Shown: in pieces, positions 1-64,000 of the stretch
Layout of the letters: every line of letters begins with the position of its first letter
How positions within the stretch are numbered: the stretch's first letter is position 1
Assembly: GCF_001293565.1 (NCBI RefSeq)
Contig: NZ_JXMU01000010.1
Coordinates: forward strand, 62,001-126,000
Length of the DNA: 64,000 nt
Direction of reading: 5' to 3'
DNA from: Ahrensia marina
GTDB taxonomy: Bacteria > Pseudomonadota > Alphaproteobacteria > Rhizobiales > Rhizobiaceae
Translations under genes and position numbers: made by a program
Notes under the pieces: model-generated
Seen by the model: only the letters and a program-made list of their open reading frames with translations
The model's database searches: none
What the model was told of the DNA's origin: nothing

Positions 1-276
1 CATCAATTTGGGGTCAAGCACATCACGCTGCGATGAAAATTCCTTCGCGACATGATCGGCAGCCGCTTTCGTCAAGAACACAAGTGTTTTCTTGCTTGGC
101 GTCTTTACCGTCCGCTCATCCAGATTGATGATAAAACCTTCATCTGTTTCAGCGACAGCTACCTCTTTATAGAAGCGTTTTGGCAAATGCGGCCGCATCG
201 AGCGCTGCGCGGAGCCCATTGGATCCGGCGCTGGCAATTCAAAGCTGTCTTGCAGTTCGCTCAAGATATCACGCAT
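1..276 (-). CDS. ATP12-family F1-ATPase assembly chaperone (partial, 3' end off window)
   Basis: Translating the minus strand from the ATG at 276 gives 92 codons open to the window edge. The protein begins MRDILSELQDSFELPAP and continues with RFYKEVAVAETDEGF and LDERTVKTPSKKTLV, the N-terminal signature of the ATP12 family. In mitochondria ATP12 binds the F1 alpha subunit during ATP synthase assembly; the bacterial homologue is assumed to do something similar in the cytoplasm. The start is supported by AAGGA eight bases upstream. It is divergent from parE. The C-terminal two thirds are missing, so only the family call is firm. Confidence 0.85.
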   Translation of the reverse strand, partial: MRDILSELQDSFELPAPDPMGSAQRSMRPHLPKRFYKEVAVAETDEGFIINLDERTVKTPSKKTLVFLTKAAADHVAKEFSSQRDVLDPKLM

Positions 277-444
277 GACAATTTTCCTTATCTTACTTAA
301 AATGCGGTAGAACACCTCAGCCAAGGTTCTGCAAGCATTTTGGTCGATTTTTTCATGGATAAACAGCTATCCGGTTTCGCAAACTAGACTGCGCCGTGCC
401 ATAGTAACAAACGATTCGCGACATGTAACAGGTAAGCTTCCGAA

Positions 445-2493
445 ATGGATGATCTCTTCGGTTCAGAACCACCAAAACCAGCGCCGGCACCGGCAAAAGA
501 AAAGCCGTCAGAACCCAAGGCGCAAAAGGCACCTATAGCCAAGCCATCAACCGACGACTCCGGAGGCTATGGTGCGGATGCGATTGAGGTTCTTGAAGGG
601 CTGGAGCCTGTGCGTCGGCGCCCCGGCATGTATATTGGCGGCACGGACGAAAAAGCCCTGCATCATTTGTTTGCTGAAATCATCGATAACTCGATGGATG
701 AAGCTGTGGCAGGTCACGCCACATTCATTGACGTTCATCTGGGTGCAGATGGCTATTTGACCATTACCGACAACGGCCGTGGTATTCCGGTTGATAACCA
801 TCCGAAATTCAAGAACAAATCCACGCTTGAGGTCGTCATGACCATCCTGCACGCCGGTGGTAAATTTGACGGTAAAGCCTATGAAACGTCCGGCGGGCTG
901 CACGGCGTTGGCGTATCCGTCGTCAATGCCCTGTCCGATGATTTGATCGTCGAGGTTGCCCGCAATAAACAACTTTACCGCCAAACCTTCTCAAAAGGTA
1001 TACCGCAAGGCGGGCTGGAGCATTTGGGTCCGGTTAACAACCGGCGCGGCACAAAAGTTCGCTTTCATCCCGATCCGGAAATTTTTGGCGAGAAAATCAA
1101 ATTTTCCCCTGCCCGTCTTTGTAAAATGGCGCGCTCGAAAGCCTATTTGTTTGGCGGTGTTGAAATTCGCTGGGAATGTGATGAAAGCCTCGTTGCCGAA
1201 AAAGACCGTGAAAAAACACCGGTCAAAGCCACTTTCCATTTTCCGGGCGGACTGAAAGATTATCTCGAAGCAACGCTCACCGGCGACCAGCGTATTACAT
1301 CGACAGTTTTTGCTGGAAAAACAGAAAAATCCGGTGGCCACGGCGCTGTGGAATGGGCTGTGACTTGGCACACAGGCGACGGTTTCGTTAATTCTTATTG
1401 TAACACAATTCCAACACCGGAAGGCGGCACGCACGAAGCCGGCCTGCGGCAAACCATTGCGCGCGGCTTAAAAGCTTATGGCGAGCTGTCCGGCGTCAAA
1501 CGCGCCTCGATCATTACAACCGATGATGTCATGATTTCCTGCGCAACCATGCTGTCTGTCTTCGTGCGTGAGCCGGAATTCGTTGGCCAGACCAAGGACA
1601 AGCTTGCAACGGTAGAAGCCCAGAAAATCGTCGAGAATGCACTGCGTGATCCTTTCGACCATTGGCTAACCGCCTCTCCACAGGAAGCGACGCGCTTGCT
1701 GGAATGGGTTCTTGACCGTGCTGACGAGCGTCTCAAACGGCGACAGGAAAAAGAGGTCAACCGCAAAAGCGCGGTACGCAAATTACGCCTGCCCGGAAAG
1801 CTGGCGGATTGTTCGCAAAATGCGGCGGCAGGTGCTGAACTCTTCATCGTTGAGGGTGACTCAGCGGGCGGCTCAGCCAAACAGGCACGTAACCGCGCCA
1901 ATCAGGCAATCCTGCCCCTGCGCGGTAAAATCCTCAATGTTGCTTCGGCGGGACGTGAAAAACTGACAGCCAACCAGCAGATTGCCGATATTATTCAGGC
2001 TTTAGGTTGCGGCACCGGCACAAAGTATCGCGAGGAAGATTTACGTTACGAACGCATAATCATCATGACCGACGCCGATGTGGACGGCGCGCATATTGCT
2101 TCGCTGCTCATTACCTTCTTCTATCAGGAAATGCCCGAGCTGATCCGCAATGGCCATTTATACATGGCTGTTCCGCCGCTCTTCAAATTGAGCGGTGGCG
2201 GTAAATCGCTCTATGCACGTGATGAAGCACATCGTACAGAACTGATGGAGACAGAATTCAAAGGAAAAAAAGTAGAAGTGAGTCGCTTTAAAGGACTTGG
2301 CGAAATGCTTGCCAAACAGCTTAAAGAGACAACAATGGATCCGAAGGTACGCACACTTCTGCGCGTTGATATTTTTGAAGGCAATGCGGAATCAACCAGA
2401 CAATCGATTGATGATCTGATGGGAACAAAGCCCGAAGCCCGCTTTCGCTTCATTCAGGAACACGCTGAATACGCACGAAATCTGGATATTTAA
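445..2493 (+). CDS. parE: DNA topoisomerase IV subunit B (ParE)
   Basis: A 682-residue type IIA topoisomerase ATPase subunit. Visible in order: a proline/lysine-rich leader (about 1-40), the GHKL ATPase with EIIDNSMDEA, DNGRGIP and GGLHGVGVSVVNAL, a transducer region, then the TOPRIM domain with EGDSAGGSAK near residue 470, PLRGKILN, and the metal-binding TDADVDGAH near 540. The length and lack of a large C-terminal insertion favour ParE over the roughly 800-residue GyrB. With ParC (not in the window) it decatenates daughter chromosomes using ATP. It ends three bases before the stop of the convergent DUF2336 gene. Confidence 0.94.
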   Translation: MDDLFGSEPPKPAPAPAKEKPSEPKAQKAPIAKPSTDDSGGYGADAIEVLEGLEPVRRRPGMYIGGTDEKALHHLFAEIIDNSMDEAVAGHATFIDVHLGADGYLTITDNGRGIPVDNHPKFKNKSTLEVVMTILHAGGKFDGKAYETSGGLHGVGVSVVNALSDDLIVEVARNKQLYRQTFSKGIPQGGLEHLGPVNNRRGTKVRFHPDPEIFGEKIKFSPARLCKMARSKAYLFGGVEIRWECDESLVAEKDREKTPVKATFHFPGGLKDYLEATLTGDQRITSTVFAGKTEKSGGHGAVEWAVTWHTGDGFVNSYCNTIPTPEGGTHEAGLRQTIARGLKAYGELSGVKRASIITTDDVMISCATMLSVFVREPEFVGQTKDKLATVEAQKIVENALRDPFDHWLTASPQEATRLLEWVLDRADERLKRRQEKEVNRKSAVRKLRLPGKLADCSQNAAAGAELFIVEGDSAGGSAKQARNRANQAILPLRGKILNVASAGREKLTANQQIADIIQALGCGTGTKYREEDLRYERIIIMTDADVDGAHIASLLITFFYQEMPELIRNGHLYMAVPPLFKLSGGGKSLYARDEAHRTELMETEFKGKKVEVSRFKGLGEMLAKQLKETTMDPKVRTLLRVDIFEGNAESTRQSIDDLMGTKPEARFRFIQEHAEYARNLDI

Positions 2494-2496
2494 TAG

Positions 2497-3642
2497 TTAC
2501 GCCGCTTTGGTCAGCGCGACAGCATGTTTGCGTGCATTATCACGCATTGCGTCCAGATATATGGATCGCAGCAGTGACATAATATCGTCATTGGCAGCCA
2601 TATGTGCGGATCCGGCGGCGCTCTCTTCAAAGCGCTCCATGATTTCGCGTGTTATTTCCTGCGCACCGGCAACAAGCTTGCCTTGTGCCACATCGCGCCA
2701 AAGTGAAATGGCATATTCAAAGACCGGCTGAACCGCCTCTGAAAAGCCTGCTCCCGCGAGCAGAGCGCGTAGCTGGTTTTTACGTTCTTTCACCAAAATA
2801 GATGTTACACGGCTTGGTGTTTCGCCTGACAGGGATGATAACACGCGTGCAAGAAAGTCCATTTTGCCATAGCAGGCTGTCCGGATAAGTAGCTGCGTCG
2901 TCAGATCGCCGCTCTCACGAAGGCTATCAATCAGGCTATCAACATTGGTGTCACGGCTGCTGCCAACCATATGAACCAGAGCGCGCTGTTGGGCTTCATG
3001 CACAATATGGTTGGAAACTTCGGCTTTCCGGCGCATGCCGAACAGGCCGGATGATGCCATGGCATTTGCCGCTGCCTTCATGATCTTCAGCCGGATGTCA
3101 GCCTCTAAATCCTTCTGTTTCAGCAAAGCGCCACGCACATTGGCCGTTGAGCAATGCCGGTTTGCAATTAGCGAGCGGCATTCACCGCAAACATCCGCAT
3201 TGAAATTGTTAAGCAAGGCAACACAGGCCTCAGCGCCGCCAAGTGTGGCAATCGCTTTTGCCAGAACATTGGAAACATGCGGCCTGTTGGCGATAACAAC
3301 CTGCAAGCGCTCTTCTGCTGTGCGGACACGGGCGACCAGATCGCGGTCCAGCAATATCGGAGAACGCGCAATAACAAGGCTTGCAATGTCGAACTGATCA
3401 TCAACAAATGCATTGATAACCTGCATCGGCGCATTGGCACTGGTGCAAAGCGCGTCAGCCAATGCGTAGCGGACCTTTTCGGAAGGATCATCCAACAACA
3501 GAGTAATGGCCGCTTCTGCTGCACAGCGGTCTTCAAAACTCAAATCGGACTGTAAATATGCTCTACCAAGCGCTGAAGCTGCAGATTGGCGACGCAATAC
3601 ATTGGCCGAATCTTTCCACTGAAGAAAATGCTGAATAATCAA
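2497..3642 (-). CDS. DUF2336 domain-containing protein
   Basis: A 381-residue, mostly helical protein. The N-terminal half carries HEAT-like alpha hairpins (LLLDDPSEKVRYALADALC, then a repeat around VIARSPILLDRDLV), typical of DUF2336 proteins, which occur mainly in alphaproteobacteria and have no settled function. No signal peptide or catalytic motif is visible. The first codon is TTG, supported by GGAG eight bases upstream. It is convergent with parE with almost no spacer. The family call is good; the role is unknown. Confidence 0.8.
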   Translation of the reverse strand: MIIQHFLQWKDSANVLRRQSAASALGRAYLQSDLSFEDRCAAEAAITLLLDDPSEKVRYALADALCTSANAPMQVINAFVDDQFDIASLVIARSPILLDRDLVARVRTAEERLQVVIANRPHVSNVLAKAIATLGGAEACVALLNNFNADVCGECRSLIANRHCSTANVRGALLKQKDLEADIRLKIMKAAANAMASSGLFGMRRKAEVSNHIVHEAQQRALVHMVGSSRDTNVDSLIDSLRESGDLTTQLLIRTACYGKMDFLARVLSSLSGETPSRVTSILVKERKNQLRALLAGAGFSEAVQPVFEYAISLWRDVAQGKLVAGAQEITREIMERFEESAAGSAHMAANDDIMSLLRSIYLDAMRDNARKHAVALTKAA

Positions 3643-3727
3643 TGACGCGACTCCATACTCGGTAGAGTCGTTAAAGTAACCGGCAATAGTTTATGTTTGG
3701 TTTACCATGTCTATTAAGACCATTTTG

Positions 3728-4330
3728 TCAGGCTTGGCCCGGTCTCTTTAACTCAAATATGTCCCGAACAACGGCGTAATCCCGATAGCCAAGGCGCGCA
3801 GCCGGTTTGGCTTTTTCTAAATCAAACCGCCCTTCTGTCATGACTTCATCAGCAATGTGCGCGCCGACAACCTGACCAAAAACAGTCCAAGCATTGGTCG
3901 GCTCGTCGCGCAAATCCTTCAGATTGATAATTTTGATGACTTTGCATTCAAGACACGCATAAGCGGCCTTTACGCGCGGCGGCGCAATCTCGTTACATTC
4001 CGCCTGTTCAATTTTTGCAAAATCAAACTCGCTTTCTCCATGCGGCAAGGCGGCGGAAGTATCACTCATTTCTTTCAGAAATGGTTCTCCGACAAAATTA
4101 CACGCAAACTCACGGGTTTCTTCGACATTTTCCAACGTATTTTTTCTTAACTCAGATGAGAACATGACAATGGGCGGCTTGCCGCTGACAGCGTTGAAAA
4201 AAGAATAAGGCGCAAGATTAACCGAGCCGTCCCGGGCGATGGATGAAATCCAGCCAATGGGCCTTGGCGCAACAATGGCTTTGAACGGATCGTGCGGCAA
4301 TCCATGACCATCTTCGAGACGGTAAAACAT
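3728..4330 (-). CDS. Flavin reductase-like (FMN-binding split-barrel) protein
   Basis: A 200-residue protein opening with DPFKAIVAPRPIGWISS and followed by VNLAPYSFFNAVSGKPP. This is the classic start of the flavin reductase-like domain, which binds FMN in a split barrel and either reduces flavin with NAD(P)H or acts as a flavoredoxin. AGGATAG sits directly ahead of the ATG. It starts nine bases after the stop of the upstream nitroreductase, so the two are probably one transcript of FMN enzymes. The substrate cannot be read from the sequence. Confidence 0.85.
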   Translation of the reverse strand: MFYRLEDGHGLPHDPFKAIVAPRPIGWISSIARDGSVNLAPYSFFNAVSGKPPIVMFSSELRKNTLENVEETREFACNFVGEPFLKEMSDTSAALPHGESEFDFAKIEQAECNEIAPPRVKAAYACLECKVIKIINLKDLRDEPTNAWTVFGQVVGAHIADEVMTEGRFDLEKAKPAARLGYRDYAVVRDIFELKRPGQA

Positions 4331-4339
4331 AATTCTATC

Positions 4340-4933
4340 CTAAGATGCTTGATACGGGCCGGTATATTCAGATGTGAGCGCTTTCACATCCGGACGCGGC
4401 CGGTCCGGAATAGCCCGGTCATAACTACCGATATGGACTATACCGGCCATTCTTTCATGCGGTGCCAAACCTAGAACTTTTCGCCCTTCCGCATCGCTGC
4501 TATACCAGCCTGTCACCCAATTGGCACCAAACCCCATCGCGGTGGTGGCTGTTACAAGGTTCATGGCTGCTGCACCCGCGGATAAGAACTGCTCCCATTC
4601 AGGAATGTTGCTATCATCAACAACATTGGAGACAACGCCGACGGCGACCGGTGCACGGTTAATCCGGTTATGCTCGCGCTCAAGTTCTTCGTCGCTCAGC
4701 TGCCCATTTTTTTTCAAGGCAATTTCTGCCAGCGCTTCACCGGCCTTAATAACGGCTGAACCGCGATAGAGAATAAAACGCCAAGGCTCCATGCGTCCGT
4801 GATCAGGAACCCGCGCTGCAATTTCCAGTAAATCGCTTAGCTGCGCTTCGCTTGGACCGGGTGCCATAAGCTGGGTCAACGGAACGGACTTCCTGATTTT
4901 AAGAAACTCAAGCGCCTCGTGACTTTCCAACAT
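4340..4933 (-). CDS. Nitroreductase family protein (YdjA-like)
   Basis: A 197-residue single-domain nitroreductase. The segment MAPGPSEAQLSDLLEIAARV followed by PDHGRMEPWRFIL matches the compact YdjA branch, with the FMN-contacting region near MGFGANWVTGW and a C-terminal GSYDRAIPDRPRP. These enzymes bind FMN as dimers and reduce nitro or quinone compounds with NAD(P)H; the natural substrate of YdjA types is unclear. It is first in a two-gene unit with the flavin reductase-like gene. Confidence 0.85.
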   Translation of the reverse strand: MLESHEALEFLKIRKSVPLTQLMAPGPSEAQLSDLLEIAARVPDHGRMEPWRFILYRGSAVIKAGEALAEIALKKNGQLSDEELEREHNRINRAPVAVGVVSNVVDDSNIPEWEQFLSAGAAAMNLVTATTAMGFGANWVTGWYSSDAEGRKVLGLAPHERMAGIVHIGSYDRAIPDRPRPDVKALTSEYTGPYQAS

Positions 4934-5054
4934 TCCCGGTTTCCTCGTATTATATTATTAACTTCCCGTCCTTTAGCGCGATTTGCCTTGAAATTGCCAC
5001 CGCAATAGGGTCGAAAAGGACCTGAAAATCAACAAGCAAAGTGAAACAGCACCA

Positions 5055-5996
5055 TTGAGAGTTTTTGGAAGATCATTTGCCACTGCATTTTTCTGTTCCG
5101 CTTTGGTCAGCGCTGCTACGGCCTATGCGCAATCTGATGAATCACTTGGCAACATCTCCCTGCCCGGCATAACCAATTATGCGCCTGCCGACCGAAGGGT
5201 TCCGCTCGAAGGGACCGATAGCGGTGTCCTGTTTCTTGAAGCACGTTTGACAGATGATGGCGTTCCGCTCTCTGACGGCATGGTCTGGCGTGTTTTTGGT
5301 GCCAATGCCGCAGAGGATGGCAAACTGCCGCTTATCGCTGTTGCCAAAGGCGGCGGTGCGCGTATTCAGCTTGAGCCGGGAAACTATCTTGTTCACGCAG
5401 CCTTTGGCCGCGCCGGTGCAACCTCACGCGTCACATTGAACAAAGAAACCAGACGCGAATCGCTGGTTCTCAATGCCGGTGGTTTGAAGCTTGAAGCTGT
5501 TTTGCCCGATGGCAGTCAGGTACGCCGAAACAAGCTGACATTTGATATTTTCAGCCGTACCGGTAATCCTGATGACGACCAATTGATATTACCGGATGTA
5601 CCGGCAGGTAAAGTAATCCGCCTTAACGCCGGCACATATCATGTCGTTTCCAAATATGGCTCCATCAATGCCGTAACGCGGGCGGACCTGCGTGTTGAAG
5701 CGGGACGCACCACCGAAGCGTCACTGGAACATCGTGCAGCACAAGTAACGCTCAATCTGGTTCGCGGCGAAAATGGTTTTCCTCTGGCAGACACTGCTTG
5801 GTCCGTTGTCGCTCCGTCAGGCGATGTTATTCGCGAGGATGTTAACGCCATCTCCACGATGATACTTTTGGCGGGCGAATATACGATCATTGCGCAAAAC
5901 AAAGACAATATTTATCAGAAAAATATTGAAATCCGTTCAGGGCGCGATCAGACAATCCGTGTGGAAGCTTCCGAAGAAAACCGGATCAAGAACTAA
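5055..5996 (+). CDS. Secreted protein with three beta-sandwich-like repeats, function unknown
   Basis: A 313-residue protein with a clear signal peptide (hydrophobic AFFCSALVSAATAYA, cleavage before QSDES). The mature part reads as about three similar beta-rich units of 80-90 residues. Each holds a phrase of the type VWRVFGA / TFDIFSRTG / AWSVVAPSG followed by an EPGNYLVHA / NAGTYHVVS / LAGEYTIIA strand, resembling carboxypeptidase-regulatory-like folds. The start is TTG because no in-frame ATG precedes the signal peptide; an alternative non-AUG start slightly upstream is possible. Its 3' end overlaps the convergent acyltransferase gene by 11 bases. Probably periplasmic; I do not recognise a named family. 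Confidence 0.7.
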   Translation: MRVFGRSFATAFFCSALVSAATAYAQSDESLGNISLPGITNYAPADRRVPLEGTDSGVLFLEARLTDDGVPLSDGMVWRVFGANAAEDGKLPLIAVAKGGGARIQLEPGNYLVHAAFGRAGATSRVTLNKETRRESLVLNAGGLKLEAVLPDGSQVRRNKLTFDIFSRTGNPDDDQLILPDVPAGKVIRLNAGTYHVVSKYGSINAVTRADLRVEAGRTTEASLEHRAAQVTLNLVRGENGFPLADTAWSVVAPSGDVIREDVNAISTMILLAGEYTIIAQNKDNIYQKNIEIRSGRDQTIRVEASEENRIKN

Positions 5997-6834
5997 ACTT
6001 CCTGCGCTTTTTGGGCGCAAGAGCAAAAACAGCATCATAGAGATGCGCAAGAAGCGCTTTACGGTCCGCTATTGTCTCCAAGCTTGACCATTCCATTGTC
6101 TCACCAATGACCGCTGAAATGGGCTTGCCGCAACGTTTGGAAAATTCGCGCACCAGCAAGGATGTTCGTAATGTCATCGAAAACTGGCTTGCGATGTGGA
6201 ACAGGCGCCCGTTTTGCCCCGAAAAATAAACGGGGATAACGGATGCTTTTGCGCTTTGCACCAAGCGGGCGGTAAACATCTTCCAAGGCAGGTCAACAGC
6301 ACGCCCAATCCCTTTGGGCGCGGTTGCAACACCGCCGGACGGGAAAATAATAATCGTAACGCCTTCTTTTAAAAGCCGGACTGCTTCTTTTCGTGTTTGA
6401 AGGTTAAGCGCGACCGCTTCCTTTGTTTCCTCAAACGAAATCGGCAATGAATAAGGCTGGATTTCAGGCACTTTCATCAAATCATTATTGATGACAACCC
6501 GAAACGGACGCCCAAGCTGCTCGGCCAACGCCAGAAAAGCAATGCCGTCACCGATGCCATAAGGATGATTGGCAATCATCACGAGCGGTGTCGCAGGAAG
6601 GTTCTTTGGCGGCCAGTTTCCTTCCGGCACAAAGTCGACATCAATGAGCGACAGCATTGCATTAAAAGCACGGTCATCTTTACCGAAAACCTCATCGCGC
6701 CAATAACGGTACAATGCAGCAAGCCGGTTACGACCGGAAGCATTTTCAATCGTATGGATAAACCATCGTTTCAGCACAGAATCTGTTGGTCGCGCATAGG
6801 ATAGTTCCGCAAACTCTACGCTTTTCATCTGCAT
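5986..6834 (-). CDS. Lysophospholipid acyltransferase-family protein (PlsC-like)
   Basis: A 282-residue protein with the PlsC acyltransferase motifs: NHPYGIGDG (an H-x5-D form of the catalytic HxxxxD box) near residue 90 and IIIFPSGGVATAPKG (glycerophosphate-binding FPEG-like box) near 165. It has no obvious long membrane anchor. The spacing of the His-Asp pair and the FPSGG are as in the hemolysin-like/OlsA-like branch rather than in canonical PlsC, so ornithine-lipid or other lyso-lipid acylation is possible. It lies downstream of thrS, separated by a perfect 10-bp hairpin. A second ATG two codons in (6828) could also be the start. Confidence 0.78.
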   Translation of the reverse strand: MQMKSVEFAELSYARPTDSVLKRWFIHTIENASGRNRLAALYRYWRDEVFGKDDRAFNAMLSLIDVDFVPEGNWPPKNLPATPLVMIANHPYGIGDGIAFLALAEQLGRPFRVVINNDLMKVPEIQPYSLPISFEETKEAVALNLQTRKEAVRLLKEGVTIIIFPSGGVATAPKGIGRAVDLPWKMFTARLVQSAKASVIPVYFSGQNGRLFHIASQFSMTLRTSLLVREFSKRCGKPISAVIGETMEWSSLETIADRKALLAHLYDAVFALAPKKRRKFSS

Positions 6835-6849
6835 AAGCCCCGTCGTGAA

Positions 6850-6875
6850 TTACGGGCCGGCAAAGCGGCCCGTAA
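6850..6875. other. Perfect 10-bp stem-loop between thrS and the acyltransferase gene
   Basis: TTACGGGCCG at 6850-6859 and CGGCCCGTAA at 6866-6875 pair perfectly around a 6-base loop. Neither strand has a U-run after the stem, so it is not a canonical terminator. On the minus strand it lies 3' of thrS and in the 5' leader of the acyltransferase gene, so it could stabilise the upstream message or attenuate read-through. Confidence 0.5.
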
Positions 6876-6917
6876 CAAATTGATTTATCATCTTAACAGC
6901 AAAATATGACAGCTAGA

Positions 6918-8897
6918 TTATGACTTCCTTGCCAAGCGTTTACGCATGACATCAGGCGGTGTGGCCTCTTCAACCAGGGAAGCAATCGCTTCATCCAGTT
7001 GCATCGGTGTCTGGTTACGTGAACCAAGCCTGCGGATATTGACCATGTTTTGGTCCGCTTCGCGCTGCCCGATTACGATAATGACAGGCACTTTGGCGAC
7101 AGAATGTTCGCGCACCTTGTAGTTGATCTTCTCGTTGCGGAAATCAGTTTCCACTTGCAATCCGGCATCCCGCAATTGTTCCGCGACATCTTCCGCATAT
7201 GAATCAGCTTCCGATGTGATGGTCGCCACCACAATTTGTGTAGGCGCGAGCCATAGCGGGAAATGCCCTGCATAGTTTTCCAGGATAATGCCAAGAAAAC
7301 GCTCCATTGAACCACAAATGGCGCGGTGAATCATCACCGGCTGCTTTTTCTCAGAATCACTATCGATATAGAAAGCGCCAAAACGTTCCGGCAGGTTGAA
7401 GTCGACCTGCGTTGTACCACACTGCCATGTGCGCCCGATCGCATCTTTCAATGTGTATTCAAATTTCGGCCCGTAGAATGCACCCTCGCCCGGATTAATA
7501 CCGGTTTTGATACGCCCGCCGGATTTGGCTTCAATCTCTTTGAGCACATTGGTCATGACCTCTTCGGCATGATCCCAATTTGCATCGGAGCCGACACGTT
7601 TTTCAGGACGTGTTGAAAGAAGAACTGTAATTTCCTCAAAGCCGAAATCTTCATAAACCGACAGGATCAGATCGTTGATCCGCATACATTCGGCAGCCAG
7701 TTGCTCCTCGGTACAGAACACATGCGCATCATCTTGCGTAAAGCCGCGCACGCGCATCAAACCATGCAGTGCGCCCGATGGTTCATAGCGGTGTACAACA
7801 CCGAATTCCGCCATGCGGATCGGCAAATCACGGTAAGATTTCAAACCATGCTTAAAAATCTGCACGTGCCCCGGACAGTTCATCGGCTTGAGTGCAAATG
7901 TGCGCTGGTCTTCGGCTTCAGGATCAGCCGATTTAACACCGAACATGTTCTCTTTGTACCACTGCCAGTGACCGGAAGTTTCCCAAAGGTCCGAGACAAG
8001 CACCTGCGGTGCGTTGACCTCTTCATAGGTACCGGCCAAACGGCGGCGCATATAGGAAACAAGTTCCTGAAAAATGCGCCAGCCCTTACCGTGCCAAAAC
8101 ACGGTTCCCGGCCCTTCTTCTTGGAAGTGGAATAGATCCATTTCGCGTCCAAGGCGGCGGTGGTCGCGCTTCTCGGCTTCCTCAAGCATATGAAGATATT
8201 GGTCGAGCTCTTTTTGCTCGGCCCATGCTGTGCCGTAAATACGTGTCAGCATTTCATTGTCAGAATCGCCGCGCCAGTAAGCGCCAGCCACCTTCATCAG
8301 TTTAAAGGCAGTGCCGATTTGGCCGGTCGACGCCATGTGCGGACCGCGGCAAAGGTCGAACCAGTCGCCCTGATAATAGATTTTCAGGTCTTCATCACCC
8401 GGAATCGCGTCAATAAGTTCAATCTTGTAGGTTTCACCTTTATCGGCAAAAACCTGCTTGGCCTTTTCGCGGGACCATATTTCCTTTGTAAACGGCTGAT
8501 TGCGCTGGATAATCTCGCGCATTTTCTTTTCAATCAGCGGCAGTTCTTCTTCGGTAAAAGGCTTGTCGCGTTTGAAATCATAGAAGAAGCCATTCTCGAT
8601 CACAGGGCCGATAGTCACTTGCGTGCCGGGAAAAAGCTCCTGCACGGCTTCCGCCATCACATGCGCGGCATCATGGCGAATAAGCTCCAATGCACGTTCA
8701 TCACTGCGTGTTATAATCTCAACAGAGCCTGTGACGATTTCATCGGTAAGGTCGCGCAAAACGCCGTCAATCGCGATAGCAACTGATTTTTTGGATAATG
8801 ATTTGGATATTCCTTCAGCAACATCGCGACCAGTAGTGCCCGCAGAATATTCGCGGATCGAGCCATCGGGAAATGTGAGGGAAATTGAATCAGACAT
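6918..8897 (-). CDS. thrS: Threonine--tRNA ligase
   Basis: A 659-residue class II synthetase of full bacterial architecture. It has an N-terminal TGS domain (1-62), the editing domain starting with [12 protein letters not shown] near 75 and containing DLCRGPHM, a catalytic core with [11 protein letters not shown] (zinc-binding Cys near 338), [15 protein letters not shown] and motif 3 around [14 protein letters not shown], and a C-terminal anticodon-binding domain. It charges tRNA-Thr and clears mischarged Ser-tRNA-Thr. AGGAG lies six bases before the ATG at 8897. Immediately upstream of that site is a hairpin resembling a tRNA-Thr anticodon arm, suggesting feedback control by ThrRS itself. 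Confidence 0.97.
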
Positions 8898-8912
8898 TTT
8901 CTTCTCCTGTCC

Positions 8913-8935
8913 AGTCCCGCCTACAATGCGGGTGG
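8913..8935 (-). promoter_or_regulatory. Candidate thrS translational operator mimicking the tRNA-Thr(UGU) anticodon arm
   Basis: On the thrS strand the leader holds CCCGC-AUUGUAG-GCGGG (8932 to 8916): a 5-bp stem with a 7-base loop. Read as an anticodon loop it has U at position 33, UGU at 34-36 (a threonine anticodon) and A at 37. CCA (8935-8933) and UGG (8913-8911) could extend the stem past a two-base bulge. Its 3' side is seven bases from the AGGAG of thrS. In E. coli, ThrRS represses its own translation by binding anticodon-arm mimics ahead of the ribosome binding site; the layout here is the same in principle. The structure is seen, the function inferred. Confidence 0.55.
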
Positions 8936-8951
8936 TTTATCAACGCCTGTC

Positions 8952-8980
8952 GTTTATTCGGTTGTGGCGAATGAGTAAAC
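8952..8980 (-). promoter_or_regulatory. Second stem-loop in the thrS leader
   Basis: On the thrS strand GUUUA (8980-8976) pairs with UAAAC (8956-8952), and UUCG (8971-8968) pairs with CGAA (8960-8957). A CUCA bulge lies on the 5' side and a 7-base loop, CCACAAC, closes it. It lies 16 bases upstream of the anticodon-like hairpin. Two stem-loops joined by a short single strand is the general plan of the E. coli thrS operator, where each binds one subunit of the ThrRS dimer, but this loop has no NGU triplet, so the parallel is loose. Confidence 0.3.
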
Positions 8981-9118
8981 CCTCGGCAAATTAAGAAAAG
9001 TGCCCCTTTCGCGAAAAAAGAGAATTTGCTCTCTTGTGCAGTCAATCAGGCTTTGCTATTCGCCCTCCACCGATGTTTCATCGGTTCTACCAGGTTCAGT
9101 AGATTTACTGGCAAAAGT

Positions 9119-9205
9119 GCGGTCGTGGCGGAATTGGTAGACGCGCAGCGTTGAGGTCGCTGTGGGCTAACCCCCGTGGAAGTTCGAGTCTTCTCGACCG
9201 CACCA
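9119..9205 (+). tRNA. tRNA-Leu (anticodon GAG)
   Basis: An 87-base class II tRNA. The acceptor GCGGTCG pairs with CGACCGC, followed by discriminator A and an encoded CCA. The anticodon stem CAGCG/CGCTG holds loop TTGAGGT, anticodon GAG at 9153-9155. There is a long variable arm and a T-loop TTCGAGT. It reads CUC and CUU codons. A short palindrome, CCGATG-TTT-CATCGG (9070-9084), lies about 35 bases upstream; no clear terminator follows. Confidence 0.97.
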
Positions 9206-9346
9206 TTTCTCCATCAAAGTCGCATAAAGCTCTATTACAGCTAGCCTATCTATCATCGGCCTAAATCGCTGGCGCTTTGCGGCCCCAATTAACGCAACTT
9301 AAAGATGTCTTGCCTAGTTTTGAAGCCTATGCGCTAGGAAACGAAT

Positions 9347-10291
9347 ATGATTGAAGCATCGGTTGAACAGAACCCTGATTATGCCCAAACGGCACTATTG
9401 GCGACCGAAGCGTTCGCATCCGCTAACAGCATATTCGACCCCACCCATTTGAAATGGCTTTATGAAGATTGCTTTCCGAACGGCACAACAATCATCAAAT
9501 TGACGGATAGTGAGTCCAATCAGAAGATTGGGCAAATTGCGATGGTCAAGCAGACTGTTTTCGTCAAAGGAAAAGCGGAAAAAGCTGCCGAACTCGTTGA
9601 TCTTTTTATATTGAAGAAATGGCGTGGAGGAGAAGCCGTCCAGATGCTTTATGATGAAGTGGGCAAGCAGTTTAAACTTCAAAATATACGCTTTGCTTTT
9701 GGCATGCCAAACATGAAAGCATTGCCGGTTAACGAACGTTTTTTCGATCTTAAAGGCTTTTTGCGTCTTGATTTGAAGGTTGGGATCACGATGCCGCGCC
9801 GCTCCAAAAAAGTGACGACCCATGAAATGTTTGATCGCGACCGGCTCGCTTATTTCACGAAACTATTCGACCAGTATGCGACAGTTGACGATGAGACAGG
9901 GTTGAGTTGGGACGGACCGTCGCTTTTCAACCGGCTATGTGGCTACAAATATAAATATGCTGTTCACGCCACAGAGAAATTGCTTCTTATTTCTTCACCG
10001 CGCACGAGAAACGGCATGCCCTATACGCTTCTGGCCGCTTTTTTGCGCCGCACGAACGTCTCGCCGGACAAAGCCGATGTTACCCGCCTAACCCGCGCTG
10101 CAACCGCGTTCTGGAAGCATCCGCTTTATATTTATGCCGGAATCAACAAGACCTTACCCTTGACCCCCGGCATTTCTTTGCCGCCCAAATTAAGACCGAC
10201 CCCAATGCTACTTCAAATGAGGGATTTTTCACCGGAAAAAGGAAAACTGGACTTGGACCGCTTCCAACTCATCGACTTCGATTTTGCCTGA
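9347..10291 (+). CDS. GNAT-like acyltransferase, probably polysaccharide-related
   Basis: A 314-residue soluble protein with AGGAAA ahead of the ATG. The N-terminal half (about 1-160) reads like a GNAT fold: TIIKLTDSESNQKIGQIAM as a central strand pair, then VDLFILKKWRGGEAVQMLYD, where the loop KKWRGGEA sits where the acetyl-CoA pyrophosphate loop (Q/RxxGxG/A) belongs, and FAFGMPNMKA. The C-terminal half has no motif I recognise. It is 20 bases ahead of a polysaccharide deacetylase gene in the same direction, so a role in modifying amino sugars of a surface polymer is a reasonable guess, based on context only. Confidence 0.6.
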   Translation: MIEASVEQNPDYAQTALLATEAFASANSIFDPTHLKWLYEDCFPNGTTIIKLTDSESNQKIGQIAMVKQTVFVKGKAEKAAELVDLFILKKWRGGEAVQMLYDEVGKQFKLQNIRFAFGMPNMKALPVNERFFDLKGFLRLDLKVGITMPRRSKKVTTHEMFDRDRLAYFTKLFDQYATVDDETGLSWDGPSLFNRLCGYKYKYAVHATEKLLLISSPRTRNGMPYTLLAAFLRRTNVSPDKADVTRLTRAATAFWKHPLYIYAGINKTLPLTPGISLPPKLRPTPMLLQMRDFSPEKGKLDLDRFQLIDFDFA

Positions 10292-10311
10292 TCTGAGATT
10301 AGAAAACCACC

Positions 10312-11340
10312 ATGAAGCCAATGATCAAAAGAGTGATTATCACCGCCGGCTTGGAGGCCATCGCCTTGAGCCGTATAGGCCGATTGCTGCCCAAAGCAGC
10401 CGGACGAGCTGTCATATTCACGCTTCATCATGTGCGTCGCTATATAGACAGACCATTTGACCCCAACGCATTGCTTTCAATTACACCGGATTTTCTTGAA
10501 GCCGCAATTCAAGAAGCAATGTCACAAGGATATACACCCGTCGCCCTAACGGATCTGCCGGAATTGCTTGCCCGCCAAGATGACGGGAAGCGCTATGTTG
10601 CCTTCACGCTTGATGACGGTTGCCGCGACAACGCCGAACATGCAGCGCCGGTTTTTAGAAAATATGATGTTCCCTATACACTGTTTATAACCAAGGGGTT
10701 CGTTGAACGGACGCACACGATGTGGTGGGAAACGGCAGAAGCACTTTTACGTGAGGTCGATCAGTTCCAGTTCGACTTTGGTGAAGGCACCGAAATTGTT
10801 GCTTGCACGAGTATAAAGCAAAAAAATGCAACATTCCTGCGCATAGCCCGCTTCATTGAATCAATTGACGAAGATATCGCCGTAAACCGTTTAAACCAAA
10901 CGGCAATTAGCCATTATATTGACCCGGTAAAGATTATCGAAAATGAAATCCTGAATGCTGCGGAGCTAAAAAGGCTCGCGAGTGATCCACTTGCTCATTT
11001 TGGTGCGCATACAGTGTCGCATTGCTGCCTGACGCGAATTGAGGCTGCACGTTTAGAACGGGAAATGACAGATTGCATTGAGGCGATCAAAAACTGGACC
11101 GGAAAAACGCCGACATCATTGGCATATCCTTATGGCTGGAAACGGGCTTGCGGCGCGCGCGAGGCAAATGCTGCTTTAAAGGCGGGATTGACGATCGGCG
11201 TTACCACACAGCCCGGCATTCTCGACAAACCAGCCCGGGATGAGTGGATGCTGCTGCCAAGGATATCCCTCAACGGGCATTATCAAAAGCGCCGCTATGT
11301 TGCGGCACTCATGAGCGGAATTCCCTTTCACCTAATGTAA
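10312..11340 (+). CDS. Polysaccharide deacetylase family protein (NodB homology domain)
   Basis: A 342-residue protein with the carbohydrate esterase 4 fold. Motif 1 is [12 protein letters not shown] near residue 100 (the DD pair supplies base and metal ligand), and motif 2 is [12 protein letters not shown] near 232 (H(S/T)xxH-type metal site, H-T-V-S-H). SLAYPYGW follows. These enzymes remove acetyl groups from N-acetylated sugars. No signal peptide is obvious, so it may act in the cytoplasm or the N-terminal helix may tether it. It probably forms a two-gene unit with the GNAT-like gene. Confidence 0.83.
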
Positions 11341-11395
11341 ATGGCGTAGTATCAAAGCTCTTGCAAATCGCTGCCTGCTGCGCCATCTGAAAAGC

Positions 11396-12133
11396 ATGAA
11401 CATAGAGCCTCAAAAAAATCGTGGCGCCCTTTTAGCCAATCAGTTTTTCTTTCCGCAGGACAGCGATGGAAAACCCGTTGAATGGCGCGTAGCGGAGGAA
11501 CTGACACCCTATGATGAAGCCGTTGCTTTTATGGAGCAACGTGTGGCCGAAATCCGAGAGGGCACAGCCCCCGAACTTGTCTGGCTTGTTGAACATCCTC
11601 CGCTCTATACAGCAGGCACAAGCGCGAAAGATGAGGATCTTGTCGATGCCAACCGCTTTCCCGTGTTTGCAACCGGCCGCGGCGGTGAACACACCTATCA
11701 TGGTCCCGGCCAGCGTGTGGCCTATGTGATGCTTGACCTTAAACGCCGCCGGCCTGATGTGCGTGCATTTGTTTCAGCGCTTGAGGCTTGGATTATCGGC
11801 ACACTGGATAGTTTCAACATCAAAGGCGAACGCCGCGAGGATCGTGTCGGCGTATGGGTTCAAAGGCCGGAAAAGAAAAGCCCTGTCGCCGGCACAGTTG
11901 CTGAAGACAAAATTGCGGCAATAGGCATTCGTCTTCGCAAATGGGTTTCGTTTCACGGCATATCAATCAATGTCGAGCCGGATTTGAGCCATTATGAAGG
12001 AATTGTGCCTTGCGGCATTACAGTTCACGGGGTCACCAGTCTCGTAGACCTCGGCTTGCCTGTAACGATGGATGATCTAGATCAGGCATTAAAGGCAGAG
12101 TTTGAAAACCAGTTTGGCCCCACAGGGCCTTAA
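11396..12133 (+). CDS. lipB: Lipoyl(octanoyl) transferase
   Basis: A 245-residue protein. It contains [12 protein letters not shown] near residue 96 (LipB signature), [17 protein letters not shown] with the conserved lysine, and [11 protein letters not shown] with the catalytic cysteine near 204. LipB moves octanoyl from acyl carrier protein to lipoyl domains of 2-oxoacid dehydrogenases and the glycine cleavage H protein, the first step of lipoate synthesis in the cytoplasm. The last four bases overlap the stop of the convergent protease gene. Confidence 0.95.
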
Positions 12134-13374
12134 GCAAATAACAGACCCGCACTCCAGACAAGCACACTACAGTGAATGAAGAAAACGGCTGCAAAGGCGG
12201 CAAATATCGCTGTACGCTCATTGCCGCTCATTGGTGTTAAAGGCGTTTTCGGTTTGACACCGCCCTTCGAGGTCATAACGCTTAGCAGCGCGAAGATCGC
12301 ACCTGAAACAATCAACATCTGCTTCGGCAGGCCAATAATGTGGCCGACGACCATAAAGCAGCCCAAAAGAAAAAACGTGCAAACCGCCTGCCCTATAGCC
12401 GAGCGGAACACCTGGCGCAGGACTTGCCCGCCATCGAATTTCCAAACCGGAATGAGATTACCGAGATTAAAAAGCGCAGCCATAAGCGCAAAAACGATTA
12501 CGCCGTTGGCAATCATATTGGTGCTATTCTCGACAATCATAGAATGTGACCACATTAAAAATGCCGTCATAAACGCTGAAAATCCAGCACCCATCAAAGC
12601 AGAAAATCCGATTTCAAAATGCCGGTCATAGGGTCGTCCGCCCAAAGCAATGCCGCCAAGGATCGGGATAAAAATCATGCGCGCCTTCCGGTGCCCCATG
12701 ATGCGAAAGGCTGCGATATGACCAAGCTCATGCAAACCTACAATCAAGGTCAATGCAGCCGATAAAAACAACCCTTGCATCGTCAGACCGAAGATAGGCC
12801 ACAGCAGAAAGACAGAAAGCACAGCCATTGCAATCTGCGTCGATGGACGTTCGAATAACCCGCCAGCTTTGAAAGTGCCTTTTTCAGCCCATATTTTCAG
12901 CTTGAGCGCCATGCGCCGCAATGAAAAATGGCGAAAAATGTAAAAACCTAGCCCCCGATAACGATCGGTTTCACTTAACTCGACTTGCGTCTCATGAGGT
13001 GAGATTGCATGCAGTCTGGTCTCCATCCGGTGATGATGCCAGAAGCTCTGATCAAGCGATGTGTCGCTGGTAAACCATAACATCCACTCTAGACCGCTTG
13101 CGCTTTCATAAACTTCAAAATCGCGCTCGATAAAACTGTCTTTACGATCATTATGGGTCGTCACCATCCTGCCGCGGTTGGCAGAATATTTTTCAACAGC
13201 GCTCACCGCGCCGTTCCACGTATAATCATCACCGAATGGATGAAGCGCGGCACGCACTTTCTGAACGGGTGCTTTGACCCGAAAAGAACGCTTTATCGTG
13301 CGGACGCCAAAAGGCGCCGACATGGCAAGCCACATCAAGAGCAGAATGCCGATTAACAGGAAAGCAATATGCAA
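12130..13374 (-). CDS. Site-2-type zinc metalloprotease (M50) fused to a START/SRPBCC-like domain
   Basis: A 414-residue protein. An N-terminal membrane helix ([14 protein letters not shown]) is followed by a soluble domain of about 130 residues ([30 protein letters not shown]) that reads like an SRPBCC/polyketide-cyclase fold. The C-terminal half is an intramembrane protease with HELGH at about residue 220 and [12 protein letters not shown] (the NxxPxxxxDG motif) near 330, within about six helices. Site-2 proteases cut substrates inside the membrane. The start is TTG with a weak ribosome site and is uncertain. No PDZ domain is present, so the SRPBCC-like part may take over substrate or lipid sensing; that is inference. 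Confidence 0.75.
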
Positions 13375-13427
13375 ACGGGTGACACTTTCTGCGCATTAAC
13401 GCTATAATGCGTTGCTGGAGAACGCGC

Positions 13428-14429
13428 TTAGGCAACCTTGTCCAGAAGCGGTTTTAGTGATGGATGCAAATGATCCGATTCCGCTTTTAGAAAAGCGATA
13501 AGAGCCAGTTCGTTTTCATGCAGCTTTCCATCGCGCCCGATACGGTCGATCAGCCAGGCAGCTTCTTCCGCGTCGATTTTCTCCGCAATGTTGTTTTTAC
13601 GCTCAAAAGTCTCATTGCGCTCTTTGTAAACCGCTTCAACACTATCGGGCGCAGCCATTGCGTCACGCACACCACTTAGGCCATTGGCAAACATCCTTGA
13701 GAAAAAGTCGGCAATATTCACGCTGTCATCAGCAAGCCATTCTTCACGCGCCAAAGCTTTTTCGCGTGATTGCGGCGCATGGCCGCCAGCGGCCATCAGC
13801 GAAAAGCCAATTGCCTTTGAAAACAGCTCGCTCCAGCTTGCATCATTATCAGCATCGGCCGTTGCATCATTGATATCAAATAGGACTTTTGCTTCTTCGC
13901 GGCTGACGCCGAGCGCGCCGCCACCTGAAAAGGAGTAGAGAATACGGCGTAGCATTGCCACATCATTCGCTGTTACAACGCCTTTTACACATGTGCGCCC
14001 TTTTGCCAGCGGCCCCTCGCCCTCAACCACGGCATATTTGACTTGCGCTAAGGCAAATCCGGACAATGAAGCCGGCATCGATTCAGCTTTCTCCATTGCG
14101 CGCAGCAACACTTCCAGCTCTGTCACCGTATCAACCACACCGTTGGAAGAAATCGTACGGATCAGCCATTGTGCATTGTCTTTGGAAATATATCCCTTGG
14201 GCGCTTCGACATTCACCAGATAGTCCGTGACGGCCTCCACGAAAAAAGACACCCAGCTGTCAGATTTATCCGCAACAGATCGGTCAAGCGCAAAAAGTGC
14301 TTCAGCTTCACGCCGCTGAACAACGCCATCGGCAAAAACGGTCTGCCTCAATTGAAGAACATCAGCATCCACAAGCGTTGCTTTATTTGCCATTGCAGAC
14401 ATTGTTCTGTTCAAAAGTAATTCACCCAT
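13428..14429 (-). CDS. Internally duplicated helical protein, TerB/EF-hand-like, function unknown
   Basis: A 333-residue acidic protein starting MGELLLNRTM; ATG 14429 was chosen because GGGGA lies seven bases upstream. It consists of two similar halves. Unit A (DGVVQRREAEALFALD, later GVSREEAKVLFDIND) is followed each time by a Ser-Trp and FFVEA / LFSKA helix. Unit B (DNAQWLIRTISSNGVVD, later EEAAWLIDRIGRDGKLHENE) recalls the DGxxxxxE turns of TerB-like or EF-hand-like domains. No signal peptide or catalytic motif is visible. It is divergent from the TPR methyltransferase, with an inverted repeat between them. Confidence 0.6.
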   Translation of the reverse strand: MGELLLNRTMSAMANKATLVDADVLQLRQTVFADGVVQRREAEALFALDRSVADKSDSWVSFFVEAVTDYLVNVEAPKGYISKDNAQWLIRTISSNGVVDTVTELEVLLRAMEKAESMPASLSGFALAQVKYAVVEGEGPLAKGRTCVKGVVTANDVAMLRRILYSFSGGGALGVSREEAKVLFDINDATADADNDASWSELFSKAIGFSLMAAGGHAPQSREKALAREEWLADDSVNIADFFSRMFANGLSGVRDAMAAPDSVEAVYKERNETFERKNNIAEKIDAEEAAWLIDRIGRDGKLHENELALIAFLKAESDHLHPSLKPLLDKVA

Positions 14430-14568
14430 AACCATTCCCCGATTGATACAGTGCCTCCAGTTAAAGTGGCACTTGCACATATGACTTGAACGGAACATAC
14501 ACGGTCGAATTTGCGATTTGGCTAACCACGATGGTTAAATTCTTGCGCTCAAAAACGGTTAAAAATTC

Positions 14569-15399
14569 ATGTCCAAAAACGATCAAATACTCGCTGAAAC
14601 CTACAATAAAGCACTGGAATTTGAAAAAAGCGGGCAGCGCGAAAAAGCTGCTGAACTTTATGCCAAATGTCTTTCCATGGACCCGTCCGACATGTGCGGC
14701 GCCTCGGTTCGCATCGCATCTTTGGGTCTTGGTGAAACACCGCTGAAAGCGCCCGATGCTTATGTCGCAACCCTGTTTGATCAGCATGCCGAAGACTTTG
14801 ACGATATCCTGACTGGACAGCTTCAATATGCCGTCCCCATGCAGGTTGCCGAATATTTAGCCGAAAATGCACCCGGGCCATACCAGCGTATGCTTGACCT
14901 TGGCTGCGGGACTGGGCTTTCAGGCATGATGTTATTGGATATGTGCGTCCACGCGACAGGCGTCGACCTTTCGGAAAACATGATAGACAAAGCAGATGAA
15001 CGCGCCTGTTATGATGAACTGTTCATCAATGAGGCCGTTCATTTTCTGCAGGAATGGTCTAAAGGCCAAGCCCCTGAACATCAGCCGTTTGATCTTCTCG
15101 TTGCCACAGATGTCCTGCCTTATATTGGCACGCTTGAGAATTTGTTTGACGGGCTGAAGGCCAACGCAACACCGGATGCAAAGCTCGTTTTTTCTGCCGA
15201 AACTCTTCCCAAAGATATGATGGAAGGCAAAGACTGGCACATCACGCCAAACCAGCGCTTTGCCCATTCAAAAGCCTATTTGCAGACCATGTGCGAACGT
15301 GCCGGATTTTCGCAGATCACGCATTTTCAGGACATTACGGTCCGGCTTGAACAGGGCTCGCCTATTCCAGGTTACCTTGTGGTTGCGCAGACGCCTTAA
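14569..15399 (+). CDS. TPR-containing class I SAM-dependent methyltransferase
   Basis: A 276-residue protein with an N-terminal TPR hairpin (ALEFEKSGQREKAAELYAK, about 15-35) joined to a Rossmann methyltransferase with MLDLGCGTGLSG (motif I, near residue 108), TGVDLSENMIDKA and LLVATDVLPYIG. The substrate is unknown; the TPR suggests a protein partner. It converges on mnmD and the two coding ends overlap by 38 bases. Confidence 0.8.
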   Translation: MSKNDQILAETYNKALEFEKSGQREKAAELYAKCLSMDPSDMCGASVRIASLGLGETPLKAPDAYVATLFDQHAEDFDDILTGQLQYAVPMQVAEYLAENAPGPYQRMLDLGCGTGLSGMMLLDMCVHATGVDLSENMIDKADERACYDELFINEAVHFLQEWSKGQAPEHQPFDLLVATDVLPYIGTLENLFDGLKANATPDAKLVFSAETLPKDMMEGKDWHITPNQRFAHSKAYLQTMCERAGFSQITHFQDITVRLEQGSPIPGYLVVAQTP

Positions 15400-16090
15400 C
15401 ACCTTTGATCATATCGCGTTTACCGGCAAAACCGCTCGTTTTCTCTACGGCAAAGCCGGCCGCAGCCAAATTGCGGCGCACCCAACCTGCGGCTGTATAG
15501 CTCGCAAATGTTCCGCCCTCATTAGTACGCCGGTGCATTTCCTGCATGAGTTCCAGCGACCACATATCCGGATTTCGCGCGGGCGCAAAACCATCCAGAA
15601 ACCATGCATCCGCTCTACCCGACCATGCATGCATCCCGTCCAGAACATCTGCGACAATGACGGTAAGCGTTGTCTGATCGTCCATATGCCACACGCCAGG
15701 TACATCTGTGAGCGTAGGCCAATGGGCGGCAAGCGCTGCCTGTTCAGTGGCAACTTCCGGCCAGGCCGCAACCGAACGCGCCATGATATCGCTCGTCATA
15801 GGAAAGGCTTCAAATGAGACGAAATTCAAAAGCGCACCTTCTTTGCGGTGCTCTTTCCACTGCCGCCATGTTTCAAGAAAATTAAGCCCTGTACCAAAGC
15901 CAAGTTCCGCAATTGTACAAGCGCCGCCGCTTTCCCATCTTTGTGGAAAGCTGTTTCCGCCCAAAAAAACATGAGAACATTCAGCGCGACCATCAGATTT
16001 ACAATAAAAATGGTCGCCAAACTGCGTCGAAAAAGGCATATCACCTTCACGGAACTCTAAAACATCTCTGGGCAAATTGTTTTCCATCAT
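15362..16090 (-). CDS. mnmD: tRNA 5-(aminomethyl)-2-thiouridine methyltransferase MnmD-type
   Basis: A 242-residue stand-alone version of the N-terminal half of E. coli MnmC (DUF752). It shows FGTGLNFLETWRQW, FLDGFAPARNPDMWS and SYTAAGWVRRNLAAAGF, all diagnostic of the family. It methylates nm5s2U to mnm5s2U at the wobble position of certain tRNAs. The start codons ATGATG lie in the same six bases as the ATG of the divergent FAD oxidoreductase, so the two genes share a minimal promoter region inside each other's coding sequence. It overlaps the methyltransferase gene at its 3' end. Confidence 0.88.
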   Translation of the reverse strand: MMENNLPRDVLEFREGDMPFSTQFGDHFYCKSDGRAECSHVFLGGNSFPQRWESGGACTIAELGFGTGLNFLETWRQWKEHRKEGALLNFVSFEAFPMTSDIMARSVAAWPEVATEQAALAAHWPTLTDVPGVWHMDDQTTLTVIVADVLDGMHAWSGRADAWFLDGFAPARNPDMWSLELMQEMHRRTNEGGTFASYTAAGWVRRNLAAAGFAVEKTSGFAGKRDMIKGVKASAQPQGNLE

Positions 16091-17243
16091 GACCTCTTAT
16101 CAAAATGCATCCGATTTGCCAGCCTCAAGTTTGAAACCGGACATTGCTATCATCGGTGGCGGCATTGTGGGCCTTTGGACTGCATATTATGCGGGCCTGT
16201 CAGGCCAAAGTGTTTTACTGATCAACAAGGAAGAACTTGGACGTGGTGCCAGCTATGGCCTGCTTGGTGCGCTCATGCCGCATCAGCCGATAAACTGGAA
16301 CGATAAAAAACAGTTCCAGCTTGATGGCCTGACCACCCTGCCCGACCAGATAGCCAATCTGCAAATGCGCTCCGAAGTCGATTGCGGCTATTTTCGGTGC
16401 GGGCGCACTATGCCGATCGCCAATGAGGAAAAACGCAAGCAAAGCGCCACTTGGGCGCGCGGCGCAAAGGAACATTGGGTGTCGCCTTTTGACTGGTCTG
16501 TGCAAGACAAAAACCCCGCAGAAGGCTGGCTGAGCGATACCGGTTCGCACGGGTATAATACCGACGATCTGTCGGCCCGTATCAACCCGCGCGGTATCAT
16601 CAAGGCTTTAACCGTGATGATGGCTACATTCGACAATGTTACAATACTGGCCCGAACTAGCGTTGATTCAATCGAGAACACCGCTGCCATCACTCTGGAA
16701 GACGGCACTAAAATACAGCCCGGCAAAACAATTATCACAGCGGGGTTTGAGAGTTTTGGCCTGATCAAAGCTATAACAAACAGGTCTCTTGGTTGGGGCG
16801 TCAAGGGCCAAGCAGCCCTTCTTAAACCAGAACAGGAAATTAATGTCTCAGCGCCAATTTTATATGATGGCGGCACTTATGTGATCGCGCACGAGGACGG
16901 CAACATCGCCGTTGGCTCGACGTCAGAGCGCGAATTTACAAATGGCACACAAACAGATGAGAAGTTGGATCAGATAATCGCCAGTGCAACAGCTTTATGC
17001 CCTGCACTGGAAGGCGCTAAAGTTATCGAACGATGGGCAGGTATTAGACCACGTGCCGCCGGCCGTGATCCATTGATCGGTATGTTGCCGGACGCGCCGG
17101 ACGTTATAGTCGCGACTGGTGGTTTTAAAATCACGTTCGCGATAGCGCACATTATGGCCCGCTGCGCCTTGAGCGCGACTGCCGGCCAGATCGACGCAAT
17201 ACCCGAAAGCTTTCTAGTCGAAAGCCATTTGTCTGAGGCCTGA
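16089..17243 (+). CDS. FAD-dependent oxidoreductase (DAO family), possible MnmC1-like partner of MnmD
   Basis: A 384-residue flavoprotein with an N-terminal dinucleotide fold (IAIIGGGIVGLWTAYYAG, near residue 17), AVGSTSEREF and RWAGIRPRAAGRDPLIGML near the C terminus, as in glycine-oxidase-like DAO proteins. In E. coli the C-terminal half of MnmC is an enzyme of this class that converts cmnm5s2U to nm5s2U, the step before MnmD. Being back-to-back with mnmD, it may do the same job as a separate protein, though many DAO enzymes act on amino acids. ATG 16089 is preferred over an upstream TTG. Confidence 0.75.
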   Translation: MTSYQNASDLPASSLKPDIAIIGGGIVGLWTAYYAGLSGQSVLLINKEELGRGASYGLLGALMPHQPINWNDKKQFQLDGLTTLPDQIANLQMRSEVDCGYFRCGRTMPIANEEKRKQSATWARGAKEHWVSPFDWSVQDKNPAEGWLSDTGSHGYNTDDLSARINPRGIIKALTVMMATFDNVTILARTSVDSIENTAAITLEDGTKIQPGKTIITAGFESFGLIKAITNRSLGWGVKGQAALLKPEQEINVSAPILYDGGTYVIAHEDGNIAVGSTSEREFTNGTQTDEKLDQIIASATALCPALEGAKVIERWAGIRPRAAGRDPLIGMLPDAPDVIVATGGFKITFAIAHIMARCALSATAGQIDAIPESFLVESHLSEA

Positions 17244-17270
17244 CCGTAATACTAATGAGGTTGCGCTCGC

Positions 17271-18797
17271 CTAGGCTTCGTCAAGTGCTTTTAAAAAGCG
17301 TTTACTATCGTCCCTGATGGCATCTTTCTTGTCATCGCTCATACGGTCCAGACTGCTATACATCATTCCCATGCGCTGGTTTTTGGAAAGCAGCTCCCGG
17401 TTTTCGACGAGAAAATTCCAGTAAAGATAATTATATGGGCAGGCTTTCGGGCCATTTTTCTTTGTCACACTGTAGCTGCACTGTCCGCAATAGTCCGACA
17501 TTTTGTTGATGTAAGATCCAGAAGACGCATAGGGTTTGGATGCAAAGACGCCGCCGTCCGCATAGAGCGCCATGCCCACAACATTCGGCATTTCCACCCA
17601 CTCATAAGCGTCGTGATAAACCAGTAGAAACCATTCCTGCACCTGTTTCGGGTCCAACCCCGCCAGCAGTGAGAAATTACCGATCACCATCAACCTTTGA
17701 ATGTGATGGGCATAAGCGTTTTGCTTCGTTTCACTGATTGCCTGATTAAGGCAGTTCATGTGCGTCTTTCCAGACCAAAACCATTCAGGCAAATCACGCT
17801 TTGCGTTGAACTCATTGGAAGATTCATAATCAGGCATTTTCATCCAGTAAATACCGCGAATAAACTCCCGCCAGCCGATGATTTGGCGAATAAAGCCTTC
17901 GACAGCATTTAAAGGCGCATTGCCCTCCTGATAAGCTTTTTCTGCCGCCTCGCAACACTCCAGCGCGCCAAGCAGACCGACATTGATCAAGGCTGATAAG
18001 TGAGAGTGATACATCAGCGCTTCATCCTGCACCATCGCATCCTGATGGGTGCCGAAATCCTCCAGTGCATTTTCGATGAACCAGTTTAAGTAATGCGTGG
18101 CCTGTCTGCGCGTCACTGGATATTCAAACGGCTTTAAATCGCCGAAATGGCTGTCGAAACGCTTTTCAACCAGCTTCAACACGTCACGTGTTATGGAATC
18201 GACAGACCAGTCCGGCCGATCAGGAAAACGCAAACCGTCCTTGGGAGGCTCCCTATTTTCCTTATCATAATTCCACTTGCCGCCCTCCGGCTCCTCACCG
18301 TTCATTAAAAGTCCGGTTTTCTTGCGCATCTCCCGGTAGAAATACTCCATACGCAATTCTTTTCGGCCATCCGCCCATTTTTCAAAATCTTGTTTGGTAC
18401 TTAGAAAACGGTCATCGCCACGCAGTTCAACATCAATATCGAACTTGTCAGACCACGACTTCTGCATTTCCAAAACACGGTATTCGCTGGCTTCGGTCGC
18501 AATAAGTTTTTCAATCGAATGGTGCTGAATTACTCTTTTCAACGCGGTGGTAAAATCAGCATCATCATGTTCATCCAGCCGCTTATAGACAACACTGTAG
18601 CCTTTGCTTTTCAAATCTTCGGCAAAGTGCCTCATCGCCGAGAAAATAAATGCGATCTTTTTCTTATGGTGCCGCACATACGTGGCTTCGCCCCACACTT
18701 CGCACATAAGCACGATGTCGTTTTTCTTATCCGCATCATTGAGTGCCGAGAGGTCTGTCGATAATTGGTCACCCAATATGAAACGAAGTGTCGTCAT
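17271..18797 (-). CDS. Iron-sulfur bacterial cryptochrome/photolyase (PhrB, (6-4)-type)
   Basis: A 508-residue protein starting MTTLRFILGDQLS at 18797, with AAAGG eight bases upstream (a longer start at 18836 lacks a site). The N-terminal Rossmann domain holds EVWGEATYVRHHKKK and the C-terminal FAD domain GWREFIRGIYW. Cysteines in MNCLNQA, DYCGQCSY and KACPYN match the four ligands of the 4Fe-4S cluster in the Agrobacterium PhrB family, which repairs (6-4) photoproducts with blue light and uses a lumazine antenna. It is a different lineage from the class I photolyase at 59449. Confidence 0.9.
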   Translation of the reverse strand: MTTLRFILGDQLSTDLSALNDADKKNDIVLMCEVWGEATYVRHHKKKIAFIFSAMRHFAEDLKSKGYSVVYKRLDEHDDADFTTALKRVIQHHSIEKLIATEASEYRVLEMQKSWSDKFDIDVELRGDDRFLSTKQDFEKWADGRKELRMEYFYREMRKKTGLLMNGEEPEGGKWNYDKENREPPKDGLRFPDRPDWSVDSITRDVLKLVEKRFDSHFGDLKPFEYPVTRRQATHYLNWFIENALEDFGTHQDAMVQDEALMYHSHLSALINVGLLGALECCEAAEKAYQEGNAPLNAVEGFIRQIIGWREFIRGIYWMKMPDYESSNEFNAKRDLPEWFWSGKTHMNCLNQAISETKQNAYAHHIQRLMVIGNFSLLAGLDPKQVQEWFLLVYHDAYEWVEMPNVVGMALYADGGVFASKPYASSGSYINKMSDYCGQCSYSVTKKNGPKACPYNYLYWNFLVENRELLSKNQRMGMMYSSLDRMSDDKKDAIRDDSKRFLKALDEA

Positions 18798-18996
18798 GCT
18801 GTCGGCCTTTGAACTGAACAACCAAACTACCAACAAACATAGCGGTCATTCATGCAGTTCAAGAGCATAAAGCGCAGCGAATAGCCGTAACAACAGCGCT
18901 TAACTTGCAAACTGCTTTAACTTTTCCCCTTAAGCGATTCTTTAAAAATACTTTTCAAACCCAATCAACAAACTGATTTATGTTTCAGCGCCCAAA

Positions 18997-19029
18997 CAAA
19001 AACGCCCGCTGAGATAAACTCAACGGGCG
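18997..19029 (-). terminator. Rho-independent terminator of tig
   Basis: On the minus strand CGCCCGUUGAG (19029-19019) pairs with CUCAGCGGGCG (19013-19003) with one G-U pair and a 5-base loop, followed by a U-rich run (UUUUUGUUUG). It starts about 25 bases after the tig stop. Confidence 0.85.
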
Positions 19030-19054
19030 ATTAAAATACTTGAATGAAAAGTGC

Positions 19055-20470
19055 TTATTCAGCGTCTTTTTTCTTTGCAGCAGCTTTTTTCTTAGGTGCC
19101 GCTTTTTTCTTTGCAGGCTTTTCTTCGGCTTCAGCTTCATCATCAGCCATCAGCTCTTCTTTGGAGACTGTTTTGTCAGTCACATCAACCTGAGTGAGCA
19201 GGTGATCAACTGTCTTCTCTTCAAAGATAGGCGCGCGAAGGTTGGCAACAGCATCCGGATTCTTCTGGAAGAATTCATAGATCTGCTTTTCCTGACCAGG
19301 ATACTGGCGAACTTGTGCCATAAGCGCTTGTTGCATTTCCTGTTCGCTAACCTGAATTTCGGCCTTCTCGCCAATTTCAGAAAGAACAAGACCCAGACGA
19401 ACACGGCGCTCTGCAAGAGCAAGATATTCGGCGCGCGCCTCTTCTTCTGTTGTGTCTTCATCCGCAAATGTACGGCCGGCTTCTTCAAGCTCGGAAGTGA
19501 TTTGCGTCCAGATATTGTTGAACTCGGTATCAACCAGTTTTTGCGGTGATTCCAGCTCATACATTTTATCAAGCGCATCGAGAAGCTGACGCTTAACTTT
19601 CTGGCGGGTCATGCCGCCATACTGGCTTTCGATCTGTTCACGCACGACTTCGCGAAGACGGTCAGCAGTTTCAAGACCAAGCTTGGCTGCAAGATCATCG
19701 TTGATTTCAACCTTTTCGGCCTTTTCGACGAGCTTCACTTCAACATCAAACTCAGCATCTTTACCCGCAAGATGCGCAGCCTGATATTCTTCAGGGAATG
19801 TCACTTTAACAACTGTTTTATCGCCGGCTTTTTTGCCGATAAGCTGGTCTTCAAAGCCAGGAATAAATTGGCCTGAGCCAAGTACAAGCTGACCATTATC
19901 GTCAGCACCGCCTTCAAAAAGCTCGCCGTCAACTTTGCCTGCATAAGACATAGTGATGCGATCGCCTTCTTCAGCCTTGCCTTTTTTCTCGGAATATTCA
20001 GCTGCTGACTGCGCAATTTTCAATACCTGCTCGTCAACTTCAGAGTCAGGAATATCAACAACTTCGCGTGTTACCTTAATACCGGAATAATCTTTGATTT
20101 CGATGTCAGGAATAACTTCATATGAAAGCGAGAATTCGAAGTCGGCTTTGCCGTCGAGCACTTTTTGTGCTTCGGCTTCGTCTTCTGTCATTTGAACTTC
20201 TGGCTGCGTCGCAGAACGCTCTTTGCGGTCGGCAAGAACTGTGCGCGGTGTTTCGTTCAGAATTTCGTTTACAGTCTCAGCCATAAATGACTTGCCGTAC
20301 ATTTTACGCAAATGCGAAGCAGGCACTTTACCAGGGCGGAAACCGTTTAGTTTAACCTTGCCCTTTGCGTCTTCGAGCTTTTCGGTCAGCTTAGCTTCAA
20401 GATCGGCCTGAGGCACCACAATCTTGATTTCGCGTTTCAGGCCCTCATTAAGGGTTTCAGTGACCTGCAT
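19055..20470 (-). CDS. tig: Trigger factor (ribosome-bound chaperone and peptidyl-prolyl isomerase)
   Basis: A 471-residue protein beginning [15 protein letters not shown]. The ribosome-docking loop [12 protein letters not shown] is at about residues 42-53, the FKBP-type isomerase domain lies around [20 protein letters not shown], and the helical C-terminal chaperone domain follows. The tail is extended by a Lys/Ala-rich stretch ([20 protein letters not shown]). It meets nascent chains at the ribosome exit. AAGG precedes ATG 20470; longer starts run into the upstream tRNA gene. It follows tRNA-Leu(TAG) and ends in a strong terminator. Confidence 0.96.
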
Positions 20471-20581
20471 ATCATAACCTTCTTTTTTCGCATGGCATTG
20501 CACGAGGTCTATAACCACCTCCATGCGCCGGGTAAATCGCATTGGTAGAACCTGCCCTAACGCAGGCAGACCGACCCCGGC

Positions 20582-20666
20582 TGGTGCGGATAGAGGGAGT
20601 CGAACCCCCACGCCTTGCGGCGCTGGAACCTAAATCCAGTGCGTCTACCAGTTCCGCCATATCCGC
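20582..20666 (-). tRNA. tRNA-Leu (anticodon TAG)
   Basis: An 85-base class II tRNA on the minus strand. GCGGATA pairs with TATCCGC, discriminator A, encoded CCA. The anticodon stem CTGGA/TCCAG holds loop TTTAGGT, anticodon TAG. It has a long variable arm and T-loop TTCGACT. It reads CUN codons. It lies 111 bases upstream of tig on the same strand. Confidence 0.97.
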
Positions 20667-20754
20667 AAACCAGCACGCCGAGGCGTATGGTCAGTCGCGG
20701 CTCCTATACCACCGCATTCGCAGTGATCAAATAGAAAATGATCAAAAAAGTGTC

Positions 20755-21348
20755 TTAATAGAGAACTTCTGTTAAAAAGTTTCGTTCTCCCTGCCTTAAA
20801 GCCTTAATTTGCGGGCTTCCGTCGGCCGAAACTGCGACAACAATGTCGGTAACTTCTCCATCCCGCATACGTTTTTCCAGGTCAGGAGCCACTGTTTCGG
20901 ATGCATAAAAGCGCTCAATCCCGAATTTTATGGACACATGTCCCTCATTTTCTTTGTCAATGAGCCGGTAAACAGTGCTCAAAGTCCCTTTAATGAACAG
21001 ACCTGATTCCGGCGTTTGCAATTGCAGACGAGCATATTCATGTCTGCCCTCGTCATTTTCCTGAACAATCACATAGATTGGCCGCCCCTCGTAAATCGTA
21101 TTTTTGTAATCGGGAAACAGCTCGGCGAAATCTTTCACAACAATTTGGCTAATACCGAAATTGAGCCGCACATAACGTCCGCGCAAAAAATCCCGCGGGT
21201 CTATCGGTTGCGTTTTTAAAACGATCTCCTGCCCGTCCCGCAGAATAGATGCCCTGCTCTCAATCATCCACAGAACGGATACCCACATCAAAGCAATGGT
21301 GAATAGTGCTCCGGCAAGGTGATACGTTTTTTTTGCCTGTTTATTCAT
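20755..21348 (-). CDS. GDYXXLXY-domain membrane-anchored protein
   Basis: A 197-residue protein with one N-terminal membrane helix (LAGALFTIALMWVSVLWMI) and a periplasmic domain containing LKTQPIDPRDFLRGRYVRLNF, where GRYVRLNF is the motif that names the family. The function is unknown. Its ATG overlaps the stop of the upstream DUF2157 gene (ATGA), a pairing often seen for these families, which suggests the two proteins act together. Confidence 0.82.
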   Translation of the reverse strand: MNKQAKKTYHLAGALFTIALMWVSVLWMIESRASILRDGQEIVLKTQPIDPRDFLRGRYVRLNFGISQIVVKDFAELFPDYKNTIYEGRPIYVIVQENDEGRHEYARLQLQTPESGLFIKGTLSTVYRLIDKENEGHVSIKFGIERFYASETVAPDLEKRMRDGEVTDIVVAVSADGSPQIKALRQGERNFLTEVLY

Positions 21349-22556
21349 GATGCCGCTGCCTCATCTTTATTCTTTGTTGAAGCAAACCGCTTTTCCATCC
21401 GGTAAACAAAGCTTGCCACAACAACTAGGAAAACCGCCAAAAGCATCAAGAAGCCTGATGTCGAAACCATTGAAGAGATTGTCTCCGCATAAAGGTAGAA
21501 AACTTCAATAAGGAAAATCGCGTAGCACAGGTAGCGAACAGGGACATGTTCTTTGCCGTGCCGATACAGTGTCAGCAAAATAAATCCGATCACCAAACCC
21601 GCAAGCACAAAGGAAAACAGACCTTCATCACCAAACTCGTGCAATGCAAGAAGCGCGAAACATCCTGCAATAAAACTGAACTCTACCCTGTTGCGGGTGA
21701 AAAAGCCTGATTTACGTGCCGCGTCAGGAGACGGCAACATAATAAAATAGGTTGCTGCCAGAAGCATGCTTCCCCAGATGACTTGGCGCACAATATCCGG
21801 CAGATCAAAAAACCATTCTAGCCCGTCAATAATCTCTTCCAAAATCCACCAGGCAATATCAGCCGCAAGCGGCAGTAGACCCGCCGCAGCAGCGATGAGC
21901 ACCATCGTCTTGGCCCATTTCGAGTTGAGCAGCAAAGAAACAAGCAGCGCAGCGCCCAGCGCGGCATAAAAAACCCAGACCGGCAGACTTAGAAGATTGG
22001 CCGGATCCGGTCCTACAAAATGCCACTGGGTCCAGAAAAATAGTGCGCCGCCCGTCAGCACCAGCGAACGCACAGCAATGGCACCGGCTCCCAAACCGAC
22101 AGCATACAATAAAGCAGCGCCGCGTTCGTCGCCTGAAATATGATACATTTGCGCCACAAGAGCGACAGCGCTCAAAAAAGCACCGCCCGCGATCAAATAG
22201 CAAGCCTCTTCCACATATCGGGATTTGGTGCCATAGCGCCCATGAACGAATACACCGCCCAAAAGTCCGGCTGCCACAATACACAAAATACCGATCGTGC
22301 GCACCAATCGCGGTATCGCCTCCCAGTTTGAGGCGATCAACAATGCTACACTTGCGGCAAAGCAGATGGCTGCAAAGACTACCAACACCTGAAAGAACGA
22401 GAATCGTCTCGTTACTCTTTTGGTCGTCGAAGGACTACCGAATGCTTTTTTCGCTGCGGATGCGTTGATATCTGCCAGCAATGATACGGCAACTTGGTCA
22501 TCGATCACGCCACGTTTTTGCCAATCTTGAATTTGGCGCTCTATCAAACTGGACAA
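21345..22556 (-). CDS. DUF2157 polytopic membrane protein
   Basis: A 403-residue protein. A short cytoplasmic head (LIERQIQDWQKRGVIDDQV, the DUF2157 region) is followed by about ten membrane helices starting near FFQVLVVFAAICFAASVAL. There is no catalytic motif. The first codon is TTG with GGAG five bases upstream. It is translationally coupled to the GDYXXLXY gene by a 4-base overlap. The function of the pair is not known; an envelope role is likely. Confidence 0.82.
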   Translation of the reverse strand: MSSLIERQIQDWQKRGVIDDQVAVSLLADINASAAKKAFGSPSTTKRVTRRFSFFQVLVVFAAICFAASVALLIASNWEAIPRLVRTIGILCIVAAGLLGGVFVHGRYGTKSRYVEEACYLIAGGAFLSAVALVAQMYHISGDERGAALLYAVGLGAGAIAVRSLVLTGGALFFWTQWHFVGPDPANLLSLPVWVFYAALGAALLVSLLLNSKWAKTMVLIAAAAGLLPLAADIAWWILEEIIDGLEWFFDLPDIVRQVIWGSMLLAATYFIMLPSPDAARKSGFFTRNRVEFSFIAGCFALLALHEFGDEGLFSFVLAGLVIGFILLTLYRHGKEHVPVRYLCYAIFLIEVFYLYAETISSMVSTSGFLMLLAVFLVVVASFVYRMEKRFASTKNKDEAAAS

Positions 22557-22637
22557 GTTAACTCCAAAACTGATATTTTTCAGACATTTAGCGCCTTATA
22601 CCACACCCGCATCCAGTTAATAAACAGGGCAAAATTG

Positions 22638-22667
22638 TGCAATGCACAATTGCATGGGGCCTATGCA
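22638..22667 (+). promoter_or_regulatory. Upstream element of DUF1127 gene 1: four TGCA words (LysR-type-like box)
   Basis: TGCA occurs at 22638, 22643, 22651 and 22664. The last two form TGCAT-N7-ATGCA, an interrupted palindrome of LysR-type shape, and TTGTGC-AAT-GCACAA (22635-22649) is a second palindrome just before it. The same arrangement, with identical offsets (0, 5, 13, 26), recurs at 23066-23095 before the second DUF1127 gene. It ends 99 bases ahead of the start codon. Confidence 0.5.
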
Positions 22668-22766
22668 TAAATAGCTCTGGTCAAATGCGCTGCCGGGGCA
22701 TACATGGCGGCCAACAGAATTAAAAACACAAGAAAATACTTGTGATGATCACGATAGGATAATGAA

Positions 22767-22919
22767 ATGAACATCAAACGCTCTTTTACAGCGTGGCGTC
22801 AAGCTCGCCGCACATTCAACGAACTTTCACGCCTTTCTGCACGTGAATTGAATGACTTAGGCATTAACCGCGGCGATATCGCTTCAATCGCGCGTCAGTC
22901 TTACCAAATCGAACGTTAA
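22767..22919 (+). CDS. DUF1127 micro-protein 1
   Basis: Fifty residues: MNIKRSFTAWRQARR, then LSRLSARELNDLGINRGDIA, ending SYQIER. The LSxREL-x-DLGIxRxDI pattern is the DUF1127 signature; these proteins are basic, Arg-rich and common in alphaproteobacteria, where some are thought to bind RNA or affect phosphate and carbon physiology. AGGA lies seven to eight bases before the ATG. It is followed within six bases by hairpins with CCUCCC loops, and so is the second copy 258 bases downstream. Confidence 0.9.
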   Translation: MNIKRSFTAWRQARRTFNELSRLSARELNDLGINRGDIASIARQSYQIER

Positions 22920-22924
22920 GTATA

Positions 22925-23033
22925 GAAGCCGCTTTCTCTCCTCCCAATTAATAGCGGCTTCCGAGGGTCGGTTCCTCCCGCCAACCCTCATACATAAAGC
23001 ACCTGCTGGTCCTTCCACCGGCAGGTGTTTTTT
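22925..23033 (+). ncRNA. CCUCCC-loop hairpin RNA 1 (CcsR/cuckoo-type), downstream of DUF1127 gene 1
   Basis: Three consecutive stem-loops. SL1: GAAGCCGCU (22925-22933) pairs with AGCGGCUUC (22953-22961), the loop containing CUCCUCCC. SL2: GAGGGU (22963-22968) pairs with ACCCUC (22984-22989), the loop containing CCUCCC at 22974-22979. SL3 is the terminator at 23000-23033. Small RNAs with anti-Shine-Dalgarno-like CCUCC loops processed from DUF1127 transcripts are known in Rhodobacter (CcsR) and as the cuckoo family in other alphaproteobacteria. The family assignment is by architecture only. Confidence 0.72.
23000..23033 (+). terminator. Rho-independent terminator after DUF1127 gene 1 and its RNA
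   Basis: CACCTGC (23000-23006) pairs with GCAGGTG (23021-23027), followed by six T (23028-23033). It closes the first DUF1127/RNA unit, so the second unit probably has its own promoter. Confidence 0.85.
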
Positions 23034-23065
23034 GTTTTGGATCACTAAAAAGCTTCGAAATATAT

Positions 23066-23095
23066 TGCACTGCAAAAATGCATGAGTGCTATGCA
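23066..23095 (+). promoter_or_regulatory. Upstream element of DUF1127 gene 2: four TGCA words
   Basis: TGCA at 23066, 23071, 23079 and 23092, including TGCAT-N7-ATGCA (23079-23095). It matches the element at 22638-22667 in 24 of 30 positions by direct comparison and ends 81 bases before the start codon. It lies right after the terminator of the first unit, where a promoter for the second unit is expected. Confidence 0.5.
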
Positions 23096-23176
23096 GCATT
23101 ACGTCTACTAAAATCGATTTAAATGTCCATATTGGGGCAGTTAGACGGTTCAAACGAACACAGAAAGAAATTAAAG

Positions 23177-23332
23177 ATGTCAATTGCACGTTCATTCAAC
23201 ACATGGCGCACAGCGCGTCGCACAGCACATCAGTTGTCTCGCCTCTCCAATCGCGAGTTGGCCGATGTAGGTATCAAGCGCGAAGCAATTTACGAAATTG
23301 CATTGAAATCAGCGCGTGGAAACACAATCTAA
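23177..23332 (+). CDS. DUF1127 micro-protein 2
   Basis: Fifty-one residues: MSIARSFNTWRTARR, then LSRLSNRELADVGIKREAI, ending SARGNTI. It carries the same DUF1127 signature as copy 1 and is clearly a paralogue, though the C-terminal ten residues differ. ATG 23177 is preferred over an in-frame ATG at 23123 because the family N terminus starts here. It is followed by a CCUCCC-loop hairpin and terminator. Confidence 0.9.
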   Translation: MSIARSFNTWRTARRTAHQLSRLSNRELADVGIKREAIYEIALKSARGNTI

Positions 23333-23361
23333 GCTGTATCAAAAAATTCAGAGTTTATTGG

Positions 23362-23439
23362 GTGGCTCGCATTCTTTCCTCCCAGAAAAGCGAACCACGA
23401 TAAAAACACCCGTCGGATCCTCCCCCCGGCGGGTGTTTT
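23362..23439 (+). ncRNA. CCUCCC-loop hairpin RNA 2 (CcsR/cuckoo-type), downstream of DUF1127 gene 2
   Basis: SL1: GUGG-C-UCGC (23362-23370) pairs with GCGA-A-CCAC (23390-23398) with one C/A mismatch, the loop holding CCUCCC at 23378-23383. SL2 is the terminator hairpin, whose loop itself contains CCUCCCC (23419-23425). The first locus has two CCUCCC loops plus a terminator; this one has one plus a CCUCCCC terminator loop. Same reasoning and caveats as for RNA 1. Confidence 0.7.
23403..23439 (+). terminator. Rho-independent terminator after DUF1127 gene 2
   Basis: CACCCGUCGG (23407-23416) pairs with CCGGCGGGUG (23426-23435) with one U-G pair; flanking AAAA/UUUU (23436-23439) extends the stem and supplies the U-run. 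Confidence 0.85.
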
Positions 23440-23479
23440 GTATTGTTGAACCATAATCACATTCACGCTATTTGAGCGC

Positions 23480-24901
23480 ATGACAAAAAAAACCATTCAC
23501 ATTATCGGCGGCGGACTTGCCGGATCAGAAGCTGCCTGGCAAATCGCTCAAAATGGCGGCAAAGCCATACTTCATGAAATGCGCGGTGTGCGTGGCACCG
23601 AAGCGCATAAGACAGACGGTCTGGCCGAACTGGTTTGCTCCAATTCGTTTCGCTCGGATGATTCCGATCTGAACGCAGTCGGCCTCATTCACCACGAAAT
23701 GCGTCTGGCTGGATCTTTGATTATTGCCTGTGCCGATCAGGTTCAGGTACCGGCAGGTTCTGCGCTTGCGGTGGACCGTGACGGCTTTTCTGACCTTGTC
23801 ACCGAGAAAATTGCGAAGCATCCTGACATTGAAGTCGTACGTGAAGAGATTACGGGCCTGCCGCCGCGTGAATGGGAGCAGACTATCATTGCGACCGGCC
23901 CGTTGACAGCACCGGCACTTGCCGAAGCCATTCAGCAGGAAACCGGTGCGGAAGCATTGGCATTTTTTGACGCCATCGCACCGATTATCCATTTTGATTC
24001 GCTCGACATGGACACATGCTGGTTCCAGTCACGCTACGACAAGGTCGGCCCCGGCGGTAACGGCAAGGACTATATCAACTGCCCGATGAATGAAGCAGAA
24101 TATAATGCTTTTATTGATGCGTTGATTGCCGGCGATACAACCGACTTTAAAGAGTGGGAAGGCACACCCTATTTTGACGGCTGTCTGCCGATTGAAGTCA
24201 TGGCGGAACGTGGCCGCGAAACCTTGCGCCATGGCCCGATGAAGCCAATGGGCCTTACAAACGCGCATAAACGTGACGAAAAGCCTTATGCGGTTGTTCA
24301 GCTTCGACAGGACAACGCTCTGGGCACGCTCTATAATATGGTCGGCTTCCAAACCAAGCTTCGGTACGGCGCTCAAACCGATATTCTGCGCATGATACCC
24401 GGCCTGCAAAATGCCGAATTTGCACGTCTGGGTGGCCTGCACCGCAATACCTACCTTAACTCGCCAACTTTGTTGGCAGAGGATTTGACGCTTAAATCAC
24501 GTCCGGGATTGCGCTTTGCAGGACAAATTACCGGCTGTGAAGGTTATGTGGAATCAGCAGCAATGGGCTTGCTTGCAGGACGTTTTGCGCTTGCAGAGGC
24601 GTCCGGTGAAAAGCCCCATTTACCGCCCGTGACAACAGCCTTTGGCGCACTGCTGAACCACATTACCGTTGGCCATCTTGCTCACGAAGAAGAAAGCGGC
24701 AAGCGCTCGTTCCAGCCGATGAATGTCAATTTCGGCCTGTTCCCGCCGCTTGAAGCTGGTGCCATTCAAAAACCGGAGGGCCATGTCGGCCGTTTTCGTG
24801 GTAAGGATAAGGCACAGGCCAAGAAACGGGCTTACACGGCACGTGCTAAAATAGCTGTTCGTGAATGGTTGGGCATCGCCTCGCAACAAGCTGCGGAGTA
24901 A
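23480..24901 (+). CDS. trmFO: Methylenetetrahydrofolate--tRNA-(uracil-5-)-methyltransferase TrmFO
   Basis: A 473-residue flavoprotein with [18 protein letters not shown] at the N terminus, [12 protein letters not shown] near residue 53, [10 protein letters not shown] and the conserved [14 protein letters not shown] (FAD-binding) near residue 350. It makes ribothymidine at position 54 of tRNAs using methylenetetrahydrofolate and FADH2. It is one of three tRNA-modification-type proteins in the window (with MnmD and its FAD neighbour). A 97-residue gene follows after four bases. Confidence 0.96.
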
Positions 24902-24905
24902 GATC

Positions 24906-25199
24906 ATGGGTGACGACAAAGTCATTGTCGAAAATGTCAATATTCCAGGACAAACCTCCCGCGTTGACGCGTCTAAATATGATGCGATGAAGAAAGCTTT
25001 ACTTGCCGTTCTGCCGGATACGACACCGGGCATGACCGCAGCAGAAATGAAAAAAGCACTTTTGCCCCATTTACCCGATGATCTGTTTCCGCAGGGAAAA
25101 ACATCCGGCTGGTGGATGAAATGTGTCCAGCTTGACCTTGAAGCTAAAAAACTGGTGGCGCGTGAAAATTCAAAACCACTGCGTTTTTACAAACTCTGA
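24906..25199 (+). CDS. Small conserved protein, function unknown
   Basis: Ninety-seven residues, soluble, starting MGDDKVIVENVNIPGQTSRV, with a predicted helix DAMKKALLAVLP and WWMKCVQLDLEAKKLVARE, which looks like a winged-helix-type ending. I do not recognise a named family with confidence. It starts four bases after the trmFO stop and is probably co-transcribed with it. Confidence 0.7.
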   Translation: MGDDKVIVENVNIPGQTSRVDASKYDAMKKALLAVLPDTTPGMTAAEMKKALLPHLPDDLFPQGKTSGWWMKCVQLDLEAKKLVARENSKPLRFYKL

Positions 25200-25215
25200 T
25201 TAGAGCCAAGCTCTT

Positions 25216-26046
25216 TTAAAGCTTTGTCGCATAGCGGGTAAGATACCACTGCGCCGTAAAAGGTGAAATGCCGAACGGTTCAAAAGCAATGTCGCCGCCA
25301 CGCTTTTCCGCACGCTTGAATATCGGTTGGCAAATTCCGAGAAGAATAAAGGCGCTGCGCTGCTCTTTTGGCAATGCGCCAATGGCAGTCTCGGCCTTCT
25401 GCAAGTGATCGCGCCCAAGTGCGGTGAGCGCAGAAACCGTGCCATTAGCTGATGATGGATCGTCCAAAGATAGAAATTGCGCATCGGACAGGCCACTAAT
25501 CTGCAACAATTCCTTAGGTACAAAAATCTGACCGCGCACACGATGCTGCGCCATGCGCCGTAATAGTTGCGCAATGCCATAAGCAATACCGGCATGACCG
25601 GCAGCATCGCCGTTTTCCGGTGCTTGGCCGGTCAGGATTTGCGCCAGCATCTGAAAGAGAACCGACCGCGTTTCACCCAGATAGCCCTCAAAATCGGCCA
25701 GACCTGGCATTGGATCATTATAAAGGTCAAAAATGCGCGCTTCACAAAGCGCGTCAAATGCATGGCCTGGCAAATTATATTGCTCGATTGTTGAGAGCAG
25801 AGCCTCGCCGACCGGATGTTGCCTGCCCTCTTCGGGACGCAGACCCGTCGCAACATCGCGCCACCACTGCAGCCGTATTTCACCCGGCAAAGCTTCGGAA
25901 ACAAGATCACGTATGCGGTTAATCTCGGCATTGAAAGCCCATAAGGCTGCCGCCGCTTCCCGCTTGTCCTCGCTCAGGAAAAGGCTCGCAATGTAAGCTT
26001 CGCGATCAACATCGCGCAAATGATTGAGGATCGGCGTTTTGCTCAT
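25216..26046 (-). CDS. Squalene/phytoene synthase-like protein (NDUFAF6-like)
   Basis: A 276-residue protein with the all-helical squalene/phytoene synthase fold. The places where prenyl synthases carry Asp-rich metal motifs are altered: NAEINRIRDLVSEAL in the first and AQLLRRMAQHRVRGQIFVP in the second. GEIRLQWWRDV matches the branch that includes mitochondrial NDUFAF6, a complex I assembly factor. An active prenyl transferase therefore seems unlikely. It lies downstream of the Mth938-like gene and SecDF. Confidence 0.78.
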   Translation of the reverse strand: MSKTPILNHLRDVDREAYIASLFLSEDKREAAAALWAFNAEINRIRDLVSEALPGEIRLQWWRDVATGLRPEEGRQHPVGEALLSTIEQYNLPGHAFDALCEARIFDLYNDPMPGLADFEGYLGETRSVLFQMLAQILTGQAPENGDAAGHAGIAYGIAQLLRRMAQHRVRGQIFVPKELLQISGLSDAQFLSLDDPSSANGTVSALTALGRDHLQKAETAIGALPKEQRSAFILLGICQPIFKRAEKRGGDIAFEPFGISPFTAQWYLTRYATKL

Positions 26047-26065
26047 AGAGTATAACTAACGCAAA

Positions 26066-26461
26066 CTATGCTTTTTCAACAGCAATGAGCGCTGCGGCAA
26101 CACTGCGCTCCTCTGCCAATAAAACGTTGAACGTGCGCACGGCAGCGCCAGTGCTCATACTGTCGCAGCTAATGCCTTTCTCGCGCATCGCTTCGCGCAC
26201 ATCTGAAGGTACGCGCAGCAAATCAGCACCGCATCCAAGCAGTAATACGTCAATATTATCGGCCTCATCCAGTACCGGCTGTAAAGCCTCAAGCGTAACA
26301 TCGCTCATGGATGCTGCTTTCCAGCCATAAATACCCGATGGCAGCAGCAAAACCGAGCCGCGATGGGACATATCCGCAAAGCGAAACCCGCCATTGCCAT
26401 AGGCATCTATCTGCGCACGGCCCGGAAAATGTGCTTCGTGGATTTCAATGCCTTTAGCCAT
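26066..26461 (-). CDS. Mth938-like (DUF498) protein, NDUFAF3-like
   Basis: A 131-residue protein with FPGRAQIDAYGNGGFRFADM, GSVLLLPSGIYGW and LLLGCGADLLRVPSDVREAM, the hallmark of Mth938-like proteins. The human homologue NDUFAF3 assembles respiratory complex I. It starts 9 bases after the secDF stop, so it is in that operon. A role in assembling membrane complexes next to the translocon is plausible but inferred. Confidence 0.85.
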   Translation of the reverse strand: MAKGIEIHEAHFPGRAQIDAYGNGGFRFADMSHRGSVLLLPSGIYGWKAASMSDVTLEALQPVLDEADNIDVLLLGCGADLLRVPSDVREAMREKGISCDSMSTGAAVRTFNVLLAEERSVAAALIAVEKA

Positions 26462-26470
26462 GTAGCAGCG

Positions 26471-29044
26471 TTACCCGAGATCGATTGGCATTGTATTTGC
26501 CGTCGCCGCTTTTTCTTCATCAACGGATTTGTCCTTTTCAGACAGCGCACCCGGGCGCAGTCTGAACAGGATCAGCAATGGTGCTGCGACAAATATCGAC
26601 GAGAATGTACCGATAACAACACCGAAAATCATAGCCGCAACGAAGCTTTGCAGAACTTCACCGCCAAAGAAGTACAGTGCGATCAGCGCGAGCAATGTCG
26701 TTACAGATGTGAGTGTTGTACGCGGCAAGGTCTCGTTCATTGATTTGTCGAGCAATTGCGGCAAGGTCATCTTCTTATAGCGCCGCAAATTCTCGCGGAC
26801 GCGGTCATAAACAACAACAGTATCGTTGAGCGAGTAACCGACAATCGTCAAAATAGCGGCAATGGAGGACAGGTTGAACTCCAAGCCCGTAATCACATAC
26901 ATGCCGATTGTCAAAATCACGTCATGCGACGTGGCAATGATCGCACCAAGCGCAAACTGCCACTCGAACCGCAGCCAGATATAGACCAGAATTGCAGCAA
27001 GAGCCGCCAAAACGGCGATCGTACCGGCCTGTGCAAGTTCGCCCGACACAGTTGGCCCAACAACCTCAACACGTCTTATGTTATAGTCCGCTTCCAGCTC
27101 CGAACGTACGAGGTTTAATGCGCTTTGTTCGGCGTTATCGCCGCCGCCCTGACTTTCAATGCGGATCAGAATGTCTTGCGGCGAACCGAACCCCTGCACC
27201 TGAACTTCACCAAGGTTAAGATCGGACAAACGCGAACGGATATCACCGGCGTCAGCAGTTTCAGCCTTGGACTGCACCTCGACAAGCGATCCGCCTTTAA
27301 AATCAATACCAAGGTTCATGTTTACCGTTGCAAACAAAACCATTGAGGCAACGACCGCGATAGCAGACCCAGTAAAGGTAAAGCGGCGCAGCCACATAAA
27401 GCCGATATTTGTACCATCAGGAACAAGTTTGATAAATCCGGACGGAAGCTCTTTCGGCTTACGGTTACGGATCCACCACGCCACCATCCAGCGTGTTAGA
27501 ACGAAGGCTGTAAATACCGTTGTCACGATACCGATAGCCAGCGTCACCGCAAATCCGCGAATTGGACCTGAACCTAAGTAGAACAGGATACAGGCAGCGA
27601 TCAGTGTGGTCACGTTGGCATCAACAATCGTTGTCAACGCACGCTGGAAACCGGCGTCAACCGCTTGAATAAGCGATCGTCCCGCCAGCTTTTCTTCGCG
27701 TATACGCTCGAAAATCAACACGTTTGAGTCAACCGCCATACCAACGGTCAAAACAATACCGGCAATGCCGGGCAGCGTTAGCGTCGCTCCCAGCATGGAT
27801 AGGCCGGCAATCAGCAAAACAATGTTGATGATCAGAGCCAAATTGGCAATCAAGCCCAGCAGTCCATAGGCTGCAAACATAAATGCCAGAACAAGCAATC
27901 CGCCAACGATACCGGCGATCTCACCGGCCGCGACAGAGTCCGCACCAAGGCTAGGTCCAACGGTACGTTCTTCCACAAAGGTTGGTTTTAGCGGCAAAGC
28001 ACCTGCACGAAGCAAAATCGCGAGATTGTTCGCGCCTTCAACGCTGAAACTGCCGGAAATCTGTCCCGAACCACCTAAAATAGGCTCATTGATTACGGGA
28101 GCTGAAACAACCTGATCATCAAGAACAATGGCAAACGGACGGCCAACATTCTGTGTGGTGGCACGGCCAAAACGCTGCGCACCGGTTCCGTCAAACCGGA
28201 AGGTAACAACCGGCTCATTGGTGTTTTGATCAAATGAAACACCTGCATCATCAAGATTTTCGCCTGTGACCAGTTCGCGTGTTTCAACGAGATACGGTAT
28301 TGGCGGATCATCCTGACTGTAAAGAACTTCAGTGCCCACCGGCGGACGGCCTGAAATTGCGTCCTCAACCGAATTTTGAACATCAACCATCTGGAATGTC
28401 AGACGCGCAGTCGTACCGATTAGTTCTTTTACACGCTCCGGATCATCAGCGCCGGGAACCTGAACAATAATACGATCATCACCCTGCCGCTGAATGATCG
28501 GCTCGGTTGTGCCAAGTTCGTCAATACGGCCGCGGATAACTTCAACAGTTTGCGCCAACGCCTGCTGCATCCGGTAATCAAGTCCGGAATCAGTCAGGAT
28601 AAGTTCAAGACTGCCATCTTCACGTGGTGCGATATCGACTTCGGTAACCGCCGTGCCCGTAAATGTGTTGCCGACAACCGGTGCCGCCAGTTCCGACAGC
28701 AATTCCATTGCCATTTCAACATCGGCTTCATTGCGAATACGAACAGACACAGTTTGGCCTTTTCCGGACAGGCCGGTATAGCCAATACCGTCCTCACGCA
28801 GCAATTGGCGAACCTGATCGCGTACAGATTCAAGCCGGTTTTCAACCAGCTCATTGCGGTCAAGCTTCAATTGAAGGTGTACACCGCCTTGAAGGTCGAG
28901 CCCGAGTGTCATTGCCTTGGAGGGCACAACATCCGGTAAATTATTCGAAACAGACGCCGGATAAAGATTTGGTAACGCGAACATCACCCCCACAAAGACG
29001 GTCAGCCAAATGAGAACAGTTTTCCAGGGAGAAAAATATAGCAT
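26471..29044 (-). CDS. secDF: Protein translocase subunit SecDF (fused SecD and SecF)
   Basis: An 857-residue polytopic protein. SecD part: TLGLDLQGGVHLQLKLD near residue 45, a large periplasmic P1 region, then helices with GMAVDSNVLIFERIREE. SecF part: GIDFKGGSLVEVQSK near 575, then SLNDTVVVYDRVREN. Each half has six membrane helices, as in naturally fused SecDF. It uses proton flow to help pull proteins through SecYEG. It follows yajC and precedes the Mth938-like and squalene-synthase-like genes. Confidence 0.96.
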   Translation of the reverse strand: MLYFSPWKTVLIWLTVFVGVMFALPNLYPASVSNNLPDVVPSKAMTLGLDLQGGVHLQLKLDRNELVENRLESVRDQVRQLLREDGIGYTGLSGKGQTVSVRIRNEADVEMAMELLSELAAPVVGNTFTGTAVTEVDIAPREDGSLELILTDSGLDYRMQQALAQTVEVIRGRIDELGTTEPIIQRQGDDRIIVQVPGADDPERVKELIGTTARLTFQMVDVQNSVEDAISGRPPVGTEVLYSQDDPPIPYLVETRELVTGENLDDAGVSFDQNTNEPVVTFRFDGTGAQRFGRATTQNVGRPFAIVLDDQVVSAPVINEPILGGSGQISGSFSVEGANNLAILLRAGALPLKPTFVEERTVGPSLGADSVAAGEIAGIVGGLLVLAFMFAAYGLLGLIANLALIINIVLLIAGLSMLGATLTLPGIAGIVLTVGMAVDSNVLIFERIREEKLAGRSLIQAVDAGFQRALTTIVDANVTTLIAACILFYLGSGPIRGFAVTLAIGIVTTVFTAFVLTRWMVAWWIRNRKPKELPSGFIKLVPDGTNIGFMWLRRFTFTGSAIAVVASMVLFATVNMNLGIDFKGGSLVEVQSKAETADAGDIRSRLSDLNLGEVQVQGFGSPQDILIRIESQGGGDNAEQSALNLVRSELEADYNIRRVEVVGPTVSGELAQAGTIAVLAALAAILVYIWLRFEWQFALGAIIATSHDVILTIGMYVITGLEFNLSSIAAILTIVGYSLNDTVVVYDRVRENLRRYKKMTLPQLLDKSMNETLPRTTLTSVTTLLALIALYFFGGEVLQSFVAAMIFGVVIGTFSSIFVAAPLLILFRLRPGALSEKDKSVDEEKAATANTMPIDLG

Positions 29045-29106
29045 GTATCAATGTTCGCGCTTGTTGAATCAAAATGCGCACTTAAGCGTGCAGATTTTTG
29101 ATTTTG

Positions 29107-29466
29107 TTACTTTTTATCAGTTTTCGCAGGTGCGTCATTTGCGGCAACAGGCTCGCCTTTAACGCGCACATCTGAAAGCATCGAACGCAGCACACGAATT
29201 TTCGTGTTCGCGGCAATTTCAACTTCCAACTCGTTATCATCGATAACTTTAGTCACCTTACCCACAATGCCGCCGCCTGTGATAACCGTATCATTACGGC
29301 GAACTGCCTGAAGCATCGCAGCGCGGTCCTTCATTGCTTTACGCTGTGGACGGATGATCAGGAAATACATGATCACAAAGATCAGAACGAATGGCAAAAG
29401 TGACGTCAGAATATCCGGACCACCAACGGAAGTCGCACCCTGCGCAAATGCTGGGGTAATAAACAT
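29107..29466 (-). CDS. yajC: Preprotein translocase subunit YajC
   Basis: A 119-residue protein with a short N-terminal periplasmic piece (MFITPAFAQG), one membrane helix (LLPFVLIFVIMYFLIIRPQ) and a cytoplasmic domain starting RKAMKDRAAMLQ with DTVITGGGIVGKV. YajC associates with SecDF. ATG 29466 has GAGGAGC upstream. First gene of the yajC-secDF unit, divergent from the DUF815 ATPase. Confidence 0.95.
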   Translation of the reverse strand: MFITPAFAQGATSVGGPDILTSLLPFVLIFVIMYFLIIRPQRKAMKDRAAMLQAVRRNDTVITGGGIVGKVTKVIDDNELEVEIAANTKIRVLRSMLSDVRVKGEPVAANDAPAKTDKK

Positions 29467-29595
29467 AAAATAGCTCCTCAAGACTAACCAAGGCACATTG
29501 GACCTTGAAATGTGTCGCGAATATAGTCACGAACCCTTCTAATGCAACCAAAACCGGCGTGTTTTCCCGCGACAAAACAACTGAAAGTCCCGAAA

Positions 29596-30477
29596 ATGGC
29601 AAATGATGCTCAATCTTTAAGCTCAGAATTATCTGCTAAGCTTGATCTGCTAATCCAAGCCGTCGAGAAGCTGGCGCCTCAAACCGTCGCAAAGTCCGAT
29701 CTTGATGCCTCTGACTGCTTTGTTTTTGATGCCGGTAAAAACGCACTGACGCCTGTCTTAAAAGTAAATCGCGTTGATGTCAGCCTGATAAAAAGCGTGG
29801 ACCGTGTGCGCGATATTCTTCTGGATAACACACAGCGTTTCGCCAATGGTCTGCCTGCAAACAATGTCCTGCTTTGGGGCGCGCGCGGCATGGGTAAATC
29901 CTCATTGGTCAAAGCGGCGCACGCTGCCGTCAACGCAAAAACAAAAGACACGCAAATCAAACTTATCGAGATTCACCGCGAAGACATTGATGCGCTCCCT
30001 GCTCTGCTTGTCGAAATCCGTGACAGCAAGCACCGCTTCATTTTGTTCTGCGATGATTTGTCGTTCGACCATGACGACACCTCGTATAAATCACTGAAAG
30101 CAGCGCTTGATGGCGGTGTTGAAGGCAGGCCCGACAATGTCATATTCTACGCGACATCCAACCGGCGCCATCTTTTGCCGCGCGATATGATTGAGAACGA
30201 GCGCTCGACAGCCATCAATCCGTCGGAAGCCGTGGAAGAAAAAGTATCTTTGTCAGACCGCTTCGGCCTGTGGCTCGGTTTTCACAAATGCAGTCAGGAC
30301 GAATATCTCGACATGGTCAAAAGCTATGCGGCCTATCATGACTTGAAAATTGATGCGGATGAATTGCAGCGCGCGGCGCTGGAGTGGGCGACAACGCGCG
30401 GCAGCCGTTCCGGCCGTGTCGCCTGGCAGTTCATAAACGATCTTGCCGGAGAACTCGGGCAAAAACTCAAGGACTAA
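29596..30477 (+). CDS. DUF815 AAA-type ATPase
   Basis: About 293 residues from ATG 29596 (an earlier ATG at 29542 lacks a ribosome site). Walker A is GARGMGKSSLV near residue 94, Walker B is FILFCDDLSF near 152, with a sensor-like NVIFYATSNRRHLLPRD. DUF815 proteins are ATPases related to AAA chaperones with no fixed role. It is the only plus-strand gene between trmFO's neighbour and dgt, and ends at a terminator shared with the convergent NlpD-like gene. Confidence 0.88.
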   Translation: MANDAQSLSSELSAKLDLLIQAVEKLAPQTVAKSDLDASDCFVFDAGKNALTPVLKVNRVDVSLIKSVDRVRDILLDNTQRFANGLPANNVLLWGARGMGKSSLVKAAHAAVNAKTKDTQIKLIEIHREDIDALPALLVEIRDSKHRFILFCDDLSFDHDDTSYKSLKAALDGGVEGRPDNVIFYATSNRRHLLPRDMIENERSTAINPSEAVEEKVSLSDRFGLWLGFHKCSQDEYLDMVKSYAAYHDLKIDADELQRAALEWATTRGSRSGRVAWQFINDLAGELGQKLKD

Positions 30478-30481
30478 ACAA

Positions 30482-30509
30482 TAAAGCCGCCCTAAAAAAG
30501 CGGCTTTTT
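30482..30509. terminator. Terminator between the convergent DUF815 and NlpD-like genes
   Basis: AAGCCGC (30484-30490) pairs with GCGGCTT (30500-30506) and is followed by TTT on the plus strand; AAA before the stem gives a short U-run on the other strand. It probably works mainly for the DUF815 gene. Confidence 0.75.
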
Positions 30510-30526
30510 CTTGAATTTTGAAAGTC

Positions 30527-31894
30527 TTATCGCAGATAGGTCATCGGGTTAACCGGTGTTGTGTTCTTGCGAACCTCAAAATGCAATTGAGGCTGTTTTG
30601 CACTACCGGTCATGCCTGATGCACCGACGTTTTGGCCGCGGCTGACATTATCACCGCGCTGAACACTGATTTTATCCAAATGCCCGTACACGGTGACAAG
30701 GCCGTTATCGTGACGCACGAGCACAGTCTTGCCAAACTCTTTCAGCCCTTCACCGGCGTAGATCACCACGCCGTTTTCAGCCGCTTTTACAGTCGAGCCG
30801 CGCGGTACGGATATATCGATACCGTCATTGCCTTTTCCGCCCACATTCGAGCCATAGCTGGACACAACGCGCCCGCGAACCGGCCAGCGCAATGCTTCAA
30901 CACCGGTATTTGCCGGCGCATTTGCTGTGCTTGAAGAATCAATCGTTGAAATCGAACTTTTGTCAGTCGTTTTCGGCTTCACAACTGTTTCAGCTTGCGG
31001 CGTGGAAGCTTGCGGCACCGAAGGTGAAAGGGATGCAACCTGAACGCCCTGCGGGCGTTTTTGAGGAACCGGTGCAATTGACATCGGAAACTCTGAGCGG
31101 CCACCTATATTTGAGCTTGCAGAGCGCACAGCCACATTGTTATCCGGCGTCGAAATCGGTGCGGTTCTGGAATAGACATAGGTCGGAATAATGACTTGTG
31201 TTCCGGCATTTACACCTTTTGGATCGGAAATATTGTTGGCTTCCATGATGGCATTTGCTGGAACGCCATAACGCTTGGCCAGATTATAAACCGTCTCGCC
31301 TTGGCGCATCGTCACATAGGTTCCACCGGCAGCGGTCCATCCTTCCTGCTTCGTTGCAGCCGCACTCGCAGTTTGCTGCGATGAAGGAACCTCTGCCTTT
31401 GCTACAGTTCGTGGCTCAGGCTTTGCAGGCATCGGCTGCGGCGCGGAAAGCGACTGTCGCTGCACAGTGCTCTGGCGCGGGATCGAGTTTGTATAAGTTG
31501 TATCAACGGGCTGCGTATGCGCGCTTTGCGGCTGTGTATAAACCGGCTGGCGTTGGCCAAAAAGCGATCGCTGCACGGGCGCGCTCGGCACATGTACGCG
31601 CGAACGGATGCGTGGTCCTGTCCGGTTAACCGATGCAGTATAAGTGTTATCAATGCCGTCACCGCCCGGTGCGCTATAATCTTGCGCCGGATCCTGATAC
31701 GCCTGCTGCTGCGCTTCTTGAGGATATGGGGTATTTACCGCGCCAACACTCTGCTTTGGAACAGCACCGGTATAAAAACCATCACTGAAACGAACCGTAT
31801 CTCCGGCGCACGATGCGAGAGAGACACCGACCGCCAAGATTGATACGGACTTGAAGAAATTTGCCGAAATGCGGCTGGCAGATTTTTTACTCAT
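30527..31894 (-). CDS. LysM/M23 lipoprotein, probable amidase activator (NlpD-like)
   Basis: A 455-residue lipoprotein. A signal sequence ends in VSLASC (lipobox Cys), followed by a Gln/Pro/Ser-rich linker, one LysM domain (QGETVYNLAKRYGVPANAIM, about 205-250) and a C-terminal M23 (LytM) domain. The M23 metal ligands are degraded: GNDGIDI where active enzymes have H-x-G-x-D, and PQLHFEV where they have HxH. This matches E. coli NlpD, which activates an amidase rather than cutting peptidoglycan. ATG 31894 has AGGA six bases upstream. It is downstream of pcm-surE-serS, as nlpD often is. Confidence 0.85.
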   Translation of the reverse strand: MSKKSASRISANFFKSVSILAVGVSLASCAGDTVRFSDGFYTGAVPKQSVGAVNTPYPQEAQQQAYQDPAQDYSAPGGDGIDNTYTASVNRTGPRIRSRVHVPSAPVQRSLFGQRQPVYTQPQSAHTQPVDTTYTNSIPRQSTVQRQSLSAPQPMPAKPEPRTVAKAEVPSSQQTASAAATKQEGWTAAGGTYVTMRQGETVYNLAKRYGVPANAIMEANNISDPKGVNAGTQVIIPTYVYSRTAPISTPDNNVAVRSASSNIGGRSEFPMSIAPVPQKRPQGVQVASLSPSVPQASTPQAETVVKPKTTDKSSISTIDSSSTANAPANTGVEALRWPVRGRVVSSYGSNVGGKGNDGIDISVPRGSTVKAAENGVVIYAGEGLKEFGKTVLVRHDNGLVTVYGHLDKISVQRGDNVSRGQNVGASGMTGSAKQPQLHFEVRKNTTPVNPMTYLR

Positions 31895-31988
31895 AACACG
31901 TCCTGCAACCTTTAACATGAGAGGCTATTAGACTCTGTTAATGTTACTCGACGGTTAAATTTTCGAAATTGTGTCTAAAAATAGAGCG

Positions 31989-32639
31989 CTATAATTTTTT
32001 CGGCATGCGCGGATTCAACATTTGCATCCGCACATTGCCCAAATCCTGACGCTCATACCGGCTGCCGACTTTTGTCATATGAACGAGTTCCTGTGGTTCA
32101 TCCGCAGCACCTATGGCGCATATCAGAACGCCCGATGACACAAGCTGCTCAATAAACTGCCTTGGTATGGCATCAAATGCAGCCCAGACAACAATGCGGT
32201 CAAACGGCCCATCGGACACTCCGCGGGAGCCGTCGCCATGCAAAGCTACAACATTGGCAAGCTGTTGAGCGGTAAGTTGGGCAAGTGCGGCATCGTGTAA
32301 AGTCTTATAGCGCTCAATCGTGTAGACACGTTTGGCAAGCCTTGCCATCACCGCCGCCGTGTAACCGGAACCTGTTCCAATCTCTAAAACGCGGCTGTCG
32401 GCCTGAATATCGAGGGCATTGATTACACGTGCCTGAAAATCCACGCTCTCGATCGTTTCGCCGCAATCAATCGGAATTGACCCTTTTGACCACGCAGCAC
32501 CGTGAAATTCACTGCGCAAAAAATTGCGCCTTGGTGTTGCTTCAAATGCACTGATCAACTTGCGGTTATCCAGTCCGGTCGCACGCATGCGCAAAAGAAA
32601 AGCGGCAAAACCTTCGCGGTCAATCGGGCTGGTATTCAT
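31989..32639 (-). CDS. pcm: Protein-L-isoaspartate O-methyltransferase
   Basis: A 216-residue PIMT with the SAM motif VLEIGTGSGYTAAVMARL near residue 80 and FDRIVVWAAFDAIPRQFIEQL. It methylates isoaspartyl residues so that damaged proteins can be repaired. It starts 9 bases after surE, the usual surE-pcm-nlpD order. A second PIMT-family protein lies at 57804. Confidence 0.93.
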   Translation of the reverse strand: MNTSPIDREGFAAFLLRMRATGLDNRKLISAFEATPRRNFLRSEFHGAAWSKGSIPIDCGETIESVDFQARVINALDIQADSRVLEIGTGSGYTAAVMARLAKRVYTIERYKTLHDAALAQLTAQQLANVVALHGDGSRGVSDGPFDRIVVWAAFDAIPRQFIEQLVSSGVLICAIGAADEPQELVHMTKVGSRYERQDLGNVRMQMLNPRMPKKL

Positions 32640-32648
32640 CGTTTAAAG

Positions 32649-33413
32649 TCAACTTTCACTCAGCAAATTTTCAAGTGACTGTTTTACTTCACGCGCGGTT
32701 AAATCAAGTTTAAGCGGCGTAACCGAAATATAGCCATCATTGATAGCACTAAAATCTGAGTTCGGGTTGATTTCGGCATCGGTCGGGAAAAAACCCAACC
32801 AGAAATATTGCTTGCCGCGCGCATCATTGCGCTCGGTCATGGTCAGACCGTGTTCAATCCGCCCCTGCTCTGTAATGCGCGTGCCTTTAACATCACCGAC
32901 ATTGCAGCTTGGAAAGTTCAGATTGAGCAAAGTATCTTTCGGCATGTCCGCCTGAATAAGCTTTTTCAACACCGCTGGCGCATGCGCTTCAACCACATCC
33001 CAGGGCACCGTTCGTGTGTCCTGCTCGTAATTATAGTGCTGGCTGAGCGCGATGGAGCGGATCCCCATGATTGTGCCTTCCAGCGCCCCGCCGACCGTGC
33101 CGGAATAAGTCACATATTGCGCAATATTGTGACCCGCATTCACACCGGACAAAATCAGGTCCGGTGCTTTATCCAACACATGACGAACGCCCATAATGAT
33201 ACAGTCAGCCGGCGTGCCATTAATCGTATAATGCTTGTTAGAAATTTTGCGCAGGCGAAAAGGCTCGCTCATTGACACGCTGTGCCCAACACCGGATTGA
33301 TCGGTTTCCGGTGCAACGATCCAGACATCATCGCTTAGCTGGCGTGCAATGCGCTCGAGAACCGCAATTCCCGGCGCATTCACACCATCATCATTGGTGA
33401 TCAGAATTCTCAT
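32649..33413 (-). CDS. surE: 5'/3'-nucleotidase SurE
   Basis: A 254-residue metal-dependent phosphatase starting [16 protein letters not shown] (the NDDG metal site), with [13 protein letters not shown] and [11 protein letters not shown], all family signatures. It dephosphorylates nucleoside monophosphates. The ATG overlaps the serS stop by four bases, so the genes are translationally coupled. Confidence 0.95.
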
Positions 33414-34687
33414 GCGCTGATGACATCCAAGCCACCCATATAAGGCTTGAGCACATCAGGCACACGAATGGAGCCATCTTCATTTTGATAGTTTTCCATC
33501 ACTGCAATCAATGCGCGGCCAAGCGCAACGCCGGACCCGTTAAGACTGTGAACGAACTTCGTCTGCTTTTCATCTTTCGCGCGATAACGTGCATTCATGC
33601 GGCGGCCCTGAAAATCACCGCAAGTCGAACAGGACGAGATTTCACGGTAAGTGTTCTGCCCCGGCAACCAGACTTCAATGTCATGCGTTTTACGCGCACC
33701 AAAACCCATATCGCCGGTACAAAGCACCATTGTGCGAAACGGCAGACCGAGTTTTTCAAGCACAGTCTCGGCGCACTTGGTCATGCGGTCCAGTTCAGCA
33801 TTTGAGCTGTCTTCATCGGTAATCGACACCATTTCAACTTTATAAAACTGGTGCTGGCGCAGATAGCCCTTTGTATCACGGCCCGCCGAACCCGCTTCAG
33901 AACGAAAACACGGCGTCAACGCCGTATAGCGGCGTGGCAGCGTTTCAGCATCAACAATATCACCGCTGACGATATTGGTCAGCGACACTTCAGCGGTTGG
34001 AATAAGCCAATGTCCCTCTGTGGTCTGATACAAATCTTCGGTAAATTTCGGCAACTGACCGGTACCATACATCGCTTCGTCGCGCACCATGAGCGGCGGA
34101 TTGACTTCCGTATATCCGTGTTCGCCTGTATGCATGTCCAACATGAACTGGCCAAGTGCCCGTTCCAGACGCGCCAAACCGCCGGAAAGCAAGGTGAACC
34201 TTGACCCGGACAGTTTGGCCGCCGTTTCAAAGTCCATCATGCCAAGTGCTTCACCAAGTTCGAAATGCTCTTTCGGCGTGAATGAAAAATCCGGCAAGCC
34301 GCCGACTTTGCGAAGCTCTACATTATCGTTTTCATCTTCCCCGAGCGGCACATCATCAAGCGGTATGTTTGGCAGCACAGAAAGCGCGTCATTGAGCTTT
34401 GCATTGAGCTCACGCTCAACATCTTCAGCATTTTGCAAAAAGCCTTTTAGCTCACCGACTTCTGCTTTCAGCGCTTCGGCCTTTTCCGTATCGCCCTGCC
34501 CCATGGCCGCTCCGATTTCCTTGGAAGCTGAATTGCGCCGTGATTGCGCCTCCTGCACTTTGGCAATATGCGTGCGGCGTTCTTCATCCAGAGCAATCAA
34601 AGCCGCAGATTGCGGCTCCACACCGCGTTTGCCAAGTCCAGCGTCCAGCGCTTCGGGGTTTTCACGAATCCAACGAATATCAAGCAT
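33410..34687 (-). CDS. serS: Serine--tRNA ligase
   Basis: A 425-residue class II synthetase starting [15 protein letters not shown]. The N-terminal coiled coil that grips the tRNA-Ser long arm runs about 30-105. Motif 2 is [17 protein letters not shown] followed by RQHQFYKVE, and motif 3 is around [25 protein letters not shown] lies ahead of ATG 34687. First gene of the serS-surE-pcm-nlpD-like run. Confidence 0.97.
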
Positions 34688-34800
34688 AATCTTACCTTTA
34701 TTGCGCGAAAGAGAACGCGCCAGAATTTGCCTCGTCAATCGCGTAAATAGACGAAAGGGTCAAGTGGTCAGAGCAATTCCACTGGTGATTGCTTAGGCAG

Positions 34801-35652
34801 TTAGGATTTTTCTTCCAGCGAAGCCGGAGTATCGCCAAGCCCGTCTTCTTCATCATCATCGTCATAGGAAGGGCGATCACGCTCCACTCTTTTGACAAGA
34901 TAGATGGACAACTCATAAAGCAGCAAGGTCGGGATAGCCAAGCCCAACTGGGTTAGCGGGTCCGGCGGCGTTAAAATTGCAGCCGCGATAAATGCCAGCA
35001 CAATCGCATATTTGCGTTTATCGATAAGAGCTGCCGACGAGATAATGCCTGCCTTGCCAAGAAGCGTCATGGCCACCGGCAACTGGAACACCAAGCCAAA
35101 GGCAAAAATCAGTGTCATAATCAATGACAGATATTCTGACACTTTCGGCAGGTTCTCAATCGCCACCTGCCCCGCGCTTGCCGGTTGTTCCAGCGAAAGG
35201 AAGAACCACATCGCCATCGGGATAATCAGGAAATAAACCAGCGCAGCACCGATCAGAAACAAAACAGGCGTTGCGATGAGAAATGGCAGAAATGCCGATT
35301 TTTCATTCGAATAGAGCCCCGGTGCGACAAAACGATAAATTTGCGTTGCGATAACCGGAAACGCCAGAACCAGCGAGCCAAAGGCTGCGATCTTGATTTG
35401 TGTAAAGAAGAACTCTTGCGGCGCTGTGTAAACGAAGCGGATTTTATCCATATCCATATCAAGCCAGCTTGCGGCGATCGTATACGGCACAACGAGAAAA
35501 TTAAAAATTTGCGTGGCAAAAGAGAAGCAAAGAATAAAGCCAACAAAAAATGCGGCAATGGCATAAAGCAGCCGTGTTCGAAGCTCTTTTAAATGCTCGA
35601 TAAGCGGCGCGGCGGACTCATCAATCTGATCTTTCAAAGATTTATCGCTCAC
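34801..35652 (-). CDS. tatC: Sec-independent protein translocase TatC
   Basis: A 283-residue protein with six membrane helices. The N terminus has PLIEHLKELRTRLLYAI, the signal-peptide-binding region of TatC, followed by FFTQIKIAAFGSLVLAFPV. The twin-arginine system exports folded proteins. The start is GTG overlapping the tatB stop (GTGA). An acidic C-terminal tail (YDDDDEEDGLGD) extends into the cytoplasm. Confidence 0.96.
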   Translation of the reverse strand: MSDKSLKDQIDESAAPLIEHLKELRTRLLYAIAAFFVGFILCFSFATQIFNFLVVPYTIAASWLDMDMDKIRFVYTAPQEFFFTQIKIAAFGSLVLAFPVIATQIYRFVAPGLYSNEKSAFLPFLIATPVLFLIGAALVYFLIIPMAMWFFLSLEQPASAGQVAIENLPKVSEYLSLIMTLIFAFGLVFQLPVAMTLLGKAGIISSAALIDKRKYAIVLAFIAAAILTPPDPLTQLGLAIPTLLLYELSIYLVKRVERDRPSYDDDDEEDGLGDTPASLEEKS

Positions 35653-36275
35653 GCTTCACCCTTCGGCGTAGATGGTTTGGCTGCTGTCTTCTTGGCTGTG
35701 GTTTTGCGTTTTGCCGTTTTCGTAGGCGCACTTTTCGCTGCTGTTGCAGCTTTTGGCTTGGCAACCGGTTTCTTAGCGGCCGTCGACTTTGCAACAGTCG
35801 ATTTTTTTGCCGGAGCCTTTTTGGCGGGCGCTTTTTTGGCTGATGCTTTTTTAGCCGGAGCCTCTACTTCAGCAGCAGCATTTTCAGTCACCTTTGTATC
35901 AGCACGGTTAATCTGCGCATTGACAGCTTTTGTGCCTTCAATATCTGCCTGTGCGGCGTCATCGACTGATTTTGCCACACCTTTAAGCTCATCATTGATA
36001 TCACGCCCAACCTCGCTGAGCGGGTTCAGCGCATCTTTGATCTTGCTGCGTGGGTCCATGCCGCGCACATCACTGGCGAGCGTTTTAAGCTCATCAAGTT
36101 CCGCTTCCGATAAAGCATCATCGAATTGCTTGCGAAAATCACCGGCCATTTTGCGCGCGCTGCCTAATGTTTTTGAAAAGCCGCGCAATACACGCGGCAA
36201 ATCCTTCGGTCCAACCACAACGATCAGAACGATGGCAATAAGCAGTAATTCGGTCCAGCCAAAATCAGGCAGCAT
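35649..36275 (-). CDS. tatB: Sec-independent protein translocase TatB with Lys/Ala-rich tail
   Basis: A 208-residue protein: one N-terminal membrane helix (MLPDFGWTELLLIAIVLIVV) with VGPKDLPRVLRGF, an amphipathic helix, then a tail of about 65 residues made largely of Lys, Ala, Pro and Thr (repeated KKAPAKK/AKK units) like histone H1. TatB with TatC forms the substrate receptor. The tail is an extension beyond the conserved core; similar low-complexity tails occur in other alphaproteobacteria. Confidence 0.93.
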   Translation of the reverse strand: MLPDFGWTELLLIAIVLIVVVGPKDLPRVLRGFSKTLGSARKMAGDFRKQFDDALSEAELDELKTLASDVRGMDPRSKIKDALNPLSEVGRDINDELKGVAKSVDDAAQADIEGTKAVNAQINRADTKVTENAAAEVEAPAKKASAKKAPAKKAPAKKSTVAKSTAAKKPVAKPKAATAAKSAPTKTAKRKTTAKKTAAKPSTPKGEA

Positions 36276-36308
36276 ATCTTAAGCTTTGCAGATTTAAGGT
36301 TGAAGCAA

Positions 36309-36548
36309 TTAGCTTTTTTTCGAAGTCGTTTTAACGGCTTCGACGCCGTCTTCAGCTTTATGCTCAACGGTTTTCGCAGAATCTTCAGCGGCGTTTTTCG
36401 CATCATCCGCTTCATCGGCCATGCCTTTTTTGAAGCTTTTAATGCCTTTCGCAACATCACCCATCAATTCAGGGATTTTGCCGCGGCCGAACAGCAACAA
36501 CACAATCACCAAAACGATGACCCACTGCCACCAACCTGTAATACCCAT
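36309..36548 (-). CDS. tatA: Sec-independent protein translocase TatA
   Basis: A 79-residue protein with a single membrane helix ([19 protein letters not shown]) followed by [19 protein letters not shown], the typical FGxxKxPEL hinge and amphipathic helix. It forms the transport channel or weakens the membrane in the Tat pathway. First gene of the tatABC unit. Confidence 0.95.
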
Positions 36549-36611
36549 GACTTAATCTCCCAAAATTTTCTATACTGGCATTAAACTGCCAGACGTAATC
36601 TTACAAATTAT

Positions 36612-37718
36612 TTAAGCGTTATCGTCGGTAGTTTCAAACAGCATAATGTCGTTATTTCGCACTTTTATAACTACGTCTTTAGCATCATATGGCAATTCGT
36701 CTGCACGAATGCGCGCGCGTAGCGGTTCATCAACCCCTGACACCGCTAGACTAAGCTGTTCGAAATCACCTAAAAAGCGTCTGGCCGTCACGCGGCCCAG
36801 CACACCTGTGTCTTCTTTTTTAGCGGCGCTGACCTCAATACCTGTCGTCCGCACGGCAATTTTCACATTCCGCGCCGGCCCATTATCGGCAACGGGTAGA
36901 ACACCAAGCGGGGTGTCAGCCACGCCATTATTGACCACGCCATCAAATACATTCAGTTCTGCAAAAAAACTCGCCACAAACAAATCACGCGGCGCACGGT
37001 ACATTTCGCCCGATGTTCCCACCTGAACGATCTTGCCGTCATTGAGCAGTGCGATACGGTCCCCCATCCGCATCGCTTCTTCCGCATCATGGGTCACAAC
37101 GATGGTTGTCGCCCGTGTTTCACGCAAAATTGCGAGTGTTTCTGCGCGTATGGAATCTTTCAGCCGTGTATCCAGACCGGAAAACGGTTCATCCATCAGC
37201 ATAACCGACGGGCGCGGCGCCAAAGCACGGGCCAGCGCAGCCCGCTGCTGTTCGCCGCCGGATAGTACATCAGGGTAAGAATTTACATGGTGTTCAAGCC
37301 CGACACGCCGGATCGCGTTCAGCGCTTCCTGTTTGGACATCACTTTCGACATCGTCGTCAGACCAAAGCGGACATTGTCCAATATGGTCATATGCGGAAA
37401 AAGCGCAAAATCCTGAAACATCAATCCGATGGAACGCTTCTCAGGCGGCAGAAAAACCTTCTCGCTGGCAATTTCGCGCCCGTTCATAAATACAATGCCA
37501 GATGTTTGAGGTTCAAGACCGGCTGCAACGCGAAGCAGCGACGTTTTGCCGGAACCGGACGGTCCCAGGAGGCAGATCACCTCTCCAGGCTGAATATGCA
37601 GATCAATGCCTTGCAAAATATGCTTGTCGCCATAATGCAGATGCAAATCGCGAAACATAAGCTCGGCAGCAAATGATACACCCGTACGGGCAGCATTTTG
37701 AGAAGTCGCCGGAGCCAT
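36612..37718 (-). CDS. ABC transporter ATP-binding protein (FbpC/PotA-like) without nearby permease
   Basis: A 368-residue ATPase with Walker A GPSGSGKTSLL, Q-loop MFQDFALFPH, signature LSGGEQQRAALARALAP, Walker B VMLMDEPFSGLD and H-loop VVTHDAEEAM. The C-terminal 120 residues form a TOBE-like domain (VKIAVRTTGIEVS). This is the build of ferric-iron and spermidine importers. No permease or binding protein gene is in the window, so its partners are encoded elsewhere or it is an orphan. It lies between scpB and tatA. Confidence 0.85.
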   Translation of the reverse strand: MAPATSQNAARTGVSFAAELMFRDLHLHYGDKHILQGIDLHIQPGEVICLLGPSGSGKTSLLRVAAGLEPQTSGIVFMNGREIASEKVFLPPEKRSIGLMFQDFALFPHMTILDNVRFGLTTMSKVMSKQEALNAIRRVGLEHHVNSYPDVLSGGEQQRAALARALAPRPSVMLMDEPFSGLDTRLKDSIRAETLAILRETRATTIVVTHDAEEAMRMGDRIALLNDGKIVQVGTSGEMYRAPRDLFVASFFAELNVFDGVVNNGVADTPLGVLPVADNGPARNVKIAVRTTGIEVSAAKKEDTGVLGRVTARRFLGDFEQLSLAVSGVDEPLRARIRADELPYDAKDVVIKVRNNDIMLFETTDDNA

Positions 37719-37810
37719 TATTTGCCGTTCATTATCTTGCAGGTTGGAGAAGTTGAGGCTTAAGGTCAGCTTATAGCCTTAAAAAGCCCTGCCATGTCAA
37801 TCAAACTTGA

Positions 37811-38554
37811 TCAATCATCTTGCGCCATCGGCGTTAACAGCCCGAGTTCTTCTAGGTCAATATCACCCAGTTCCTCTTCCTCATCAGTCAAGGCATCAGG
37901 ATCAATGCTTGGCATAGGCACAGAGAAGCCCGCAGGCATACGCGCAGACAAAAGCCCTGCCGCCTTTAGCTCTTCCATGCCCGGCAAATCACGTATTTCG
38001 CCAAGTCCGAAATGATCCATAAACTCAAGGGTTGTACCATATGTTACAGGGCGACCCGGCGTTTTGCGCCTTCCGCGCAATTTGATCCAGCCTGTCTCCA
38101 AAAGCACATCAAGTGTGCCTTTTGAGGTTTCCACACCGCGAATTTCTTCCATTTCGGCCCGTGTAACCGGCTGATGATAAGCAATAATCGCCAAAACTTC
38201 GAGCGCAGCACGCGACAATTTGCGTTGCTGCACCTGTTCGCGTTGCATAAGAAACGAAAGATCTCCGGCCGTGCGGAATGCCCATGCATTGTCGACACGC
38301 ACCAGATTAACGCCCCGTGTTTCATAAGACTCGGCAAGCGCTTTCATGACATTTGGCACATTCACACCATCTGGCAACCGGTCTGATAAAGCTTTTTCAG
38401 TGACAGGTTGCGCCGATGCAAAAACCAAAGCTTCGGCCATGCGCATCGCTTCTTTGGTTGCGAAATCAGTTACATGTCCCTCAGCCGAATCTTCATCGGC
38501 GTTTTGATCTTCCATGATGTACGGTTTTGAGCTCTCGTTCATATTATCCATCAT
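37811..38554 (-). CDS. scpB: Segregation and condensation protein B
   Basis: A 247-residue protein made of two winged helices: RMAEALVFASAQPVTEKAL near residue 36 and KLSRAALEVLAIIAYHQPVT with VETSKGTLDVLLETGWI. It has an acidic C-terminal tail. ScpB joins Smc and ScpA in condensin. Its ATG overlaps the scpA stop (ATGA). Confidence 0.95.
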   Translation of the reverse strand: MMDNMNESSKPYIMEDQNADEDSAEGHVTDFATKEAMRMAEALVFASAQPVTEKALSDRLPDGVNVPNVMKALAESYETRGVNLVRVDNAWAFRTAGDLSFLMQREQVQQRKLSRAALEVLAIIAYHQPVTRAEMEEIRGVETSKGTLDVLLETGWIKLRGRRKTPGRPVTYGTTLEFMDHFGLGEIRDLPGMEELKAAGLLSARMPAGFSVPMPSIDPDALTDEEEELGDIDLEELGLLTPMAQDD

Positions 38555-39426
38555 ATGGCAGCCTCGGCAGTGCTATCCTTGGCAGCAGTCGTATCACGCA
38601 GATAAATCGGCGCAAAATGCTTGTCCTGACGTATGTCCAGAACACCTTCGCGCGCAAGTTCCAGGCTGGCGGCAAATCCGCTCGCAATCGCCGTGCGCCG
38701 CTCTTTTGCGGTCGGAATATAGGCAATAAAGAAGCTGTCCAGCGCGGTCCAATCGCTCATATTCCCGATTAAACGCTGCAATATTGTGCGCGCATCCTTC
38801 AGCGACCATACAGGGCGGCGTTCGATGGCATAATCGTCATTCATGGCGTGGCGCTGGCGACCGCCGGCATAAGCGGCAAGTAGATCATAAAGAGACGCGG
38901 AAAATTCCGTACGCTTTTCCAGAACGACTGTCTCCGGCATACCGCGGGCAAACACATCGCGGCCAAGCCTGTTGCGATTGACCAGCTTGGAAGCCGCGTC
39001 ACGCATCGCCTCAAGGCGCTGCAACCGGTATTGCAAGATTGCAGCCATTTCTTCACCGGTCGGTTCGTCATCGCTGGCCGGCTTGGGAATAAGCAGCTTT
39101 GATTTCAGGAAAGCGAGCCATGCCGCCATAACCAGATAGTCTGCGGCAAGTTCGATGCGTATTTTCTTGGCCCGCTCGATAAAGTTCAGATATTGCCGCA
39201 CCAGTTCAAGCACAGAAATCTGCGTCAAATCCACTTTCTGATTGCGCGCAAGATGCAGCAAAAGGTCCATCGGACCTTCAAACCCGTCAACATCGACCAC
39301 CAAAGCTTCTTCATTGGTAAGGCGTTCTGGGCCATTATCCTGCCAAACAGCATCCATCGGCACCGCTTTGCCGTTCTTGGCATTACGCGAACCTTCAGCC
39401 GTTTTTTTTGCACCTTGCTGTGCCAT
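38551..39426 (-). CDS. scpA: Segregation and condensation protein A
   Basis: A 291-residue kleisin. A Lys/Ala-rich leader is followed by DGFEGPMDLLLHLARNQK and VDLTQISVLELVRQYLNFIE (N-terminal Smc-binding region), YLVMAAWLAFLKSKLLIP, and a C-terminal winged helix. ATG 39426 is preferred (AAGGAAA upstream) over a TTG six codons earlier. It is coupled to scpB and downstream of nagZ, a standard rhizobial order. Confidence 0.94.
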   Translation of the reverse strand: MAQQGAKKTAEGSRNAKNGKAVPMDAVWQDNGPERLTNEEALVVDVDGFEGPMDLLLHLARNQKVDLTQISVLELVRQYLNFIERAKKIRIELAADYLVMAAWLAFLKSKLLIPKPASDDEPTGEEMAAILQYRLQRLEAMRDAASKLVNRNRLGRDVFARGMPETVVLEKRTEFSASLYDLLAAYAGGRQRHAMNDDYAIERRPVWSLKDARTILQRLIGNMSDWTALDSFFIAYIPTAKERRTAIASGFAASLELAREGVLDIRQDKHFAPIYLRDTTAAKDSTAEAAI

Positions 39427-39480
39427 GCAGCCACTTTCCTTCAACGCTTCGTAAAAAGCGCATCAAGCCAGTGAGCATGA

Positions 39481-40506
39481 TTAGGCGTAAGCGCTCACCA
39501 GCGCATTGAATTCTTCACGCAGAACTACCGTTTCTTCAGCAGCTTTTTGTGACGCTTTCAGCAAATCTGTTGCGGCATTGGCCCGTTCCAAAGACCTACC
39601 TGATAATGTAGGCGCGACCTCGTAAACCGGCAACATCTCGTGCATAGCGCCATTGCAATGTAGTACAACATCGCAGCCCGCTGCAAAGGATGCTTGCGCT
39701 CTATCACAGAAATCCCCAGAAAGTGCATGCATAGACAGATCATCGGTCATCAAAAGGCCGTCAAATCCAATTTCACCGCGAATTATAGTGTCTATCACAT
39801 GTTTTGATGTCGTTGCCGGTGCTTTGGCGTCCAGCGCTGTGTAAATAACATGCGCGGTCATGGCCATTGGCATATCTTTAAGCTGCTTAAACGGCTCGAA
39901 ATCATGTGCGCTAAGATCTTCAAGGCTCGTATCGACAACCGGCAGATCTTTATGACTGTCAACCAGTGCGCGGCCATGGCCAGGAATATGTTTGATTACA
40001 GGCAGAACACCGCCTCCAAGCAATCCTTTTGCCGCAGCCAGCCCCATATCCGCAACAGCCTGCGGCGTATGGCCATAAGCGCGGTTTCCAATGACATCAT
40101 GCGCGCCTTCGATCGGTACATCCAGAACAGGCAAACAGTCCGCATTGATGCCAAGCGGCAAAAGGTCAGCGGCATGTAGTTTGGACATCATATGTGCCAC
40201 GCGCATGCCTTCGTCTTTGTCTTTTTTGTATATTTCGCCCAAGACCGCACCGGAAGGGTAGTTTTGCGTGATCGGCGCCTTGATGCGCTGAACCCTTCCA
40301 CCTTCCTGATCAATGAATACCGGTGCATTGTCGCGGCCAACAATCTGTCTGAAATGTGCAGTTATTGCGCGTATCTCGTCAGCAGTACCGATATTGCGCG
40401 CAAACAGGATAAGCCCCCAAGGCTTATGCTCTTTCATCATTGCAATTTCTTCATCGGTAAATGCAGTTGTTGCACAACCAACAATCATGGCCTTTGCATC
40501 GGTCAT
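39481..40506 (-). CDS. nagZ: Beta-N-acetylhexosaminidase (NagZ)
   Basis: A 341-residue glycoside hydrolase family 3 enzyme with FIDQEGGRVQRIK near residue 64, VIKHIPGHGRALVDSHKDLP (the KHFPGHG loop with catalytic His) near 165, and GFDGLLMTDDLSMHAL with the nucleophile Asp near 248. It removes GlcNAc from cytoplasmic muropeptides during peptidoglycan recycling. It follows the SPOR gene. Confidence 0.94.
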   Translation of the reverse strand: MTDAKAMIVGCATTAFTDEEIAMMKEHKPWGLILFARNIGTADEIRAITAHFRQIVGRDNAPVFIDQEGGRVQRIKAPITQNYPSGAVLGEIYKKDKDEGMRVAHMMSKLHAADLLPLGINADCLPVLDVPIEGAHDVIGNRAYGHTPQAVADMGLAAAKGLLGGGVLPVIKHIPGHGRALVDSHKDLPVVDTSLEDLSAHDFEPFKQLKDMPMAMTAHVIYTALDAKAPATTSKHVIDTIIRGEIGFDGLLMTDDLSMHALSGDFCDRAQASFAAGCDVVLHCNGAMHEMLPVYEVAPTLSGRSLERANAATDLLKASQKAAEETVVLREEFNALVSAYA

Positions 40507-40570
40507 GGTAATCCCTTCGATTTTACAAAATATATGGGCGGCACATTGGCCGCCCGAAAAAGTGTGATGA

Positions 40571-42934
40571 TCAGCGTGTTACGAAACAACTTCCGCCAGC
40601 AGATTTGATTTGCCCGCAAAGCGTATTGGCCTCTGCGCGGCTGTCTGCGCCAACGCGAACGCGGTAATAAGTACCTTTGCCTTCAATCTCGGCTCTGCGG
40701 ATCACAAGGCTGCGCCCGCCAAGGACATTGCCGAACCGGTTTGTAAGCGCGCGCGCAGACTGCTGTGCATCCGCTTCTGACGGCAGTGATGCCATTTGCA
40801 CTGAAAATGGCGTCGATGGCGCTTCCGTGGCAACAGTCGGTGCAGGCGCGGAGGCAACCTGGGTTTGCTCCTGATTGACGATATTAACCGGCTGGTCCTT
40901 TGGCCGTTCAGCAATTTGCGTCGGCGAAATCGTTTTTGTTTGAACCGTGCGCGTTGGTAAGGCTGGAGTAGCTTCAGAAGCTTCCGGCGCTGACGTTTCA
41001 TCAGATGTCGCGGCAGCTGTTGCAACCGGCTCGCTGGCCGTTTCACTGCTTTCAACATTTACTGTTTCAGCAACAGGCACACCGCCAAGCTGTTCCGGCT
41101 CTACAGACGCAACCTCTTCGGCAGCGCTCGTTGATTGCGGCTCAATCGGCTCCGGTGTTGGCACAGCCTCGCGCTCGACCAGCGTACCATCCGGCCGGAC
41201 AACGAGAGTGCGTACTTTTCGCGGCGCAACCACAAATGGCGCAGCCTCGTTAGAAGAAGAATCTGTTGCAGAGGGCGCAAGTCTGTCTTCACCTTTTTGC
41301 AAGTCTTCACCATTCAAACTGCTTGGCAGTGCATTTTCCGGTACGGCGGCAATATCAACTGGCTCTTCAGACGTGGAGACCAGCTCTTCCTGCGCAGGCA
41401 CACCGGCTGATTCACTGAACACAGCACGGTCCTGATTAGGTACTTCCTTGCCGCCCGGATTTTCCGGCGCAACTTTAACAGGCTCGGAACTGGCTTTTAC
41501 CAATACTGGCCCGTCAGAAGTGCCTGCTCCACCACCTGAAAGCGCAAAAATGCCGATGGCGCCAACAATGGCGACACAGCCAAGAATAGCGGCAACCACA
41601 AGACCGCGCTTAACGGTTCTCGGCTGATCATAACCGGCACCGCCTACAGCTTCATTGTTATAGCCTTCATTGTCTTCGCTCAAGGAAACATTGGCATCAC
41701 CTGAACTACTGATATCATGGCTCACGAATTCGATATCTCGTGCGAGTTCGGCCTCAAAGCGCGTTTCATCGAATGCTTCATCATCGTTCGCCATGGCAGT
41801 TTCGCCGGCGCGGCGCGACAAAGCTGATGTCGCAGTTGCCGCAGCCGTGGTTGCAGCGGTCGCAGCAACAGGTGCGGCAGCGCCGGACCAGCTATCATCA
41901 TCTTCAAGAGAGACCTCATCAAAATCGATATTCAGCTCGTCTTCGAAATTATCAGAAAATTCCGCGTCGACATCCGGCAAATCCGGCACATCTATGGCGA
42001 CAGGACCATTATCATTGAACGCGGACATATCTGTGGTTTCCAGCACAGGCATTCCTGTCGAAGCAGACGCCTCTACCGGCTCATCAGCCTGTTCTGAAAA
42101 GATATTTTTGATTTCATTGTCAAACTGTTCGATATCCTGATCGACTGAAGACGACAGCGGCAAGGGCTGTTCGTAATCTTCTTCTGTTTGCTCTGGTTGT
42201 TGATCGGCTGCGGCTTCTGCAGAAGAATCCGACACAGCCAAATCATCCTCAAAGAACGCCGAAAACTCATCTTCAAGCGCATTGTCTTCCATCAAAGCAG
42301 CGCTTTCCGGCGCAGCATAATCTTGTGAAGGAACTTCCTCTTCAGGATATTGGTCGGCAACTTCACCTGATGGCTCAACATTTTCAGCACGATTTTCATA
42401 GATAGCAGGCTCTTCAGGCTGAATAGCTGTATGAAGCTGAACCGCCTCCAGTTCATCATCCATATTTTCAGAATAGTTGACGTCCGGCGTTGCATTTTCA
42501 AATTCGTGCGTTGCCAGAACAGGTTTTTCTGACGTGGCAGCAAGTTCTTCAGACACTTGTTCCGCATAGTCCGGCAGTTCCGTACCGACAGAAACATCGC
42601 CGCCCAACATCGCTGTCAGCTCATCTTCAAGCGACATGGCCGTTGGCGCAGCGTGAGCAGCTTCAACCGGCTCAGGCGCAACAGGCTCGTGCGCAGCCTC
42701 AGGGCTTTCTTCAACCTGCGCTTCTTCCGCATTATCTTCGTAGTGTTCGACGCTTAATTCAGCCAGTAGCGCGTCTTCAAGGTCAATCTGTGGATCGATC
42801 TGAGCAGAATCCGGTTGAGGCTGCTCATCATCAATCCCCATAATGCGCGACAATTCAAAGAGCGGATCATCGCTCCTGATATCCGCTTCGTTCGTTTCAT
42901 CCTGTGAAACGCTTCGCGTTGCTGCATCTGTCAT
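40571..42934 (-). CDS. SPOR-domain protein with long acidic N-terminal region
   Basis: About 787 residues from ATG 42934 (a GTG three codons earlier is possible). Residues 1-440 are extremely acidic and low-complexity with no globular motif except short conserved DDELEA-like patches. A single membrane helix follows (GLVVAAILGCVAIVGAIGIFA, about 445-465), then a Pro/Glu/Ser-rich periplasmic linker and a C-terminal SPOR domain (PFSVQMASLPSEADAQQSAR, about 710-787) that binds denuded septal glycan. The layout suggests a cell-division or envelope protein with a large disordered cytoplasmic arm. Confidence 0.85.
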   Translation of the reverse strand: MTDAATRSVSQDETNEADIRSDDPLFELSRIMGIDDEQPQPDSAQIDPQIDLEDALLAELSVEHYEDNAEEAQVEESPEAAHEPVAPEPVEAAHAAPTAMSLEDELTAMLGGDVSVGTELPDYAEQVSEELAATSEKPVLATHEFENATPDVNYSENMDDELEAVQLHTAIQPEEPAIYENRAENVEPSGEVADQYPEEEVPSQDYAAPESAALMEDNALEDEFSAFFEDDLAVSDSSAEAAADQQPEQTEEDYEQPLPLSSSVDQDIEQFDNEIKNIFSEQADEPVEASASTGMPVLETTDMSAFNDNGPVAIDVPDLPDVDAEFSDNFEDELNIDFDEVSLEDDDSWSGAAAPVAATAATTAAATATSALSRRAGETAMANDDEAFDETRFEAELARDIEFVSHDISSSGDANVSLSEDNEGYNNEAVGGAGYDQPRTVKRGLVVAAILGCVAIVGAIGIFALSGGGAGTSDGPVLVKASSEPVKVAPENPGGKEVPNQDRAVFSESAGVPAQEELVSTSEEPVDIAAVPENALPSSLNGEDLQKGEDRLAPSATDSSSNEAAPFVVAPRKVRTLVVRPDGTLVEREAVPTPEPIEPQSTSAAEEVASVEPEQLGGVPVAETVNVESSETASEPVATAAATSDETSAPEASEATPALPTRTVQTKTISPTQIAERPKDQPVNIVNQEQTQVASAPAPTVATEAPSTPFSVQMASLPSEADAQQSARALTNRFGNVLGGRSLVIRRAEIEGKGTYYRVRVGADSRAEANTLCGQIKSAGGSCFVTR

Positions 42935-43018
42935 TGCGGTCACCCAAACTCTTTACCCGTGGAAGTTTCCACTTAAATTGCGCAATACCAGCGTAATATG
43001 GGCAAAAAGTGGCCTAAA

Positions 43019-44764
43019 TCACCGCATTTCTTCCGGTGCGTCCACGCCCAATATTTCAAGACCAGAGCGCAGCACGTTCAAAACGCCCTGCACCAAGCCA
43101 AGTCTGGCAGAGGTCAATTGTGGATTGTTAACCTTAACAAACCGTAAGTGCTCATTATCGTTACCTTTGTTCCAATGTCCATGGAAACTATTGGCAAGCT
43201 CGTAAAGATAGAAAGCAATACGGTGGGGTTCCTGTGCCATAGCCGCAGCTTCAACGATACGCGGGAACTCGGCCAGTTTGCGAACAAGCGCAATTTCGCT
43301 CTCGTCATCCAGCATATGCAGCAATTCCAGGTCAGCGGAAATGCCCGGAATCTGCTCTTGCGCCTGCCTGAATACCGAATAACACCGTGCTGAAGCATAT
43401 TGCACATAAAACACCGGATTATCTTTTGACTGCTCTGTCACTTTGGCAAAGTCAAAATCAAGCGGCTCGGAACTTTTGCGGTAAACCATCATAAACCGCA
43501 CGGGATCGCGGCCAACCTCATCGACGACATCACGCAAAGTGACAAACTGCCCTGCCCGTTTGGACATTTTCACAGGCTCGCCATTGCGCAGCAGCTTCAC
43601 AAGCTGGCAAAGCAGTACGGTAAGCTCGACACTGTCATCAGAAACAGCGCGCGCCAATGCTTCCATCCGCTTGACATAGCCGCCATGATCAGCGCCAAGC
43701 ACGAAGATCATTTCTTCAAAGCCGCGCTCGAACTTATCAACGAAATAAGCAACATCAGCGGCAAAGTAGGTATAAGACCCGTCCGACTTCACAAGCGGCC
43801 GGTCAATATCATCACCCACTTCAGTTGATCTGAACAATACCTGCTCGCGGTCTTCCCAATCTTCCGGTAGCTGCCCCTTCGGCGGCGGCAGTGTGCCGCG
43901 ATAAACATGACCCTTCAGCGTCAAATCGTTCAATGCAGCTTTGATTTTTGTCGCATTATCTTCATGAACGGTGCGCTCGGAGAAGAACACATCATGATGC
44001 ACATTCAGCGCCGCCAGATCCTCACGGATCAACTTCATCATGGCATCGATGGCTGCATCCTTGATAATGGCAAGCGCATCTTCTTCGCTTTTTTCTTTAA
44101 GCGTTTCGCCATATTGTTCGGCCAAAGCCTCGCCCAGCGGTACAAGATAATCGCCAGGATACAGCCCCTCAGGCATATCGCCAATCGCTTCGCCCAAAGC
44201 CTCGCGGTAGCGTAACATGACAGAACGGGCCAGCACATCAATCTGCACGCCGGCATCATTGATGTAATATTCTTTTACAACATCAAACCCGGCAAATTTC
44301 ATCAAATTGGCAAGCGTGTCACCGATAACCGCGCCGCGGCAATGTCCCACATGCATCGGGCCTGTCGGGTTGGCAGATACGAACTCGACATTGACTTTTT
44401 TGCCGCCGCCAACATTGGAGCGGCCATATTGCGCGCTTTCATCGGCCATCAATTTAAGCTGATTCAGCCAGAATTCGTTGGAAATGCGCAAATTCACAAA
44501 GCCGGGACCGGCAATCGATGTTTCAACGATATCAGCATCTTGATCTAAAATGCTCACAATTTTTTCCGCAAGCGCGCGCGGGTTTTCACCAACCTGCTTG
44601 GCAATAACCATTGCCGCATTGGTGGCAATATCGCCGTGAGAAGGATCGCGCGGCGGCTCTACATTGACACGTGCTGTTTCAAGCGGTCCGCCATCTCGGG
44701 TCTCCAACTGGAGGCCTTCAACAGCAGCAATCACCCGGTCGCGAAACGCGGAAAAGATATTCAT
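43019..44764 (-). CDS. argS: Arginine--tRNA ligase
   Basis: A 581-residue class I synthetase. It has an N-terminal Add-1 domain, the HIGH-type motif in [20 protein letters not shown] near residue 130, [29 protein letters not shown] as the KMSK region near 400, and a helical DALR anticodon-binding domain ending LGVDAPEEM. It needs tRNA to activate arginine. It lies between dgt and the SPOR gene on the same strand. Confidence 0.97.
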
Positions 44765-44818
44765 GTCAACATTCCTGAAATTGTGAGACGCATATGCGTT
44801 TACTGTGTGTGGGCGCTG

Positions 44819-46033
44819 CTACCGCAATTCGGGCGTTTGGTCAAACAAGCGGCAATGTTCTGCATGGGCAAAATTGTCTGTCATACCCGCCAGAAAGTCC
44901 GATACGCGGTATGCAAGTGATTGCCGATCAAGTTTTGTTACGCGGTCAGCCCATTCCCCCCGCATTTCAGAAGGCGTTTGCATATAGCGGTCAAAAAGAT
45001 CGCGAATAATGTCTTCGGCTTGAGCGCGAACCCGCAAAACATTCTCATGGCGGTACATATTGGCGAACATAAAGCGCTTGAGCTCTTTTTCGCGTGTGTT
45101 CATCACAGACGAGAAAGACACGATGGTTTGTCCGACATTATAGATATCATCCACCGATTGAGGGTTGAGCAATCGGAGATTTTCTCCCGTCATGTGGATC
45201 ACATCCTCAACCATTGCCGTCATGACGCGGCGTGTGGTTTCGTGGCCCCGGCGTGTTTGATCAAGATCGGGATAGAGCCTATCGACAATGGCAAGCTGTT
45301 CGCCAACCAATTCAACTTCTTTTAAAAGATCAAAGGAAAGCAGTCCGGCACGCAAACCATCGTCAATATCATGCGTGTTATAGGCTATGTCATCGGCAAT
45401 CGCCGCGACTTGCGCTTCCAGACTGGCATAATTTGCCAGTTTTAGATCATTTTTTTGATTGTATGTTTCTATCGCCCGCGGCAACGGCTTGTCACCGAAA
45501 GGTTTTCCGCTTTCGTCAAGCAATGGGCCATTATGCTTCACAAGCCCTTCCAGACTTTCCCAAGTCAGGTTCAGGCCGTCGAATTCCGCATAACGGTGCT
45601 CTAATTCTGTCACAACCTTGAGCGCGTGGGCATTGTGATCAAACCCGCCATACTCGGCCATGAGTTCGCCCAAGACATCCTCGCCGGTATGCCCGAAAGG
45701 CGTATGACCGAAATCATGAACCAGCGCGATTGCTTCGGCCAGATCTTCATCCAGGCGGAACGCCCGCGCCAAAGCCCGTGCAATTTGAGCTACCTCGATC
45801 GTATGCGTCAGCCGCGTTCTGTAATGGTCGTCTTCATGGCTAAAAAACACCTGTGTCTTGTGCTTCAACCGGCGAAATGCGGTTGAGTGGACAATTCTGT
45901 CACGGTCGCGCTGAAAGGCAGTACGTGTCGGGCTTTCGCGTTCGGCGACCAGTCTTCCTTTGGATTTTTCAGGATTGCTTGCAAAAGACGCACGCGAACC
46001 GCCGCCAAAACCTATATCGTCGAACTGCACCAC
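44819..46033 (-). CDS. dgt: Deoxyguanosinetriphosphate triphosphohydrolase-like protein
   Basis: A 404-residue HD-domain hydrolase with [37 protein letters not shown] and [15 protein letters not shown] (metal-binding His/Asp) and [14 protein letters not shown]. These proteins split dNTPs into nucleosides and triphosphate. The start is one of two tandem GTG codons behind AGGACAGG. It is divergent from erpA. The start codon choice is the only doubt. Confidence 0.92.
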
Positions 46034-46130
46034 CGGAACCTGTCCTTATTCATGCCCCACACATGTTTAGTCTTACATATTGACCACAGCCCTCCGCGTC
46101 CATACCTATAGGATAAGAATGGAGCAAATC

Positions 46131-46475
46131 ATGACCGCCCACGAGCCATCAAAACAAGTTCAAATAACCGATGCCGCGTTCGCGCGCGTTGCCAAGGTGC
46201 TTAAAGATGAAACCGAAAACAATGCGCTACGCGTTTCTGTTGAGGGCGGCGGCTGTTCGGGGTTCTCATACAAGTTTGACCTGACTTCAGAGCGCAATGA
46301 CGATGATATTGCCTATGAAAAAGACGGCACAACCATCCTCATCGATGAGCTGTCGCTGGTCTATATGGGCGGGTCAGTCATTGATTTTGTTGATGATCTT
46401 GTCGGACAAAGTTTCCAGATAAAGAACCCGAATGCTGTCGCCTCCTGCGGTTGCGGAACGAGCTTTAGTGTCTGA
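46131..46475 (+). CDS. erpA: Iron-sulfur cluster insertion protein (ErpA/IscA family)
   Basis: A 114-residue A-type carrier: QITDAAFARVAKVLKDE, then RVSVEGGGCSGFSYKFDL and the C-terminal CGCGTSFSV. The three cysteines (GGGCSG, CGC) bind the cluster. It delivers Fe-S clusters to apo-enzymes. GGAG precedes ATG 46131; ATG 46119 with its own AGGA is an alternative. Its TGA overlaps the xthA ATG by one base. Confidence 0.93.
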   Translation: MTAHEPSKQVQITDAAFARVAKVLKDETENNALRVSVEGGGCSGFSYKFDLTSERNDDDIAYEKDGTTILIDELSLVYMGGSVIDFVDDLVGQSFQIKNPNAVASCGCGTSFSV

Positions 46476-47263
46476 TGAAAATCGCGACATGGAATATCAA
46501 CGGCGTTAAAGCACGGCTGCAAACAGCCAAAGACTGGCTTGAGCAGTCAAAGCCCGACATTGCCTGCCTTCAGGAAATCAAATCGGTAGACGAAAACTTC
46601 CCGCGCGAAGAATTCGAATCGCTTGGATATAATCTCGTGACCCACGGCCAAAAAGGCTTCAATGGCGTCGCGATCCTGTCACGCCTTCCATTCGATGAAG
46701 TCAATCGCGGCCTGCCCGGCGATGACGCTGACGAACAGGCACGCTTTATAGAATGTGTCGTTTCAACAAAGCATGGCGCGTTGAGGGTTGTTTCACTTTA
46801 TTTGCCAAACGGTAATCCTGTTTCCGCTGACTCGGTTAAATTTCCGTACAAACTTGGCTGGATGGAGCGCCTGGAAGCATGGGCACAAGAACGCTTGGAA
46901 CTGGAAGAACCGCTTATTCTGGCCGGTGATTATAATGTCATACCTATGCCTGTTGACTGCCATGATCCAAAGGTTTGGGAGGGCGATGCACTCTTTAGGC
47001 CCGAAAGCCGCTCTGCATTTCGCCGTTTGGCCAATTTAGGCTTTACGGATGCGCTGCGCGCAGTGACCGACGCTTCTGAAACCTATACTTTCTGGGATTA
47101 TCAGGCCGGCGCCTGGCAAAAAAACAATGGGATACGTATCGACCACTTAATGTTGTCGCCGGAAGCGGCAAACAAGCTGGTCAGTGTGGATGTCGAAAAA
47201 TATGTCCGCGCTTGGGAAAAACCTTCCGATCACGTGCCAGTCGCGGCCGAACTCAATTTCTAA
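46475..47263 (+). CDS. xthA: Exodeoxyribonuclease III
   Basis: A 262-residue exonuclease/endonuclease/phosphatase-fold enzyme: MKIATWNINGVKARL, CLQEIKS (metal Glu), GDYNVIP and IRIDHLMLSPEA with SDHVPV (catalytic Asp-His). It cuts at abasic sites and removes 3' blocks. Coupled to erpA by TGATG overlap, and its stop overlaps the next short reading frame (TAATG). Confidence 0.95.
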   Translation: MKIATWNINGVKARLQTAKDWLEQSKPDIACLQEIKSVDENFPREEFESLGYNLVTHGQKGFNGVAILSRLPFDEVNRGLPGDDADEQARFIECVVSTKHGALRVVSLYLPNGNPVSADSVKFPYKLGWMERLEAWAQERLELEEPLILAGDYNVIPMPVDCHDPKVWEGDALFRPESRSAFRRLANLGFTDALRAVTDASETYTFWDYQAGAWQKNNGIRIDHLMLSPEAANKLVSVDVEKYVRAWEKPSDHVPVAAELNF

Positions 47264-47313
47264 TGAACGGCTGGCGCAAGCAGGACCGCCTTGCCAGCGT
47301 TATTCGGTTGTGA
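47263..47313 (+). CDS. Possible 16-codon coupling peptide between xthA and the membrane-protein gene
   Basis: ATG at 47263 shares a base with the xthA stop (TAATG) and opens MNGWRKQDRLASVIRL, ending at TGA 47311-47313. That stop overlaps the GTG at 47310 (GTGA) that begins the following membrane protein. It could be a coupling leader, or the first exon-like part of one protein broken by a frameshift. Confidence 0.3.
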   Translation: MNGWRKQDRLASVIRL

Positions 47314-47618
47314 TTTTTCTGGCCGGACTTCTCGACGGCTATAGACCGCAGCTTATCGAGCAATATTTGTTGCTCTACACCATTATTATGTCCGTTCTGG
47401 TCATTTACTGGCTCTATCTGGATGCTGCCAGCTTTCCTCAAAAGCGCCCGAGAGGCTTTGCAATCATTGCCTCGCTCTTCTTTTTTCCTATCGGTATCTG
47501 GCTTCATTTAATGCAAACACGCAGCCCTTCGCGTGGTACACTTCTCACGGTCATTGTCATTGCAGTCTATCTATCCGCCTATATCGGCGGGTATTTTACC
47601 GGCGAGGCACTGGCTTGA
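47310..47618 (+). CDS. Small membrane protein, function unknown
   Basis: About 102 residues from GTG 47310, or 76 from ATG 47388. It shows three hydrophobic stretches: YLLLYTIIMSVLVIYWLYLD, FAIIASLFFFPIGIWLHL and LLTVIVIAVYLSAYIGGYF. A loop FPQKRPRGF separates the first two. No family motif is recognised. It follows xthA directly and may be co-translated with it; the N terminus is uncertain. Confidence 0.6.
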   Translation: MIFLAGLLDGYRPQLIEQYLLLYTIIMSVLVIYWLYLDAASFPQKRPRGFAIIASLFFFPIGIWLHLMQTRSPSRGTLLTVIVIAVYLSAYIGGYFTGEALA

Positions 47619-47697
47619 TGTAAAACATTGTCAAAGTTGAAACTTATACAGCCTATCACCACTTCAATAGGAAGGGTTACTTCTTGAGGATAAAGAT

Positions 47698-48687
47698 ATG
47701 AGCGAACTGACACTGTTTTTAATGCCTGCCGGCCTGATATTCTTGGTTCTGCTCATCTGGAGCATTATCGTTATCACGCCCGGTAAGCGTGCCAGCATTA
47801 TTGAGCGCTTCGGCCGCCCCCTTGCACGCGCCAAAATGTCCGGCCTGACTTTCAAACTGCCTTGGCCGATTGATATAATCGTATCTCAGGTCAATTTGCA
47901 GCTTCAGGAAATTTCGGCGGATGTGTCCGTCAAAACGTCCGACAACGCCTTTATGTTGCTTCCCGTCAAAGCGCAGTACCGCGCCAGTTCGGAGCCTGAA
48001 GGCGCCGTGCGCGCCTATTATGAATTGGAAGACCCTGAACAGCAGATCACAAGCTACGTCCTTAACAATGTCCGCCAGTCAGCGTCCGGCATGACAATGA
48101 TTGACCTTTATCAAAACCGCGATGCTATCGAAGCGCAGGTGCAGGAAGCTTTGCAGGAGCGTTTCATCCGATACGGCTACTCCATTGAAAATGTATTGAT
48201 TGACGAACCCCAGCCAAGTGTTGAGGTGCGCGATGCTTTTAACCGTGTGATTGCGTCCGAGCGGGAAAAAGAGGCCGCGCAAAACATTGCCGATGCAAAG
48301 CGCATTGAGCTTGTCGGTGTTGCCCAAGCTGAAAGCGAATCCAAAAAGCTACAGGGTGAAGGCATAGCCAATATGCGAAAAGCAATCGCTGTCGGCATGG
48401 AAGCGGCGATGAAAACCCTCACAGATTCCGGCCTTAATGAGCAGGAAGCCCTGCATTTGCTGATGGATACCAACCGTCTTGATACGATCAGCACGGCAGC
48501 CGCACATGGCAATCTGGTTCTGGCCGATATGCAGGACAGCACCCATTTTATGAACACGATCGGCGCACTCAAAGCGGCGGAGCAAAATGATCGCAACAGG
48601 AAAAACGCTTCAAATACAGAGCGTTCACCGCGGCAAAATCGCTCGATACCGGCACTCAATCCGTTTGCCCGCAAGGACGAAGAATAA
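47698..48687 (+). CDS. SPFH/Band 7 domain protein (stomatin/prohibitin-like)
   Basis: A 329-residue protein: an N-terminal membrane helix (LFLMPAGLIFLVLLIWSIIV), the SPFH domain from ITPGKRASIIERFGRPL to about residue 190, a coiled coil rich in Glu/Ala (ASEREKEAAQNIADAKRIE), and a polar tail. Such proteins form ring or raft scaffolds at the inner membrane. GAGGATAAAGAT precedes the ATG. No NfeD or protease partner is adjacent. Confidence 0.88.
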   Translation: MSELTLFLMPAGLIFLVLLIWSIIVITPGKRASIIERFGRPLARAKMSGLTFKLPWPIDIIVSQVNLQLQEISADVSVKTSDNAFMLLPVKAQYRASSEPEGAVRAYYELEDPEQQITSYVLNNVRQSASGMTMIDLYQNRDAIEAQVQEALQERFIRYGYSIENVLIDEPQPSVEVRDAFNRVIASEREKEAAQNIADAKRIELVGVAQAESESKKLQGEGIANMRKAIAVGMEAAMKTLTDSGLNEQEALHLLMDTNRLDTISTAAAHGNLVLADMQDSTHFMNTIGALKAAEQNDRNRKNASNTERSPRQNRSIPALNPFARKDEE

Positions 48688-48773
48688 AGGTCTATATCAA
48701 CCACTATTTGGTATTGCTTGCGCGATTTGGTTTTCTATGAGACCCTTCCACTATAAGGTGGGAGGGTATTTCA

Positions 48774-49052
48774 ATGAAATACAGACTATCATCGACAAAA
48801 GCGCTGCTCATCGCAGCTGGTTTTACCGCTCTTTTTCCAGTCACATCATATGCAGGAAAAGAGTGCACCTGCCGGTTCAAAGAAATGTCCGTGCCGGAAG
48901 GAATAACGGTTTGCTTAAATCTGCCGACAGGCAATGTTCTTGCGACATGCAGCCGGGTTTTAAACAACACATCGTGGAAATTTTTAGAACAAGAATGTCC
49001 TTTGGGCTCTCTTGAAAAGCCGTCTACTTCGGCACCTGCCCGTCTTAGTTAG
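48774..49052 (+). CDS. Small cysteine-containing exported protein, function unknown
   Basis: A 92-residue protein with a signal peptide (ALLIAAGFTALFPVTSYA, cut before GKECTC). The short mature part has five cysteines (ECTC, TVCLN, ATCSR, QECPL), suggesting disulfides in the periplasm. GGGAGGG lies eight bases upstream. Its last eight bases overlap the stop region of the convergent membrane gene. No family recognised. Confidence 0.65.
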   Translation: MKYRLSSTKALLIAAGFTALFPVTSYAGKECTCRFKEMSVPEGITVCLNLPTGNVLATCSRVLNNTSWKFLEQECPLGSLEKPSTSAPARLS

Positions 49053-49518
49053 AAGTTTCGCCCTGTTGTGGCTCAATTTCAGTTGCTTTTGCATCATTCC
49101 GCTCGGCTTCTAAAGCCGCGTAATAGCTTGCCGTATGGCGCCGGAACCAGCGAACAATTGAAAATATGCCATAAGCACCAATCGTATAGATAATCGTAGC
49201 CCCTACGCCCAGACTATCCTTGATCAGCCAATAGGCAGCAGCCAGCATTGCGGTGATAAAAACACTTGATACGAGCATGGCGACTGCAAATAACCGCTCT
49301 TCCGGTTTGGCGACAAGCTTCCAGATCAAGTCTACAAAGAAGAATATAATGCCCGCCCACAAATAGGCGGCGAAAAACATAACAGGCACAATAAAGATAA
49401 TGAATCCGGCATCGCCGATGGGATAGAAAACGCTAACAACAAGCGTGAATATCGCAGCCACGACAGCCTGTAGCACTTTTAATTTGGTGCCCGTACTCAT
49501 CGTCGACATTGGCTTCAT
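49045..49518 (-). CDS. Four-helix membrane protein, function unknown
   Basis: About 157 residues from ATG 49518 (49509 and 49500 are also possible). Four membrane segments: LQAVVAAIFTLVVSVFYPIG, FIIFIVPVMFFAAYLWAGII, AVAMLVSSVFITAMLAAAYW and GATIIYTIGAYGIFSIV, followed by a charged C-terminal tail (ALEAERNDAKATEIEP). It is 28 bases downstream of exoR on the same strand and probably co-transcribed. No named family recognised. Confidence 0.68.
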   Translation of the reverse strand: MKPMSTMSTGTKLKVLQAVVAAIFTLVVSVFYPIGDAGFIIFIVPVMFFAAYLWAGIIFFFVDLIWKLVAKPEERLFAVAMLVSSVFITAMLAAAYWLIKDSLGVGATIIYTIGAYGIFSIVRWFRRHTASYYAALEAERNDAKATEIEPQQGETSN

Positions 49519-49546
49519 TGTTGAGAATAATCCAAATTCACCACGT

Positions 49547-50389
49547 TTAATTACGTGCCAAACTCTCTCCGTAAGAAATGCCGGTGCGTCGGTCCGCTTC
49601 AGACGAAACAGCAAAAGCTTCTTCCTGCATGGCGCGTATCCAGCCCCTATCGGCTTCTTCTGCATTATGCAGAGCAGTCGTCATTAATCCTAGGCCTTCA
49701 ACGGTCTTGCCTGCATCAAACATCATTTTCCCAAGCATCGCTTGCGAACCTGCATGACCTTTGCTTGCGGAAAGATTGAACCAGCGACCGGCTTGACGGT
49801 GATCGACAGCGCCGCCTTCTCCGCTCAAAAACATTTTTCCAAGTTCGAACTGCGCATCGGCATCTTTAAAATTGGCTGCCGCCTGCCAGTAAATATCACG
49901 CGCTGCCGCAGGGTCCGCCTTAACAGGCGATCCTGCAATACCGCGCTGAACATATCCGCCGATTGATACTAAAGCATCCGCCACAAAGGAGGAATCACGG
50001 CTGCCCTGCTCGGCACCTTCTTTCACAATACCGCGCAATATCTGAAAGGCTTCAAAATCGTTTTCTTCAACACCGTCACCGGCTGCATACATTTTGGCGA
50101 GCTTCCAGCGTGCTCCAATGTGACCGTCTTTGGCTGCGTCACTATAGGCTTTGAAAGCTTCATCCTTGCGACCGCTTTTATAGGCAGAAAAACCAAATCT
50201 GAATGTCGTCCAGGCTTTTCGCTCACCGCTCGGCTCTGCGCTTTCCTGCGGATCAAATGCATGGGCCGGTGCGCTGAAAAAAAGGCTCGCACACACGCAC
50301 ACCAACATGGCAGGTCGACCGGCCAGCTTGGCATAATGGCTCAAATGCCTGATTACGTTCAGGTTATCTTCCAGATATCCACTTAACAC
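49547..50389 (-). CDS. exoR: ExoR-type periplasmic Sel1-repeat regulator of ExoS/ChvI
   Basis: A 280-residue protein. After a signal peptide ending PAHAFDPQ it reads FRFGFSAYKSGRKDEAFKAY, ARWKLAKMYAAGDGVEENDF, RGIAGSPVKADPAAARDIYW, then FELGKMFLSGEGGAVD and EAFAVSSEADRR. This block order is that of rhizobial ExoR, a Sel1-repeat protein that holds the ExoS sensor kinase inactive and is degraded in acid or host conditions. The start is GTG, supported by AGAGGA six bases upstream, which leaves about 25 residues before the hydrophobic signal core. exoS and chvI are not in the window. Confidence 0.88.
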   Translation of the reverse strand: MLSGYLEDNLNVIRHLSHYAKLAGRPAMLVCVCASLFFSAPAHAFDPQESAEPSGERKAWTTFRFGFSAYKSGRKDEAFKAYSDAAKDGHIGARWKLAKMYAAGDGVEENDFEAFQILRGIVKEGAEQGSRDSSFVADALVSIGGYVQRGIAGSPVKADPAAARDIYWQAAANFKDADAQFELGKMFLSGEGGAVDHRQAGRWFNLSASKGHAGSQAMLGKMMFDAGKTVEGLGLMTTALHNAEEADRGWIRAMQEEAFAVSSEADRRTGISYGESLARN

Positions 50390-50512
50390 TTCAATTCCTC
50401 TGCTCCGCCTTCATACAGGTGGGCAATATTACTCACAGTGTGCACGCGCACATTTATTATCTGATTAATGACATTAAATTGCGGTTTTCGCATGGCTTCG
50501 TAATTGCTTAAT

Positions 50513-50596
50513 CTTTGTGGCGGGATCGCGGCAAAACGTCCTCACGTAATCTTACACCAAGAATTCTAACGAAACTGTTGCTGAATCGCCACAAAG
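50513..50596 (-). repeat. 10-bp inverted repeat in the exoR upstream region
   Basis: CTTTGTGGCG (50513-50522) and CGCCACAAAG (50587-50596) are perfect reverse complements 64 bases apart. On the minus strand they would close an 84-base RNA ahead of exoR. No open reading frame is inside. It could be an upstream leader, a small RNA or chance; no terminator follows directly. Confidence 0.35.
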
Positions 50597-50628
50597 TGAA
50601 TTGAGCAGAATTAATCTCCAATTTCACA

Positions 50629-50657
50629 TAAAAAACCCGCCACTTGGGCGGGTTTTT
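50629..50657 (-). terminator. Rho-independent terminator of the FadL-type gene
   Basis: On the minus strand AAAAACCCGCC (50657-50647) pairs with GGCGGGUUUUU (50641-50631) around a 5-base loop, followed by U. It lies 18 bases after the stop of the outer membrane protein gene. The A/T flanks are symmetric, so it would also stop plus-strand transcripts. Confidence 0.88.
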
Positions 50658-50674
50658 CTAACTATTTGAGTAAC

Positions 50675-51916
50675 TTAGAATTTCACTTTAAAGGAAGCTG
50701 ACACAGCAGAAACTACATCGCTACCGAAATCATAAGCAACATCTGTACCGAATGTACCGTTATCGGTTGTCACAGTACCGGATGATCCAGAGGTGAGAAC
50801 ACCAATCGCGCCACCCAAACGGAACTCGGCATTTTCAGTTGGCTTATAAGAACCGCCGAAACCGAATGTCCATGTGTCTGTCTGTGTTCCAACACCTGTG
50901 CCGGTGCCACGGTCCCAAGTAATAGACCCTGCAAGTGAAACCTTCTCTGTTAGCTGATGACCGACACCGGCTGATACAGTCCATCCGTCCTGATAAAGAA
51001 GATCAAGTGATGTTACGCGTGTGCCGCCATTGTAAGTACAGTTCGCGTTAAGCGCACGTGTAGCTTCCGGACAGAACGATACGTTTTGCAACTGGCTCCA
51101 ATCAACCCATTTGACAGAACCGAACACAAGCCAACCTGGCGCAACACCGGATTGAACTTTAAGTTCGACAGCTTCCGGCATCGCGGTAGAGCCGAAGACA
51201 GGAATAATGGCACCATTGACCTCAGAAAGATCAAGTACGCCAGTCACATCATCAAGTTTGACTTCAGAATAGTACATCAAGCTCGCGCGCAGAGCGATTT
51301 CTGGCACCTCATAGGCAAGACCAGCACGCCAGCCATAACCGCTGTCGCTAAGCTCTAGGCGGCCAACACCGTTACCTAAGGCTAAAAGCGGTGGAGCAAC
51401 CAAACGTTCCTTGAAGCCACTCATTTCAAGATAAGAAACGCCGCCGATAATACGCAGCTTGCCCGGGCCGGCATTAAACGAATACGAACAGGTTCCGGCA
51501 AAGCCGTCGCTATCAATTTTAGTTTCGATGTTTGAGTTTGCACCCATCCAGTCGGCGCCCGGCTTTGTGTGCGCACCATAAGGCTGCGAATAATCTGCCA
51601 TACAGTTGAAATCTTCTGTAAAGCCAACTTTCAAGCCAACGCGTGGGACAAAATAAGATTCAGTCTCATCGGCAGTTGTTGTGCCGCCGCCGAAGCCGTC
51701 TGAACCGATACCGTCAGATGCATCGGTGTCGCGAACATTTTTAAGCTCACGCTGTGGCATAACATAGGCGCCGGTTGCATCAAAAGCTGCGCGTGAGTCA
51801 TCAAAAAGCAGATCGATGTTGTAGCCACCGCGCTCAAGGCCACCCGCATTGGCTGCAGTCGCAAGAATTGTTGCGCCAGCAAAGCCGAAAATAATCTTTT
51901 TAATTGAGCTAGACAT
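50675..51916 (-). CDS. OmpP1/FadL-family outer membrane protein
   Basis: A 413-residue protein with a signal peptide (IIFGFAGATILATAANAGGLE) and a mature beta-barrel: N-terminal plug RGGYNIDLLFDDSRAAFDAT, alternating strands such as YGWRAGLAYEVPEIALRASL and APGWLVFGSVKWVDWSQLQ, and a C-terminal strand ending SASFKVKF. FadL-type proteins take hydrophobic compounds such as long-chain fatty acids across the outer membrane. A strong GGGGAGGA site precedes the ATG. It is a single-gene unit with a 3' terminator. Confidence 0.88.
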   Translation of the reverse strand: MSSSIKKIIFGFAGATILATAANAGGLERGGYNIDLLFDDSRAAFDATGAYVMPQRELKNVRDTDASDGIGSDGFGGGTTTADETESYFVPRVGLKVGFTEDFNCMADYSQPYGAHTKPGADWMGANSNIETKIDSDGFAGTCSYSFNAGPGKLRIIGGVSYLEMSGFKERLVAPPLLALGNGVGRLELSDSGYGWRAGLAYEVPEIALRASLMYYSEVKLDDVTGVLDLSEVNGAIIPVFGSTAMPEAVELKVQSGVAPGWLVFGSVKWVDWSQLQNVSFCPEATRALNANCTYNGGTRVTSLDLLYQDGWTVSAGVGHQLTEKVSLAGSITWDRGTGTGVGTQTDTWTFGFGGSYKPTENAEFRLGGAIGVLTSGSSGTVTTDNGTFGTDVAYDFGSDVVSAVSASFKVKF

Positions 51917-52264
51917 GTGTCCTCCCCTAGAAACGAACCTTCCCTATTTCACTCAAAGAAAGTTACCAGTTCAAGAAGATTTTCCAGAACGGCTTATTTC
52001 CGCTGATGGACGTTACGTAAAGTGGGCAAATTTTGCTTGCGTAAGCTTTAATCACAAAGCCTGAATTGTCACAAAATGGTGATTGAAGCGTGTAAAACCG
52101 TCGCAGTCTGATCAAAAACATCTAAAAATGCCTCTTTTCAGCAATTGTGGCGCATTTATGTTGCAATAGTGTCACAAATGGACATGTTTTACAGCGCTCA
52201 CAAAAAATAGGGCCGTTAACGTAAGCGTCAACGGCCCTTGGTTAGACAAATTCGGCATTCCGAA
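51917..52264. other. 348-base intergenic region between the FadL-type gene and valS
   Basis: No convincing gene. It holds the ribosome site and promoter region of the FadL-type gene, an AATCAC/GTGATT inverted pair near 52052-52086, and the valS terminator at 52202-52237. I saw no open frame with a good start and no tRNA-like structure. Confidence 0.6.
52202..52237 (-). terminator. Rho-independent terminator of valS
   Basis: On the minus strand GGGCCGUUGACG (52237-52226) pairs with CGUUAACGGCCC (52221-52210), one G-U pair, 4-base loop, followed by UAUUUUUUG. It lies 27 bases past the valS stop. Confidence 0.88.
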
Positions 52265-55234
52265 TCATTTTAGCGCCTGAATTCGCGCCAGTGCGGCTTC
52301 AAGATTTTCAAGTGTCGGCTTGAATTCTTCCAGCTTCTCGCGCTCGGCCTGAACGATCTCCGGCTTGGCATTTTGGACAAATTTTTCATTGTTCAACTTG
52401 CCTTCGATCTTGGCCATATCGCCGCGCACCTTGCCGATTGCTTTCTCAATACGCGCGCTTTCCGCATCCACATCAACCAGAGAGCCAAGCGGCAAACAGG
52501 CTGTGCTTTCGCCAACAACAATCTGTGCAGAGCCTTCCGGCGCACTATCAGCAACAGAAAGCGCTTCAACACGGGCAAGCCACTGAATCGCCGCAGCATT
52601 GCGTTCCATTCTGCCACGCGTAACGTCTCCGGCATCGACAAAAATAAGTGGCGCTTTGGCCGATGGCGGGACATTCATTTCGGCACGAACTGAACGAATG
52701 CCGGACACCAGCTCAATCAGCCAGTTGATCTCTTCAGCCGCTTCATCATCTTCAAATTCCGCTTTTGGCCAAGCGGCATGGCAGATAAGTGTATCGCGGA
52801 CCTCTGACGTTAAACCCCAAAGCTCTTCGGTCATGAACGGCATGAACGGGTGCAGCATTTTATATGCCTGATCCAGCACATAAGCAGCACAGGCTTGTGC
52901 CTCTTTCTTTGCCGCCTCGTCTTCACCCTGGAAGACGGGTTTAAGCAATTCCAGATACCAGTCGCAGAAATTATTCCAGACAAATTTGTAGGCAGCCGAT
53001 GCCGCATCGTTGAAACGATAAGTATCTATACCCGTCGAGACTTCTCTCACAGCACGCGAAAGTTCTGTCAAAATCCAGCGGTTTACCGGCAGCTTTGCAT
53101 TTTCCGGTATGAATGATGGATCATGCGTCACACCGTTCATCTGCGCAAAGCGTGTCGCATTCCAGAGCTTGGTGCCAAAATTGCGGTAACCAGCGATACG
53201 GTCCGTATCAAGACGCACATCGCGGCCTTGGGCGGCCATAATCGCCAGCGTAAAGCGCAGCGCGTCAGTGCCGTACTCATCCATCAATTCCAAAGGATCA
53301 ATAACATTGCCTTTGGATTTGGACATTTTCTGCCCGTCCTTATCACGCACCAAGGCATGGACATAAACGGTGTGGAAAGGCTCAATGCCTTTTCCGTCTT
53401 CATCCTTCATGAAGTGGTTGCCCATCATCATCATGCGCGCAACCCAGAAGAATATGATGTCAAATCCCGTTACCAGAACATCTGTCTGGTAATAGGCTTC
53501 AAGCTCTTTGGTTTTCTCCGGCCAGCCCAGTGTCGAAAACGGCCACAGCGCCGACGAGAACCATGTGTCGAGAACATCAGGATCACGGCGCAAAATACTT
53601 TGCGTGTCAGACGCTTCGATCTTGTTCTCTACCCACGCTTTCCACGGACCTTCATGAGAAATGTAGTGTTGAATCGCCGCCTCAAGCGCCAATCCTTCAT
53701 TCTTGGCAACGAAAACACGGTCATCAGGGCCATACCAGGCCGGAATCTGATGCCCCCACCAAAGCTGGCGCGAGATACACCAAGGTTGGATGTTTTCCAT
53801 CCAATTATAATAGGTGTTTTCCCATGTCTTCGGCACAAAATTGGTGCGGCCCTCTTTAACCGATTCAAGCGCCGGCTTGGCCAGTGTTTCCGCATCGGCA
53901 AACCACTGGTCGGTCAGCATCGGTTCGATGACCACTTTGGAACGGTCGCCAAATGGCTGCATGATTTTCTTTTTTTCCACCAATGGCACCGTGGCGCGTG
54001 TTTCACCGCCCTCTTCCGGCGCAAGCGGTGCTTTTACCGGACCAAGGCGCGGATCGGTTTCCGGCACCATAATGGCCAGACCTTCCGCTGTGATGTCGGC
54101 CACGACCTTTTTGCGGGCTTCAAAACGGTCCAGTCCGCGATATTCATCCGGTACGAGGTTAATCGCATCAACCGCCGCCTCACTTGGCAGCTCACCGCTT
54201 TCGACAATCGCCTTCGCCTTTGCAGCCTCTTCTACATAAGAAGCGCCATCAGCACGCATTGCCGCTTTCGTGTCCATAAGACGGTACAGCGGAATATTGT
54301 TACGCTTGGCAACCTGATAATCGTTGAAATCATGCGCGCCGGTGATTTTAACCGCACCCGAACCAAAATCCTTATCGGGATATTCATCCGTAATAATTGG
54401 AATTTTGCGGCGGTGCTCTTTGGGACCGACAGGAATCTCGCAAAGCTTGCCAACAATAGAGGCATAACGCTCGTCAGAAGGGTGAACAGCCACCGCACCA
54501 TCGCCCAACATGGTTTCAGGACGTGTTGTCGCGATGGAAATGTAATCACGCGTTTCTTCTAAAACGACATTACCGTCTTCATCTTTTTCAACATAAGTAT
54601 ATGTCGCACCATCGGCCAACGGGTATTTGAAATGCCACATATGGCCGTCAACTTCGGTGTTCTCAACTTCCAGATCAGAGATCGCGGTTTCAAAATGCGG
54701 GTCCCAATTGACCAGACGCTTGCCGCGGTAAATCAGACCTTCATTATAAAGCTCGACGAATACCTTAAGCACAGCCTCGGACAGACCTTCATCCATCGTA
54801 AAGCGCTCGCGTGACCAGTCACACGAAGCGCCAAGGCGTTTGAGCTGATTGAAAATCGTGCCACCGGACTCGTTTTTCCACTCCCAGATTTTCTCGATAA
54901 ATTCCGGCCGCGTAAAGTCGGTGCGCTTTTTGCCCTCGGCGTTCAGCTTGCGCTCGACGACCATTTGCGTGGCAATGCCCGCATGGTCCATACCCGGCTG
55001 CCAGAGCACATTATTGCCCAGCATTCGCTGATACCGGATCATGATATCCTGCAACGTATTATTGAGCGCATGGCCCATATGCAAAGAGCCAGTCACATTG
55101 GGCGGCGGTATCACAATGCAAAATGGTTCTGCGCCCTCGCGCGCACCGGCACCAGCGGCAAACGCGTTGCTGTCATCCCATTTTTTGGCAATTTGCGGCT
55201 CAACACTGGCCGCATCAAAAGTCTTATCAAGCAT
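52265..55234 (-). CDS. valS: Valine--tRNA ligase
   Basis: A 989-residue class I synthetase: PPPNVTGSLHMGHALN (HIGH motif, near 50), a CP1 editing domain with ISIATTRPETMLGDGAVAVH, GQKMSKSKGNVIDPLEL (KMSKS, near 625), the anticodon domain with FDIIFFWVARMMMMG upstream, and a C-terminal coiled coil (RIEKAIGKVRGDMAKIEGKL). It loads valine and edits threonine. popZ is 110 bases upstream. Confidence 0.97.
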   Translation of the reverse strand: MLDKTFDAASVEPQIAKKWDDSNAFAAGAGAREGAEPFCIVIPPPNVTGSLHMGHALNNTLQDIMIRYQRMLGNNVLWQPGMDHAGIATQMVVERKLNAEGKKRTDFTRPEFIEKIWEWKNESGGTIFNQLKRLGASCDWSRERFTMDEGLSEAVLKVFVELYNEGLIYRGKRLVNWDPHFETAISDLEVENTEVDGHMWHFKYPLADGATYTYVEKDEDGNVVLEETRDYISIATTRPETMLGDGAVAVHPSDERYASIVGKLCEIPVGPKEHRRKIPIITDEYPDKDFGSGAVKITGAHDFNDYQVAKRNNIPLYRLMDTKAAMRADGASYVEEAAKAKAIVESGELPSEAAVDAINLVPDEYRGLDRFEARKKVVADITAEGLAIMVPETDPRLGPVKAPLAPEEGGETRATVPLVEKKKIMQPFGDRSKVVIEPMLTDQWFADAETLAKPALESVKEGRTNFVPKTWENTYYNWMENIQPWCISRQLWWGHQIPAWYGPDDRVFVAKNEGLALEAAIQHYISHEGPWKAWVENKIEASDTQSILRRDPDVLDTWFSSALWPFSTLGWPEKTKELEAYYQTDVLVTGFDIIFFWVARMMMMGNHFMKDEDGKGIEPFHTVYVHALVRDKDGQKMSKSKGNVIDPLELMDEYGTDALRFTLAIMAAQGRDVRLDTDRIAGYRNFGTKLWNATRFAQMNGVTHDPSFIPENAKLPVNRWILTELSRAVREVSTGIDTYRFNDAASAAYKFVWNNFCDWYLELLKPVFQGEDEAAKKEAQACAAYVLDQAYKMLHPFMPFMTEELWGLTSEVRDTLICHAAWPKAEFEDDEAAEEINWLIELVSGIRSVRAEMNVPPSAKAPLIFVDAGDVTRGRMERNAAAIQWLARVEALSVADSAPEGSAQIVVGESTACLPLGSLVDVDAESARIEKAIGKVRGDMAKIEGKLNNEKFVQNAKPEIVQAEREKLEEFKPTLENLEAALARIQALK

Positions 55235-55344
55235 CGAAAAACCCGTGCCGTTTACCGGCTATTTGTCAGAAATAATATGACCTTGGATAAATCGGATAGT
55301 AGGCCCGCTGTCAACACAGACGCGCTTGATGATCACACGGCAAA

Positions 55345-56106
55345 TTACTCGCCGCGTGCAATCCGTTCAATTTCGGCACGAACCAACCGCTCGACCATTG
55401 CCGGAAGGTTGTTATCAAGCCATTCCGACAGCATCGGCTTGAGCAGATCTTCGGTCATCTCTGGCAAGTCGCGACCGGCTTCTTTTGCCAATGCTTCTGA
55501 CAGGCTTTCAAATGAATTGCCAATGCTTGTCTGAACCTGCTCGGAAACCAAATTACGCTTAGCCTGAGGAATATGTGAAGGCGCTGCCGGGCGCACATGG
55601 GCACCGGCGACTTCGGGGTCCGATGTCCTTGCAGCAAGAGCACTGCCAACCTTTTCAAACGCCGTGCGATCGTCAGAGGTAAAACGCTGCTCGTATTTTT
55701 TCTGCGAAGGCTCGGCTTTTGGGGCTTCTACCTTTGCAGGCTCCATAATGGAAACTGTTTCCTTGGCTGTTTCCAGAGAAACGACATTGCTGTCCGCTGT
55801 TTCATATTTCGTATCCAGAGTTTCCAGAAAGCTATCAAGCTCTGGCACACCAATGTCGGAAAATTCGTCGGCAGTTGATTTTTCAACTTGGTCCAGCACT
55901 TCAGCACCAAGGATATCAGCAGCCGTCACCATAGATATCTGTTCGTTTTCCTGAGAAGGATCGGACGCTGCGTCATCATTGGCAACAGATTCCTTGGCAG
56001 CGTTCACCGCTTCGGTTTTTTTATTGCCATCGTCGATAATACGACGGATTGAAGCCAGAATATCGTCCATTGAAGGTTGGTTTTGAACCGTATTGGTCTG
56101 CGCCAT
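55345..56106 (-). CDS. popZ: Polar organizing protein PopZ (DUF2497)
   Basis: A 253-residue protein with the PopZ layout: N-terminal helix SMDDILASIRRIIDDG (about 12-27), a long acidic, Pro/Ser-rich disordered centre, and C-terminal helices LLKPMLSEWLDNNLPAMVER and LVRAEIERIARGE that drive oligomerisation. PopZ forms a polar matrix that anchors the chromosome and signalling proteins. ATG 56106 is chosen because the family N terminus MAQTN begins there. Upstream of valS, as commonly found in Rhizobiales. Confidence 0.9.
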   Translation of the reverse strand: MAQTNTVQNQPSMDDILASIRRIIDDGNKKTEAVNAAKESVANDDAASDPSQENEQISMVTAADILGAEVLDQVEKSTADEFSDIGVPELDSFLETLDTKYETADSNVVSLETAKETVSIMEPAKVEAPKAEPSQKKYEQRFTSDDRTAFEKVGSALAARTSDPEVAGAHVRPAAPSHIPQAKRNLVSEQVQTSIGNSFESLSEALAKEAGRDLPEMTEDLLKPMLSEWLDNNLPAMVERLVRAEIERIARGE

Positions 56107-56263
56107 GTCACCCACTCTACAATTATCCATTGAGCATTCGGAGAGCCGAATCACACATCAACGTATCGCATATAGTTGTGCAAATGAGAATCGTTGATGG
56201 AAAATTGATTCCAAAACCCACAGGAATAAAAGCGAAAATGGTTACCGCAGCCGGTTGACCGGT

Positions 56264-57640
56264 TTAGCGACCATCAGGCGTGCGCAAACCGTACCACTTA
56301 TCCTTGACGGCGTTATAATGCTCTTCCGGATCCTTGATAGCGACACCCAATCCAAGGCGTTTCGCGCTCAGGCGTCCAACGGCAGAGGCAAGCGCAAAGC
56401 TTGAAACCACCTGATTGCGCTGCGCCTGAACCAGTGCGATCTGTGCATCAAGGACAATCGAGCGGGCATTGAGAACATCCAGCGTCGTGCGCTGGCCAAC
56501 GCTGCGCTCTTCAACAACACCGTTAAGTGCCAGACGCGCAGCACGCAAACCTTCCTGATTGGCGCTGACAGAAGCGCGGGAGGCTTCAAGCTGTGTAAAG
56601 GCGGAAACAACCGCCGCTCGAACCTGATCACGGGCAACATCGACTTCAAGACGTGCCTGCCCTAACTGTTCCTTGCTTTGACGCACAGTGGCAGAAGCCT
56701 GGCCGCCCTGATAAATCGGCACAGTAACGTTCAAGCCAACACGTCCTGTTGTAGACGCTGAAGAACTGTCCAAAGCGCTCGGCCCGCGTCCGCTATTTGA
56801 TGATGAAGAAAAATTGCGCGAGACAGAAGCACTCAGCCCAACCTGCGGTAGGAAAGCACCTTGTGCAGCTTTCACCGAAAACAGACCACTGTCTACGAGC
56901 GCATTGCGCACTTCGATGGCTGGATGTCCGGAAAATGCTATTTGTTCGGCCTGACCAAGCGAGCGCGGCAAGAGCTTGGAAAGCGGCGCCGGTGTTTTCA
57001 GACTGCCTGGCTGTGTGCCGACGATTTGCGCATAAATGGCTTCGGATGATTTGACTTGCGCTTGCGCGGCGATCAGTTGCGCCCGTGCTGCGGCCAGACT
57101 GGCTTGCGCCTGCGCAACATCGGTTCGCGTACCTTCACCAACTTCAAAACGGGAGCGCTCGGAGCGAAGCTGCTCATTAAGCGAATCAATATTCTGCGCC
57201 CGCAAGCTTGCAATCTGGCGGTTCTGCACAACGTCCATAAATGCCTGCGAAGCATCGAACAGCGTGTTCTGCTCTGTATTGCGAAGATTGGCGCGTTCTG
57301 CGCGCACACCTGCCTCGGCGCCCTTGACATTGTTGCGCGTCTGGAAACCGTCGAAGATCGACTGGTTAATCTCTACGCCGAAGCTTGCCGTGCTATAACC
57401 GCGTGCATCAGGAGAAAAATTATAAAGAAGCGACGATGTCGCTTGAATGCGCGGGCGTTGGCCCGATTTCGCAAGCGGTACATTTTCATCAACAGCACGC
57501 AAACCGGCGCGCGCCGAGTTCAGGCTGGGGTTGTTTTCATAGGCTTTCGCCATTGCGCCGTAAATTGTTTCAGCGCTTTGAGCGACGGAAGATACGCAGA
57601 CACTCAATGTTAGAATGGCTGTAAATATTGTCCGACGCAT
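56264..57640 (-). CDS. tolC: TolC-family outer membrane channel (type I secretion/efflux)
   Basis: A 458-residue protein with a signal peptide (IFTAILTLSVCVSSVAQSAE), then ETIYGAMAKAYENNPSLNSA and two OEP repeats with long Ala/Gln-rich helices (VAQAQASLAAARAQLIAAQA; SVGQRTTLDVLNARS). These trimerise into an outer membrane barrel with a periplasmic tunnel. It is downstream of a PIMT-like gene, the usual rhizobial context. A perfect palindrome TTAACCGGTTAA lies 112 bases upstream of its start. Confidence 0.93.
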   Translation of the reverse strand: MRRTIFTAILTLSVCVSSVAQSAETIYGAMAKAYENNPSLNSARAGLRAVDENVPLAKSGQRPRIQATSSLLYNFSPDARGYSTASFGVEINQSIFDGFQTRNNVKGAEAGVRAERANLRNTEQNTLFDASQAFMDVVQNRQIASLRAQNIDSLNEQLRSERSRFEVGEGTRTDVAQAQASLAAARAQLIAAQAQVKSSEAIYAQIVGTQPGSLKTPAPLSKLLPRSLGQAEQIAFSGHPAIEVRNALVDSGLFSVKAAQGAFLPQVGLSASVSRNFSSSSNSGRGPSALDSSSASTTGRVGLNVTVPIYQGGQASATVRQSKEQLGQARLEVDVARDQVRAAVVSAFTQLEASRASVSANQEGLRAARLALNGVVEERSVGQRTTLDVLNARSIVLDAQIALVQAQRNQVVSSFALASAVGRLSAKRLGLGVAIKDPEEHYNAVKDKWYGLRTPDGR

Positions 57641-57803
57641 ATAACTAATCCCAGTTTTACCAAGTACGCTTGTTAGGCGCTGTAGTGCACTAAGGACATT
57701 GAGATGAAAAATTCAAGTTACAAAAGTGTCATGGACACAGCGTTTACATTTTTAACCGGTTAACCGTTGTTAATCCGCACCACAATGTCAGTAAGTTTCA
57801 AGT

Positions 57804-58478
57804 TTAAAACGAGAATTCCTGCTCTTTTACAAAGCCCGGCAGTGTTTTGGCAGAAAGATTAAATGCCTTTCGGCTTGATACAATTCCCTGCTCGTCTTTT
57901 ACATAAAGGCGCGCGAAAGCTGTTGTGCCGCGCCCTTCGATAACAACAAGGCGGCCATTGCTTTTAAGCTGCTCAAGAAGCGCATCCGGAACAGCATCTA
58001 CCGCGCCATTCAAAAAGATAACGTCATATGGCCCCTCACCGGCAAAACCGGCATTGAGTTCACCGGTGACAACGACAACATTGTCAAAACCGAGTGACGC
58101 TAATGTTTCAGAAGCCTTGTCAGCCAGCTCCTCATCGCTTTCAAGCGCAATAACAGCACTGGCAAGCTTGGAAAACACCGCCGATGAATAGCCCGTTGCA
58201 CAGCCAATATCGAGTACCAGATCATCCGGACCCACTTCAGCCATTTGCGCCAATTTGGCAAAAGGTGACGGCTCCATAAGATAGCGTGGCTGCGCTGCAT
58301 CGGCAGATGTTACCAGAACATCATCATCAATATAGGCAAGCGGTTTAACTTTGGCCGGCACGAACGCTTCGCGCGGAATTTCAAACATGGCTTCGATTAA
58401 GCGCAGTTCAGTCACATCAGTTGTACGGACCTGGCTATCAACCATTGCACGACGAAGTTCTGTATAATTTTCCACCAT
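57804..58478 (-). CDS. Protein-L-isoaspartate O-methyltransferase family protein
   Basis: A 224-residue protein starting MVENYTELRRAMVDSQVRTT. It has the PIMT SAM motif LVLDIGCATGYSSAVFSKLA near residue 80 and YDVIFLNGAVDAVPDALLEQ. It differs from the pcm gene at 31989: the N-terminal Ser/Thr region of true PIMT is replaced (SADAAQPRYLMEP), so it may act on another target. The longer reading frame upstream runs through tRNA-Cys, so ATG 58478 is the start. tolC follows. Confidence 0.85.
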   Translation of the reverse strand: MVENYTELRRAMVDSQVRTTDVTELRLIEAMFEIPREAFVPAKVKPLAYIDDDVLVTSADAAQPRYLMEPSPFAKLAQMAEVGPDDLVLDIGCATGYSSAVFSKLASAVIALESDEELADKASETLASLGFDNVVVVTGELNAGFAGEGPYDVIFLNGAVDAVPDALLEQLKSNGRLVVIEGRGTTAFARLYVKDEQGIVSSRKAFNLSAKTLPGFVKEQEFSF

Positions 58479-58520
58479 CGATTGATCTCTGCGCTTTTGT
58501 AATGTGCGGCAGTATGAAGA

Positions 58521-58594
58521 TGGAGGCCTCGTCCGGAATCGAACCGGAGTACACGGATTTGCAATCCGCTGCGTAACCACTCCGCCACGAGGCC
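58521..58594 (-). tRNA. tRNA-Cys (anticodon GCA)
   Basis: A 74-base tRNA on the minus strand. GGCCTCG pairs with CGAGGCC, discriminator T, encoded CCA. The anticodon stem GCGGA/TCCGT region holds loop TTGCAAA, anticodon GCA. T-loop TTCGATT. U at the discriminator is the usual tRNA-Cys identity element. Confidence 0.97.
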
Positions 58595-58671
58595 CTAATA
58601 CCACTGCGTATCGCGGCATCTGTTAACAGAGCGTTTTTAATCCGACAAGCAGGCAATCATTATTGTAGCCA

Positions 58672-58944
58672 TTATTTTTGCTTTGCATCGCCTTTCCTGC
58701 GCAAACGGGCTCTCATCCGGCCAAATTTTACGGTCATTTTGCGGCTGAGGCGACGAGCAATTCTGGAATCATGACTCAAAATTAAAACTCCAAGCGGCAA
58801 CATCCAAAAGCCAAGCACCGGCAAAAACCCCAATATGCCACCCAGAATTAGGGCTGTTCCCAATAAAATACGCATGAATCGGTGACGCGGTAGTTTGATA
58901 GACCGGCCGAACAGCTTCAAATGTTGATCAGATTTGTATTTCAT
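58672..58944 (-). CDS. Small membrane protein (PGPGW-like), function unknown
   Basis: About 90 residues from ATG 58944 (or 103 from 58983). It contains one hydrophobic hairpin, RILLGTALILGGILGFLPVL followed by GFWMLPLGVLILSHD, and a very basic tail (ARRLSRKMTVKFGRMRARLR). The GFLPVLGFWMLPLG pattern recalls the PGPGW transmembrane family. It lies between tRNA-Cys and tRNA-Asn. The family call is tentative. Confidence 0.6.
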   Translation of the reverse strand: MKYKSDQHLKLFGRSIKLPRHRFMRILLGTALILGGILGFLPVLGFWMLPLGVLILSHDSRIARRLSRKMTVKFGRMRARLRRKGDAKQK

Positions 58945-59095
58945 TAAGCCTATATGTGAATTTCCGCTTCGCTCTGCCAGCAATTTCCTGATTGCGCGGC
59001 CATATTTTGGCGTAAGGCAAAAAAATTATGTTTTTTGTCAAAAGTCCCTTTGCAAATTAAAATACCTTTTGTTATGAGCGCTCATCGCAAGATAT

Positions 59096-59170
59096 TCCCC
59101 GATAGCTCAGCGGTAGAGCAATCGACTGTTAATCGATCGGTCGTAAGTTCGAATCTTACTCGGGGAGCCA
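59096..59170 (+). tRNA. tRNA-Asn (anticodon GTT)
   Basis: A 75-base tRNA. TCCCCGA pairs with TCGGGGA, discriminator G, encoded CCA. The anticodon stem ATCGA/TCGAT holds loop CTGTTAA, anticodon GTT. D-loop AGCGGTAGA and T-loop TTCGAAT are standard. It is followed within five bases by a terminator. Confidence 0.97.
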
Positions 59171-59174
59171 ATTT

Positions 59175-59209
59175 AAAAGGGTTAGCGCCAAACGCGCTGA
59201 CCCTTTTTT
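59175..59209 (+). terminator. Rho-independent terminator of tRNA-Asn
   Basis: GGGTTAGCGC (59179-59188) pairs with GCGCTGACCC (59194-59203), one T-G pair, 5-base loop, followed by six T (59204-59209). Confidence 0.9.
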
Positions 59210-59367
59210 GTTTCCGGCTTTAAATAGTTGCCTGCCTGTCATGGATGCCTACAGCATCATGAGGCACATGCATCCAACAAAGCATGGTTTTTCCATACTG
59301 TCAGTCACGCAATTGGTTCTTGGTCCCTCTTATCGAAGGACAAATTTTATTTTTAAGAAACATTTGA

Positions 59368-59397
59368 TGATCTAAAGCGATGTGACCTGCGTAGTTA
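59368..59397 (+). promoter_or_regulatory. Candidate ECF-sigma (RpoE/ChrR-type) promoter for the photolyase-cfa cluster
   Basis: TGATCT (59368-59373), an 18-base spacer, then TAGTTA (59392-59397), 51 bases before the phrB start. RpoE of Rhodobacter, which answers singlet oxygen, uses -35 elements of the TGATC type, and its regulon includes photolyase and cfa-type genes. The match is to a short word, so this is a hypothesis. Confidence 0.35.
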
Positions 59398-59448
59398 GAA
59401 ATATAAAACCGTATATTTTCTAAAACTTGTTTCGAGTGCCCCGTAATT

Positions 59449-60915
59449 ATGTCGACTTCAACTGCCTCTTCATTGCCCTCCGGACCAATTATCGTTTGGT
59501 TTCGCAATGATTTGAGGATTTCCGACAACGCGGCACTGTTAAAAGCGGCACAGCAAGAACAAGAGACAATCTGCCTTTATGTTTTTGATGAGGATGCCGA
59601 CGAAACCACCGAGTATGGCGGCGCACAGAAATGGTGGCTGCACCATTCTCTTACCGCCTTGGCAAAATCATTAGAGACTATTGGCGCAAAACTGATTCTA
59701 AGACGTGGCTCGCCGGAACAGATAATTAAAGAACTGATTGATGAAACCGGCGCGAAATCAGTTCTATGGAACAGGCGCTATGCAACCAGCCATATCAAGC
59801 GTGACACGAAACTAAAGAGCGACCTGACAGACAGTGACATAGAAGTCATAAGCTTTGACGGCGCATTGCTGCATGAGCCGACAAAATTGCGTACAGGCTC
59901 CGGCAGTCCTTACAAGGTCTATACGCCTTTCTGGCGCGCCTTTTCGGGCATGGACGAGCCACGTGATCCAGCGCCGAAACCGGATAAGATTGTCTCTTAT
60001 AGTAAATCGCTCAAAAGTGATTCTCTGGATGACTGGTCGCTATTGCCGACAAAACCGGATTGGGCGGGCGGCATTGCCGATGAATGGACGCCCGGAGAAG
60101 AAGGCGCATGGGAACGATTAGGCGATTTTCTGAACGGTCCGATTAACGACTATAAAGAAGGCCGTGATTTTCCCGCGCAAAATGACACCTCAAAACTATC
60201 CCCGCATCTGACTTTTGGCGAGATTTCGCCCTATCAGATTTGGGCTGAAGTCAATGCAAAACAAGCAACCCATACGCCCAATAAAGAAGTCTTCAGAAAA
60301 GAAGTCGTCTGGCGTGAATTTTCCTATCACCTTCTGGTCAACTTCGAGGACTTGAAAAACAAGAACTACAATGATGATTTTGACGCCTTTCCTTGGAATG
60401 ACGGTAAAAAACACCTTGAAGCATGGCAGCAAGGCCAAACCGGCTACCCTATTGTCGATGCCGGCATGCGCCAGCTTTGGCAAACCGGATGGATGCACAA
60501 CCGCGTTCGCATGATTGTCGCCTCGTTTTTGATTAAGCACCTGCTCATTGACTGGCGCGAGGGGGAAAAATGGTTTTGGGACACATTGGTTGACGCGGAT
60601 CCCGCTTCCAATACAGCAAGCTGGCAATGGGTTGCAGGTTCCGGCGCGGACGCATCACCTTATTTCCGTATATTCAACCCGATTTTACAGGGCGAAAAGT
60701 TCGACAAGAGCGGCGAATATGTGAAACTATATTGTCCCGAACTGCGTGATATTCCTGAAAAATACATACACAAACCTTGGGAAGCACCTGAAAAGATTCT
60801 TGAAAAAGCAGGTGTAACCTTAGGCGAGACTTACCCCGAGCCGGTTGTTGACCACAAAACAGCGCGTGAGCGTGCTTTGGCTGCATACCAAAAAATGAAA
60901 GAGAATACCGGATGA
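59449..60915 (+). CDS. phrB: Deoxyribodipyrimidine photo-lyase (class I CPD photolyase)
   Basis: A 488-residue protein: N-terminal antenna domain IIVWFRNDLRISDNAAL, then the FAD domain with PHLTFGEISPYQIWAEV, VVWREFSYHLLVNF, YPIVDAGMRQLWQTGWMHNR and ASNTASWQWVAGSGADASPY. It splits cyclobutane pyrimidine dimers using blue light. It is not an FeS type. Its stop overlaps the next gene's ATG (ATGA). First gene of a four-gene plus-strand cluster. Confidence 0.95.
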   Translation: MSTSTASSLPSGPIIVWFRNDLRISDNAALLKAAQQEQETICLYVFDEDADETTEYGGAQKWWLHHSLTALAKSLETIGAKLILRRGSPEQIIKELIDETGAKSVLWNRRYATSHIKRDTKLKSDLTDSDIEVISFDGALLHEPTKLRTGSGSPYKVYTPFWRAFSGMDEPRDPAPKPDKIVSYSKSLKSDSLDDWSLLPTKPDWAGGIADEWTPGEEGAWERLGDFLNGPINDYKEGRDFPAQNDTSKLSPHLTFGEISPYQIWAEVNAKQATHTPNKEVFRKEVVWREFSYHLLVNFEDLKNKNYNDDFDAFPWNDGKKHLEAWQQGQTGYPIVDAGMRQLWQTGWMHNRVRMIVASFLIKHLLIDWREGEKWFWDTLVDADPASNTASWQWVAGSGADASPYFRIFNPILQGEKFDKSGEYVKLYCPELRDIPEKYIHKPWEAPEKILEKAGVTLGETYPEPVVDHKTARERALAAYQKMKENTG

Positions 60916-62252
60916 ATATGAACGCTCCCGCGCCGCGCAAGAAGATTGCAATTATTGGCAGCGGTATCTCCGGCGCAGCAGCAGCTTGGTCTTTAAATTT
61001 CACACAAGACGTCACTCTGTTTGAATCAGAAGAGCGCGCCGGCGGGCACACTTGCACGGTTGATGTTGACTATGATGGCACACCAATCTCTGTCGATGTC
61101 GGTTTTATTGTATTTAATGAGCGCAATTATCCAAATCTCTGCGCTTTGTTTGATCATCTTGATGTCAAATCTGAGAAAACAAACATGAGCTTCGCACTTT
61201 CGCTCAATGGCGGTCAGCGCGAATGGTGCGGCATAAATCTCGGCACTGTCTTTTCGCAAAAAGCAAATATGTTTTCACCGTCCTTCTTATGGATGCTGCG
61301 TGAAATCACGCGCTTCAACAAACAATGTTTAAAGGACCGTGACGGCGGCTTTTTGGGCACGATGACTATCGGCCAATATCTGAACAAGAGGAAATTTTCA
61401 AAGCGGTTTCAGGATGATTATCTCATTCCCATGGCAGCCGCCATCTGGTCGACCCCGAAGGTCAAAATGCTGGCTTTTCCGGCAATGTCCTTCATCCAGT
61501 TTTTTGAAAATCACCGGCTTCTGGAGTTGGAGCCGCCAACATGGCGTACCGTTTCCGGCGGTTCGCGAAACTATCATCAAAAACTGCTGGCCACACTTGG
61601 CGATCGGGTCAAACTGAATACACAAATAACGGCGTATAATAAAAGCGATGATGGCAGCGTATTGCTGACCGATCAAAATGGTGAAACTGAGCGCTTTGAT
61701 GCTGTTGTTTTTGCCTGTCACTCAGATCAGGCGCTGTCCATTCTTGCATCCGGCGACGGGTCTGAGGAAACAAAGAGCGTATTAGCCGACATTAAATACA
61801 AGCCTAACCGCGTGATTCTTCACCGCGATCCCACATTCATGCCCAAGCGCAAGAAAGCGTGGGCGGCATGGAATTATATGCGCGAAACAGAAGCCAACGG
61901 CGAAGAAAGTGAGATCTGCCTCACCTATTGGATGAACCGTCTACAGAATATCGACTTTGAAAAGCCGCTTTTTGTAACCCTTAATCCGACCCGCGAGCCT
62001 GATCCGAGTAAAGTCTTTGGCGAGTGGACTTTTGACCATCCGCAATATGATCAGGCAGCTTTTGACGCGCAAAAACGCATCAGTTTTCTTCAAGGCAATG
62101 ACAACATCTTTTTTGCCGGTGCCTGGACCGGATTTGGTTTTCACGAGGATGGCCTGCGTTCCGGATTGGAAGCGGCAGAAGCGCTCGGCGGTCATGTGCC
62201 TTGGCGCTCCCTTGAACCTGAAGCGCTTCCAATTGTGGTCGCGGCCGAATAG
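60912..62252 (+). CDS. FAD-dependent oxidoreductase (COG2907-like)
   Basis: A 446-residue flavoprotein with KIAIIGSGISGAAAAWSL and FESEERAGGHTCTVDVDYDG at the N terminus and FFAGAWTGFGFHEDGLRSGL at the C terminus, both FAD-contacting. It belongs to the amine-oxidase-like group encoded next to DUF1365 and cyclopropane synthase genes. Work in Rhodobacter links such clusters to modified fatty acids and singlet-oxygen defence; the exact reaction here is not known from sequence. Confidence 0.85.
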   Translation: MNMNAPAPRKKIAIIGSGISGAAAAWSLNFTQDVTLFESEERAGGHTCTVDVDYDGTPISVDVGFIVFNERNYPNLCALFDHLDVKSEKTNMSFALSLNGGQREWCGINLGTVFSQKANMFSPSFLWMLREITRFNKQCLKDRDGGFLGTMTIGQYLNKRKFSKRFQDDYLIPMAAAIWSTPKVKMLAFPAMSFIQFFENHRLLELEPPTWRTVSGGSRNYHQKLLATLGDRVKLNTQITAYNKSDDGSVLLTDQNGETERFDAVVFACHSDQALSILASGDGSEETKSVLADIKYKPNRVILHRDPTFMPKRKKAWAAWNYMRETEANGEESEICLTYWMNRLQNIDFEKPLFVTLNPTREPDPSKVFGEWTFDHPQYDQAAFDAQKRISFLQGNDNIFFAGAWTGFGFHEDGLRSGLEAAEALGGHVPWRSLEPEALPIVVAAE

Positions 62253-62261
62253 ACTGTGGTT

Positions 62262-63098
62262 ATGCATATGTCCAATATGTCTGATCAAGCTTTGTTTCCC
62301 CCGCCGGAGAAAGCTGCCATACTTTACCCCGGCAAGGTGATGCATGCGCGCTTGAAACCATTTGGCCACCGCTTCAACTACCGCGTTTTCAATTGCCTGT
62401 TTGATTTGGATAAACTCGGTTCCATATCAAAAACGGCAGGTCTGTTTTCCGTCGGACGCTTCAACCTTGTCAGTTTTTATGAGCGCGACCATTTGCCTGA
62501 AGGGCAAAAGGGCAGCTTGCGCGACTATGCATCCAATCTGGCCGAAAAAGCAGGACTGAAGCGCCCTCACCGTATTCTTCTATTGGCATATCCGCGCATT
62601 TTGGGTTTCGTCTTCAACCCGATAAGTGTGTACTTCTGCTACGATGAAACCAAACATCTGACCGGCGTAATTTATGAGGTTCGCAATACCTTTGGTGAGC
62701 GCCACAGCTATGTTTGCAAGGTCGAGAGCGGCCAGCTGACGAAAGCCGGATTGCGGCAGGAACGGACCAAGATTTTCTATGTGTCCCCGTTTATTGATAT
62801 GGGATTGCGCTATCATTTTCGTATAACGCCACCCGGCGAAAAGGTAAAAATCCGCATCTTTGAAACCGATGGCGCAGACCCGTTTTTGTCGGCAACCTTT
62901 ATTGGCGACGCCAAACCTTTTACGTCCGCCGCACTTGCCGGCCAAGTTGCGCGCCTGCCCTTTATGACATTGAAAGTGGTCGCCGGCATTCATTGGGAAG
63001 CGCTCAAACTCTGGCTGAAGGGCGCAAAATACCGCCCGAGAGGCAATCCGCCAGCCCCTGTCAGCTATCAGGATCGCATAACTGGACCTGCGGAATAA
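62262..63098 (+). CDS. DUF1365 family protein
   Basis: About 278 residues. It starts in a run of ATG codons (62262, 62268, 62277) none of which has a good ribosome site, so the exact start is open. LYPGKVMHARLKPFGHRFNY is the DUF1365 opening, followed by RVFNCLFDLDKL, LAYPRILGFVFNPISVYFCY and HYHF-type MGLRYHFRITPPGEK. It always travels with the COG2907 and cfa genes and is probably part of the same lipid-modifying route. Confidence 0.85.
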   Translation: MHMSNMSDQALFPPPEKAAILYPGKVMHARLKPFGHRFNYRVFNCLFDLDKLGSISKTAGLFSVGRFNLVSFYERDHLPEGQKGSLRDYASNLAEKAGLKRPHRILLLAYPRILGFVFNPISVYFCYDETKHLTGVIYEVRNTFGERHSYVCKVESGQLTKAGLRQERTKIFYVSPFIDMGLRYHFRITPPGEKVKIRIFETDGADPFLSATFIGDAKPFTSAALAGQVARLPFMTLKVVAGIHWEALKLWLKGAKYRPRGNPPAPVSYQDRITGPAE

Positions 63099-63139
63099 TT
63101 TGTATAAATTTATAGATAGAAGAAACGAGACAATCTTTG

Positions 63140-64000
63140 ATGTCACACGCGACTAACAGCATGGATGATCTATCAGCCGTTGCAGAGCCGTTAACGGCAG
63201 AAAACTTGCGTAATTATGCGCGCGGCTTGCCTGTAAAAGCACGTTTGGCGCTTAAACTGGCGCTGCAACTGCCAAAAGGCACTTTGACAATCCAGATGCC
63301 GGATCAACGTGTGGTCAAGATTGAAGGGCGTGAAAAAGGCCCTGATGCCGCGCTTGTGCTTCACAATTGGAATCTGCCCAAACGCGCCTTGAGCGGTGCT
63401 ACGACCGGTGTTGCAGAAAGCTATATTGACGGTGATTGGCATAGCCCCGACATCACGACTTTCCTGCGCTTGTTTGTTGTTAATGAAGAATGGGGCAACC
63501 GTCTTGCCAGCAGCAGCAGGATCATGACGGTTTTGGGCAAAATCCGCCACTGGTTAAACCGCAATACCAAGTCCAAAGCCAAACAGAATATTGCCGCACA
63601 TTATGATCTCGGCAACAAGTTCTATGCCGCCTGGCTTGACCCGACGATGACATATTCCTCCGCTCTTTATCAGGACGGCGCAAATGATCTGCAATCGGCT
63701 CAAACAGCAAAATACCGCGCGCTTGCAAACGCTATCGGCATTACAAAAGATGATCATGTGCTTGAAATCGGCTGCGGTTGGGGCGGATTTGCTGAATTTG
63801 CCGCACGCGAAATCGGCTGCAAAATCACAGGGCTTACAATCAGCCGCGAGCAGCTTGATTTTGCCCGCGAACGCATCCGCGCCGCGGATCTTTCGGACAA
63901 AGTCACATTCAAGTTTCAGGACTACCGCGACGAGCAAGGTAAATATGATAAAGTTGTCTCAATCGAAATGTTCGAAGCCGTTGGTGAAGCCTATTGGGGC
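63140..64000 (+). CDS. cfa: Cyclopropane-fatty-acyl-phospholipid synthase family (partial, runs off the window)
   Basis: 287 codons from ATG 63140 to the edge. An N-terminal lipid-binding part (SYIDGDWHSPDITTFLRLF) is followed by HYDLGNKFYAAWLDPTMTYS, then VLEIGCGWGGFAEFAAREIG (SAM motif) and ISREQLDFARERI. Cfa adds a methylene bridge to unsaturated acyl chains; relatives in photo-oxidative clusters methylate instead. The catalytic C-terminal third is not in the window. Confidence 0.92.
   Translation, partial: MSHATNSMDDLSAVAEPLTAENLRNYARGLPVKARLALKLALQLPKGTLTIQMPDQRVVKIEGREKGPDAALVLHNWNLPKRALSGATTGVAESYIDGDWHSPDITTFLRLFVVNEEWGNRLASSSRIMTVLGKIRHWLNRNTKSKAKQNIAAHYDLGNKFYAAWLDPTMTYSSALYQDGANDLQSAQTAKYRALANAIGITKDDHVLEIGCGWGGFAEFAAREIGCKITGLTISREQLDFARERIRAADLSDKVTFKFQDYRDEQGKYDKVVSIEMFEAVGEAYWG

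Follow-up and report, generated by a model that had tools for sequence, protein, structure and literature searches.

The thrS operator of Escherichia coli is the textbook case of an mRNA that imitates a tRNA; it lies in a leader of about 160 nt and is usually presented as a single system. Threonyl-tRNA synthetase (ThrRS) keeps the 30S subunit from binding by attaching to anticodon-like arms in its own leader, and a change of the leader triplet to that of Met yields control by MetRS (PMC11088916, PMC9976931). Yeast AspRS is a eukaryotic synthetase that is bound to an anticodon-loop mimic in an mRNA (PMC9976931), and further eukaryotic synthetase-mRNA pairs with anticodon mimics appear in two other reports (PMC6542539, PMC9956033). 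The logic of a synthetase and its mimic is shared, while the sequences and sites of the eukaryotic cases are unrelated to the rhizobial hairpin described here.

We analyzed a window of 64,000 nt from Ahrensia marina (contig NZ_JXMU01000010.1), in which thrS occupies 6918-8897 on the minus strand, with its ATG at 8897-8895, and encodes a ThrRS of 659 aa (TIGR00418, 693 bits). The thrS leader (minus strand, 8940..8881) reads ATAAACCACCCGCATTGTAGGCGGGACTGGACAGGAGAAGAAAATGTCTG. It holds a complete anticodon-arm-like hairpin at 8935-8911 on the same strand, as indicated by the sequence, the folds and covariation. The lower helix pairs CCA (8933-8935) with UGG (8911-8913) and the upper helix pairs CCCGC (8928-8932) with GCGGG (8916-8920); an AC bulge (8914-8915) separates the two 3' strands. 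The upper helix closes the 7-nt loop AUUGUAG (8921-8927), which places U33 at 8926, the anticodon-like triplet UGU (positions 34-36) at 8923-8925 and A37 at 8922. The hairpin is followed by AC, the Shine-Dalgarno sequence AGGAG (8904-8908, 2 nt past the hairpin end), AAGAAA and the thrS AUG at 8897. A preliminary description of this DNA had reported the 5-bp upper stem and its 7-base loop, with U33, UGU and A37 in place and seven bases (ACUGGAC) between that stem and AGGAG, and all of these are present in the sequence. The lower helix and the AC bulge extend the arm beyond the stem that was described there, and the arm then spans precisely the 8911-8935 named for it.

The hairpin is exactly the minimum-energy fold, both alone (-11.0 kcal/mol) and in a context of 191 nt, and AGGAG borders it but stays unpaired with it. 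As the folding energy itself is nothing unusual (z of about -1.2 and -1.5), it was dropped as evidence. The frequency by chance of a 5-bp hairpin with a 7-8-nt loop carrying U33-N-G35-U36 is 0.00025 (1 of 4000 dinucleotide shuffles of a 100-nt leader), and such hairpins with a 7-nt loop occur nine times on both strands of the whole window. The anticodon-like hairpin of the thrS leader is real and stands far above chance expectation. Its stem is not copied from tRNA-Thr: among the tRNA-Thr genes found in the same genome, tRNA-Thr(UGU) has ACUGA/UCAGU and tRNA-Thr(GGU) has CUCCC/GGGAG, both different from the hairpin, so the imitation lies in the loop and the geometry. A tRNA-Leu(GAG) gene (9119-9205, plus strand) lies just upstream of thrS on the opposite strand, about 190 nt from the hairpin.

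An inspection of 80 named thrS loci, nearly all from Rhizobiales, revealed ACCACCCGC-AUUCGUUG-GCGGGACUGGA directly 5' of the Shine-Dalgarno sequence in almost all of them; these named relatives also identify the order of the window as Rhizobiales (Hyphomicrobiales). The loop has 8 nt and its triplet is mostly CGU, with GGU in five loci and UGU in one; the sequence upstream varies freely and the hairpin block is constant. Compensatory stem changes are seen in Mesorhizobium (L070, CCUGC/GCAGG) and Anderseniella (L085, GCUUAC-CUGC/GCAG-UGA-GUGAGC). The 7-nt loop of the window was therefore not general, as most Rhizobiaceae carry 8 nt; even in the genus of the window, two of three species have 7 nt (G000, G002) and the third has 8 nt (G001).

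R1, a covariance model built from 24 sequences, matched 45 of 61 relatives, and comparison with the places of thrS put 42 of the matches just upstream of that gene; the E-values of the survey are rough, as the calibration was short. Two of the three other matches look like chance (G045, G049), and the third (G001), from a fragmented assembly, precedes what looks like a thrS start on a contig of its own. Most of the non-matches, read by hand, contain the same hairpin in a diverged version: its lower helix is longer and has A-U as the closing pair, the 3' bulge includes GA, the upper helix has 4 bp, and the loop often has the 7 nt of a true anticodon loop (GUGGUUG, AUUGUGA, GUUGUAG, CUUGUUU, UUGGUAG, UCCGUCG, GCAGUAU and others). 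As R1 was blind to most families outside Rhizobiaceae and the divergent form was found by reading, a second model, R2, was built from 40 sequences. R2 gave 134 matches in 132 of 160 genomes of the order. All but seven of these (127) lie 211-308 nt (median 218) upstream of the start of the thrS profile match, which places them at the start codon, and the rest are two chance matches or cases in which a contig breaks or the place of thrS is not listed. Inspection of 18 leaders among the remainder added nine more hairpins, and in some of these the upper helix has been replaced entirely (CCAC/GUGG, CCGG/CCGG). With this hand count, the hairpin is found immediately upstream of thrS in 136-139 of 152 assessable genomes. 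There is essentially one match per genome, and thrS is the only gene found carrying the hairpin, which ties the element to thrS alone.

The order survey also found the hairpin missing in a few families (f6, f188) and in single genomes (G054, G130, G486, G407). In the family of the window, two reduced genomes have lost the hairpin (G007, L247) or carry a degraded one (G008, L248), which suggests that the control was lost with genome reduction. Two genomes carry a second thrS copy without the hairpin beside a copy that has it (G036, L266; G059, L265); these second copies may have been acquired or may be differently controlled. Of 308 genomes of the class, only those of the order itself and of a single sister family (f146; G181, G285) scored well, so that the element was absent from the other alphaproteobacterial orders sampled, and among 299 genomes of the phylum all convincing matches fell within the order. 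No Rfam family, T-box and Thr leader attenuator included, was found at the hairpin at gathering or permissive thresholds. Searches of the open-access literature turned up no account of such an element before thrS in Rhizobiales, an earlier one in a subscription journal being possible, and neither of two RNA-motif surveys mentions thrS in its main text.

The constraint on the element was read from an alignment (A3) of 67 sequences outside the set from which R2 was built, 65 of them distinct, fitted to R2. G35 and U36 are present in 65 of 65 distinct sequences. Base 34 is free (C 30, G 19, U 14, A 2), base 33 is U in 56, C in 8 and A in 1 (a pyrimidine in 64 of 65), and bases 37 and 38 are nearly random, with A, U, C or G at 37. 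The wobble-equivalent base switches among C, G and U and rarely to A (L014, L055, L056, L067, L068, L107, L264, L340, L348), as in the GGU of Allorhizobium and some Agrobacterium, the UGU of L107 and the AGU of L264, L340 and L348. Both sides change at 6 of 10 pairs with 97.8% of cells paired, a covariation score reached by 0 of 500 shuffles, and both helices covary among relatives in the order. The upper helix takes such forms as CCGC/GCGG, CUGC/GCAG, CCAC/GUGG and CCGG/CCGG, and the lower helix of other families is longer, resembling GCUUAC/GUGAGC. Two further features are invariant in the 65 held-out sequences: the bulged A (A3 column 26, window 8915) and the A-U pair that closes the lower helix (columns 5/28, window 8933 with 8913). 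What reads these two is outside what the anticodon-mimic model explains.

Since R2 itself expects GU, leaders picked by thrS position alone were checked. The helix plus GU is present in 102 of these 117 leaders, and none has a helix at the ribosome site with another dinucleotide. Where a different dinucleotide did turn up in a helix, which was seldom, the pairing was a chance one elsewhere or came from reading an NGU loop (L367) as 9 nt. Threonine anticodons are those of the form N-G-U. A loop in which G35-U36 is conserved and base 34 varies freely has the NGU signature of these anticodons, and the anticodon nucleotides are part of threonine identity (PMC9976931). The preliminary description had asked whether relatives keep U-NGU-A in the loop; the NGU part holds, while A37 and a strict U33 do not, and the conserved form is Y33-N34-G35-U36. 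A loss of the loop triplet or the stem among relatives would have counted against its reading; instead, through the order the stem covaries, the loop retains NGU and the hairpin stays beside the thrS ribosome site. On the evidence of sequence comparison, the bipartite NGU-loop hairpin that abuts the thrS Shine-Dalgarno sequence is under selection across Rhizobiales (Hyphomicrobiales).

A putative reader of the loop is encoded directly downstream. The ThrRS of the window matches the E. coli ThrRS structures 1qf6 and 1kog, which were crystallized with tRNA and operator, and its N588, E613 and R622 align with conserved N575, E600 and R609 of E. coli, which we take to be anticodon contacts. The anticodon-binding domain is thus predicted to be able to read G35-U36. 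With so direct a precedent in E. coli, we infer for the rhizobial thrS that ThrRS binds the leader and blocks the 30S subunit. Free ThrRS would bind the hairpin loop through its C-terminal anticodon-binding domain, as it does with tRNA-Thr, and the bound enzyme would cover the adjacent ribosome site and stop initiation. When uncharged tRNA-Thr rises or ThrRS is scarce, the tRNA would compete ThrRS away and thrS would be translated. Very probably, the hairpin serves as a one-armed operator through which translation of thrS is controlled autogenously, and the ThrRS feedback proposed in the preliminary description is supported, with its mechanism drawn by analogy. Several findings were counted against the operator. 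ThrRS acts as a dimer, for which the E. coli operator provides two arms, and one arm may not be enough; in two genomes the second thrS copy has no hairpin, and the stems are unlike the anticodon stems of tRNA-Thr. R2 favors GU, which is mitigated by the set chosen by position only. About 13 of the 152 assessable genomes are without the hairpin, so the control would be dispensable.

The same ThrRS-bound hairpin might act mainly on decay or processing of the mRNA, for instance by shielding it from an endonuclease or exposing it to one, rather than by excluding the ribosome. A probably short leader and the change in mRNA stability that commonly follows blocked initiation both agree with this reading, but the hairpin is consistently placed directly 5' of the Shine-Dalgarno sequence, where competition with the ribosome is the best fit, and we consider a main role in decay unlikely. 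A purely structural element, which keeps the ribosome site open, offers a standby site or responds to temperature, would fit a hairpin that borders AGGAG without pairing to it. The GU of the loop would then be incidental, which leaves unexplained both the G35-U36 of 65 of 65 loops with 34, 37 and 38 free and the attachment to thrS alone; Rfam holds no such element either, and this explanation is very improbable. Anticodon loops are read by many proteins, and on such general grounds a tRNA-modifying enzyme, an anticodon nuclease or, as another trans-acting reader, an sRNA pairing with the loop could be invoked; no result here favors one. An enzyme acting on A37 fits poorly with A, U, C or G at base 37, an sRNA is not expected to tolerate a free base 34, and only thrS was found with the hairpin, so that a reader of this kind has the slimmest chance of all. 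Autogenous control by ThrRS at the ribosome site is the reading we keep.

If so, the order to which Rhizobium, Agrobacterium, Sinorhizobium and Mesorhizobium belong has conserved a much smaller device with the logic of the E. coli operator. With one arm of about 25 nt, it bears on what a minimal operator is, and the covariation record marks the constrained positions (G35, U36, the bulged A and the A-U pair). The hairpin would justify a new RNA family for annotation, and set against the gammaproteobacterial operator it raises, in clear form, the question whether the two are homologous or convergent.

For this comparison, 30 gammaproteobacterial thrS leaders were collected (66-91% identity to the N-terminus of E. 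coli ThrRS; L417-L446). The domain-2 hairpin of E. coli is present in 29 of them, about 20-45 nt before the thrS start, and the exception (L444) has a degraded-looking hairpin with CAU. Base 34 of the domain-2 loop varies (C, G, U, A) and GU is kept, a 3' CACU is invariant, and the helices covary strongly (10 of 13 pairs). Like the rhizobial arm, domain 2 is an NGU-loop hairpin just 5' of the Shine-Dalgarno sequence of thrS, with GU and a free base 34 in both groups. The two also share a split stem with an A-U pair closing the lower helix and a 3'-heavy internal loop that contains A, in which a single 5' base faces three or four 3' bases. The 3' side reads CAC-UG in gammaproteobacteria and GAC-UG in Rhizobiaceae, the 3' tails resemble each other (E. 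coli CACUGCAAAUAAGGA, Rhizobium GACUGGAUAAGGAG), and the upper helix has 4-5 bp in the rhizobial hairpin versus 7 bp in gammaproteobacteria. A covariance model of gammaproteobacterial domain 2 (R3) and R2 gave no significant cross match in either direction, and R3 had no match in 100 alphaproteobacterial loci from the class sample. The split-stem architecture is thus shared, while homology in sequence was not detected by R2 or R3.

In E. coli domain 4, a GC-closed stem carries the 8-nt loop AUUUGUUG, which differs by one base from the common Rhizobiaceae loop AUUCGUUG; a local match GCAUUUGUUGGC is not significant (E 1.9). Domain 4 sits about 90-110 nt 5' of the start codon, while the rhizobial hairpin is beside the ribosome site. 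A second upstream mimic, as a counterpart of domain 4 (7-8-nt NGU loop, stem of at least 4 bp, within 110 nt upstream), was seen in only 1 of 99 leaders. A promoter-like motif, TTKAC-N17..19-TAT, occurs 36-51 nt before the hairpin in 55 of 81 Rhizobiaceae-type leaders (0.5% in shuffles); the window itself allows no clear assignment of a TTKAC-type promoter. From the spacing of this motif, the rhizobial thrS leader is probably only about 80-95 nt long.

The preliminary description had likened the hairpin to the leader mimicry of E. coli. The NGU arm upholds that likeness, while the E. coli operator has paired arms, symmetrical for the ThrRS dimer, and the rhizobial leader has one. As paired arms are lacking and the working would be E. 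coli-like, we class the rhizobial element as a one-armed variant. An independent origin in the ancestor of Hyphomicrobiales (Rhizobiales), converging on the split-stem arm beside the ribosome site and working with one arm on each mRNA, is a serious possibility that falls somewhat short of being probable. By analogy with E. coli, rhizobia and their relatives very probably let ThrRS switch off its own production, with a one-hairpin device that is simpler than that of E. coli.
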